Assembly: GCA_018883425.1 (NCBI GenBank)
Contig: VFQY01000010.1
Location: 1-42,891, forward strand
Reading direction: 5' to 3'
Origin: Candidatus Omnitrophota bacterium
GTDB taxonomy: Bacteria > Omnitrophota > Omnitrophia > Omnitrophales > Aquincolibacteriaceae
Length of the DNA stretch: 42,891 bases
Position numbers and translations under genes: made by a program. Below are positions 1-42,891 of the stretch, piece after piece (position 1 is the first letter of the stretch; the number at the start of each line of letters is the position of its first letter). Below the pieces are notes generated by a model that was not told where the DNA came from, made no database searches, and worked only from the letters and a program-made list of their open reading frames with translations.

Positions 1-2
1 GA

Positions 3-104
3 GGAGAAGAGTGGTATGTCGCTCATTACCTTTTCTGCCGCCAGTCTCAGGGATTGACCGCGGGTGAAGAAAACGCGAAAAGGGCCGCTCTCCAAGCTCC
101 ATGA
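3..104 (+). CDS. C-terminal fragment of an upstream gene (possibly c-type cytochrome-like), truncated by window edge
   Basis: Frame-3 reading GEEWYVAHYLFCRQSQGLTAGEENAKRAALQAP*; its TGA (102-104) overlaps the ATG (101) of the next gene, which is typical of an operon. The family guess rests only on a weak 'EEWYVAHYL' tail resemblance. Confidence 0.45.
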   Translation, partial: GEEWYVAHYLFCRQSQGLTAGEENAKRAALQAP

Positions 105-820
105 AAAAAGCGCTGGGATGGATTTTAAAAGTCACGGCTGCTGCGGCGCTTGCCGCGGCGGCCTGGCATTTGAACCGGAGCGGTTTTTTTCAGGCTTCGC
201 TGGACTGGATCAAGACGCTCGGATTCTGGGCGCCCTGGGTTTTTGCGCTCGCGCAGGCACTTTCCTGCGTGATGTTTGTTCCTGCCTTTATATTCACCAT
301 GGCCTCGGGAATTCTTTTCGGTACGGTGCAGGGAGCCCTGTTGAGCACCGCGGGAGGATGTCTGGGCGCGGTCACAGCTTTTTGGATCGGCCGCACGATC
401 GCCCGAGAGCCTGTGCGCAGACTTTTTGCGAAGAACCGTGAATTTCAAATTCTGGAGTCAGCGGTGAGCGCCCGGGGCTGGAAAATTATTATCCTCGCGC
501 GGTTTTCTCCGATCTTCCCTTTTCTGATTGGAAATTATGCCTTCGGTTTGACGCGCCTCTCGCCTTGGGAGTATGCCGCGGCCTCGGCCGCCGGAAACCT
601 TCCCTCGGCTTTTGCCTTCGCCTATGCCGGCACGCTGATCGGCAATCTTGCGTCGATTGAGGAGCACGGCCGAGGGCGGACGCCCGGAGAATGGGCCCTG
701 CTGGCTGGAGGATTCATTTCGACGGTCGTTCTCAGTCTTTACCTGCGGCGCGTCGCCGAGTCCGCGCTGAAGGAAGGGGGGCGCGAAGATGACCCTGCCC
801 GGAATCGCGAGGAGATTTAA
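101..820 (+). CDS. TVP38/TMEM64 (VTT domain) family membrane protein
   Basis: 239 aa, multiple hydrophobic segments; VTT-like motif 'FSPIFPFLIGNYAFGLTRLSPWEYAAASAAGNLPSAFAFAYAGTLIG'. Confidence 0.85.
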   Translation: MKKALGWILKVTAAAALAAAAWHLNRSGFFQASLDWIKTLGFWAPWVFALAQALSCVMFVPAFIFTMASGILFGTVQGALLSTAGGCLGAVTAFWIGRTIAREPVRRLFAKNREFQILESAVSARGWKIIILARFSPIFPFLIGNYAFGLTRLSPWEYAAASAAGNLPSAFAFAYAGTLIGNLASIEEHGRGRTPGEWALLAGGFISTVVLSLYLRRVAESALKEGGREDDPARNREEI

Positions 821-2616
821 AGCTGCCCTGTTTGACGGGCAAGCTCCTCGGCCTCGCTGATGAGATTTTCAAGTCTGCTCAAACCCGCATCCCAGAAGCC
901 ATCTTGATTCAAATCCAGACCCGCAATCCGCGCGATCGCCTCCGGTTTTTTCGATCCGCCCAGCGATAAAATTTCAAAAAAACGCTCCGCAAAACCGTCG
1001 GGTTTTTCTTTGTACTGCGAGAACAGCGAAAAAACAAAAAGCTGGGCAAAGGCGTAGGCATAGCAGTAGAACGGGGAGTGAATGAAATGCGGGATGTATT
1101 TCCACCCATGGCGGTAGGCCTGAGTCAGCTTCACGCTGCTGCCGTAGAGCTCGGCATTGGCCTCCATCCAAAGCCCGCTCAGAGTTTCCTCGGAAAGTTC
1201 GCCCGAGAGGAGTCCGGCCTCATGTGCGCGGAGTTCAAAGTCCGTCATCGCGATCTGGCGGAAAACAGTCGCGAAATTGTCGTCGATTTTTCCGGCCAGG
1301 AGGACGAGCCTTTTTCGGGGATCTTCTTCTCGGCTCAGCAGTTTCTCGAAAATCAGCATTTCCCCGAAAACCGAGGCTGTTTCCGCAAGCGTCAGCGGGG
1401 CGGCGCACTCCAGAATGCCGACGCGGCGTCCCGCCAGCACCTGATGGATTCCATGGCCGATTTCGTGCGCCACTGTCATGACGTCGCGGAGACTGCCCGT
1501 GTAATTGACGAGAATGTAAGGGTGAACCTCCGGGGAGGTTTGAGAACAGAAGCCCCCGCCCCGTTTACCCGGACGAAGTTCAGCGTCGATCCAGTTTTTT
1601 TCAAAAAAGAGACCGGCGATTTTTCCCGCCTCCGCTGAGAAGCCGCGGTAACCCTCCGTCACGATTTCGCGGCATTCGGTGAAAGAAATTACCCCGGCGG
1701 GCTTTTCCAGGGGCGCATAGCGGTCATAATCGAAGAGTTCTTCCAGTCCGAGCAGCCTCTGTTTCAGACGGTAGTAGCGCTGGGCGAGAGGATAGTTTTT
1801 TTTGACGGCCCGGATCAATCCTGTGATCTGGTCCAGGTTCGTTTCGTTGGCCAGGTTGCGGGCCGTCATAGGATGAGCGAAGGAACGCAGTTTCATCTCG
1901 AGCCTGTGATCTTCCAGAATCCTGTTGAAGATAAAATTCAAGGTTCTCGTGCTTTTCTGCAGCCCCTCAGCCAGGGACTCGGAAGCTTTTCTGCGCGTCT
2001 CTCGGTCCGGGGAATGCAGGAGGGCCAGCAGTTCGGATTCGGTTTTGTTTTGGCCTTCAAAGGCGAACGTCAAGCCGTGAACCGTCTCGTCGAACAGGCG
2101 GGCAAAAGCGCGCGCGCTCGTATTGGCTTTTTCCGCCAGGATTTTTTCCTCGGGTTCCGAGAGTGTGTGCGGCGCATAAACGCGCAGATTTTTAAGGTAA
2201 TGGCGGTAGGGCTCGGCCTCGGGCAGGAGCAGAATTTTTTCCGCCTCGTCCCCGGAGAGTTTCGTCCAAAGCACATCCAGAAAAACGAGATGATTTTGGA
2301 CCGCTGTCAGGCGCGTTTGAATTTTTTGGAGAAAAGCCCCGGCGGCGGCGGAGTCTGTTTTCTCAGAAAACGAAAGAAAGGCATAGGATCCAAGGCGGGC
2401 CGAGAGGTTCAGCACGGCTTGATAATCACTCATCATGGCGGCCGCGGGAAAATTCAAGACATCGGGCTTTTCCAGGAGGGGCCGGTATTTTTTCTCAAAC
2501 TCCGAGGCTTTCTGAAGCGCTGTGCTTAAATCGATTTCGACTTGCGGGTCGTCCGGCGAGCGGTAAAGATCCGTCAGGTTCCAGCGGACGCCCTGAGCGG
2601 CAGAGGAGGATGTCAT
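817..2616 (-). CDS. pepF: M3 family oligoendopeptidase F
   Basis: 599 aa; HExxH in 'MTVAHEIGHGIHQVLAGRR' plus the typical M3 C-terminal region 'YGSSVKLTQAYRHGWKYIPHFIHSPFYCYAYAFAQL'. Confidence 0.92.
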   Translation of the reverse strand: MTSSSAAQGVRWNLTDLYRSPDDPQVEIDLSTALQKASEFEKKYRPLLEKPDVLNFPAAAMMSDYQAVLNLSARLGSYAFLSFSEKTDSAAAGAFLQKIQTRLTAVQNHLVFLDVLWTKLSGDEAEKILLLPEAEPYRHYLKNLRVYAPHTLSEPEEKILAEKANTSARAFARLFDETVHGLTFAFEGQNKTESELLALLHSPDRETRRKASESLAEGLQKSTRTLNFIFNRILEDHRLEMKLRSFAHPMTARNLANETNLDQITGLIRAVKKNYPLAQRYYRLKQRLLGLEELFDYDRYAPLEKPAGVISFTECREIVTEGYRGFSAEAGKIAGLFFEKNWIDAELRPGKRGGGFCSQTSPEVHPYILVNYTGSLRDVMTVAHEIGHGIHQVLAGRRVGILECAAPLTLAETASVFGEMLIFEKLLSREEDPRKRLVLLAGKIDDNFATVFRQIAMTDFELRAHEAGLLSGELSEETLSGLWMEANAELYGSSVKLTQAYRHGWKYIPHFIHSPFYCYAYAFAQLFVFSLFSQYKEKPDGFAERFFEILSLGGSKKPEAIARIAGLDLNQDGFWDAGLSRLENLISEAEELARQTGQL

Positions 2617-2786
2617 GATTGCTCCCTGGGTAAGTTGAAAAGCATTTGCTTAGGGTCTATGGAATCAGACTATCATTGACCCGCCCTTAGGCCGAAGGAA
2701 AAATTAGACCAGGATCCCCTAATCCTGCCCAGAAAGGGGATATCTTTTTCCGAGAGCCTCAGCGGTGCAAGGCCGCAAAGACGCCG

Positions 2787-2840
2787 GCGGAGCCGACAAA
2801 AGTGAAGCGTTCTTCGGCTCCGCACTGCAATTTTGTCGGC
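2787..2840. repeat. Two overlapping inverted repeats upstream of the sigma-54 promoter
   Basis: GCGGAGCCG (2787-2795) / CGGCTCCGC (2815-2823) and GCCGACAAAA (2792-2801) / TTTTGTCGGC (2831-2840); both pairs are perfect and the left arms overlap. Confidence 0.7.
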
Positions 2841-2877
2841 AAAAATGCGGAAATCGCCTCAAAAAAAGGATTTCTGG

Positions 2878-2893
2878 TGGCATATAAATTGCA
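2878..2893 (+). promoter_or_regulatory. Putative sigma-54 (-24/-12) promoter of glnN
   Basis: TGGCATATAAATTGCA fits TGGCAC-N5-TTGCA with the exact 10-nt gap between the invariant GG and GC; it lies about 150 bp upstream of the glnN ATG. Confidence 0.75.
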
Positions 2894-3041
2894 TCTAGGG
2901 TGCCACAAAAAAACCTCAGCCCCAAGCAAGAAAAGTGTCGCAAGGCTGAAGGGAACCGAGGATAATAGCCCCATGCAATCATCGATCAAGCCGGCTTCCT
3001 CTCGGGAAGCCTCAACATCAAGCACGAGGAGACAGGAAAAC

Positions 3042-5225
3042 ATGAGCGGGAGCACTTCGCGTTTACAAGCCATCTCAGCGGTGACGAGTTACAAGCCCAT
3101 TTCGGAGCCGCTAAACTTCAATGAAACATCCACTCAGGCTCTTTTTGGGTCGAACGTTTTTAGTGTTGCCGCGATGAAAGCTCGCCTGCCTAAAGAGGTC
3201 TTTAAGTCCCTGAAGAAGACGATCGACCTGGGCGAGAAGCTCGACCCGAATGTGGCGGATATCGTGGCCGCCGCGATGAGGGATTGGGCTATCGAAAAGG
3301 GCGCGACCCATTACGCGCACGTCTTTTATCCGCTCACGGGCAGCACGGCTGAAAAGCATGACAGCTTTCTTGCCACGGACAGCGAAGGCGCGGCGCTTGC
3401 TGAATTCAGCGGTAAAGCCCTTATTCAGGGTGAGCCTGACGCATCGAGTTTTCCGAACGGAGGCATTCGCGCGACGTTTGAAGCCCGCGGCTACACGGCT
3501 TGGGACGTCACCAGCCCCGCTTACATTCTCGAAAACCCGAATGGAACGACGCTCTGCATCCCGACGGCGTTTGTCTCTTGGACCGGAGAAGCCCTGGACA
3601 AGAAGACCCCGCTTTTGAGATCAATGCAGGCTTTGAACGTTCAGGCCCAGAGAATCCTGCGCGTTTTCGGCCACTCCAACATATCCCGCGTCGTCCCGTA
3701 TGCGGGGCCGGAACAGGAGTATTTCCTGATCGACCGCAACTTCTTCTTCGCCCGACCCGACCTGCTTCACTCGGGCCGGTCTCTTTTCGGAGCCAAGCCT
3801 CCCCGCGGACAGGAGTTCGAGGATCAGTATTTCGGGGCGATTCCCGAGCGCGTTCTTGCTTTCATGCTGGAGTGCGAGCGTGAGCTTTACAAGCTGGGCG
3901 TTCCCGTCAAGACCCGGCATAACGAAGTGGCTCCCGCTCAGTACGAAATCGCTCCGATTTACGAGAGCGCGAACGTCGCGACGGACCACCAGCAGCTTGT
4001 GATGTCGACCATGAAGCGGATCGCGCAGAAGTACGGCATGGCTTGTCTGCTCCACGAAAAGCCGTTTGCCGGTGTGAACGGATCCGGTAAACACCTGAAT
4101 TATTCCATCGGCAACAGCACCCAAGGCAACTTTCTGGATCCGGGCGATACGCCGCACGAAAACACGCAGTTCCTGGTTTTCTGCGCCGCCATCATCCGCG
4201 CCGTCCATAAGCACGGAGCACTCTTGCGGGCCTCCGTCGCGACGGCGGCCAATGACCACCGTCTGGGTGCCAATGAAGCGCCTCCTGCGATCATTTCGAT
4301 TTTCCTCGGCGAACAGCTCGCCGACGTTTTCGAACAGATCCGCAAAGGCGGTGCAAAGTCCTCGAAGAAGAAGGGGACTCTCACCATCGGCGTCGATACG
4401 CTGCCGCCGCTTCCGAAGGATGCCGGAGACCGCAACCGTACGAGCCCGTTTGCCTTCACCGGAAACCGCTTTGAATTCCGCGCGGTCGGTTCGGGGCAGT
4501 CCATTGCCGGACCGCTGGTGATCCTCAATACCATCGTTACGGAATCGCTTGATTACGTCGCGACGGAGCTGGAGAGCGCGACCAAGGGCGACCCCAAGAA
4601 ACTCAACGGAGCCGTGCAGAAGCTTATCCAAGAAATTATGGAGAAGCACGGCGCTGTGATCTTCAACGGAGACGGCTATTCCGAAGCTTGGCATAAAGAA
4701 GCGGCAAAACGCGGTCTTCCGAATCTGAAGACCACTGTCGACGCCATTCCTGCCATGGGCACGAAGGAAGTCACTGATCTCTTCTCGAAGTACAAGGTTT
4801 TGTCGAAGCGCGAAGTCGAGAGCCGTAACGACATTTACATCGAGCAGTACTGCAAGACGCTCAATGTTGAGTCGAATCTGGTCGTGAAGATGGCCAAGAC
4901 CATCATTCTTCCGGCAGCCGTGCGATACCAGGATCAGCTGGCGGCGGCTTATGTGAAGATGAAAGACCTCGGCTATGAATTCAGCACGGAGACCCTCGAT
5001 AACTTGACGAATCTCGTGAAGGATCTTGAGGATCGTGTCGCGGCGCTTGAGGAGAAAAAGGCTCATCACGGAGCCAAGTCCCTTCTCGACGAAGCTAAAC
5101 ATTACTGCTACGAAGTTCTTCCCGCTATGCAAGCCGTCCGTGAATCTGCGGACAAGCTGGAAGGCGTGGTTGCCGACGACCTTTGGTCGCTGCCGACGTA
5201 TCAGGAGATGCTGTTCATCAAGTAA
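3042..5225 (+). CDS. glnN: Type III glutamine synthetase (GSIII)
   Basis: The ORF encodes a GSIII-type protein ('[11 protein letters not shown]', '[14 protein letters not shown]', '[20 protein letters not shown]'). ATG 3042 is preferred over the ORF-track start (2802) because of the SD GAGGAGACAGG and because the sigma-54 site lies inside the longer ORF. Confidence 0.95.
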
Positions 5226-5250
5226 AAGGACAGGGATCCGGCTCAGAGTG

Positions 5251-5281
5251 AAAAGGCCGCCTTCGGGCGGCCTTTTCTTTT
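5251..5281 (+). terminator. Rho-independent terminator of glnN
   Basis: AAAAGGCCGCC-TTCG-GGCGGCCTTTTCTTTT: perfect stem, UUCG-type tetraloop and T-rich tail, 25 bp after the stop. Confidence 0.93.
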
Positions 5282-5341
5282 GAAGTCCGGATTCAGATTG
5301 CCGAGAGAGGCAGTGCTTCCGCGATTTCCGGGTTTCTTGTT

Positions 5342-5370
5342 TTGCTTTCGATGTCCGCAGGACGTATAAT
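5342..5370 (+). promoter_or_regulatory. Putative sigma-70 promoter of the exonuclease gene
   Basis: TTGCTT-17 nt-TATAAT (5342-5347 / 5365-5370). Confidence 0.5.
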
Positions 5371-5436
5371 TACACTTCATATTTCGCGACCTGAACGCGC
5401 CCCTTTTTTTGCGGGCTCCCTACTCTGAAAGACACC

Positions 5437-6231
5437 ATGAAGATTGCTAAACCCCTCGTCGTTCTTGATTTAGAAACCACGGGCACCTGGATCGAAAAAG
5501 ATAAAATTGTTGAGATTGCCATGATTCGCATTTCTCCCGGGGGAGAGCGCGAGGTTTTTCACCGGCGCATCAACCCGGGTATGCCGATTCCGCCCGTGGT
5601 CGCTGCCCTGATCGGAATTACCAATGAAGATGTGAAGGATGCGCCGTTTTTCCGCGAAATTGCTCCCGAAATTGTGTCGTTCATCGGCGAGGCAAATCTG
5701 GGCGGTTTCAATATCGAGCGCTTCGATCTGCCTCTGCTCGAACGCGAAATGTTCGAAGCAGGAATCAAGTTCGAGTGGCAGAAGCACGGGATCTACGATT
5801 CCCAGAAGGTTTATCACCTGAATGAAAAACGGGATCTGACCGCCGCTTACCGATTTTACTGCCAGAAGGATTTGGAAAACGCGCACTCTGCCCTTGCCGA
5901 TGCCCAGGCGACGCTTGAGATTCTTGATGCCCAGGTCTGCAAGTACGGCGAAGGGCGCGAAGAGCTCGAGACGCTCGCGGACTTCAATTACCGCACGCTG
6001 GCGGAGTTTTATGATGCCGAGCGCAAGTTCAGGTGGTGGAATGGAGAGCTTTACCCGATGTTCGGTAAGCATGCCAAGCGTCTTAACTTGCGGGAAATTG
6101 CGCGCAAGGACCCTGAATACCTCCAATGGATTTTGGCCAAGGACTTCAGCGAATCCGTCAAGGAGCTTGCTGAGAATGCTTTGCGTGGACAATTTCCGTC
6201 CTGTCCGGCCGCTGAATCCCGAGAAGCCTGA
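5437..6231 (+). CDS. 3'-5' exonuclease (DnaQ/RNase T superfamily, DEDD)
   Basis: 'LVVLDLETTGTWIEKDKIVEIAMIRI' ExoI, 'LGGFNIERFDLPLLEREM' ExoII, 'AHSALADAQATLEIL' ExoIII. Confidence 0.9.
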   Translation: MKIAKPLVVLDLETTGTWIEKDKIVEIAMIRISPGGEREVFHRRINPGMPIPPVVAALIGITNEDVKDAPFFREIAPEIVSFIGEANLGGFNIERFDLPLLEREMFEAGIKFEWQKHGIYDSQKVYHLNEKRDLTAAYRFYCQKDLENAHSALADAQATLEILDAQVCKYGEGREELETLADFNYRTLAEFYDAERKFRWWNGELYPMFGKHAKRLNLREIARKDPEYLQWILAKDFSESVKELAENALRGQFPSCPAAESREA

Positions 6232-6237
6232 GCGGGG

Positions 6238-6891
6238 ATGTCCTCGATGGAGTGTCCTCTTTGCGGAGATTCCCGAACCCGGGTGTTTCTCGGCGCCTCT
6301 GAGGATTCCCTTGAAGGACGAAGTTATTTTGAGTGTGCGCTGTGCCGCCTTGTCTTTCTAAGTCCCGATCTGAGGCTAAGCGGCGAAGAAGAAAAAAAAC
6401 GCTACGACCTTCACTGCAACAGTCCGGAAGATGAGGGGTACCTCCGTTTTCTTTCCCGTTTGACCGAACCGCTTACAAGGATTCTGCCCCCGGGAAGCGA
6501 AGGGCTGGACTACGGCTGCGGACCCGGACCTGCCCTCAGCGTTCTGCTCTCCCGGAGCGGATTCAAAACCGCGGATTATGATCCCTACTACTACCCCGAT
6601 CAGACCCTGCTTCAAAAAAAATATGATTTCATCACGTGCACGGAAACGGCCGAACATTTTTATTTTCCCGGGCGGGAGTTTGCGCGCCTGGCGGGCCTTC
6701 TTCGGAGCGGCGGCTGCTTGGCGGTGATGACCGAGTTTCTTAGGGCCGACCGGTCCTTCCTGCACTGGCCTTACCGGAGGGATCCTTCGCACGTCTGTTT
6801 CTACGCGCAAGACACCTTTCATTTCATTGCCCGCCGCCACGGATGGAAGCCTTGTTTTCCTGCCCCGAACGTTGTTTTTTTTGCCGCCTAA
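6238..6891 (+). CDS. Class I SAM-dependent methyltransferase with N-terminal CxxC zinc-ribbon-like region
   Basis: 'MECPLCGDS...YFECALCRLVF' followed by 'GLDYGCGPGPALSVLLSRSGF' and 'YDFITCTETAEHF'. Confidence 0.82.
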   Translation: MSSMECPLCGDSRTRVFLGASEDSLEGRSYFECALCRLVFLSPDLRLSGEEEKKRYDLHCNSPEDEGYLRFLSRLTEPLTRILPPGSEGLDYGCGPGPALSVLLSRSGFKTADYDPYYYPDQTLLQKKYDFITCTETAEHFYFPGREFARLAGLLRSGGCLAVMTEFLRADRSFLHWPYRRDPSHVCFYAQDTFHFIARRHGWKPCFPAPNVVFFAA

Positions 6892-6908
6892 AAAAAACGC
6901 GTGCGCGG

Positions 6909-6937
6909 TTGCGCAAACAAAAACATGACCTTATAAT
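6909..6937 (+). promoter_or_regulatory. Putative sigma-70 promoter upstream of 6983 ORF
   Basis: TTGCGC (6909-6914)-17 nt-TATAAT (6932-6937). Confidence 0.5.
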
Positions 6938-6982
6938 GCCGTCTCGTTCAACGCCCCCCTAAGCGCTAGCGCAAGGTTTTTC

Positions 6983-7426
6983 ATGCGATTTCACAACGAT
7001 GACAAAGAGCGGCTCCTTGAAACAGCAGCCTTGCGTGCTCTGTCCATACTTTCTCCGGAAGAAGTTCCTTCGTTTCCCTCTTTTTTTTCCGCCCGTGGCC
7101 GGCGTGTGCATGCGCGCAGAGAAAAAACGGATGCCGCTTTGGGCCCGGGTTTCTTGCTGAGAAACGAAGAGACTGTTTATACGCCCGCGCTCGTCCGGGC
7201 CGGGAACTTTTTGATTCGCGAGCTTGTGCGTCAATTCGCCGGACAAGCTCAAAAGTACGAGGGGACGCTTGGTCAATGGGCAGCTGAAATCATCGGGCGC
7301 CAGCCCCCGGAAATGCTTCAAACTTTCAGCGCCGGAGTCATCAAAAGGCTGAAAGCTGCGGGGCTTACCGAGGACCAGGCCCGCCGGGCCGAGCGCGCCT
7401 TGACGCAAGCTTTGAGGCCCTCTTGA
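6983..7426 (+). CDS. Hypothetical protein, 147 aa
   Basis: Long ORF between a putative promoter and the co-directional gene 26 bp downstream; no recognised motif. Confidence 0.7.
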   Translation: MRFHNDDKERLLETAALRALSILSPEEVPSFPSFFSARGRRVHARREKTDAALGPGFLLRNEETVYTPALVRAGNFLIRELVRQFAGQAQKYEGTLGQWAAEIIGRQPPEMLQTFSAGVIKRLKAAGLTEDQARRAERALTQALRPS

Positions 7427-7451
7427 ATCCCTTCGACGAGGAGCGGGCCGG

Positions 7452-9353
7452 ATGAGACGGCGTTTCAACCTTTTTGCTTTTGCTCCCGAACCCTCGGGAA
7501 GATTGATTCTTTTCTGGCTTTCAGCCTTGATGCTGGCGGTGCATCTCGGACTTTTCTTCCGCTATGCGCTGACCCCCGAGGCTGATCTGGCAAGCCCCTT
7601 TCTGCAGGCTTCAAGAAATCTCAGCGCATTCAGCGGACCTGCGTTATTCGAAGCCTTTCATGACGAGTTTTGGCGTGTATCGAACGGCACCGTCCAGAGT
7701 CTTGGACTGCCGGTTTTTTTTGCTGCTATTCTGGCTCTAGCCGCCCTTGGGGCCGGCAGCGGGAAGACGTCCGACGAGGGGGGCGTCAGCCGCCGCTTTG
7801 CCTGGCACGAGGATCCCGCTTTTGTCGAGGCGATTGAGCGTCTCGCCGAGCGCGCGGGCGTTGAAGCGCCTGAGCTCTGGGAGGGAGATGACCCCGATGC
7901 GCAGGGCGTGAGGACATTGCGCCGCCGCGGGAAAACGGCGCTTCTTTTTTATCCCGGATCGCGCGTTCTTTTCCGGAAACAGAAAGAAGTGATTGAATCT
8001 GCCGTGCTGCACGAGCTGAGCCATGAACCTCACCGGTCTCTGGCGGCCGCCTACCGCGTCAGGAGCTTGTGGGAAAGCGCTAAGTCACTCACGCCCTTTG
8101 CCGTTCTGCTTGCTGCGGCTCTGATCGTTCTCCGGTCCGCCGGCGTTCAGGATGGATTTTCACGGATCACAGACGGGCGTTTCTTGAAAGGTGCTTTGCC
8201 GCTTCTCCTCCTGTTTCTTTTTCAGACGCTCGGCTCGCTGATGGTCATGCGGGTGCTCAAGTCAGGGTATTTTCGATCAAGGGCTCTTTGGGCGGACGCC
8301 CGTGCTGCGGCCGCTGGCGGGAGCGCGGGGCTCATGAAACTTCTCAATCAGGCTAAGCTGCCTTTCAGCCGTGAGCGTAAGGAGTCCTTGGAGCATCCTG
8401 AGCTTCTTTTCCGTCCTAACCTCGACCTGCCTTTTTGGACAGGAATGCTGTGTGCTTTTACCTCGGGCTCAGTGATGCTGCTTCTCATGCCCGTGGCGAT
8501 GGGGATCAGCACGGCACTTCTTAATTTCGGCGCCAAGCTGGCAGAGATGGCCAAGGCGAGCCAGGATGATGTCTTTGCAATCCTGCTCATTCTGACGGTG
8601 TCGCTGATTTTCCTGATTCAGCTGCTGATGGCGATTCTGCTGGTTCTCATGCCGCTGGCTTCAGCGGGCTACCTGGCGGCAAAAACTTTCGGACGGCAGA
8701 TTCAGCGGGCCTCGGCAGCGGATGCTGCCGAGGGCGCCTCAAGCAGGGGCGGATATGGAAAACTCTGGCCCTATGCGGCTCTGGCGGCGGCCGGTATCGA
8801 GGCGGGTTTCTTTTTTACACCCTATGCGCTCTATTTCCCGCGTACGTTCAAATCGGCTTTGTTTCTCATCCCCTGGTTTGCGGCGGTGACAGAACTGACC
8901 TGGCTTTGCCTCAGCGCATCGCGTTATTTAACACTGCGTTTTGTCGGACGCCATACCGGGTCTTCAGCTCCGAGCCTGCAGGGCTCCTCGGTGACGGCCG
9001 CCGTGAGTCTTTTATTTGCAGCGGTTTACGGACCTCTTTTTGCGGCTCGCGCCCTGATTCTCTCGCACGCTGAGGGGATGAGTTCCGTGGAAATGCTGCT
9101 CTTCCTTCTCGGAGCGGCGGGATTCGCGGCGGCGGGTTTTGCGGCCGTTTTTCTTGGGGCATGGTTTTTTCTCGGATTCAAATTTTCCGGCACACCCCCG
9201 CGTTGTCCCTCGTGCGGGCAGTCCGTCAGCCGTCAGGGAAATCTCCTCAAGGCTCTGTGTGCCCAGTGCGGATGCCGGCTTGCGCCCTGGGCTAACCTCG
9301 AGGAACTCCCTCAGGAGGACTCGGGTCCTCAGTCCTCCGGAAGCCGAGGCTGA
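7452..9353 (+). CDS. M48-like metallopeptidase-related multi-pass membrane protein with C-terminal zinc ribbon
   Basis: 'VIESAVLHELSHEPHRS' (HExxH), downstream 'FRSRALWADARAAA' aligning by eye with the M48 SRxxExxAD region, many hydrophobic segments, C-terminal 'CPSCGQSVSRQGNLLKALCAQCG'. Confidence 0.75.
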   Translation: MRRRFNLFAFAPEPSGRLILFWLSALMLAVHLGLFFRYALTPEADLASPFLQASRNLSAFSGPALFEAFHDEFWRVSNGTVQSLGLPVFFAAILALAALGAGSGKTSDEGGVSRRFAWHEDPAFVEAIERLAERAGVEAPELWEGDDPDAQGVRTLRRRGKTALLFYPGSRVLFRKQKEVIESAVLHELSHEPHRSLAAAYRVRSLWESAKSLTPFAVLLAAALIVLRSAGVQDGFSRITDGRFLKGALPLLLLFLFQTLGSLMVMRVLKSGYFRSRALWADARAAAAGGSAGLMKLLNQAKLPFSRERKESLEHPELLFRPNLDLPFWTGMLCAFTSGSVMLLLMPVAMGISTALLNFGAKLAEMAKASQDDVFAILLILTVSLIFLIQLLMAILLVLMPLASAGYLAAKTFGRQIQRASAADAAEGASSRGGYGKLWPYAALAAAGIEAGFFFTPYALYFPRTFKSALFLIPWFAAVTELTWLCLSASRYLTLRFVGRHTGSSAPSLQGSSVTAAVSLLFAAVYGPLFAARALILSHAEGMSSVEMLLFLLGAAGFAAAGFAAVFLGAWFFLGFKFSGTPPRCPSCGQSVSRQGNLLKALCAQCGCRLAPWANLEELPQEDSGPQSSGSRG

Positions 9354-9535
9354 GCTTTTTCTTTTTCTTTTTGGGATTAGCCGTTATAATGCCCGAAATC
9401 AAACCCTCCTGGACAAAGTACCCACACCTGCCAGAGCGGCCTTTCGGCAAAAAGCGGACTATCGTCTGCCCGACATGCGCCGCAGCTCCCGGGCAATCCC
9501 GGGCCAGAGGAATAAAACACGAAGGATAAATTCGG

Positions 9536-9955
9536 ATGAACGATACCCACGAAACACCCGAGAATGACGATTACGAGGAAGAAACGGTACTTGACGGCAG
9601 TCTCGCTGCCCAGCTTCAAAAGATCCAGGAGCACCTTGGTTTCCTTGAAAAGAAGATCGATACGCTGATCGAACAGTCTCAGCGCCAGCCCATGGACCGT
9701 CCGCCTTTCCGCGAACCGCGTCAGGGCGGTTTCCGGCCGCGCGGAGAGTTCGGCGGATTCCGTTCAGGAGGTCCTCGGCGTGATGACCGCGGAAATCGGC
9801 AGGGGCGGCCCGAGGGACGCGGTGAATTCCGCGGTCCGGGATCTTTCCGGCACGGCGGATCCCGTCATGAGGGAGGACGCCATGAAGGAGGCCGTCCTGA
9901 AGGCGGCCGTGGAGGCGAAGCTCGCCCTTTCTTCAAAAAGGGAAAGCGCCGCTAG
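9536..9955 (+). CDS. Hypothetical protein: short coiled coil plus Arg/Gly-rich (RGG-like) tail
   Basis: N-terminal 'LAAQLQKIQEHLGFLEKKIDTLIEQ' followed by a G/R-rich tail ending in RHEGG-RHEGG-RPEGG repeats. Confidence 0.75.
   Translation: MNDTHETPENDDYEEETVLDGSLAAQLQKIQEHLGFLEKKIDTLIEQSQRQPMDRPPFREPRQGGFRPRGEFGGFRSGGPRRDDRGNRQGRPEGRGEFRGPGSFRHGGSRHEGGRHEGGRPEGGRGGEARPFFKKGKRR
9863..9907 (+). repeat. Three 15-bp in-frame tandem repeats encoding R(H/P)EGG
   Basis: CGTCATGAGGGAGGA / CGCCATGAAGGAGGC / CGTCCTGAAGGCGGC. Confidence 0.85.
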
Positions 9956-9981
9956 AGCGTCTGCCCGAAAACGGGGGATGA

Positions 9982-10473
9982 ATGACGTACGTGATTGACG
10001 GTTACAACGTGATTCACGCGCTTCCGGCTCTAGAAAAGTGTCTGGAGTCGAGCCTGAAATGCGCGCGTGACGCGTTGATCCGTATGTGCCTGGTGATTCG
10101 ATCCTCGCGGGGGGACGTACGTCGCATCGTCATCGTCTTTGACGGCGACTCGGCCTTCCGGGACTTTCCTGCAGAAAATTGCGGAGATGTCGAAATAGTT
10201 TTTACAGAATCTTCGGAAGAGGCGGACGAGCGTATTGTCGATGTCCTGCGCGAACTCAGACCCTCAGGGCGCGTCTGTGTTGTTTCAGCCGATCACTTTG
10301 TCCGCAACAACGCGCGCGCCTTTGGGGCAGAGCGGGTTCACCCCCGGGATTTTGAGGCTTTGTCCAGGGCGCGCGGACGCGCGTTTGAAGGTCCGGCGGC
10401 GGAGGAAAGCCTGACTGAAGCCGCTGCCCGCAAACTGACTGAAGATTATAAAAAGCTGCTCGGACTGGAGTGA
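9982..10473 (+). CDS. NYN domain (YacP-like) putative RNase
   Basis: 'MTYVIDGYNVIHALPALEK', 'IVIVFDGDSAFRDFP', 'VCVVSADHFVRNNARAFGA'. Confidence 0.85.
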   Translation: MTYVIDGYNVIHALPALEKCLESSLKCARDALIRMCLVIRSSRGDVRRIVIVFDGDSAFRDFPAENCGDVEIVFTESSEEADERIVDVLRELRPSGRVCVVSADHFVRNNARAFGAERVHPRDFEALSRARGRAFEGPAAEESLTEAAARKLTEDYKKLLGLE

Positions 10474-10519
10474 ATCCGGATCGATTCCAAGTGAATCGTA
10501 TTGAGGAAAGGACCGTGGA

Positions 10520-11023
10520 ATGGATGGCTTGAATGCAACCGTAAGCGTGATGATTGAGATTCCCAAGGGGAGCCGCAACAAGTACGAATACGACAAAGAA
10601 AAGAAGATGATCAAATTCGACCGAATGCTCTTTTCTTCCGTTCATTATCCAAGCGATTACGGTTTTATCGTCAATACCCTGGCGCTCGACGGCGATGCGC
10701 TTGATGCTCTTGTGCTCGTCTGGGAACCCACGTTTCCGGGCTGTCTCATGGAGGCCAAGCCGATCGGGCTCTTCAAGATGCGCGACGAAAAAGGACCGGA
10801 CGAAAAAATTCTCTGCGTCCCCGTCAGGGATCCTTTCTGGAATTACATCAATGAGCTGACCGACGTACCCCCTCATCTTCTCAAGGAAATTGAACATTTC
10901 TTTTCGATCTACAAAGAGCTCGAAGGAACGAAGACCGGCATCGACGGCTGGCGCGACCGCCAGTCGGCGCTGCGCATCATCCAGGAATCGCAGCAGCGCT
11001 ATCAGGAACACGACGACGCCTGA
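10520..11023 (+). CDS. ppa: Inorganic pyrophosphatase (family I)
   Basis: 'IEIPKGSRNKYEYDKE', 'HYPSDYGFIVNTLALDGDALDALVL'. Confidence 0.95.
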   Translation: MDGLNATVSVMIEIPKGSRNKYEYDKEKKMIKFDRMLFSSVHYPSDYGFIVNTLALDGDALDALVLVWEPTFPGCLMEAKPIGLFKMRDEKGPDEKILCVPVRDPFWNYINELTDVPPHLLKEIEHFFSIYKELEGTKTGIDGWRDRQSALRIIQESQQRYQEHDDA

Positions 11024-11038
11024 GGAGCCTGCCGAAAC

Positions 11039-11389
11039 ATGCTGCAATTTTTTGGATACGCCGGATGTTCGACGTGCCGCAAGGCAGAAAAAAAACTCCG
11101 TGAGTTCGGACGCAGTTTCGATGCGGTTGATATCACGCAGAATCCCCCTTCAGCCGCACAGCTCAGGAAACTCCTCGCCTTGGGGATTCCCCTCAAACGC
11201 CTCTATAACACCTCGGGAGAAATGTACAGGCGGCCCGAAATTCGAAAAAAAATCGAAACACTGAACGAGGACGCACAGCTCGAGCTTCTGGCCGCGAACG
11301 GCCGTTTGATCCGCCGGCCGATTGTTTTTGGAAACGCCGCCGCGTCAGTAGGTTTTAACGAAGAAGAATTCAGACGGACATGGACGTGA
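11039..11389 (+). CDS. ArsC/Spx/MgsR family protein (thioredoxin fold, CxxC)
   Basis: 'FFGYAGCSTCRKAEKKLRE', 'PLKRLYNTSGEMYR', 'LIRRPIVFG'. Confidence 0.9.
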   Translation: MLQFFGYAGCSTCRKAEKKLREFGRSFDAVDITQNPPSAAQLRKLLALGIPLKRLYNTSGEMYRRPEIRKKIETLNEDAQLELLAANGRLIRRPIVFGNAAASVGFNEEEFRRTWT

Positions 11390-11467
11390 ACGGCTGCGGG
11401 CTCCGTGAGACGAGCTTCCGCGGCTTACCTAGAGGCGGGCGTGATAAGGCCCGCGCGGAGGAGGGGT

Positions 11468-12271
11468 ATGAAACGCGCTATCTTCTTTTTTCCGGCTTTT
11501 TTTTTTCTCGTTCTGTCGTTCTCCGCTCAAGCCGCAGAGGGTGACTGGAACCTTCTTTCGGAGGGTGAAAAAGAGCTTCTCAGCGGCGTGCTTCAAAAGT
11601 GGGAAATCTGGGTTCCCGCCCGGCAGAAGGACGGCACGGCACCGCTCATGACTTATGAGGAGCTTTACCAGGGGCTGAATGAGGACGAGGTGCGTTTCCT
11701 CGACCGTGTACGGGCGATTGATCCCCGCAAGAGCTTTGATTTTCAAGGAGAATATCTCGGTGCGCCCGAACCCGGCATTCCTTTCGTGAAAATCGAGGGG
11801 CAGACGATGCAAAAAAACGGTGAAACGGTGATCCTGGATCCTCAGTATCTAACGGCCGATGTCTATGAAGCCTATCTTCGGATGAATGAGGCCATGCGCA
11901 AAGATCTGGGCGTCGGTTTGCTGATCGAATCCGGTTACCGATCCCATGCCTACCAGCTTTACACGTTTCTTTTTTACACGCCGAAGCACGGTTATGCCCT
12001 TGCTGAGACAGGGCAATGGGTTGCGATTCCCGGCTACAGCGAACATGGGGCGCCGCGCCGCCAAGCGCTTGATTTTATCAACGAGAAGGGCATTAACGGC
12101 GAGGACCGGGTTGAAGATTTTGAAGAGCTGCCTGAATATGCCTGGCTCGTGAAAAACGCGGCTCGATTTGGTTTTGAATTGTCTTATCCGCGCTCCCAAA
12201 AAGGGATCACGTTCGAGCCCTGGCATTGGCGCTACAATCCCTCCTCTGAAACTGTTCAAAAAGCCGCCTGA
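11468..12271 (+). CDS. Exported D-alanyl-D-alanine carboxypeptidase (VanY/M15-like)
   Basis: ATG 11468 gives a signal peptide 'MKRAIFFFPAFFFLVLSFSAQAA'; 'ESGYRSHAYQ', 'SEHGAPRRQALDF' (SxHxxxxAxD-like), 'EPWHWRY'. Confidence 0.88.
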   Translation: MKRAIFFFPAFFFLVLSFSAQAAEGDWNLLSEGEKELLSGVLQKWEIWVPARQKDGTAPLMTYEELYQGLNEDEVRFLDRVRAIDPRKSFDFQGEYLGAPEPGIPFVKIEGQTMQKNGETVILDPQYLTADVYEAYLRMNEAMRKDLGVGLLIESGYRSHAYQLYTFLFYTPKHGYALAETGQWVAIPGYSEHGAPRRQALDFINEKGINGEDRVEDFEELPEYAWLVKNAARFGFELSYPRSQKGITFEPWHWRYNPSSETVQKAA

Positions 12272-12282
12272 GCCAAGCCGCC

Positions 12283-13176
12283 TTGACGACGATCTTCCGC
12301 AGTTTTGCCGCCTTGTTTTTTCTGGCAATCTCCCTCTGTCCGAATGCTCGGGCAGAAACCTCTTTTCAGCCGCAGCGGAGCGCGCCCGCGAGAGAAGAAT
12401 CCCCGCTGGCGCGCGGCGACCGGCTTTATGAAGAAGGCCGGCGCGAGCAAGCGCGTCTAGCCTACGAGGAAGCGGTTCAGGAAGAGCCCGGCAGCGCGCA
12501 GGCCCGCTTCGCTTTGGGCGCGATCTACCGTGAAGAAAACCGCTTGGCCGAAGCGCTTGAACAGCTCAGAGAAGCCGTGCGATTGGAACCCGTGGATGCT
12601 GATGCGCTTGGACTTTTGGCAAACACGGCGATGGATTTAGGAGAACGCAAGGAAGCTCTTGAAAACTATGCTTTGGCCGTAAAGCTTGCTCCCGCAGATT
12701 TTGGAATTCATTACAATTATGCGCTCGCGCTCACGGAGGAAGGACGGATCGACGAGGCTATTTTTCATTATGAGGAGGCGGTCCGTCTTCAGCCTGGATT
12801 CGCCGAAGGTCATTACAATCTGGGCAATGCATTCTTTGCCAAAAACCAGCTGGACGAGGCCGTTCGCAGTTACCGTGCAGCCGTCCGGGAAAATCCCGGA
12901 TTCGCTCCGGCGCTCTACAATTGGGGAGTCAGCGTGATGAAACGCGGCGAGCCGGAGAAAGCGGCTGAGCTCTACAGCAAGGCGCTGAAACTGAGACCCG
13001 ACTACGCGGAGGCGGCCTACAACCTGGGCTTTGTCCTTCTGGATCTCGGCCGGCGCCCTGAAGCTGTTCAAGCTTTTGAATCGTTTCTCCAAGCCGAAAA
13101 AGGGAGGTTCCCTGAACCTGCGGCCGAGGTGCGGCGCAAGCTGGCGGAACTTCGAGGAACGGGAAATGACGCCTGA
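12283..13176 (+). CDS. Exported TPR-repeat protein
   Basis: Signal peptide and repeated TPR units such as 'AEGHYNLGNAFFAKNQLDEAVRSYRAAVRENPG'; TTG is the most plausible start in the ORF track. Confidence 0.85.
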   Translation: MTTIFRSFAALFFLAISLCPNARAETSFQPQRSAPAREESPLARGDRLYEEGRREQARLAYEEAVQEEPGSAQARFALGAIYREENRLAEALEQLREAVRLEPVDADALGLLANTAMDLGERKEALENYALAVKLAPADFGIHYNYALALTEEGRIDEAIFHYEEAVRLQPGFAEGHYNLGNAFFAKNQLDEAVRSYRAAVRENPGFAPALYNWGVSVMKRGEPEKAAELYSKALKLRPDYAEAAYNLGFVLLDLGRRPEAVQAFESFLQAEKGRFPEPAAEVRRKLAELRGTGNDA

Positions 13177-13846
13177 GCCGATTTCTGTAAGCCGGTTAAT
13201 CCGGTCACGCCGGCGCACCGTCGCGCTGCAGATCGACAGGGACGCTTCGCTGGTGGTGCGGGTTCCCGAGAGACTGAGCGAGAAAGAAATTTTGAGAGTC
13301 CTTGAGGGAAGGCGAGGCTGGATTCTGGAACAGCAGGAAAAAGCCCGCCGGAGAATTCTCCGGACTCCCGAACGGCGCTTCGAAGAGGGCTGTACCTTTC
13401 CCTTTATGGGAATCGAATACCCGCTTTTTTTTTCACGGGACATGCATGCGGACATCATTTTTGAAAAGGCTTTTTACATCCGCCATGATCTCAAGAGCGA
13501 TGCCCGCCGCGTGCTGGAGTCCTGGTGGCGCTGGCAGGCGGGACTTCTTCTGGAGGAGAGGTCGCGTTACTATGCGCGCGCGGCCGGTGTGAGTTTCTCC
13601 AGAATCAGGATCACGGGGGCGAAGACGCGCTGGGGTTCCTGCAGTTACGCAGGCGCGCTGAGCTATTCGTGGCGTCTTGTCCTGACTCCTCCCGAGGCGG
13701 CCGATTATGTCGCGGCTCATGAGGTTGCTCATCTGACGGTTAGAAATCATTCGCCGATTTTCTGGAAAAAAGTCGCGTCTCTTTATCCGGATTATCTCAA
13801 GTGGAAGCGCTGGCTTGACGAAAACGGTTCTTTAACGCATTTTTGA
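13166..13846 (+). CDS. YgjP/DUF45-type putative metal-dependent hydrolase
   Basis: 'TRWGSCSYAGALSYSWRLVLTPPEAADYVAAHEVAHLTVRNHSPIFW'; ATG 13166 overlaps the end of the TPR gene. Confidence 0.88.
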   Translation: MTPEPISVSRLIRSRRRTVALQIDRDASLVVRVPERLSEKEILRVLEGRRGWILEQQEKARRRILRTPERRFEEGCTFPFMGIEYPLFFSRDMHADIIFEKAFYIRHDLKSDARRVLESWWRWQAGLLLEERSRYYARAAGVSFSRIRITGAKTRWGSCSYAGALSYSWRLVLTPPEAADYVAAHEVAHLTVRNHSPIFWKKVASLYPDYLKWKRWLDENGSLTHF

Positions 13847-13910
13847 GAATGGAGGCACGATGTCCGATGCTGTTCTTTCGGAATGTTCGGCCCGCAAAAA
13901 GGAGGTGTCT

Positions 13911-14144
13911 ATGCCTTACGACCCCAGTCTGGATGAAGTGGTTTTTTCCAAAACGTGGGAAAATGACAACGGACGAATTATCATCAGTGTCTATTCTTAC
14001 AACAAGGGCCAGAAAAAGCTTCAGATTAGCCGTGAAAACCGCAATGCTGAAGACGAATTCCGTTTTGCCAAACTCGGTCGGATGACCAAGGATGAGGTGG
14101 ATGCCGTTCTTCCTCTCATTCAGGAAGCCGCGGCTCATTTGTAA
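13911..14144 (+). CDS. Small protein resembling PC4/p15-type ssDNA-binding domains
   Basis: Strong SD AAAAAGGAGGTG before ATG 13911; 'FSKTWENDNGRIIISVYSYNKGQKKLQISRENRNAEDEFRFAKLGRMTKDEVDAVLPLIQEA'. Family assignment is by pattern only. Confidence 0.6.
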   Translation: MPYDPSLDEVVFSKTWENDNGRIIISVYSYNKGQKKLQISRENRNAEDEFRFAKLGRMTKDEVDAVLPLIQEAAAHL

Positions 14145-14201
14145 GAAACATGGGTTCTGCGCATCAGCGGACCTCACACATGAAGGAGATGGACGTCTTT
14201 T

Positions 14202-14693
14202 ATGAAAAAAGTTTTTTGGGGATCCCGGCCCTGCCGAAAGTTTCTCGCTGCGTCGGCCCTTGCGCTTTTTGCGCAGTCAGGATGTCTCTGGGCCTTTGAT
14301 CCGGGGATGCCGCCTCTTGAAGAATCGTTCGCTTATCAGCAATTCAGCAAGCGGGTTTACAACGATCTGTCCGTTCTGATCTACCTGATCGACCGTTTTA
14401 AAGAGGCGCGCATCAAGATTAATTATGACGGCAATTATTTCGAGGCCTCCTTGGCCGCCAATGTTGCCAAGTGGTTTCTGAAACTCCGCTACAGCGGAGA
14501 AACTCCTGAGCAATGGATCCGCCGTTGGTGCGACACAGGCGTCGTCAGCGGCAAGACGATTTGGGTTCAGGACGCCTACGGCGAGTTCAAGATGTCGCGG
14601 GAAGTTCTTTCGGACGAGCTGAGATTTTTGAAGGCCGCAAGGGCGAGGATGCAGACGCCGGCGGCGTCCGTCAAGGCGGGGACCGGGGTGTAG
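14202..14693 (+). CDS. Exported hypothetical protein (DUF5329/YfeK-like pattern)
   Basis: Signal peptide; '...NYDGNYFEASLAANVAKWFLKLRYSGETPEQWIRRWCDTGVVSGKTIWVQDAYGE' resembles the YfeK/DUF5329 layout. Confidence 0.6.
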   Translation: MKKVFWGSRPCRKFLAASALALFAQSGCLWAFDPGMPPLEESFAYQQFSKRVYNDLSVLIYLIDRFKEARIKINYDGNYFEASLAANVAKWFLKLRYSGETPEQWIRRWCDTGVVSGKTIWVQDAYGEFKMSREVLSDELRFLKAARARMQTPAASVKAGTGV

Positions 14694-14732
14694 AAACTGT
14701 TTGGGCATGCCGATATACCCCGAACGGCACCT

Positions 14733-15089
14733 TTGAGGGAGAAACTTATGAAAAACAAAATCAGCTTCGGCGCTCGGGTTGTTGTCTTACTTTTCGTCTT
14801 CCTGGCATCCTCGGTTTGTTCAGCACAGGCTGCCGACGCCTGGACGAAGCTCGGGCGAGGCCTCAACAATATCGTTTTTTCGCCGCTTGAAATCCTTTAC
14901 CGTCCGCAAGAAATGAAAAACGGGGGCGACAGCTGGGCGAACGCCGTTGCTGGGGGAGTCTTTAAGGGGGGCGGGTATTTCGCGGCGCGCCTAGGAACGG
15001 GGCTTTATGAAGTGTTGACCTTCCCCCACCCTGGCCCCAGCGGTTATGAGCCTCTGATTTATCCTGAACATCTCATCGGAAAAAATTAA
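14733..15089 (+). CDS. TIGR04073-like putative exosortase-associated small exported protein (copy 1)
   Basis: Signal peptide; 'DAWTKLGRGLNNIVFSPLEILYRP...GGVFKGGGYFAARLGTGLYEVLTFP'. Confidence 0.75.
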   Translation: MREKLMKNKISFGARVVVLLFVFLASSVCSAQAADAWTKLGRGLNNIVFSPLEILYRPQEMKNGGDSWANAVAGGVFKGGGYFAARLGTGLYEVLTFPHPGPSGYEPLIYPEHLIGKN

Positions 15090-15157
15090 AAATTTTGAAA
15101 ACACGGCCTTACAGCGCCGCACCCTTTCAAACGAGCTGAAATAGCACCGGAGGTTGT

Positions 15158-15505
15158 ATGAAAGTAAGAATGCTGCTTCTCTTGACCGCCGCATTGACGG
15201 CCGCCGCGCCGCTGAAAGCTCAAGCGGACGATGCTGTTACGCGGTTCAGCCGGGGGACGGTAAATGTCGTGTCCTCGCCTTTGGAATATTACGTTCGTTA
15301 TCACCGTGCTGCTGAAAATAAAAACGCCCTTTGGGGTGTCATGGGAAGCCTTACCTACGGAACCGCGTTCACTTTAGCCCGGGTCTCCTCAGGTCTTTAC
15401 GACATGGCAACCGCACCTTTTCCGAATCGGCGGGAATTCCAGCCCGTCGCAGATACCGAAACCCCGATTGAAGCCGTCAAAGCTTTGCGGGGCCGAGCCG
15501 CCTGA
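15158..15505 (+). CDS. TIGR04073-like putative exosortase-associated small exported protein (copy 2)
   Basis: Signal peptide; 'AVTRFSRGTVNVVSSPLEYYVRY...GSLTYGTAFTLARVSSGLYDMATAPFP'; same layout as copy 1. Confidence 0.72.
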   Translation: MKVRMLLLLTAALTAAAPLKAQADDAVTRFSRGTVNVVSSPLEYYVRYHRAAENKNALWGVMGSLTYGTAFTLARVSSGLYDMATAPFPNRREFQPVADTETPIEAVKALRGRAA

Positions 15506-15540
15506 TTTCTCAAAATAAAATGCAAAGAAAGTGAGCCTTT

Positions 15541-15918
15541 GTGAACGCGCGTTTCAGTTCTTTTCTTCTTTTGGCGTGCATGATCGCCGCGGCGGGATGC
15601 GCCCCGAAAGCCGACCCCCGCAAACCTGTGGAAGAGGTGCGTGCCGAAGCCGCCGCCATGAACATGCGGCAGCTGGAATCAGCCGCACGCTCTTACGCAA
15701 AAGCCGCGAAGGCACGGCGGGACAAGCTTTCAAAGGCGACCGAAGAACTCAAGAAACTTCCCCCGAAAGATCTTCTCAGCGAGAAATCCCGAGCCGCGCG
15801 TGAGCGGGCTTCTGCGTTAGGGACTGAGGCCGGCGAGCTGATGGCCCGGCATCAGATCTACGTTCAGAAGCTGGGCGAGATTGGCGGCAATCCGGACAAA
15901 GTCAAAATCCCCGAGTGA
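15541..15918 (+). CDS. Small lipoprotein, helical/coiled-coil
   Basis: GTG start; lipobox 'LACMIAAAGC' followed by a charged helical region. Confidence 0.7.
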   Translation: MNARFSSFLLLACMIAAAGCAPKADPRKPVEEVRAEAAAMNMRQLESAARSYAKAAKARRDKLSKATEELKKLPPKDLLSEKSRAARERASALGTEAGELMARHQIYVQKLGEIGGNPDKVKIPE

Positions 15919-15982
15919 ACGAACGCATGGACGCTGAAAAAAATGCAGGATTGGCCCGCCGAGGCCGAAGGGAGTTTGGTTC

Positions 15983-16459
15983 ATGAAAATTCGCGTATTA
16001 AAAAGAAGGCAGCATTTACCCTACGCTCTGGACGATGTCTTTCCATTTTTTGAAAAACCCGAGAATCTTTCCCGTCTTACACCCGGCAGTCTGCATTTTG
16101 AAATTTTGACGCCGTCGCCTGTCCCGATGAAGGCAGGATCCGTCATTGACTACGTCATACAGATTTCCGGCATTCCGATGCACTGGACGACGCTCATTGC
16201 TGATTATGATCCGCCTTATCGTTTCGTGGACGTTCAGCTGAAAGGGCCCTATGAATTTTGGCATCACACCCATCTTTTTGAAACCGCGCCCGACGGAGGC
16301 GTCTGGATGACGGATGAGGTCCGTTATGCGATGCCGTTGGGTTGGATCGGGGAAGCCGTGCACGCTCTCTGGGTGGGCAGGCAGCTCGAACATATTTTTG
16401 ATTTCCGGGCGCATGTCGTCGCCGGTTTCTTGGGCGATGAGAAGCGCGTGACAGGCTGA
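15983..16459 (+). CDS. SRPBCC family (polyketide cyclase/START-like) protein
   Basis: 'LPYALDDVFPFFEKPENLSRLTPGSLHFEILTPSP...', 'GPYEFWHHTHLFE'. Confidence 0.85.
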   Translation: MKIRVLKRRQHLPYALDDVFPFFEKPENLSRLTPGSLHFEILTPSPVPMKAGSVIDYVIQISGIPMHWTTLIADYDPPYRFVDVQLKGPYEFWHHTHLFETAPDGGVWMTDEVRYAMPLGWIGEAVHALWVGRQLEHIFDFRAHVVAGFLGDEKRVTG

Positions 16460-16461
16460 AG

Positions 16462-17379
16462 ATGAAAGTGGTTCTTGCCGGCGCGACCGGTTTCATCGGA
16501 AAAACACTGATTCGGCGTCTTCTCGAAAGGGGGGACTCGGTTGTTCTTCTGACGCGTTCGCGGGGGCGGGTCCAAGGGATCGAGTCGGAACGCCTGCAGA
16601 GCGTTGTTTGGAACGGTGTTGACGGCGGCGCTTGGGAAAGCGCTCTTCAGGGCGCGGACGGCGTCATGAATCTTTGCGGAGAATCGATAGCGGGCGGCCG
16701 CTGGACGCCTGAGCGCAAACGGCAGATTCTCGAAAGCCGCGTGAACAGCACGCGGGCACTCGTGCGCGCCTCGAGCGCGGCGGCCTCACGGCCCAAAGTT
16801 TTAGTCAATGCGTCAGGTATAGGTTATTACGGAAGCGGTGCGGGTAACGAGGAACTGACCGAGCAGTCTCCCCTGGGCAAGGGTTTTCTCGCGGAGACCT
16901 GTGCCGCCTGGGAGCGCGAAGCCTTGGGGGCTTCTGCCTTGGGAATGCGGGTAGTTCTGGCGCGCATCGGGATCGTTCTTGAGAAAGACGGAGGCGCCCT
17001 TGAAAAGATGCTCACGCCCTTTCTTTTTTTTGCGGGAGGCCCGTTAGGGAGCGGACGTCAATGGTTTCCTTGGGTTCACCGCGAGGATGCCGTCGGATTG
17101 CTTCTATGGGCGCTCGATCAGGGCGGCGCGTCCGGCCCCATGAATGTATGCTCTCCTCAGCCTGTGACGATGAAAGAATTCGCCGCAGTGCTAGGCAGAG
17201 TTTTAGGCCGGCCTTCATGGTTCCCGGTTCCGGCGCTTCTCTTGAAACTTATCCTGGGCGAAATGGCTGAGCTTCTCTTAGACGGGCACCGGGCGGTTCC
17301 GGCGCAAGCGATCCGAGGGGGCTATCGCTTCAAGTTCCCGAGTCTGGAACCTGCACTTAAAAACATTCTGAGCCGCTAA
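16462..17379 (+). CDS. TIGR01777 family NAD-dependent epimerase/oxidoreductase
   Basis: 'MKVVLAGATGFIGKTLIRRLLERGDSVVLLTR', 'VNASGIGYYGSGAGNEELTEQSPLGKGFLAETCAAWE'. Confidence 0.93.
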   Translation: MKVVLAGATGFIGKTLIRRLLERGDSVVLLTRSRGRVQGIESERLQSVVWNGVDGGAWESALQGADGVMNLCGESIAGGRWTPERKRQILESRVNSTRALVRASSAAASRPKVLVNASGIGYYGSGAGNEELTEQSPLGKGFLAETCAAWEREALGASALGMRVVLARIGIVLEKDGGALEKMLTPFLFFAGGPLGSGRQWFPWVHREDAVGLLLWALDQGGASGPMNVCSPQPVTMKEFAAVLGRVLGRPSWFPVPALLLKLILGEMAELLLDGHRAVPAQAIRGGYRFKFPSLEPALKNILSR

Positions 17380-17397
17380 AAAAAACCCGCCCATTTT

Positions 17398-18291
17398 TCA
17401 GCGAAGCGTCTTAGGTTTTGCCTTCCAGCGTTTGTGTCCCCAGGTCCACTGCCCGGGGAAGAGACGTATTTGATCCTCAAGCCGGCGGTTGATTTCAAGT
17501 GTCGTCTTCAGCTCCCAATCCTCACCCTCGGCGAGGGGAATTTCGGGATCGATTTGGATTTCATACTTCCAGTCTCCGACGCGAATGCAGCGGCCGGGTA
17601 CCATGGCAGCCCCTGTTTTTTTTGCGATTCTGACGGCGATGGAAGTCGTCGATGTCTCGTGACCGAAAAAAGGGATCCAAAGCCCTTCCGGCCCTGCCCA
17701 CTGATCCATCAGAATCGCTGCCAAATCGTTGTCCTTCAGCACGCTCAGAATTTTCCGGGCTGAATTTTTCTTGGGAATCGGCGTGAGCTCGGCCTGTCGT
17801 CTGCAGTCATTGATGAGTCTGTCTACGTAGGGATTGCGGATGTCTTTGACGACGACAAAGCATCGTATTCCTGTAAGCGCGTTGAGAAAGGCCAGATACT
17901 CCCAGGACCCGATGTGCGAAATAATGAAAAGAATGCCGCGGCCTCTTTGGCGGGCCGCGTGCAGATGCTCTTGGCCCCGGATGCTGAAATGCCTGTACGG
18001 CTCCCGGGCGGTTCGCTGAACCAGAAGCAGCTCGATCAAGGCGAGCGCGGTATGGCGAAAGGAAGCCTGCGCGATCCGGTCCCGATGATCTTTTGACACA
18101 GAGTTCCCAAAGGCTCGGTTTAAATTTTCCAGAGCTGTGCGCCGCCGCCCCTTCATCGCAAAGTAGGCGAGATCACCCGAGCTTTTGGCGATAGCGCTCA
18201 CCCAGGACAGCGGCAGGATCTGCAGGAAAGCGGCCGCTGTTTTGACAGCCGTGTACTGAAGAAGATATCCGGCACGTTGAATGAAAGTCAT
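17398..18291 (-). CDS. Lipid A biosynthesis (LpxL/HtrB-type) acyltransferase
   Basis: 'GRGILFIISHIGSWEYLAFLNA', 'AILMDQWAGPEGLWIPFFGHETSTTSIAVRIAKKTGAAMVPG'; internal ATG at 18291 with an upstream GGAG is preferred over 18390. Confidence 0.85.
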   Translation of the reverse strand: MTFIQRAGYLLQYTAVKTAAAFLQILPLSWVSAIAKSSGDLAYFAMKGRRRTALENLNRAFGNSVSKDHRDRIAQASFRHTALALIELLLVQRTAREPYRHFSIRGQEHLHAARQRGRGILFIISHIGSWEYLAFLNALTGIRCFVVVKDIRNPYVDRLINDCRRQAELTPIPKKNSARKILSVLKDNDLAAILMDQWAGPEGLWIPFFGHETSTTSIAVRIAKKTGAAMVPGRCIRVGDWKYEIQIDPEIPLAEGEDWELKTTLEINRRLEDQIRLFPGQWTWGHKRWKAKPKTLR

Positions 18292-18506
18292 GGAACTCCG
18301 TGTCTGAATGTTCTGAACCCATGAATGAAGTCTGAAAAAAGCCTTCCCCGCGGAGCGGCTGGCGGCATGTGATTTGCGGCCCGACAGCATTCTGGGTCTT
18401 TATCCTATGAAGGCCTCGTTAAACTAGCCCGCTTCCTCGAGGCCGTCAAGCGTCATGGCCGCCCGCTGCAGATTTTCTCCTTGATTTCAAATCGAAAACG
18501 GGCAAA

Positions 18507-18830
18507 ATGTCCGCACTTTCACTCAAGGTGCGAAACATGCCGCTTGTTTTCAAAATGCTGAAAAGACCGCTGACACCCTGGATTCGGGTGTTTTTGGCCC
18601 TTGTGTTAGTTCTGAGTTTTGCCGCGCTGCCTTTTCATCATCACGAGGAGGGGCATGAGACTGATTTTTGCCCGGTTTGCCACGTGGTCAAAAGTTTCGA
18701 AGTGTGTGTTCTCCTCCTTGCCCTCTTGTTTCTTCCCGCGCTTCTGCGGACTTTTTCCGAATTCTCCCTCTCTTTCTGGACTGAGTTGTCCCTCGCAGTT
18801 CAGCGATCCCGGGCGCCGCCTGCCGTCTGA
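18507..18830 (+). CDS. Small membrane protein with HHHEEGH and CPVCH motifs
   Basis: Two hydrophobic segments flank 'LPFHHHEEGHETDFCPVCHVVKSF'; first gene of the metal-uptake cluster. Start may be ATG 18507 or 18537. Confidence 0.65.
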   Translation: MSALSLKVRNMPLVFKMLKRPLTPWIRVFLALVLVLSFAALPFHHHEEGHETDFCPVCHVVKSFEVCVLLLALLFLPALLRTFSEFSLSFWTELSLAVQRSRAPPAV

Positions 18831-18858
18831 AACTGCTTAAGCCTTAGCGTCGTTTTCC

Positions 18859-18880
18859 CGCACAGGTACTCATCTGTGCG
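18859..18880 (+). repeat. Intercistronic stem-loop
   Basis: CGCACAG-GTACTCAT-CTGTGCG: perfect 7-bp arms, 8-nt loop. Confidence 0.6.
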
Positions 18881-18909
18881 CCTTCAATCGATCAACAAGG
18901 AGTTTTTCC

Positions 18910-20238
18910 ATGCGGATTAAAAATCCAGCAGCTTTTATTTTCGTTATGTTAATGACCGCTTCTCCCCAAGGCTTTGCTTCCCAGAGCGCGGCAGGCGCCG
19001 GGGATATTGCGGATCTTAAAAACCTGGTGCTCAGCCTCCAGGCATCTGTGCGGGATCTTCAGTCGACTGTGAAGGAGCAAAATGATACCCTCCGCGTCCA
19101 AGCTCAACGCATTCAAGCGCTCGAGTCTGGAGAGCCCTCCAGGACCCTTGCCGGGCCGACCTCGGCTCCGGCCGGTGCGCCGGCGCTCGACGGCGTCAGG
19201 GGCTTCAACCCCGAGGTTGGCCTTGCCGGAACGTTTCAGGCAGGTCTGACGGAAAAGACCGAGGACGAAGAGGGTAATGACACCCTGGCACTGAAGGAGC
19301 TCGAGCTGAGCTTTGCCAGCTATGTGGATCCGTATTCGCGCCTCGACGCGATCTTCGCGTTCAACGACAATCTTGAGGATCAGAACGTCGACATCGAGGA
19401 GGCTTATTATTCGCACTGGGGCCTGCCTTGGGGGTTCCGCGGTCAAATTGGAAAGTTCCGTGCAAAAATCGGTAAGCAGAACCTGCAGCACCTTCATCAG
19501 CTGGAGACTGTAGATTACGCTTGGGTGATCAGGGACTTTTTCGGTGAAGAGGGACTTTCTTCTTCAGGCCTCAGGCTGGTTCACGACATCCCCAACCCTT
19601 GGGATATCCCCCTCGAAATTTCCGGCGAAGTGTTGCGCGGAAACAACGGCAACAGTTTTTCAGGGATTTCCCGCAGGCCGATTTTTAACGTTCATGGTAA
19701 AACATTCTTTGAGACCAGCGAGAATACGAATTTGGAATTGGGCTGGACAACCATGTTCGGAGATGAGAATCCCCGCGTGACAGAGCTCAATGACGCCGGC
19801 GAGGAGGAGGAGGTCGTGCGCGCGGCCGGACAGGACCGTTACGGTGTCCAGGTCTACGGAGCCGATGTCACGTGGAACTGGCTCATGGAAGATGAACGTG
19901 CGCTTATGTTCCGCAACGAAATTTATTTCCAGGGCCGCGGCACAAGTCCTCACCCCAACGAAAATCCTTGGGGTTTTTATTCGCTTCTGGATTATCGTTT
20001 TCATAAGCGCTTCAGCGGAGGACTCCGTTTCGACTATCTTGAGCCGCTCGGGGTTGTCGGGGAGCATTCGCCTGCTACGGGGATTTCCCCCTACCTGACT
20101 TTTTGGCAGAGTGAGTTCGCCAGTTTCCAGATTCAGTATTCTCACACGGAGCCTGCCTCGGCCAGTGAACGTTCGGACGACGCCGTTTACTTGCGCGCCA
20201 ATTTCCTGATCGGCGCTCACAAGCACCCGGTTCAGTGA
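18910..20238 (+). CDS. Outer-membrane beta-barrel protein (putative metal-uptake-associated porin) with N-terminal coiled coil
   Basis: Signal peptide, 'LKNLVLSLQASVRDLQSTVKEQNDTLRVQAQRIQALE', many amphipathic strands; directly upstream of a ZnuABC-like transporter. Confidence 0.75.
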   Translation: MRIKNPAAFIFVMLMTASPQGFASQSAAGAGDIADLKNLVLSLQASVRDLQSTVKEQNDTLRVQAQRIQALESGEPSRTLAGPTSAPAGAPALDGVRGFNPEVGLAGTFQAGLTEKTEDEEGNDTLALKELELSFASYVDPYSRLDAIFAFNDNLEDQNVDIEEAYYSHWGLPWGFRGQIGKFRAKIGKQNLQHLHQLETVDYAWVIRDFFGEEGLSSSGLRLVHDIPNPWDIPLEISGEVLRGNNGNSFSGISRRPIFNVHGKTFFETSENTNLELGWTTMFGDENPRVTELNDAGEEEEVVRAAGQDRYGVQVYGADVTWNWLMEDERALMFRNEIYFQGRGTSPHPNENPWGFYSLLDYRFHKRFSGGLRFDYLEPLGVVGEHSPATGISPYLTFWQSEFASFQIQYSHTEPASASERSDDAVYLRANFLIGAHKHPVQ

Positions 20239-20249
20239 GAGGAGAGAGG

Positions 20250-21182
20250 ATGAGCCGATACATGAAAATTTGGCAGGCCTGCCTCTGTCTTTTTTTTGCT
20301 TTGTCGCCGCAAGCCGATGCTCAGCAAAAGCTGCGCATTGCAGCAACGACAACATCGATCGCAAGTGTTGCCGGCGAAATCGCCGGCAGCACTGCGGAGA
20401 TTTATGCCGTCGCACCTTCGAACAGGAACCTGCATTTTATCAGCCCGACCCCCAAGGATGTTCTCAAGGTCAAAAAAGCGGATGTTTTCGTACACGGGGG
20501 ACTCGACCTGGAGGTCTGGAGAGGTCCCCTGCTCGATGCCGCAGGACGGAAGGAATTCATTTCCGGACAACGAGCGATCGACGTCTCTCACGCAATCGAG
20601 CTCATGAATCCGCCCGAGGAAATTTCCCGGGTTCACGGGGACATTCACGTGCACGGCAACCCGCACTACTGGACAGATCCCGTGAATGCCAAGCAGATGG
20701 CTGACACCCTTGCTGAACGCCTTGCTGAAATTTATCCGGATTCAGCAGAGCTTTTTCAGGCGAATGCCGGCCGCTTCAAGCGGCGTATCGATGAGCGTCT
20801 GGCAGAGTGGCAGAAGCGCCTCGCTCCTTTTAAAGGCAGCAAGGTGATTGCCTACCACGACAGCTGGCCTTATTTTCTTCGAAGGTTTGGCTTGGAGCCC
20901 GCGGGATTTCTCGAGCCTCAGCCCGGTATTGCTCCCACTCCGAGGCACCTGGACGAACTCAAGCAGATCATGAAGAACGGCTCAGTGAAGGTCATCGTTC
21001 TCGAACCCTATCAGGAGAAAAAAACGGCTGAGAAACTCGTTCGCGAGACGGGGGCTGTTCTGGCTTTGCTGCAGCAGAATGATGCGCCTGAGGCGGGCGG
21101 TTATGAAGCGATGATCGAAAAAAATGTAACGGCTTTACAGCAGGCCTTTCTAAAGGCTGACGCCTTCGTCCGAGAGGTTTGA
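20250..21182 (+). CDS. Metal (Zn/Mn) ABC transporter substrate-binding protein, ZnuA-like
   Basis: 'HGDIHVHGNPHYWTDPVNAKQMADTLAERLAEIYP', 'VIAYHDSWPYFLRRFGL'. Confidence 0.9.
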   Translation: MSRYMKIWQACLCLFFALSPQADAQQKLRIAATTTSIASVAGEIAGSTAEIYAVAPSNRNLHFISPTPKDVLKVKKADVFVHGGLDLEVWRGPLLDAAGRKEFISGQRAIDVSHAIELMNPPEEISRVHGDIHVHGNPHYWTDPVNAKQMADTLAERLAEIYPDSAELFQANAGRFKRRIDERLAEWQKRLAPFKGSKVIAYHDSWPYFLRRFGLEPAGFLEPQPGIAPTPRHLDELKQIMKNGSVKVIVLEPYQEKKTAEKLVRETGAVLALLQQNDAPEAGGYEAMIEKNVTALQQAFLKADAFVREV

Positions 21183-21880
21183 TGAAAAAGAATTTTGCAT
21201 CCGCAATAGCGATTCGCTGCCGGAACCTTTCGGCAGGCTACGGCAGCGAGCGGGTTCTGAGCGATGTGAATCTCGATATTCCCCAGGGTGTTTTTCTGCC
21301 TTTTGTCGGACCGAACGGAGCCGGTAAGACGACGCTGCTCAGGGTTTTTCTAGGTCTGCTCAAGCCCCTTCAGGGGACTTTGAAAACGTCTTTTAACGAC
21401 GCTGCACCCGGATACGTGCCTCAGTTCAAATCGATCGACCCCTTGTTTCCGGTGACGGTCCGGGCCGTCGTTACGATGGGGCTGTATACCCGCCTCGGAT
21501 GGTGGCGCCGGCCGAGCAAGGAGCAAAGACGGCAGGTTTCGCAAGTGATGGAGGAATTACGTTTGGCGCCTTTTGCGGAAAAGAATTACCGTGAGCTCTC
21601 CGGCGGCAACAAACAAAAGGCATTGATTGCTCGCGCCCTCGTCAGCGGCGCGGAGGTTTTTATTCTCGACGAACCTTCGTCGGAGCTGGATGAGGCGACC
21701 GAGCGGGATGTCTTTCATCATCTGATCTCGCTGGTCCGGGAGCGCGCCAAGACGGTGCTGATGGCGCATCATGGGATTGAGCACCCGCTTGTGCGTGAGT
21801 TTGATCAGGTTTGCTGGGTCAGCCAAGGACAGGCGAAGCTGTGTTCAGCGGCCAAGCTTGCCCGCGAGGGGGGCGTGTGA
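21179..21880 (+). CDS. Metal ABC transporter ATP-binding protein, ZnuC-like
   Basis: Walker A 'GPNGAGKTT', signature 'LSGGNKQKALIARAL', Walker B 'VFILDEP'. Confidence 0.92.
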   Translation: MMKKNFASAIAIRCRNLSAGYGSERVLSDVNLDIPQGVFLPFVGPNGAGKTTLLRVFLGLLKPLQGTLKTSFNDAAPGYVPQFKSIDPLFPVTVRAVVTMGLYTRLGWWRRPSKEQRRQVSQVMEELRLAPFAEKNYRELSGGNKQKALIARALVSGAEVFILDEPSSELDEATERDVFHHLISLVRERAKTVLMAHHGIEHPLVREFDQVCWVSQGQAKLCSAAKLAREGGV

Positions 21881-22689
21881 TGACTGTCTGGATGCAGATT
21901 TTGCAATCTTTCCCGGAAGCTTTTGCCTCCGGGCTTCTGATTTCGGCAGTTTGCGCCTTCCTCGGCGTTTTCGTGGTACTCAAAAGACTCGTCTTTATCG
22001 GAGCAACGCTTTCGGAAGCAGCCGCATGCGGGATTGCGGCTTCGTTTGTCCTGGGGATTGCACCTGTTGCAGGTGCCCTGACAGCAACGTTTGCGGCGGT
22101 GACTCTTCTGGCCGGAAACACCCATGAGGAAAGGCTTCCCCGGGACTCCGTCTTAGCAGCCGTTTTCATCGGCGCGGCCAGCTTGGGAATTTTGTTTGCT
22201 GCCAAGAGTGCTCGAGGTCTGGAGGAGGTCAAATCCTTACTTTACGGCGACCTTATTCTGACCTCCGGCCGGGATTTAAATCTCTTGGCTGTATGCCTTG
22301 TGCCCTCGGCAGCAGCCGTGGGGATTTTCTTGCGGCCTATTTTGATGACTTTTCTCGACCGTGACGCGGCGAAAGTCCTCAAGGTCCGCGTGGTCTTCTG
22401 GGAGCTCCTGTTTTTTTACGCGCTGGCTCTTGCCGTCTCAGCATCGTCGAAGCTCGGCGGCATGCTCCTGGTTTTCTGCATGCTGGTTGTGCCGCCGATG
22501 ACGGCGCTTCTTCTCACTCAAAGGTTGCGCATGGCGATTGTACTCTCCGTTGCGGCAGCCTGGATCTCTGTTGCCTGCGGATTTTATCTCTCGATGATCT
22601 CGGATTTGCCTGTGAATCCCTCCATCGGATTTTTCAGCTGTATTTTCCTGGCGGCCGCGGCCGCCGTGCGCCGTTTTCTCAAAACATAA
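21880..22689 (+). CDS. Metal ABC transporter permease, ZnuB-like
   Basis: ATGA overlap with the preceding stop; 'LGVFVVLKRLVFIGATLSEAAACGIA', 'SSKLGGMLLVFCMLVVPPMTALLL'. Confidence 0.92.
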   Translation: MTVWMQILQSFPEAFASGLLISAVCAFLGVFVVLKRLVFIGATLSEAAACGIAASFVLGIAPVAGALTATFAAVTLLAGNTHEERLPRDSVLAAVFIGAASLGILFAAKSARGLEEVKSLLYGDLILTSGRDLNLLAVCLVPSAAAVGIFLRPILMTFLDRDAAKVLKVRVVFWELLFFYALALAVSASSKLGGMLLVFCMLVVPPMTALLLTQRLRMAIVLSVAAAWISVACGFYLSMISDLPVNPSIGFFSCIFLAAAAAVRRFLKT

Positions 22690-22691
22690 CC

Positions 22692-22708
22692 TTACGCGTT
22701 CTTTACAC
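22692..22708 (+). promoter_or_regulatory. Putative PhoB/PhoP-box-like direct repeat
   Basis: TTACGC-N5-TTACAC (11-bp period) upstream of the response-regulator gene. Confidence 0.35.
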
Positions 22709-22779
22709 CGTCCTGCTTCCTTCCTCACAGCACCCGCCTAGAATCCGCCTGTCTGTAAGTCTCAACCGAGGAATCAGCG

Positions 22780-23484
22780 ATGGCGGCAAGAATTCTCATT
22801 ATCGAAGACGACCGCAGTATCGCGGAAATTCTCCGCTACAACCTGGAGAAGCACGGCTACAGCGCCGCAAGCTTTTCGGACGGACGGCGGGGTTACGAAT
22901 CCGCCGTGAAGGATGTCCCGGATCTGGTTCTTCTGGATCTGATGCTGCCGGAAATGGACGGCCTTGAAATCTGCCGACTTCTCAGGCGCAACTACAAAAC
23001 CCGCACGACGCCCATCCTGATTCTCACCGCACGAGCAGAGGACGCCGACGAGGTTCTGGGGCTGGAGAATGGAGCTGATGATTACGTGATCAAGCCTTTC
23101 AAAATTCAAACTCTCATGGCGAGGATTAAGGCGATTCTGAGGCGGGCCCGGACAGAGTCTGAGCCTTCGCTCCTAATATCGGGAGGTCTTGAAATCGACA
23201 CGGCGCGCTTTCAGGCGCGGGCCGGAGGGCAGGTCCTCGAGCTGACCTTTAAGGAGTACGGCATCCTCAAGTTTCTCGTGAAATGCCGAGGCCGCGTGCT
23301 CTCCCGCGAAAAAATTCTGGAGGAAGTTTGGGGTCACGATGAATCGCTTCATACGGAACCCCGGGTGGTAGACAAACACATCGGAGAACTGCGGCGTAAG
23401 CTGAAATCTGCAGGAGCCCGCATCGTGACCGTCGTTCATTCGGGCTACCGTCTCGCAGAGGAGGGAGAGGAAGACCTGACATAG
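22780..23484 (+). CDS. OmpR/PhoB-family response regulator
   Basis: Receiver 'ARILIIEDDRSIAEIL...LVLLDLMLPEMDG...VIKPF' and winged-helix 'RVLSREKILEEVWGHDESLHTEPRVVDKHIGELRRKL'. Confidence 0.93.
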   Translation: MAARILIIEDDRSIAEILRYNLEKHGYSAASFSDGRRGYESAVKDVPDLVLLDLMLPEMDGLEICRLLRRNYKTRTTPILILTARAEDADEVLGLENGADDYVIKPFKIQTLMARIKAILRRARTESEPSLLISGGLEIDTARFQARAGGQVLELTFKEYGILKFLVKCRGRVLSREKILEEVWGHDESLHTEPRVVDKHIGELRRKLKSAGARIVTVVHSGYRLAEEGEEDLT

Positions 23485-23487
23485 AAT

Positions 23488-23504
23488 TTACAAGACCCTT
23501 AAAC
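23488..23504 (+). promoter_or_regulatory. Putative PhoB/PhoP-box-like direct repeat
   Basis: TTACAA-N5-TTAAAC (11-bp period) between the regulator gene and the porin gene. Confidence 0.35.
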
Positions 23505-23638
23505 GCACCGTGAATAGGTATTGTAGTCTTCACGAGATGTTTCATCTGTCTGAACTTTCGGGCCTGATGCGGGGGACTTGAAAAGCAGAGAAAGTTTCAA
23601 AAAAAATCAAGAAGAAGGCGTGAAAGGAGAAATCTAAG

Positions 23639-25030
23639 ATGAAACAGAACACTTTAAAAATTGCGAGTTTGATCACAGCGCTTGCGTTCAGCGCGGGTTC
23701 ATCGGCTCATGCGGATGAAGCTCAGCTGACTGCGCTGGTTCAGAACATGGAAGCTCAGATGTCGGAGATGCAGAGAACGATCAAGTGGCAGGGTGAGCAG
23801 ATCAGCAAACTCGGAGGGCCTGCGGCGATGTCGGCTCAGTCTGCTCCTCAGCAGGTTCTCTCGGAGAAGGAATTTGACGAGCACCTCAAGCGCAAGATCG
23901 GTGAAGCGGACAGCTGGCTCAAAGGCCTGAAGTTCAGCGGCGACATGCGTCTGCGCTACGAAGCTCAGAACGAACAGCACAATAGTGCGGTGAACGACCG
24001 CAACCGCTTCCGTTTCCGCCTGCGCTTTGGTTTCGAGAAGAAGCTCAGCGACGAATGGAAGGTGGGATTCCGTCTTGCTTCCGCTGTGGGTTCCGAAGGA
24101 GGAACTCCGGCAAACACCTCGACGAACACCTCCTTCGATACCAATTTCGCCTACAAGGATATCGCGATCGACCGGGCTTATGCCACCTACCTTCCCAAAT
24201 GGGCTCAGATCGGTCCTGTGAAGCAGCTGGAAATCACGGGCGGTAAGTTCAAGAATCCTTTTGAAGAAGGCTCGTCCATGATGATTTGGGACAGCGATGT
24301 CACGCCTGAGGGTGTCTATGAACAGCTGGTCACCAAAGTCCTCAAAACGGACAATGTCGACGTGGACCATGTGCTGACGGCCGGACAGATGATTCTCGAA
24401 GAAGGCAATGCCAGCCAGGACCGTGATGACGCGGAGCTTTATGCATTCCAGACGGGATTCCGCACAAAGATTTCGACGGCGGCTTTGGAAAAGCCTGTGG
24501 AGCACAAAGTGCTCTTGTCGTACTACGACTTCACGGATTATGCCAAAGTGGGTAACTTCGTGAATGCCAACGGCAATCCGGCCTGCGGATCGGAGCTGTG
24601 TTCTCAGCACTTTAGAGTGCTTGAGATTTACAACGAGATCGGCGCTCAGTTTGGATCGATACCGAAACTGAGTCTCTTTTATGACTGGGCCCGGAATATC
24701 GGAGAAAGCGGCCGCGGCGGGACGACGCCGGCCAGTGCCGAGGATTCGTGGGGCTTGGGTCTTAAGGTCGGAAGCGCCAAAAAGAAGGGCGAGTGGGAAG
24801 CTTCTTACGGCTACTACTACATCGAGCCGAACGCAGTTCCGGGCGGCTTCAATGACAGTGACTTCGGACACTCTGACCGCAGGGGCAGTGTTGCCCGGCT
24901 TGGTTATGCGCTGACCGATAACCTGGTTTTCAATACATCGGCTTTCTTCACGAACCGCGTAACGGGCGGTGGACTGACCGCGGATAACGAGCGCGATCTC
25001 TTCCAGGCTGACCTCGTTTGGAAAATCTAA
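23639..25030 (+). CDS. Putative outer-membrane porin with N-terminal coiled coil
   Basis: Signal peptide, 'LTALVQNMEAQMSEMQRTIKWQGEQISKLGG', 'FSGDMRLRYEAQNEQ...DRNRFRFRLRFGFEKKLSDEWKVGFRLASA'. Confidence 0.85.
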   Translation: MKQNTLKIASLITALAFSAGSSAHADEAQLTALVQNMEAQMSEMQRTIKWQGEQISKLGGPAAMSAQSAPQQVLSEKEFDEHLKRKIGEADSWLKGLKFSGDMRLRYEAQNEQHNSAVNDRNRFRFRLRFGFEKKLSDEWKVGFRLASAVGSEGGTPANTSTNTSFDTNFAYKDIAIDRAYATYLPKWAQIGPVKQLEITGGKFKNPFEEGSSMMIWDSDVTPEGVYEQLVTKVLKTDNVDVDHVLTAGQMILEEGNASQDRDDAELYAFQTGFRTKISTAALEKPVEHKVLLSYYDFTDYAKVGNFVNANGNPACGSELCSQHFRVLEIYNEIGAQFGSIPKLSLFYDWARNIGESGRGGTTPASAEDSWGLGLKVGSAKKKGEWEASYGYYYIEPNAVPGGFNDSDFGHSDRRGSVARLGYALTDNLVFNTSAFFTNRVTGGGLTADNERDLFQADLVWKI

Positions 25031-25170
25031 TGGCCGTGCACGGTGTCCGGTTCGCGAAGGTTTTGAAAGTCAGCCTCCCTGATTTTCAGAGCTGAGCCGC
25101 GCGGACCGGATACCGGTGCGGTCTGCAGCAATAAAAAAACACGATAAACAGAACACTTAAGGAGAACACT

Positions 25171-26142
25171 ATGAACACTCAATTCCGGCGCGCTATGGCG
25201 GTGTTTGCCGCGGCAGCGCTTCTGTGGACTTCCCCGTCGGCTGTCCAGGCCGAAGGGGCAGTGACCGTTGATCCCGCCATTGCAGAGTACCAGGCCGTCA
25301 GCGGTGTGTCTGGAAATCTCAACAGCATCGGTTCCGACACGCTCAACAACCTGATGACGTTCTGGGCCGAAGGGTTCAAGGCGTCCTACCCTAACGTAAA
25401 TATTCAGATTGAGGGTAAAGGCTCTTCGACTGCGCCGCCAGCGCTCATCGAGGGCACGGCTCAGCTCGGTCCCATGAGCCGTGAAATGAAGTCTACTGAA
25501 ATCGATGAGTTTGAAAAAAAGTACGGCTACAAACCCACAGGCATCCGCGTTGCCATTGATGCGCTTGCGGTTTTCGTTCACAAAGATAATCCTATCAACA
25601 ACATAACCCTCGAAGAAGTGGACGGCGTTTTTTCTTCGACGCTGAAAACAGGGGCCGAACCGGTCGAAAATTGGGGCGGTTTGCTGGGGCCTCGGGGGCA
25701 ATGGACGAACAAGCCCATCTCTCTCTACGGCCGCAACAGCGCCTCGGGAACTTATGGGTTCTTTAAAGAAAAGGCGCTGAAGAAAGGCGATTTTAAATCG
25801 ACGGTGAAGGAGCAGCCGGGCTCTTCAGCGGTTGTGCAGGGCGTAGCGAGCGATCTGGGCGGCATGGGGTACTCCGGCATCGGTTATAAGACCTCAGGCG
25901 TCAAGGCCCTGAAAATCAACGGTAAGGAGCCTGATCTCGAGAACTGTCTTTCGGGGCGGTATCCTTTGGGCCGCTTCCTCTACATTTATCTCAATAAGAA
26001 ACCCAACGAACCTATGGATACACTGACGAAGGAGTACCTTCGCAGCATTCTTTCGAAAAAGGGGCAGGAAATCGTGGTCAAGGACGGGTACTTTCCGCTG
26101 CCCGCCAAGATTGTCGAAGAAGAATTGGCAAAGCTGGCTTAA
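25171..26142 (+). CDS. pstS: Phosphate ABC transporter substrate-binding protein
   Basis: 'NSIGSDTLNNLMTFWAEGFKASYPNVNIQIEGKGSSTAPPALIEGTAQLGPMSREMK'. Confidence 0.93.
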   Translation: MNTQFRRAMAVFAAAALLWTSPSAVQAEGAVTVDPAIAEYQAVSGVSGNLNSIGSDTLNNLMTFWAEGFKASYPNVNIQIEGKGSSTAPPALIEGTAQLGPMSREMKSTEIDEFEKKYGYKPTGIRVAIDALAVFVHKDNPINNITLEEVDGVFSSTLKTGAEPVENWGGLLGPRGQWTNKPISLYGRNSASGTYGFFKEKALKKGDFKSTVKEQPGSSAVVQGVASDLGGMGYSGIGYKTSGVKALKINGKEPDLENCLSGRYPLGRFLYIYLNKKPNEPMDTLTKEYLRSILSKKGQEIVVKDGYFPLPAKIVEEELAKLA

Positions 26143-26218
26143 ACGAGTATCATCCAACCCGCGGCCGAGGGATCCAGGGTCCGGCGGCCGCGGGCAATTC
26201 CTTGAGAGCCGGCAAGGT

Positions 26219-28528
26219 ATGACTCTGAAAAAACTCGAACCAAGTCCGAACTTTCAAAATCACGCGCGCGAAATCCCGGAAAGATTCAAGACCCGGGCAT
26301 CGACCCTCTTTATTGACCGCTTCATGACTCACTTCATCAAGGCGGGCGGCATCGGTATCATTGCCGCGGTTTTCGGTATCTTCGTCTTTATTTTTTCTCA
26401 AACAATTCCGCTCTTCAAGGGCGCCGAGGTTCACGAGAAAGCCCTCTATCAGTTCGAGCCCGGCAATTATTCCGTTCTCGGCGTTGACGAGTGGGGTGAA
26501 CTGCCTTTCGCTGCTCAAGAAAACGGCCTTGTTAGGTTTTTTGATACCCGCGAAAATAAAACCGCCCTGGTGTATGATCCCTCCTCCGAGTCCGGCAAGA
26601 CCGTGAGCGCGTTCCGATATAACTTTAATCAGCAGGAATTTGTCTACGGGACTGAAGACGGACATTTTTTCGTGACCGCTGTGCGCTACAGTCCTGACTA
26701 CTCGACAGGTGCGAGACGGGTGACGGTGGAGCTTGAGACCGGAAAGCCTCTGCCGCTCGGGGATAACCGCGATCCGGTGAGGCAAATCGCTTTTGCACAT
26801 TCAGGAGAAGTCCAGCTCGTTGCCGCCCTTCAGGAGGGCGTTCAGGGGCTGAGGCTGACGGCGCTCACCCTGACCCAAGAGACGAGCATGATGGGCGCCG
26901 GCGAGCTGACGGCCGATCAGGTCTATGATTTGACGGGATTGATCCGGGGCCGGCCTGTAAAAATTTTGGTCAACATGCAGGCTTACGGCTTAGTGGTTCT
27001 CAACGACGAAGGCAGGCTTTTTTACCTAACGCTCAAGGGCGGAGAGTTCAAGGTAAGGCAGGAGTGGCAGCCTTTCCAATCCAGTCCCAGCCCTGCGGCG
27101 GCCTCGATGGATTATCTTCTCGGCGACGTTTCTCTGGTGCTCACGCATGCCGACGGCACCAACGTTGTGCACAGTCTCTTCGTTCCGCCCGGAGGCTCTG
27201 AGCGGCGGTTTGCGGAGACCAAGCGCTTTCAGGCCTTGCCCGCCGGAGCGGACCTCTTCCACGCCAGTCTTAGGAACAAGGCTTTCCTGGTCGCCAGCGG
27301 TTCCTTCGTTTCGCTACGTTATGCGACGACTGAAACCACGCGTTGGGAATCGCGTCTGGACTTCGATCCTGCAGCGGCTGTTATCGGCAGGAAATATGAC
27401 AGCCTGCTTTTTCTGGACTCTGCCAGCCGGCTGCATGTTTTTTCTCTTCACGACCATCATCCGGAATCTTCCTGGCGGGCGTTTTTCGGAAAGATTCAGT
27501 ACGAGGGCTATCCCGACAAGCGTTACGAATGGCAATCCTCGGGATCCACGGACGACTTTGAGGCCAAACTCTCCCTGGTGCCGCTGATCGTCGGAACCCT
27601 GAAGGGCACGCTTTACGCGATCATTTTCGCTTTTCCGATCGCGCTGCTGGCGGCCATTTACACGTCACAGTTTGCGCACCCCCGCTTCAAACTTTTTGTG
27701 AAGCCTGTCATGGAAATCATGGCGTCACTGCCTTCGGTCGTGCTCGGTTTCCTCTCGGCCCTGTGGCTGGCGCCTCTTCTCGAGACCCGGGTGCCCTCGC
27801 TGATTTTGATCGTGATTCTGATCCCGTCTGTTTCTTTTGCCTTCGGGGCTCTTTGGAATTCTTTGCCGGTGCAATACCGGGTCCTGATTAAGCCGGGCTA
27901 TGAATGGATTGTTTTGACGCCTGTTCTTCTCATGACGCTTGCGCTGGGTTGGCATCTCGGCCCGGTCTTCGAGAGAATGTTTTTTGTTGTGACCGATCCT
28001 GATGCCGGGATCAAAATTGCGGACTTCCGGCGCTGGTGGCCGGAAGTTACCGGAACCCGCTTCGAGCAGAGGAACTCCCTTGTCGTAGGATTCATGATGG
28101 GTTTTGCGGTGATCCCGATTATCTTTACGATTGCCGAGGACTCGCTTTCCAATGTTCCCAAAACGCTCGTTTCAGGGTCTCTTGCGCTGGGTGCAAGCCG
28201 CTGGCAAACGGCTCTTCGAGTGGTCGTGCCCACGGCCTTCCCCGGAATCTTCTCCGCAGTGATGATCGGTCTAGGCCGCGCCATCGGCGAGACCATGATC
28301 GTGGTGATGGCGACGGGCAATACACCGATCATGGACTTGAACATCTTTACCGGGATGAGGACGCTTTCGGCAAACATTGCCGTTGAGCTGCCCGAAGCGC
28401 CTTACCTGGGCACGCTTTACCGGACGCTTTTCTTCGGGGCGACTGTTCTTTTTATGATGACCTTTGTGATGAACACGATTGCCGAAGTGATCCGTCAGCG
28501 TTTACGCGAAAAATATAGGACGGTCTAA
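26219..28528 (+). CDS. pstC: Phosphate ABC transporter permease PstC, long form
   Basis: Large N-terminal domain after TM1, then canonical permease 'PLIVGTLKGTLYAIIFAFPIALLAAIYTSQF...LGASRWQTALRVVVPTAFPGIFSAVMIGLGRAIGETMIV'; ATG 26219 preferred over 26111, which overlaps pstS. Confidence 0.92.
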   Translation: MTLKKLEPSPNFQNHAREIPERFKTRASTLFIDRFMTHFIKAGGIGIIAAVFGIFVFIFSQTIPLFKGAEVHEKALYQFEPGNYSVLGVDEWGELPFAAQENGLVRFFDTRENKTALVYDPSSESGKTVSAFRYNFNQQEFVYGTEDGHFFVTAVRYSPDYSTGARRVTVELETGKPLPLGDNRDPVRQIAFAHSGEVQLVAALQEGVQGLRLTALTLTQETSMMGAGELTADQVYDLTGLIRGRPVKILVNMQAYGLVVLNDEGRLFYLTLKGGEFKVRQEWQPFQSSPSPAAASMDYLLGDVSLVLTHADGTNVVHSLFVPPGGSERRFAETKRFQALPAGADLFHASLRNKAFLVASGSFVSLRYATTETTRWESRLDFDPAAAVIGRKYDSLLFLDSASRLHVFSLHDHHPESSWRAFFGKIQYEGYPDKRYEWQSSGSTDDFEAKLSLVPLIVGTLKGTLYAIIFAFPIALLAAIYTSQFAHPRFKLFVKPVMEIMASLPSVVLGFLSALWLAPLLETRVPSLILIVILIPSVSFAFGALWNSLPVQYRVLIKPGYEWIVLTPVLLMTLALGWHLGPVFERMFFVVTDPDAGIKIADFRRWWPEVTGTRFEQRNSLVVGFMMGFAVIPIIFTIAEDSLSNVPKTLVSGSLALGASRWQTALRVVVPTAFPGIFSAVMIGLGRAIGETMIVVMATGNTPIMDLNIFTGMRTLSANIAVELPEAPYLGTLYRTLFFGATVLFMMTFVMNTIAEVIRQRLREKYRTV

Positions 28529-28530
28529 GG

Positions 28531-30225
28531 ATGAGCTCGATGACGCTCAAGGAGCCGCGCTCCTTTTTTACGAAAGACACGAAATCCAAAGGCGAGCCTT
28601 ACGTGTGGTTTACGGGCATGGGACTCGTCCTCGGTATCTTTATGATCGTGTCTTTGCTGACGCTGATCTTTGTCAAGGGCTTCGAGGTTTTTTGGCCGGA
28701 CAGAGTGATGCTGGCCGAGCTTCGCGAGGGGAGTCCGGGCGCTGCCGGTGCCTCGAGATTCCTGGCCGGCTCAATCGTCATGCGGCAGGAAAAGCCCGTG
28801 AGGGACCTGACCGCGCCGCACGATGCTGACACGACTGAACTCCAGCTTTTTGTCGGCAACAAAGACGTTTATGGATTTGCTTACCGGTTTGTCGACAGTT
28901 CGGATATTTTGGGACGCACTTACCCTCAGGAACTGATGCGTATCGAACGGCTTGAATACGGCGATGCGATGGGAAAGGCGGCGGGTCTGCGGGTGAAAGG
29001 TCAGGCCTATCTGCCGGCCTCTGACCCAGCCTTTCGGGCCAGTCTCGAGCGGCTCGTTCACGATGCCGAGAAGCGCTGGAAAGAGATCCGCCGGATCGAA
29101 AAGTCTGAAATCGGGCGCATTAACCGGACGATGGAAAAAATCCGGCTCAAAAAGAAATCGCTGCAGGCCTCCGGGGAAGCAGATGTTTCCGAACGCGCGG
29201 CCGCGCTCGATGCTCAGTCGTCTGAGCTTCAGGAAAAGTATGAAGGTCTCGCGCGAGAAGCTGCTCGGCTCCGCTCGATGCAGAAGGACAGCGCGCTCGA
29301 CTACGAAACTTATACCGGAGAAAAGAAATCGCTTCCCGCCGGGGAAATCGTCGGCTTTTATTACCCCAATGAACTTTATCTGCCCCAGAGAATTGCGTTC
29401 CTCATCGGCAAGATTATTTCGTTTTTAACGGCGGAGCCCCGCGAAGCCAATACCGAGGGAGGAGTTTTTCCGGCCATCTTCGGCACGTTTGTCATGACGG
29501 TGATGATGAGTGTTGCTGTAACGCCTTTCGGAGTTTTGGCGGCGATCTACCTCCGCGAATACGCCAAACAGGGGTTCATGGTCCGGGCCGTCAGAATCGC
29601 CGTGAACAATCTGGCCGGCGTGCCGTCGATTGTCTTCGGCGTTTTCGGCGTGGGATTTTTTGTTTATTTTGTGGGAGCCTCGATCGACCAGCTTTTTTTT
29701 AAGGAAGCTCTTCCGACGCCGACCTTTGGAACCGGAGGCGTTCTCTGGGCTTCGCTGACGCTGGCGCTGCTGACAGTGCCCGTTGTGATCGTCGCAACCG
29801 AAGAGGCCTTGGCGGCCGTTCCGCGGGGAATGCGCGAAGGCTCACTGGCGTGCGGCGCGTCGAAATGGGAAACGATTGCCCGCATCGTTCTGCCGGCTTC
29901 CGCGCCCGGCATTCTTACGGGTCTCATTCTGGCAATGGCCCGCGGGGCGAGCGAGGTCGCGCCGCTCATGCTGGTGGGCGTGGTCAAACTCGCACCGAGT
30001 CTTCCTATCGACGGAGAAGCGCCCTTTTTTCATTTCGAACGCAAATTCATGCACCTGGGATTTCACATCTATGACCTTGGTTTTCAGTCGCCTGATTCTG
30101 AGGCTGCCAAGCCGATGGTTTTTGCGACGACGCTTCTTTTGATCACGCTGGTCGTTGTGCTGAATCTCGGCGCCATTTTTATCCGCGAAAAGCTCCGCAA
30201 GAAGTATGCGACGGGAGCTTTTTAA
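28531..30225 (+). CDS. pstA: Phosphate ABC transporter permease PstA, long form
   Basis: 564 aa; N-terminal insertion with coiled coil, then 'GVFPAIFGTFVMTVMMSVAVTPFGVLAAIYLREYA...CGASKWETIARIVLPASAPGILTGLILAMARGASEVAPLM'. Confidence 0.92.
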   Translation: MSSMTLKEPRSFFTKDTKSKGEPYVWFTGMGLVLGIFMIVSLLTLIFVKGFEVFWPDRVMLAELREGSPGAAGASRFLAGSIVMRQEKPVRDLTAPHDADTTELQLFVGNKDVYGFAYRFVDSSDILGRTYPQELMRIERLEYGDAMGKAAGLRVKGQAYLPASDPAFRASLERLVHDAEKRWKEIRRIEKSEIGRINRTMEKIRLKKKSLQASGEADVSERAAALDAQSSELQEKYEGLAREAARLRSMQKDSALDYETYTGEKKSLPAGEIVGFYYPNELYLPQRIAFLIGKIISFLTAEPREANTEGGVFPAIFGTFVMTVMMSVAVTPFGVLAAIYLREYAKQGFMVRAVRIAVNNLAGVPSIVFGVFGVGFFVYFVGASIDQLFFKEALPTPTFGTGGVLWASLTLALLTVPVVIVATEEALAAVPRGMREGSLACGASKWETIARIVLPASAPGILTGLILAMARGASEVAPLMLVGVVKLAPSLPIDGEAPFFHFERKFMHLGFHIYDLGFQSPDSEAAKPMVFATTLLLITLVVVLNLGAIFIREKLRKKYATGAF

Positions 30226-31107
30226 ATGAAAGGGGACGATATGGAACAGACTCTTGAGAGAGAAAAGGCCTTGAGGGGCGGCGTGCCTTCCCGTAAGATG
30301 ACCGTCATGTCATCTTCGGAAAAAGAAAGCGAACAAGTCAAGGGCGAATCCTTAGCGCCTCTGATTCGAGTTGCCGACTACAGTTTTTTTTACGGAGCCT
30401 CCCAAACGCTTTTCAACGTCAACCTTGAAATGTATGAAAACAAGGTGACGGCCATCATCGGTCCCTCGGGATGCGGCAAGTCGACCCTGCTCAGAAATAT
30501 CAACCGCATGAATGATCTTGTGGACGGAATTTCTCACCGCGGCGACATTCTGATCCATGGACAGAGTATTTACGACCCGCACCTGGAAGTGACGGAGCTG
30601 AGAAAAAGAATCGGGATGGTTTTCCAGAAGTCCAACCCCTTTCCCAAGACGATTTACGAAAACGTGGTTTACAGTCTGCGCGTCGCGGGCATCAACAACC
30701 GCACGGTTCTCGACGAGGCTGTCGAGTCGAGTCTGCGCTCAGCGGCTTTGTGGGAGGAAGTCAAAGACCGTCTCGAGGAAAGCGCTCTGGGTCTATCCGG
30801 CGGCCAGATGCAGAGGCTTTGCATCGCCCGGGCTATTGCCAACCGTCCCGAGATTCTGCTTATGGACGAGCCCTGCTCAGCCCTCGACCCTATCGCGACG
30901 GCGAAAATCGAGGAGCTGATCTATCAGCTGAAGAAGGATTTTACGATCGTGATTGTCACGCACAACATGCAGCAGGCCGCACGCGTCAGCGATTACACGG
31001 CGTTCTTCTACATGGGCAAGCTGATCGAGATCGGTGAGACGAAAAAGATTTTCATGAGCCCCTCCGTCAAGCAGACGGAAGAATATATCACCGGCCGTTT
31101 CGGCTGA
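30226..31107 (+). CDS. pstB: Phosphate ABC transporter ATP-binding protein
   Basis: '[23 protein letters not shown]', '[36 protein letters not shown]'; translation may start at ATG 30226 or 30241. Confidence 0.95.
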
Positions 31108-31118
31108 GGACCGCGCTC

Positions 31119-31793
31119 ATGGAGCATCCTTTTCACGAAGAGCTCAAAAGACTCAAAGACGAATGGATCCGGATGAGTTTCCGGGTTGATGAGGCCGTCG
31201 CGAAGGCCTGCGAGGCCTTTCTCCTGAGGGATGCGGCGCTCGCTCAGGAGGTGATCGCCGGAGAAGAGACCATCAACAGTCTCGAGATTCAAATCGACGA
31301 TAAAGGGCACAGTCTTTTTGCGCTGGGTCAGCCGATGGCCGTCGATCTTCGTCTCATCGCCATGATTCTGAAAATGAATACCGATCTTGAAAGAATCGCC
31401 GATCACGCCGTCAACATTGCTGAAAAAACGCTCACGCTGCTGAAGCTTCCCGAGATCCGTCTCTCGGGCGACCCCCTCCAGAAAATGGCCTATGCCGCTC
31501 AGCGCATGCTCCGCGACTCCCTGGACTCTTTTCTCAAAGAGGATGTCGAACTCGCTCTGCGGGTTTTACGCAGCGATGACGGGATCGATCAGGCCGACAC
31601 GAGTCTCTACGGCCAGATCAGCGGCGTCATGGAGGCAAATTCTTCAGCCGTCGAGGCCGGAATCCAGCTTGTGATGGTGAGCCACAACCTTGAGCGGATT
31701 GCCGATCTGGCCTGCAACATCGCCGAAGATGTGATCTACCTCAAGCAGGGCAGGGAAGTGCGCCACAGCCGCATCCGCGTTTCTCACTCCTGA
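31119..31793 (+). CDS. phoU: Phosphate transport system regulatory protein PhoU
   Basis: 'MAVDLRLIAMILKMNTDLERIADHAVNIAE', 'QLVMVSHNLERIADLACNIAEDVIYL'. Confidence 0.95.
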   Translation: MEHPFHEELKRLKDEWIRMSFRVDEAVAKACEAFLLRDAALAQEVIAGEETINSLEIQIDDKGHSLFALGQPMAVDLRLIAMILKMNTDLERIADHAVNIAEKTLTLLKLPEIRLSGDPLQKMAYAAQRMLRDSLDSFLKEDVELALRVLRSDDGIDQADTSLYGQISGVMEANSSAVEAGIQLVMVSHNLERIADLACNIAEDVIYLKQGREVRHSRIRVSHS

Positions 31794-31847
31794 AAGTTTC
31801 CGGCCCTGTCATCCGGCGCAGATTGACCCGGGTAGTACAATCCCCTC

Positions 31848-32507
31848 ATGAAGAAAAAGATTCTTTCAGGGATCGCCGTCATCCTGATCTCGGTTCTGAT
31901 GCCGACTGTGTCCGGCTGGGCCCGCGATGATTTCCAGTACTGGCACGAGTTTTCGCTCAGAAAAAAAGTCACGCCGCAATGGGCTGCGATGTTCCGCAGC
32001 GAGCAGTGGCTGAGAGACGACGCCCAGGACCTTTATCTGGCCAATGTGTCGGCGGGGCCGGTTTGGACGCCCGGCCGCTTCGCTGAGGCAGGCTTCTTTT
32101 ACCGCTATCAGTATCAGGAGGCCCCCGCGGGTGACGATCTGCAGGAGAACCGCTATTATCCGGAACTGACGCTGAAGCTGCCCCGGAAGCGTTTTACGCT
32201 TTCCGCCCGGAGCCGCCTGGAATACCGCGACCGGAGTGTTCGGGACTCCTGGCGTTACCGGCAGCAGTTCAAGCTTGCCGTTCCCCTCGCTGCCTTCCGT
32301 CATAAGGTGACGCCTTTTGTGTCGGATGAAATTTTTGCCGATACTGCTTCGGATACGCTGAGTCAGAACCGTTTCTCAGCCGGCTTTTCAGCGCCCGTTT
32401 TGCCGCATACTGAAATAAGGATTTTTTACCTGCTGAAGAGCGACCGGCAGGGCGGGGATTGGAACGAATCACAAGTTTTGGGAACGGGTTTGGACCTGCT
32501 ATTTTAG
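31848..32507 (+). CDS. DUF2490-like exported beta-barrel protein
   Basis: Signal peptide; 'DDFQYWHEFSLRKKVTPQWAAMFRSEQWLRDDAQDLYLANVSAGPVW' pattern. Confidence 0.75.
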   Translation: MKKKILSGIAVILISVLMPTVSGWARDDFQYWHEFSLRKKVTPQWAAMFRSEQWLRDDAQDLYLANVSAGPVWTPGRFAEAGFFYRYQYQEAPAGDDLQENRYYPELTLKLPRKRFTLSARSRLEYRDRSVRDSWRYRQQFKLAVPLAAFRHKVTPFVSDEIFADTASDTLSQNRFSAGFSAPVLPHTEIRIFYLLKSDRQGGDWNESQVLGTGLDLLF

Positions 32508-32583
32508 CTGAGGCGTGACGCGCGTTCCTCCGGGATGAGACGTGCGGCGGCCGCGCTATCAAGTCAACGACACAAGGGAGATC

Positions 32584-33792
32584 ATGCGCCGTCTGATTCA
32601 TCTGTCGGTTTTCTATTTCACCTCCATGCTGGATGGACTTTGTCTCATCCTCTTTCCGGCATCGAGTCCGTTCTTCAAGAAGGCACCGTTTGGTATTTCC
32701 GATGAACAGTACGGGGCTGTTTTCCTGCCGATGATTGTTTTGGCGGTCATCGTCACGCTCTTGTTTAAGAAACTCTACCGCCGGTGGGGAGCTGAAAAAC
32801 TTTTTTTTGCCTCGCTGTTGAGTCATGCGGTTTTTATTGCCGGGCTGGCGGCTGCCTATGCCGTGCTCGGGATCAACGGATCGGCCCCATGGATTCTGGC
32901 TGCAGCCCATCCCTTCTTGGGTTTAGGATTCGGTTTGCTCGTTTCGGTCATGAATCTGCGCTGTGTGGAGATGTTCCCGGAGAAGCGGGATGCCGTGCTC
33001 TCAGGCCTCCATGCGATGCTGGGGCTGGGCGCGGCCCTTGCGCCTCTTGCCGCAGAATTCTTTTACCAGGGCGGGGATTGGCTGAAAGCTCCGGCGATTT
33101 GCCTTCTCATGCTCGGACTTTCCTGGTTTTTTGCTGCGGCCAGCGGTGCGGCCCGGGAAGAAAAAATTTGTCCCGCGGATTTCTCCCCGGCGGCCTCGGA
33201 GCTGCCCAAAGCTCCTCTGCCTCTTCGAGCTTGGATGTATCTGGGCGCGCTGATTCTTTACGGCACGGTGGAGGCGGCTCTGGGCAACTGGAGCGGCCTT
33301 TACCTGACCTCCGAGAAAGGATTCGGTCTCGGAACGGCCGCCGGAGCGCTTTCCGTTTTCTGGCTTTTTATGACTTTGGGCCGCCTAGGGGCAACCTTCT
33401 ATTCACTCCGCCATGACCCCCGGATTCTCTACCGTGTCTCGCCGCTTTTTATAGCCCTCAGCGTTGCGGGAATTGTCTGGAATCAGGATGAGTCCCGGGT
33501 GCTGATGCTTTACGCTGCCGTCGGAGCGTCCTGCTCCTATTTCTTTCCCCTGACCATCAGTCTTTCGACGCGCGCTTTTGAGCGCTGGCGCGAGCCGCTT
33601 TCCAGTTTGACCGTGGCCTGCCTGATGGTCGGAGTGGGGGCGGGCAGCAGTCTTTGCGGCTGGATCAAAAGTTTCGAGCCTGTGAGTCTCGGGGGGATCT
33701 TTATGGGCCTGATTTTTCTGGCGCTCTCGGCGGGAGCTCTCGCCTGGATCCTGACTCAGGGCGTGCCGGCGCGGCAGGCGGCCTCCTCATGA
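32584..33792 (+). CDS. MFS transporter
   Basis: Roughly 12 hydrophobic segments; ATG 32584 preceded by AAGGGAG. Confidence 0.8.
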   Translation: MRRLIHLSVFYFTSMLDGLCLILFPASSPFFKKAPFGISDEQYGAVFLPMIVLAVIVTLLFKKLYRRWGAEKLFFASLLSHAVFIAGLAAAYAVLGINGSAPWILAAAHPFLGLGFGLLVSVMNLRCVEMFPEKRDAVLSGLHAMLGLGAALAPLAAEFFYQGGDWLKAPAICLLMLGLSWFFAAASGAAREEKICPADFSPAASELPKAPLPLRAWMYLGALILYGTVEAALGNWSGLYLTSEKGFGLGTAAGALSVFWLFMTLGRLGATFYSLRHDPRILYRVSPLFIALSVAGIVWNQDESRVLMLYAAVGASCSYFFPLTISLSTRAFERWREPLSSLTVACLMVGVGAGSSLCGWIKSFEPVSLGGIFMGLIFLALSAGALAWILTQGVPARQAASS

Positions 33793-34301
33793 ATCACTGG
33801 TTTCGTCTTCTCCGGGTTTTGATCGGCGGTCTCCTGAAACCGCGTCTTTCGCTGAGGGACGAATCCTGTTTGCGTTTCAAGACAGCGCTTTCAGATCTCG
33901 ATCTCTACGGCCATATGAATAACGGCCGCTTTTTGACCCTGATGGATCTTGGACGCATCGATTTGATCCGGCGTTCGCCCCTGGCCGCGGTGATTCGGGA
34001 TCACCGATGGAACCCTCTGGTGGGCTCGGTGCTCATGCGCTACAGGCGTCCGCTCCTTTTCGGCGAAACGTTCGAACTGCACACACGCATTCTTTGCTGG
34101 GACGAGAAGTGGTTTTACCTGGAGCAGCGCTTTGAAAAGTCAGGGCAAAGCGCTGCCGTCGGGTTGGTGAAGGGACTTTTCATGAGCCCCGGCGGCGCAG
34201 TGCCTGTCCCGCGTGTTTTAAAAGAATGCGGCTGGAGCGGAGTTTCGCCGGAAATACCCGAAAAGATCCGCCGATGGGCGGAAGCAGAGAACCTGCGCTG
34301 A
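33789..34301 (+). CDS. Hotdog-fold thioesterase-like protein (THEM6/4HBT-type)
   Basis: 'FKTALSDLDLYGHMNNGRFLTLMDLGRIDLI', 'MRYRRPLLFGETFELHTRILCWDEKWFYLEQRF'; ATGA overlap with the MFS gene. Confidence 0.85.
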   Translation: MNHWFRLLRVLIGGLLKPRLSLRDESCLRFKTALSDLDLYGHMNNGRFLTLMDLGRIDLIRRSPLAAVIRDHRWNPLVGSVLMRYRRPLLFGETFELHTRILCWDEKWFYLEQRFEKSGQSAAVGLVKGLFMSPGGAVPVPRVLKECGWSGVSPEIPEKIRRWAEAENLR

Positions 34302-34338
34302 TTTTAGGGGGACGGGCCGAAGGGGCGAAGCGCGGGGC

Positions 34339-34881
34339 TCAGTTGTAAGAAAAACTTCTCAGGAGGAAGCCGGCAGCGATCACCAGAAGGCCGACGCCCC
34401 AAAAGAAGACGGGCTTCATATCGCGCAGGACTTCGCGGATCAGGACAGCCTCTGAGGGATTGTGCGGATGAACGTAGGCGGTCTGGATTTCTCCGGCCGA
34501 AAACTCGCGCGTGACAGAGAGATTTTGAGCATCCCGGTAAGTGATTTTCACAGACGTGCCCAGATGCCGGACATCGTCCATCGGCCCGCCGGCCAAAAAA
34601 ATTCTGCGGCTTTCGTGCGTGCGTCCCTGGGCTGAAAAACGGTATTGAATTTCGGGTTCGGGCCGGCCCTCTTTCACCGTGATCCCAACCGACACAATTT
34701 CTGCCTGGACGGGATTCCAGGTTCTAGAAAACTCTCTGAGCGAAGAGGTCTGAACAGCGACGCTCGTGAAGCAGACGCCGAAAGCCCCCAGCGCGACAGC
34801 GGCAGCGAAGAGCCCCAAAGCGAGTCCTCGGCTGTTAAGAGAAAATAAATTGAGGCGCATGATGCCTATGTCATCGGTCAT
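34339..34881 (-). CDS. DUF3592-like membrane protein
   Basis: Two TM segments flank 'WNPVQAEIVSVGITVKEGRPEPEIQYRFSAQGRTHESRRIF'. Confidence 0.72.
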   Translation of the reverse strand: MTDDIGIMRLNLFSLNSRGLALGLFAAAVALGAFGVCFTSVAVQTSSLREFSRTWNPVQAEIVSVGITVKEGRPEPEIQYRFSAQGRTHESRRIFLAGGPMDDVRHLGTSVKITYRDAQNLSVTREFSAGEIQTAYVHPHNPSEAVLIREVLRDMKPVFFWGVGLLVIAAGFLLRSFSYN

Positions 34882-34946
34882 CTTTTCAGAAAATGAAGAA
34901 ATTTCACTGACATTTCCGAAGGACTCTGTGATAGAATGCGCGCCCT

Positions 34947-36779
34947 ATGACGACCCAAAAGCGTAAAAAAGAAATCCGAAACGTTGCCATCATTGCTCAC
35001 GTTGACCACGGTAAGACAACCCTGGTCGATGCAATTCTCCGCCAGACCGGCGCCTATGAGTTCAAAGAGGGCGAGATTACGGTCATGGACTCCAACGACC
35101 TCGAGCGCGAGCGCGGGATCACGATTTTTTCCAAGAACGCGTCCTGCCACTACAAGGGCGTTCAGATCAATATCGTCGATACGCCCGGTCACGCCGACTT
35201 CAGCTCGGAAGTTGAGCGCATTCTCAAGATGGTCGACGGAGTGCTCCTTCTGGTCGATGCCATGGACGGTCCCATGCCGCAGACAAAGTTCGTTTTGAAA
35301 AAATCCCTTGAGCTGCACCTCAAGCCCATCGTTGTCGTCAACAAGATCGACCGGCCTAACGCCCGGCCGAATGAAGTCGTCGACATGACCTTTGACCTCT
35401 TTTGTGAACTGAATGCGACCGATGAACAGCTTGATTTCCCCGTTGTTTTCGCGTCCGGCAAAGACGGTATTGCCGTCATCGACCTGGACGAAGAGCGCAA
35501 GGACATATCGCCGCTTCTGGACACGATCCTCCACAGAGTTCTTCCGCCGGTGGCCGACATCGATCAGCCCTTCCAAATGATGGTCACCATTCTTGATTAC
35601 GATAAATACGTTGGACGCATGGGGATCGGACGCATCGTCAACGGCCGTATCAAGCTCGGCGAACAGGTTGCGCTCGTCAAGCGTGACGGCGCGGTGGAGA
35701 AAGGCAAGGTCACTAAGATTCTTAAGTACAAGGGCATGCAGCGTACCGAGGCCGACTTTGCTGAGGCCGGTGAAATTGCCTGTATCGCGGGATTGGAAAG
35801 TACAAAGGTCGGTGAAACCATCGCCTCTGCAGCTGACCCGAAGGCTCTGCCGCTCCTCAAGATTGATGAGCCCACGATCTCGATGAATTTTTCGCATAAC
35901 ACCAGCCCTTTGGCCGGAAAAGACGGCGGGAGGTTCCTGACCTCGCGCCATATCCGTGAGCGCCTCGAACACGAAGCGATGATGAACGTCGGTATCCGCG
36001 TCGAAGAAGTCGAGGGAGGCGAACGCTTCAAAGTTTCCGGCAGAGGCGAGCTGCATCTTTCCATCTTGATCGAGACGATGCGCCGCGAAGGGTACGAGAT
36101 CGAAGTCTCTCGCCCTGAAGTGATTCTCAAGGAAATTGACCGTGAAGTTCTGGAGCCGGTCGAGCGCCTTTATGTGGAAGTGGATTCCGAGTATCAGGGC
36201 GTCGCGATGCAGGAGCTGGGTGAACGCAAGGGCGAAATGGTGGATATGCAGAACACCAGCGCCGGCACCGTCAAAATGGAATACATCATTCCTTCGCGTT
36301 CCCTGATCGGGTTCAGAAGCAAATTTTTAACGCTGACCCGCGGAACGGGCATCCTTTTTCAGACCTTTCATGAATACCAGAAGTATAAAGGCGCTCTTGC
36401 CGAGCGTCCTTCGGGCGTCCTGATCTCGCAAACGGCAGGGGGCGCAGTTGCCTACGCGCTTTGGGGGCTTCAAGAGCGCGGTGAAATTTTTGTGCATCCC
36501 GGCGACGATCTCTACGAGGGGATGGTTGTGGGGGTGAACAATAAAGGCCACGACCTTGTGGTGAATGCCATCCGTGAAAAAAAGCTGACCAACATGCGGG
36601 CAGCAGGATCCGATGAAGCGATCCAGCTGGTTCCGCCCCGCGAGATGACGCTGGAATTTGCCCTGGAATTCATCGAGGCCGACGAACTGGTTGAAGTGAC
36701 GCCCAAAAACGTGCGTCTGCGCAAGCGCTATTTGACGGAAAATGACCGCAAGCGCTTTAGCCGCGCTCAGAAGGTCTAA
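34947..36779 (+). CDS. typA: Ribosome-associated translational GTPase TypA/BipA
   Basis: 'NVAIIAHVDHGKTTLVDAILRQTG', 'DLERERGITIFSKN', 'VDTPGHADFSSEVERIL', 'VVNKIDRP'; full-length TypA domain order. Confidence 0.97.
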   Translation: MTTQKRKKEIRNVAIIAHVDHGKTTLVDAILRQTGAYEFKEGEITVMDSNDLERERGITIFSKNASCHYKGVQINIVDTPGHADFSSEVERILKMVDGVLLLVDAMDGPMPQTKFVLKKSLELHLKPIVVVNKIDRPNARPNEVVDMTFDLFCELNATDEQLDFPVVFASGKDGIAVIDLDEERKDISPLLDTILHRVLPPVADIDQPFQMMVTILDYDKYVGRMGIGRIVNGRIKLGEQVALVKRDGAVEKGKVTKILKYKGMQRTEADFAEAGEIACIAGLESTKVGETIASAADPKALPLLKIDEPTISMNFSHNTSPLAGKDGGRFLTSRHIRERLEHEAMMNVGIRVEEVEGGERFKVSGRGELHLSILIETMRREGYEIEVSRPEVILKEIDREVLEPVERLYVEVDSEYQGVAMQELGERKGEMVDMQNTSAGTVKMEYIIPSRSLIGFRSKFLTLTRGTGILFQTFHEYQKYKGALAERPSGVLISQTAGGAVAYALWGLQERGEIFVHPGDDLYEGMVVGVNNKGHDLVVNAIREKKLTNMRAAGSDEAIQLVPPREMTLEFALEFIEADELVEVTPKNVRLRKRYLTENDRKRFSRAQKV

Positions 36780-36837
36780 GCGCAGCACATCCTTCGAAGA
36801 ACCGAAGCCCCGGCGGAGCTCAGAGGAGTTGAGATCC

Positions 36838-37900
36838 ATGCACGGATACAAGAAAAAACTTCTACAGCGATTTCCCGACACTCCAGAAAAAGTACAGCCT
36901 CCCGCTGTCCTTCCGCCCCAGGAAATGCCTTCTGAAAGCGATACCCTGCGCAAGTGGGAAGAATTTTCTTCCGCCTATCCAGACTCTGCGCATCCGGCGG
37001 AGAGGAAGTCGTCAGACGAGGACCTGCTTTTTTTGAATCCGCCCGCGCAAGGATCACCGGAGCCTGGGCGGCAGGAAAAGCTCAGGCGGCGCGAAGGATT
37101 ATCCTGGAGTAAAACGGCTTTGGCTCTGCTGCTGAGCGCTGTCTCGGCTTGTGCGGGAATCGGGGCCGGCGTTTTATGGATGCAATCCAGGCAGGATAGC
37201 CGGGCTGATGAGGAGCTTGAGAAGCCCCCGGTGCCCTCCTCCGGCACGGCGCCGCGCGGGGAAGGCAAGCTTTTTTCTCCAGGCGGCGAGGCTCTTCAGA
37301 GCGAGGCGGCTTTGCCGGCCGCGGCCGCGCCCCATGAGCTCAGCGCCGCGGGTTCCGCTCCAGGAAAACCTGCTTCCGAGGCCGCGGCTCTTCCTCAGGA
37401 ACTTCAGATTCTTTCCGATTACTCTCATCTCGAGCTGCGTGCGAGAAATGATGACCGCCGGGCTTTCGATGAAATTCAGACAATTTTCCGTGATCCCTCT
37501 CACCCCTACCGTGAAATTGCGGGGCAGACTTTGGCAGACATCTGCATCCTCGTTCTTTCCATGAATCTGCACGAGTCCTTGCTGGAAGTACCCCAGGAAA
37601 GTTCCGCTCTGTCGGTTTCTTTCGATCAATTTCGGGCCGATTTCCTAGCGGCACCGGCGCTGGCTCGGCCCAAACTTTTGACGGCGATGAATGCAAGTCC
37701 GCAATTCAGTGAAGCTGAAAAAGTCGGCCTGCTTTTAAGCGTGGTCGCGGTCGACTCGAGCCTGAGAACTTTGGCTCGCGCCTGTCAGCTTCTTGATGAC
37801 AGGGCCCAGATCGGAGCGCCTTTTACGGATTACTCGAAATATCTCGAGTGGGGAAAACAAAAAGGTTTTTTCAAAGATCTCGAGAATACCTCTCGGGATT

Positions 37901-37902
<2 letters not shown>
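36838..37902 (+). CDS. Hypothetical single-pass membrane protein
   Basis: ATG 36838 after GGAGTTGAG; TM 'TALALLLSAVSACAGIGAGVLWM', Pro/Ala-rich linker, helical C-terminal domain. Confidence 0.7.
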
Positions 37903-37951
<49 letters not shown>

Positions 37952-38002
37952 CTGCAGAGTTCAGGGACTGTTTCGGTTTAAAAAATAAAAGGAGATTCTG
38001 TG

Positions 38003-38413
38003 ATGTCCAAACAAGAACCCCCGATTCAGAAATTCATGACATGTTTGCCGAAAGTTATCGACGCAGGCGCGACTGCGGAGGCGGCGCTTCACGTGATGCG
38101 TGAAAACAAAATTCGTCACCTTCCGGTGATGGAAGCAGGGCAGGTCAAAGGTCTGCTGTCGGAACGGGATTTGAAAACAGCTCTCGGGCTCAGGGGGGCC
38201 GATGCCGCTCAGCTGAAGGTTTCGGATATCTGCACGGATCATCCTTATGTTACCGAGCCCCAACGGCCTCTGAGTGAGGTTGCAGCGGAAATGGCGGCGC
38301 ACCATTACGGATCCGCTATCGTTGTGCAGAACCGCCAAGTGGTTGGGATTTTTACAGCTGTTGACGCGTGCCGGGCGCTGCATGACGTTCTGCAGACCCG
38401 CTACCACGCATAA
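38003..38413 (+). CDS. Tandem CBS-domain protein
   Basis: 'AALHVMRENKIRHLPVMEAGQVKGLLSERDLK' and 'VAAEMAAHHYGSAIVVQNRQVVGIFTAVDACRAL'; SD AAAGGAG. Confidence 0.92.
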   Translation: MSKQEPPIQKFMTCLPKVIDAGATAEAALHVMRENKIRHLPVMEAGQVKGLLSERDLKTALGLRGADAAQLKVSDICTDHPYVTEPQRPLSEVAAEMAAHHYGSAIVVQNRQVVGIFTAVDACRALHDVLQTRYHA

Positions 38414-38429
38414 CAAAAGGGAAAAGCCG

Positions 38430-39143
38430 ATGAAACGGACGGTCGATCATGAGGCTCTGCGGAATTTTTTGAAAGTCCGGCAAGCCTTGGATGAAAACCG
38501 GGGCGCGCTGCCTGGCAAGACGCTTGCGTTTGTGACGCTTTCGAGACAATACGGCGCGGGCGGACATTCCGTCGCGGCTCTGCTGGAACATGAACTTAAC
38601 AGAGCCTCGCAGGCCGGCTCGGGCTGGATGACCTTTGACAAGGAGCTCGTGAAAACGGTGCTTGAGGAACACGGTCTGCCTCAGGGTGCCGCCCCGTACA
38701 TCCGCGAGGAGAGGATCTCCGAAATGCGCGACATGATCGAGGAAATGTGCGGCCTTCACCCGCCCGCCTTTGAACTTGTGCGCAAAACCAGCGAAACGCT
38801 GATTCATCTCGCCAGTTTGGGTCATGTCATCCTGGTCGGACTCGGAGGATCCATTGTGACGCGCGGGCTTCGGGGCGGCTTGCACGTGCGCCTTGTGGGT
38901 TCCATAGAACGACGCACTGCGCAAGCCGCCGCATTTTACGGAATCACCCTCGAGGAAGCCGAAAAACAGAGAATTAAGGAAGATCAGAACCGCCGCGACT
39001 ATGCCCGTCAAAACTTTGACTGCAGTATCGACGACCCTATCAACTACAGCCTTGTGATCAATACCGACGAGGTGCCCTTTGCTGATGCGGCACGTTTGAT
39101 TGCCGACGAGGTAGAGGCCCTTTCAGCCCGCCTCCGCGCCTGA
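38430..39143 (+). CDS. Cytidylate kinase-like family protein
   Basis: 'LAFVTLSRQYGAGGHSVAALLEHEL', 'VILVGLGGSIVTRGLRGGLHVRLVGSIERR', 'YARQNFDCSIDDPINYSLVINTD'. Confidence 0.87.
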   Translation: MKRTVDHEALRNFLKVRQALDENRGALPGKTLAFVTLSRQYGAGGHSVAALLEHELNRASQAGSGWMTFDKELVKTVLEEHGLPQGAAPYIREERISEMRDMIEEMCGLHPPAFELVRKTSETLIHLASLGHVILVGLGGSIVTRGLRGGLHVRLVGSIERRTAQAAAFYGITLEEAEKQRIKEDQNRRDYARQNFDCSIDDPINYSLVINTDEVPFADAARLIADEVEALSARLRA

Positions 39144-39218
39144 GTTTTTTAATTTCATGGAAGTTCCCGCAAGAATCCAGCATGAAGCCCAAGAGTCCGA
39201 AGTTTCTGCCAAAAGAAA

Positions 39219-39246
39219 TTGACATCCGCAGGCTTTTCGATAAGAT
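39219..39246 (+). promoter_or_regulatory. Putative sigma-70 promoter of the TonB-dependent receptor
   Basis: TTGACA (39219-39224)-16 nt-TAAGAT (39241-39246). Confidence 0.6.
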
Positions 39247-39264
39247 CCAATCCTGTTCGGACTA

Positions 39265-39279
39265 AATCTTAATAAGATT
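39265..39279. promoter_or_regulatory. 15-bp 7-1-7 palindrome, putative operator
   Basis: AATCTTA-A-TAAGATT: perfect inverted repeat just downstream of the putative -10. Confidence 0.5.
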
Positions 39280-39309
39280 CTTTCTTTTGGGGAGGGGAGT
39301 GACATCTAT

Positions 39310-41487
39310 ATGAAGCTGCGCGCGGCTGTCTTCTTAGTCTTACTGATGACGGGGGCTTCGGCCCAGGTGATTGCCGAAGAGTCCGCCAGCCGCATCCCTT
39401 CCCGGGGTCAAACCGGCCCTGCGACGGCTCAGCCGTCAGAACCCTCCGTGCTTGGCACCGTGCTCGTGCAGGCGACGGCTGAGAACCCGCGAAGTTCGTT
39501 TCTTCCGGAAGCCGCAGGCACCCGCATTTACAGCGGAAAAAAAACACAGCGGGTTTCTCTGGAGGCTCTGCCCGCGATTGCCAATAACAACTACCGTCAG
39601 GCTCTCGCTCAAACGCCTGGGCTTCTCCTGAGCGAAGAGTCCACGCCTCTTCTCAGTGTGGGCTACCGCGGTCTGGATCCGCACCGGGCGCAATTCACGC
39701 AGGTCCTGCAGGACGGTGTGCCCATCCACGCGGATATGTTCGGCTACCCGGAGGCCTACTATGCCCCCGTCATGCAGACGCTAGAGGCGGTAGAGTTTCT
39801 GCATGGCGGAGCCGGACTGATGTACGGCCCTCAGCCCGGCGGAGCTCTGAACTTCGTGACGCGACGGCCCGCAGCCGACACAGCTCTCAGGCTTTCGTCC
39901 GAGAATCTTTTCGGAAGCGATCATCTTTTTTCGACGTATCAATCCATGAGCGGCACCCTCGGTCCGGTCGGTTATCTCGGGCATTTTCATGAAAGGCAAG
40001 GCGAAGGGTTCCGCCGTCAAAACAGTGATTACGAAGTGATCGCCGGAGGACTCAAGACGGTGCTCGACCTGGATCCGGAGTCGCGCCTGACGATCAATTA
40101 CGACGAATATCACGAAGAGCACGGAGAGCCCGGCGGGATAACCCGACGGCAATTCGACGAGGACGCATCGGCTTCGACGAGGGAGTTCGACCGGTTCCGC
40201 CTGGAACGTTATTACGGATCTGCGCGTTATGAAAAAGAACTCTCGGAAGAAGCCCGTCTTGACGCGGTTGTCTACGGGGGGCATTACCGGCGTTACAGCA
40301 AACGGCAGCGAGGCGGAGGCTTCGGCCTCGTTCCGAGCGGCGCGGCGGCGTCCTCCAACGATATCGAAGAGCAGGACTTTTATAATTTCGGATTTGAACC
40401 GCGCGTCCGGCGCGATTATGACGCCTTGGCGGAAACCCACACCCTGACCTTGGGGGCACACACCTTCATGTCCCATTCTCCGCGTACGGATCAGCGGGGA
40501 GCTTCGCCGGCTGCGGATTCTGGTCTTCTGCGTAAACTCAGCGCCCGGGATTCCTGGTACCTTTCCGTCTTCGCTGAAAATGCGTTCCGTTGGGCCAAAC
40601 TCACCGTCACTCCGGGAGTTCGCTTTGAGAATTTCTGGCAGCGCATCGAGGAAAAAACGAACGCTGACAAAACGGCCGTGGGTCTTGCAGATGAGAAGCA
40701 GTTTGATTTTGTTCCGCTCATGGGCCTGGGAGTTTCCTACGAGGTGATGCGTCGCATCGAAGTTTATTCGAACATCTCTCAGGGCTACCGCCCGAAGATT
40801 TTTTCTCAGTCCGTGCCTACGGGCACCAATCAGGTCGTCAATTCAAACCTAGAGCCCGGGAAATCCTGGCAGATGGATGCCGGCGTTCGAGGGCGGCCTC
40901 TGCCGTTCCTGAGTTGGGACGCGAGCTACTTTCTCCTGGAGCTGAACAATCAGGTCGGGTCGGTGGGCAACAGCGTTCAGAATGTGGGGGATCTGCGTAA
41001 TCATGGGCTCGAACTCTTTACCGACGCGGATCTTGTGGGGTGGCTGGACCATGTCCAGGGAACGCGCCGCGGCGAAAAGCTCGGGTCGCTGTCGCCTTTC
41101 GTCACGGCGACCTTCATCGACGGCGAATACCGGGAAGGGCCCAACAGCGGCCGCCAGCCGCAATATGCCCCCAAATACAATCTCAGGACAGGACTGAATT
41201 ATGACCGCCATGAACGCATCAAGGTGAGTTTCTTCGGAACCTTTCTCGGAAAGCATTTTGCCGACGACGCGTCTTCGCCCGAGCGTTTTATCCCGTCTTA
41301 CAAGGTTTGGGATTTAACAGGCGAATTTCAGTTCCTCAAAAATGCTTTCGGTAAATTCGATATGAGTCTTTTCGGGGGCATTAACAATCTCTTCGATGAA
41401 CACTACTATGCCCGGGTGCGTGCGGATGGTATTGATCCCGCCAACGGCCGTAATGTTTACGGCGGTTTGAAAATCCTTCTCGGCTAA
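39310..41487 (+). CDS. TonB-dependent outer-membrane receptor (FecA-like)
   Basis: Signal peptide, TonB-box-like 'LGTVLVQA', plug 'QTPGLLLSEESTPLLSVGYRGLDPHRAQFTQVLQDGVPI', C-terminal barrel 'FGGINNLFDEHYYARVRADGIDPANGRNVYGGLKILLG'. Confidence 0.93.
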   Translation: MKLRAAVFLVLLMTGASAQVIAEESASRIPSRGQTGPATAQPSEPSVLGTVLVQATAENPRSSFLPEAAGTRIYSGKKTQRVSLEALPAIANNNYRQALAQTPGLLLSEESTPLLSVGYRGLDPHRAQFTQVLQDGVPIHADMFGYPEAYYAPVMQTLEAVEFLHGGAGLMYGPQPGGALNFVTRRPAADTALRLSSENLFGSDHLFSTYQSMSGTLGPVGYLGHFHERQGEGFRRQNSDYEVIAGGLKTVLDLDPESRLTINYDEYHEEHGEPGGITRRQFDEDASASTREFDRFRLERYYGSARYEKELSEEARLDAVVYGGHYRRYSKRQRGGGFGLVPSGAAASSNDIEEQDFYNFGFEPRVRRDYDALAETHTLTLGAHTFMSHSPRTDQRGASPAADSGLLRKLSARDSWYLSVFAENAFRWAKLTVTPGVRFENFWQRIEEKTNADKTAVGLADEKQFDFVPLMGLGVSYEVMRRIEVYSNISQGYRPKIFSQSVPTGTNQVVNSNLEPGKSWQMDAGVRGRPLPFLSWDASYFLLELNNQVGSVGNSVQNVGDLRNHGLELFTDADLVGWLDHVQGTRRGEKLGSLSPFVTATFIDGEYREGPNSGRQPQYAPKYNLRTGLNYDRHERIKVSFFGTFLGKHFADDASSPERFIPSYKVWDLTGEFQFLKNAFGKFDMSLFGGINNLFDEHYYARVRADGIDPANGRNVYGGLKILLG

Positions 41488-41630
41488 ATCCCCATCTTTC
41501 CGAAATCAGGAAAGTGTTCATTTTAGCTCCCGGAATGCCGAAGTCCTAAGGAGCCCTTCCAACAAGCCGGAGACGGCGCTGCCGTTTCCGAGGTATACTA
41601 CAAAGAGCGCTCTAACGGGCGGAGGTTCCT

Positions 41631-42891
41631 GTGGAAGCTCATCCTCGAAGTGTTCTTGAAGATTCAAGCCGGCCGGGCGGCTACGGCGGGAATTTGTCCG
41701 CAGCCCGGCTGATCGAACTTTCCCTCAAGCGGGGCGAATCCCGCCTCACAAGTGCCGGCGCTCTCTTAATCGAAACCGCGCCTTATACGGGCCGTCTTCC
41801 TCAGGATAAATTTATCGTGCGCGATGCCGCCAGCGAATCACGCATCGGCTGGGGTCCGGTGAATCGCCCCTTCGAAAGCGCCCGCTTCGACGAGCTTCTG
41901 AATCGTGTCACGGACTATCTGGCTTCCAAAGAAATTTTTTCTCAGGATTGTGCGGCAGGCGCCGATCCCGAATTCAGGGTGCCGATACGGGTTCTGACGG
42001 AATCCCCCGCGGCCGCGCTTTTTGCCCAGACGCTGTTTCTGAGCCCTCGGGCCGGAGAGCAGCCTGCCTTCCGTCTGATCCATGCGCCCGGATTTAAGGC
42101 CGATCCCGCCCGTGATGCGACCCGGTCCGAGGCCTTCATTCTGCTCAATTTTGAACGGCGCATGATTCTTATCGGGGGTACAGCCTATGCGGGTGAAATT
42201 AAAAAATCCGTGTTCACGCTGATGAATTATCTTTTGCCGCTGCAGGGGGTGCTGCCGATGCACTGCTCCGCCAATTTCGGCAGTTCGCCCGGCGACAGCG
42301 CAATCTTCTTCGGTCTTTCAGGAACAGGCAAAACAACACTGTCGGCGGTTCCTGAGAGAACGCTTGTCGGTGACGACGAGCACGGGTGGAGCGGCCGGGG
42401 CATCTTCAATTTCGAGGGAGGATGCTACGCCAAGGTGATTCGTCTTTCACAGGAGGGCGAACCCGAGATTTATGAAGCGGTCCACCGCTTCGGAACGATG
42501 CTGGAAAATGTCGTGATGGATCCCGTCACCCGGGATATCCGTTTGGAGGATGCGAGTATTTCTGAAAACACGCGCGCCTCTTATCCCATTGACTTTATTC
42601 CCAACATGACGCTGTCGGGCCAATGCGGACACCCCCGCAACATTCTGATGCTGACGTGCGACGCCTTCGGGGTCCTTCCGCCGGCCGCTCTCTTGACGCC
42701 TGATCAGGCCATGTTCCATTTTCTCTCGGGCTACACGGCCAAGGTCGCCGGGACAGAGGCGGGGGTCAAGGAGCCTCAGGCTACTTTCAGTGCTTGTTTC
42801 GGTGAACCGTTCATGCCCATGGCGCCCTCGGTGTACGCGGAGCTTCTCGGAGAGAAGATCCGCCGGCATGAGGCCCGGGTCTGGCTCGTCA
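41631..42891 (+). CDS. pckA: Phosphoenolpyruvate carboxykinase (ATP), 3' end truncated by the window
   Basis: Hand translation from GTG 41631 (SD GGAGG at 41621): '...APYTGRLPQDKFIVRD...ILIGGTAYAGEIKKSVFTLMNYLLPLQGVLPMHCSAN...IFFGLSGTGKTTLSA...LVGDDEHGWSGRGIFNFEGGCYAKVI...'. Not in the ORF track because there is no stop in the window. Confidence 0.95.
   Translation, partial: MEAHPRSVLEDSSRPGGYGGNLSAARLIELSLKRGESRLTSAGALLIETAPYTGRLPQDKFIVRDAASESRIGWGPVNRPFESARFDELLNRVTDYLASKEIFSQDCAAGADPEFRVPIRVLTESPAAALFAQTLFLSPRAGEQPAFRLIHAPGFKADPARDATRSEAFILLNFERRMILIGGTAYAGEIKKSVFTLMNYLLPLQGVLPMHCSANFGSSPGDSAIFFGLSGTGKTTLSAVPERTLVGDDEHGWSGRGIFNFEGGCYAKVIRLSQEGEPEIYEAVHRFGTMLENVVMDPVTRDIRLEDASISENTRASYPIDFIPNMTLSGQCGHPRNILMLTCDAFGVLPPAALLTPDQAMFHFLSGYTAKVAGTEAGVKEPQATFSACFGEPFMPMAPSVYAELLGEKIRRHEARVWLV

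Follow-up and report, generated by a model that had tools for sequence, protein, structure and literature searches.

A sigma-54 promoter for type III glutamine synthetase in an Omnitrophota genome, and its probable activation by a NifA-like protein

The question raised by this locus is from which promoter, and through which activator, the type III glutamine synthetase (GSIII) gene glnN of an uncultured Omnitrophota bacterium is transcribed. The window, that is, the whole stretch of 42,891 nucleotides analysed, carries upstream of glnN the 16-mer TGGCATATAAATTGCA, which a sequence-only reading had taken as a sigma-54 element with GG and GC at exact -24/-12 spacing. This assignment holds: GG lies at 2879-2880 and GC at 2891-2892, the spacing is canonical, and all 12 scored positions of the consensus searched (TGGCAYRNNNNTTGCW; in general form TGGCAYR-N4-TTGCW) are matched. 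The main features are as follows:

2878..2893, + strand: sigma-54 -24/-12 promoter of glnN, TGGCATATAAATTGCA, zero-mismatch consensus
2903..2905, + strand: predicted glnN transcription start, from the usual distance of ~11-12 nt after the -12 GC
3042..5225, + strand: glnN, type III glutamine synthetase, 727 aa, from its domains, with the start from homologue alignment
5251..5276, + strand: strong hairpin AAAAGGCCGCC-TTCG-GGCGGCCTTTT with a T-tract, probable terminator, read from the sequence

The identity of the gene as a type III glutamine synthetase, proposed from the letters alone, is borne out by its product, which scores far over the cut-off for all three Pfam families GSIII_N, Gln-synt_C and Gln-synt_C-ter; the enzyme type is recognized by GSIII_N, catalytic and GSIII-type C-terminal domains in a protein of about 700 aa, and all of these were found. 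The mechanically called 807-aa open reading frame opens at GTG 2802, so that the promoter falls inside it, and GSIII_N starts only at residue 112 of that frame. The start is placed at 3042 because homologues align an ATG there (in 36 of 43 sequences, counting its own, whose alignment reaches back to residue 1 of the shorter model); since GTG 2802 lies exactly 80 codons before 3042, the longer frame is too long by the amount first estimated. A less likely start is the in-frame ATG at 2973, which has a GAGGA-type ribosome site; 3042 is better supported by homologues. Taken with the predicted transcription start at 2903-2905, codon 3042 implies a predicted leader of ~138 nt. No Rfam family reached its gathering score as an RNA leader element, the best weak matches (5226-5308) corresponding to the terminator hairpin. 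The hairpin and T-tract at 5251-5276 suggest that glnN is likely transcribed alone.

Within the window, 2878-2893 is the sole zero-mismatch match to TGGCAYRNNNNTTGCW, and sites with up to two mismatches occur at chance level and are uninformative. Across the assembly (2.18 Mb, 156 contigs, 95% complete; both strands), the strict consensus has four zero-mismatch matches, a raw count that is weak evidence by itself; the reversed-pattern control gives one. The matches precede (i) glnN in the window, (ii) amtB-glnK on contig C57, (iii) a lone PII gene, glnB, on C36, and (iv) no clear gene on C11. Three of the four thus lie directly upstream of nitrogen-assimilation operons, for which the chance is ~2e-10 under a simple random-placement model, and the amtB promoter of this genome, TGGCATATCAATTGCA, differs only slightly from the glnN core promoter. 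At C11 (G000:C11:16984-17167, L128), the sigma-54 match is perfect and an enhancer copy of the kind described below, also exact, lies 158 bp upstream; no recognisable gene follows, and the site may possibly serve a small RNA or a small protein.

Conservation in orthologous upstream regions, which the sequence-only reading had set as a test of the element, was found: a similar -24/-12 element stands upstream of the own glnN in 14 of 19 relatives, scoring 12/12 in eight, 11 in three and 10 in three, and the opposite strand of the 19 regions contains no site scoring 10 or more. The own GSIII of these relatives forms a clade different from that of the window's GSIII, yet the elements are present. 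In addition, elements scoring 11 or 12 precede GSIII genes at a few loci of other phyla, namely Desulfobacterales (L055), Thiothrix (L119), Opitutae (L087/L088), Puniceicoccales (L090), Nitrospirae (L107/L109) and Sedimentisphaerales (L116). From this evidence, 2878-2893 appears to be a working sigma-54 promoter of glnN and part of a conserved nitrogen-assimilation circuit.

The promoters of the relatives share a recurrent upstream palindrome, ACA-(A/T)4-TGT, often within TACAAAATTGTA and often in tandem. The two copies are then commonly spaced by 28-31 bp (~29 bp), with their centres at about 58 and 87 bp before the GG, and the usual range is 55-90 bp upstream of -24. Within 160 bp of 19 promoters, 22 exact copies were counted against a mean of 0.06 and at most 2 in dinucleotide-preserving shuffles, a comparison that is not independent because the motif came from those same promoters. 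Closer to independent are enhancer-plus-promoter targets unused in motif discovery and the association of motif and promoter in the genome itself. A motif 51-81 bp upstream of a -24/-12 element occurs 27 times in 16 of the 39 genomes of the order, against none for the reversed-pattern control, and the genes below comprise glnN (nine genomes), glnA (one), amtB (four), PII (two) and amino-acid permeases, together with a few without a clear nitrogen link (L198, L208, L209 and one membrane protein in L199). In the wider phylum outside the order, the pattern was found in ~10 of 338 genomes and the reversed control in a similar number, so a regulon is claimed for the order alone. As candidate enhancers, NtrC dyads were absent from the examined promoters and the NifA site TGT-N10-ACA was found in only 1 of 20. 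No paper on the ACA-W4-TGT motif or the circuit in Omnitrophota was found in literature that excludes most subscription journals.

In the genome of the window, ACAWWWWTGT occurs at 14 places and the promoter pattern with at most one mismatch at 21 sites, and six of the motif copies are followed within 200 bp by a promoter-like site, against 0.027 expected. The six pairs belong to amtB-glnK (C57), a second amtB-glnK (C107), an OmpL-like porin (C21), C137, C13 and C11. On C137 (G000:C137:513-3102, L240), a circularly permuted ATP-grasp/Alpha-E pair is preceded by an enhancer copy that is exact and by a sigma-54 site with one mismatch, and may therefore join the nitrogen regulon. At the lone PII gene glnB (G000:C36:15844-15931, L126), an exact ACA-W4-TGT is located 62 bp downstream of the sigma-54 site, in the leader. 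The element of the own glnA is weak (score 10) and lies a long way upstream of the operon, and no exact enhancer accompanies it. Upstream of two Hsp20 genes, at L246:3264 (C134 of this genome) and L247:1309 (relative G005), stands TGGCACG-N4..5-TTTGAA, which resembles a sigma-54 element with GA replacing GC at -12; no ACA-W4-TGT is nearby.

The machinery for such a promoter is encoded in the genome. The presence of rpoN, on which the first proposal depended, was confirmed as one RpoN with all three domains, AID, CBD and DBD, and the gene was found in 30 of the order's 39 genomes, of which many are incomplete. The expectation of an NtrC-type activator stood in part: four sigma-54 activators are present, namely three response regulators and one GAF-AAA-Fis protein, but none reaches the NtrC cut-off, the response regulators all falling far below that of the ntrC equivalog (best, 411 versus 558.6 bits). 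The GAF-AAA-Fis protein, which contains GAFTGA, passes the nifA equivalog cut-off (574.1 versus 528.85 bits), and its relative in G016 scores 552 bits against the nifA model. Its gene, at L125:5748-7376, lies on contig C43, 9 bases upstream of glnA, which encodes the type I glutamine synthetase (GSI). No nifH, the sole nif gene searched, was found over cut-off in this genome; with TGT-N10-ACA nearly absent from the promoters, the activator is thus NifA-like in build and not in role.

The NifA-like protein is present in 33 of the 39 genomes, this one included, and in 22 of the 33 its gene shows linkage to one for glutamine synthetase, both being on one contig and strand and no more than about 8 kb apart: to GSIII in eight (G003, G010, G012, G016, G018, G019, G021, G022) and to GSI in fourteen (G000, which is the genome of the window, G001, G002, G004, G006, G009, G011, G014, G015, G025, G028, G030, G034, G038). 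The tightest arrangement, as in G016, runs from the nifA-like gene through two enhancer sites and the sigma-54 promoter to glnN; in the genome of the window, glnN and the activator gene are on different contigs. At the activator locus, a small gene for an exosortase-associated protein (TIGR04073) lies just downstream of the glutamine synthetase gene in this genome, and such a gene (L125:3859-4224; L249; L250) is found there with GSI or GSIII alike, with lpx-type genes nearby. Since the best candidate is a one-component NifA-like GAF protein and the response regulators miss the NtrC cut-off, NtrC control should not be assumed, and the likely activator of glnN is the NifA-like protein.

That the promoter is real and is instead served by one of the three response-regulator enhancer-binding proteins, within an NtrBC-like two-component system, is judged unlikely. 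Three such activators do exist, one of them beside a sensor-kinase-like gene pair, and against them stand the missed NtrC cut-off, the lack of NtrC-type dyads, the absence of a Fis domain from the reading frame of the C86 activator and the position of the C40 activator next to sigma-54-like targets of its own. The latter are two adjacent secreted-protein genes without a Pfam match (G000:C40:7348-8205; L131, L137, L138), each with a sigma-54-like element, and their location just downstream of a response-regulator sigma-54 activator suggests a local two-component regulon.

In front of the window's own glnN, no exact ACA-W4-TGT copy was found, only a degenerate pair:

2827..2836, no strand assigned: proximal enhancer-like copy GCAATTTTGT, one mismatch to ACA-W4-TGT, centred 47 bp upstream of the -24 GG
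2796..2805, no strand assigned: distal enhancer-like copy ACAAAAGTGA, two mismatches, 31 bp from the proximal copy and centred 78 bp upstream

An equally good pair at 27-33 bp spacing arose in 4 of 5000 shuffles. The spacing of 31 bp is as in the relatives, the position is about one helical turn closer to the promoter, and both copies lie within the arms of a 16-nt inverted repeat (2792-2807/2825-2840). The upstream enhancers that go with a sigma-54 promoter are represented here by the conserved ACA-W4-TGT of the relatives and by this degenerate pair.

The window's GSIII groups with that of G005 and with Desulfovibrionales sequences, apart from the order's own GSIII clade, which includes the one named Omnitrophota locus, L124, and glnN looks to have been acquired horizontally. 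The promoter is absent in G005, the bearer of the closest homologue; G005 (G005:C41, L247) has no GSI match and seems reliant on this GSIII alone. The foreign affinity of the enzyme, the degenerate enhancer copies and the missing site in G005 would fit a decaying or weak relic left after horizontal gain, with the core kept, enhancer control poor and glnN mostly expressed by other means; this is quite unlikely given a core promoter that is perfect and nearly matches that of amtB, and a single weak sigma-70-like site (9/12, near 2676-2704) on the + strand. A chance match of the 16-mer TGGCATATAAATTGCA without promoter function, to which the expectation of about one such motif per genome lends some room, is very improbable in view of the gene set, the conservation in relatives and the co-occurrence of enhancers.

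The preferred reading, held with good confidence, is that the NifA-like activator, acting at tandem ACA-W4-TGT sites, would drive glnN from the sigma-54 promoter at 2878-2893 under nitrogen limitation. In this mechanism, the one-component protein (GAF-AAA+-Fis, C43) would respond to nitrogen limitation by binding the tandem palindromes, using at glnN the degenerate pair with its centres 47 and 78 bp before the -24 box, and would contact the sigma-54 holoenzyme waiting at 2878-2893, with ATP used for promoter opening, such that GSIII, AmtB-GlnK, GlnB and further proteins for nitrogen scavenging would be produced jointly. Comparison between genomes shows the promoter, the enhancer motif, the common set of genes and the linkage of the activator gene to those for glutamine synthetase. 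Binding of ACA-W4-TGT by the NifA-like protein is suggested by association, namely this linkage and shared conservation; glnN expression is predicted to rise under nitrogen limitation, and nitrogen status might, as a guess, be reported by the GAF domain or by PII proteins, through PII contact or a GAF ligand. Several points weigh against this mechanism: the glnN pair is degenerate, the G005 glnN has no promoter, the activator gene is unlinked to glnN here, the glnB motif lies downstream of its promoter, and the own glnA has a weak element without an exact enhancer.

For the order as a whole, it seems reasonably probable that a NifA-family protein has replaced NtrBC as the general regulator of ammonium assimilation, with its own enhancer code of tandem ACA-W4-TGT and with a gene that stays beside the glutamine synthetase gene of the locus, be it of type I or type III. 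If so, a nitrogen regulon is defined for an uncultured lineage, together with a DNA motif that predicts it, and the case suggests that activators of the NifA family can govern nitrogen metabolism in general, outside nitrogen fixation.

Among known systems, Kazakov et al. (2015, PMC4641369) describe DVU1949 of Desulfovibrio vulgaris Hildenborough as a one-component sigma-54 activator predicted to control nitrogen metabolism; its predicted targets are DVU1231-DVU1233, DVU1258 and DVU3392, and its gene is cotranscribed with DVU1952 and, in some genomes, with iorAB. This regulon is the closest precedent for one-component sigma-54 nitrogen control, the comparison covering target sets; the activator gene resides there with DVU1952/iorAB, whereas here the linkage is to a glutamine synthetase gene. 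Further likenesses are the grouping of the window's GSIII with Desulfovibrionales and the Desulfobacterales GSIII locus L055, which has a perfect promoter and two exact ACA-W4-TGT copies. DVU1258 is a GSIII and DVU3392 a GSI, so that a sigma-54 promoter on a GSIII gene is not unprecedented, the Desulfovibrio prediction being the only description of one found in literature without most subscription journals. The enterobacterial NtrC/sigma-54 system of glnA shares the sigma-54 promoter and upstream tandem enhancers on ammonium-assimilation genes, but here the synthetase is of type III rather than type I, the enhancer is ACA-W4-TGT rather than the NtrC dyad, and the activator is a one-component GAF protein in a genome with no protein over the NtrC cut-off. 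NifA of nitrogen fixers has the same GAF-AAA-Fis architecture, reflected in the equivalog score above cut-off, and differs in that here no nifH is found over cut-off, the targets are assimilation genes and TGT-N10-ACA is nearly absent. Finally, cyanobacterial glnN is a GSIII gene induced by nitrogen starvation under NtcA control (PMC6316151), in contrast to the sigma-54 control proposed here, which, if true, would represent one route by which GSIII, elsewhere under NtcA, enters sigma-54 circuits.
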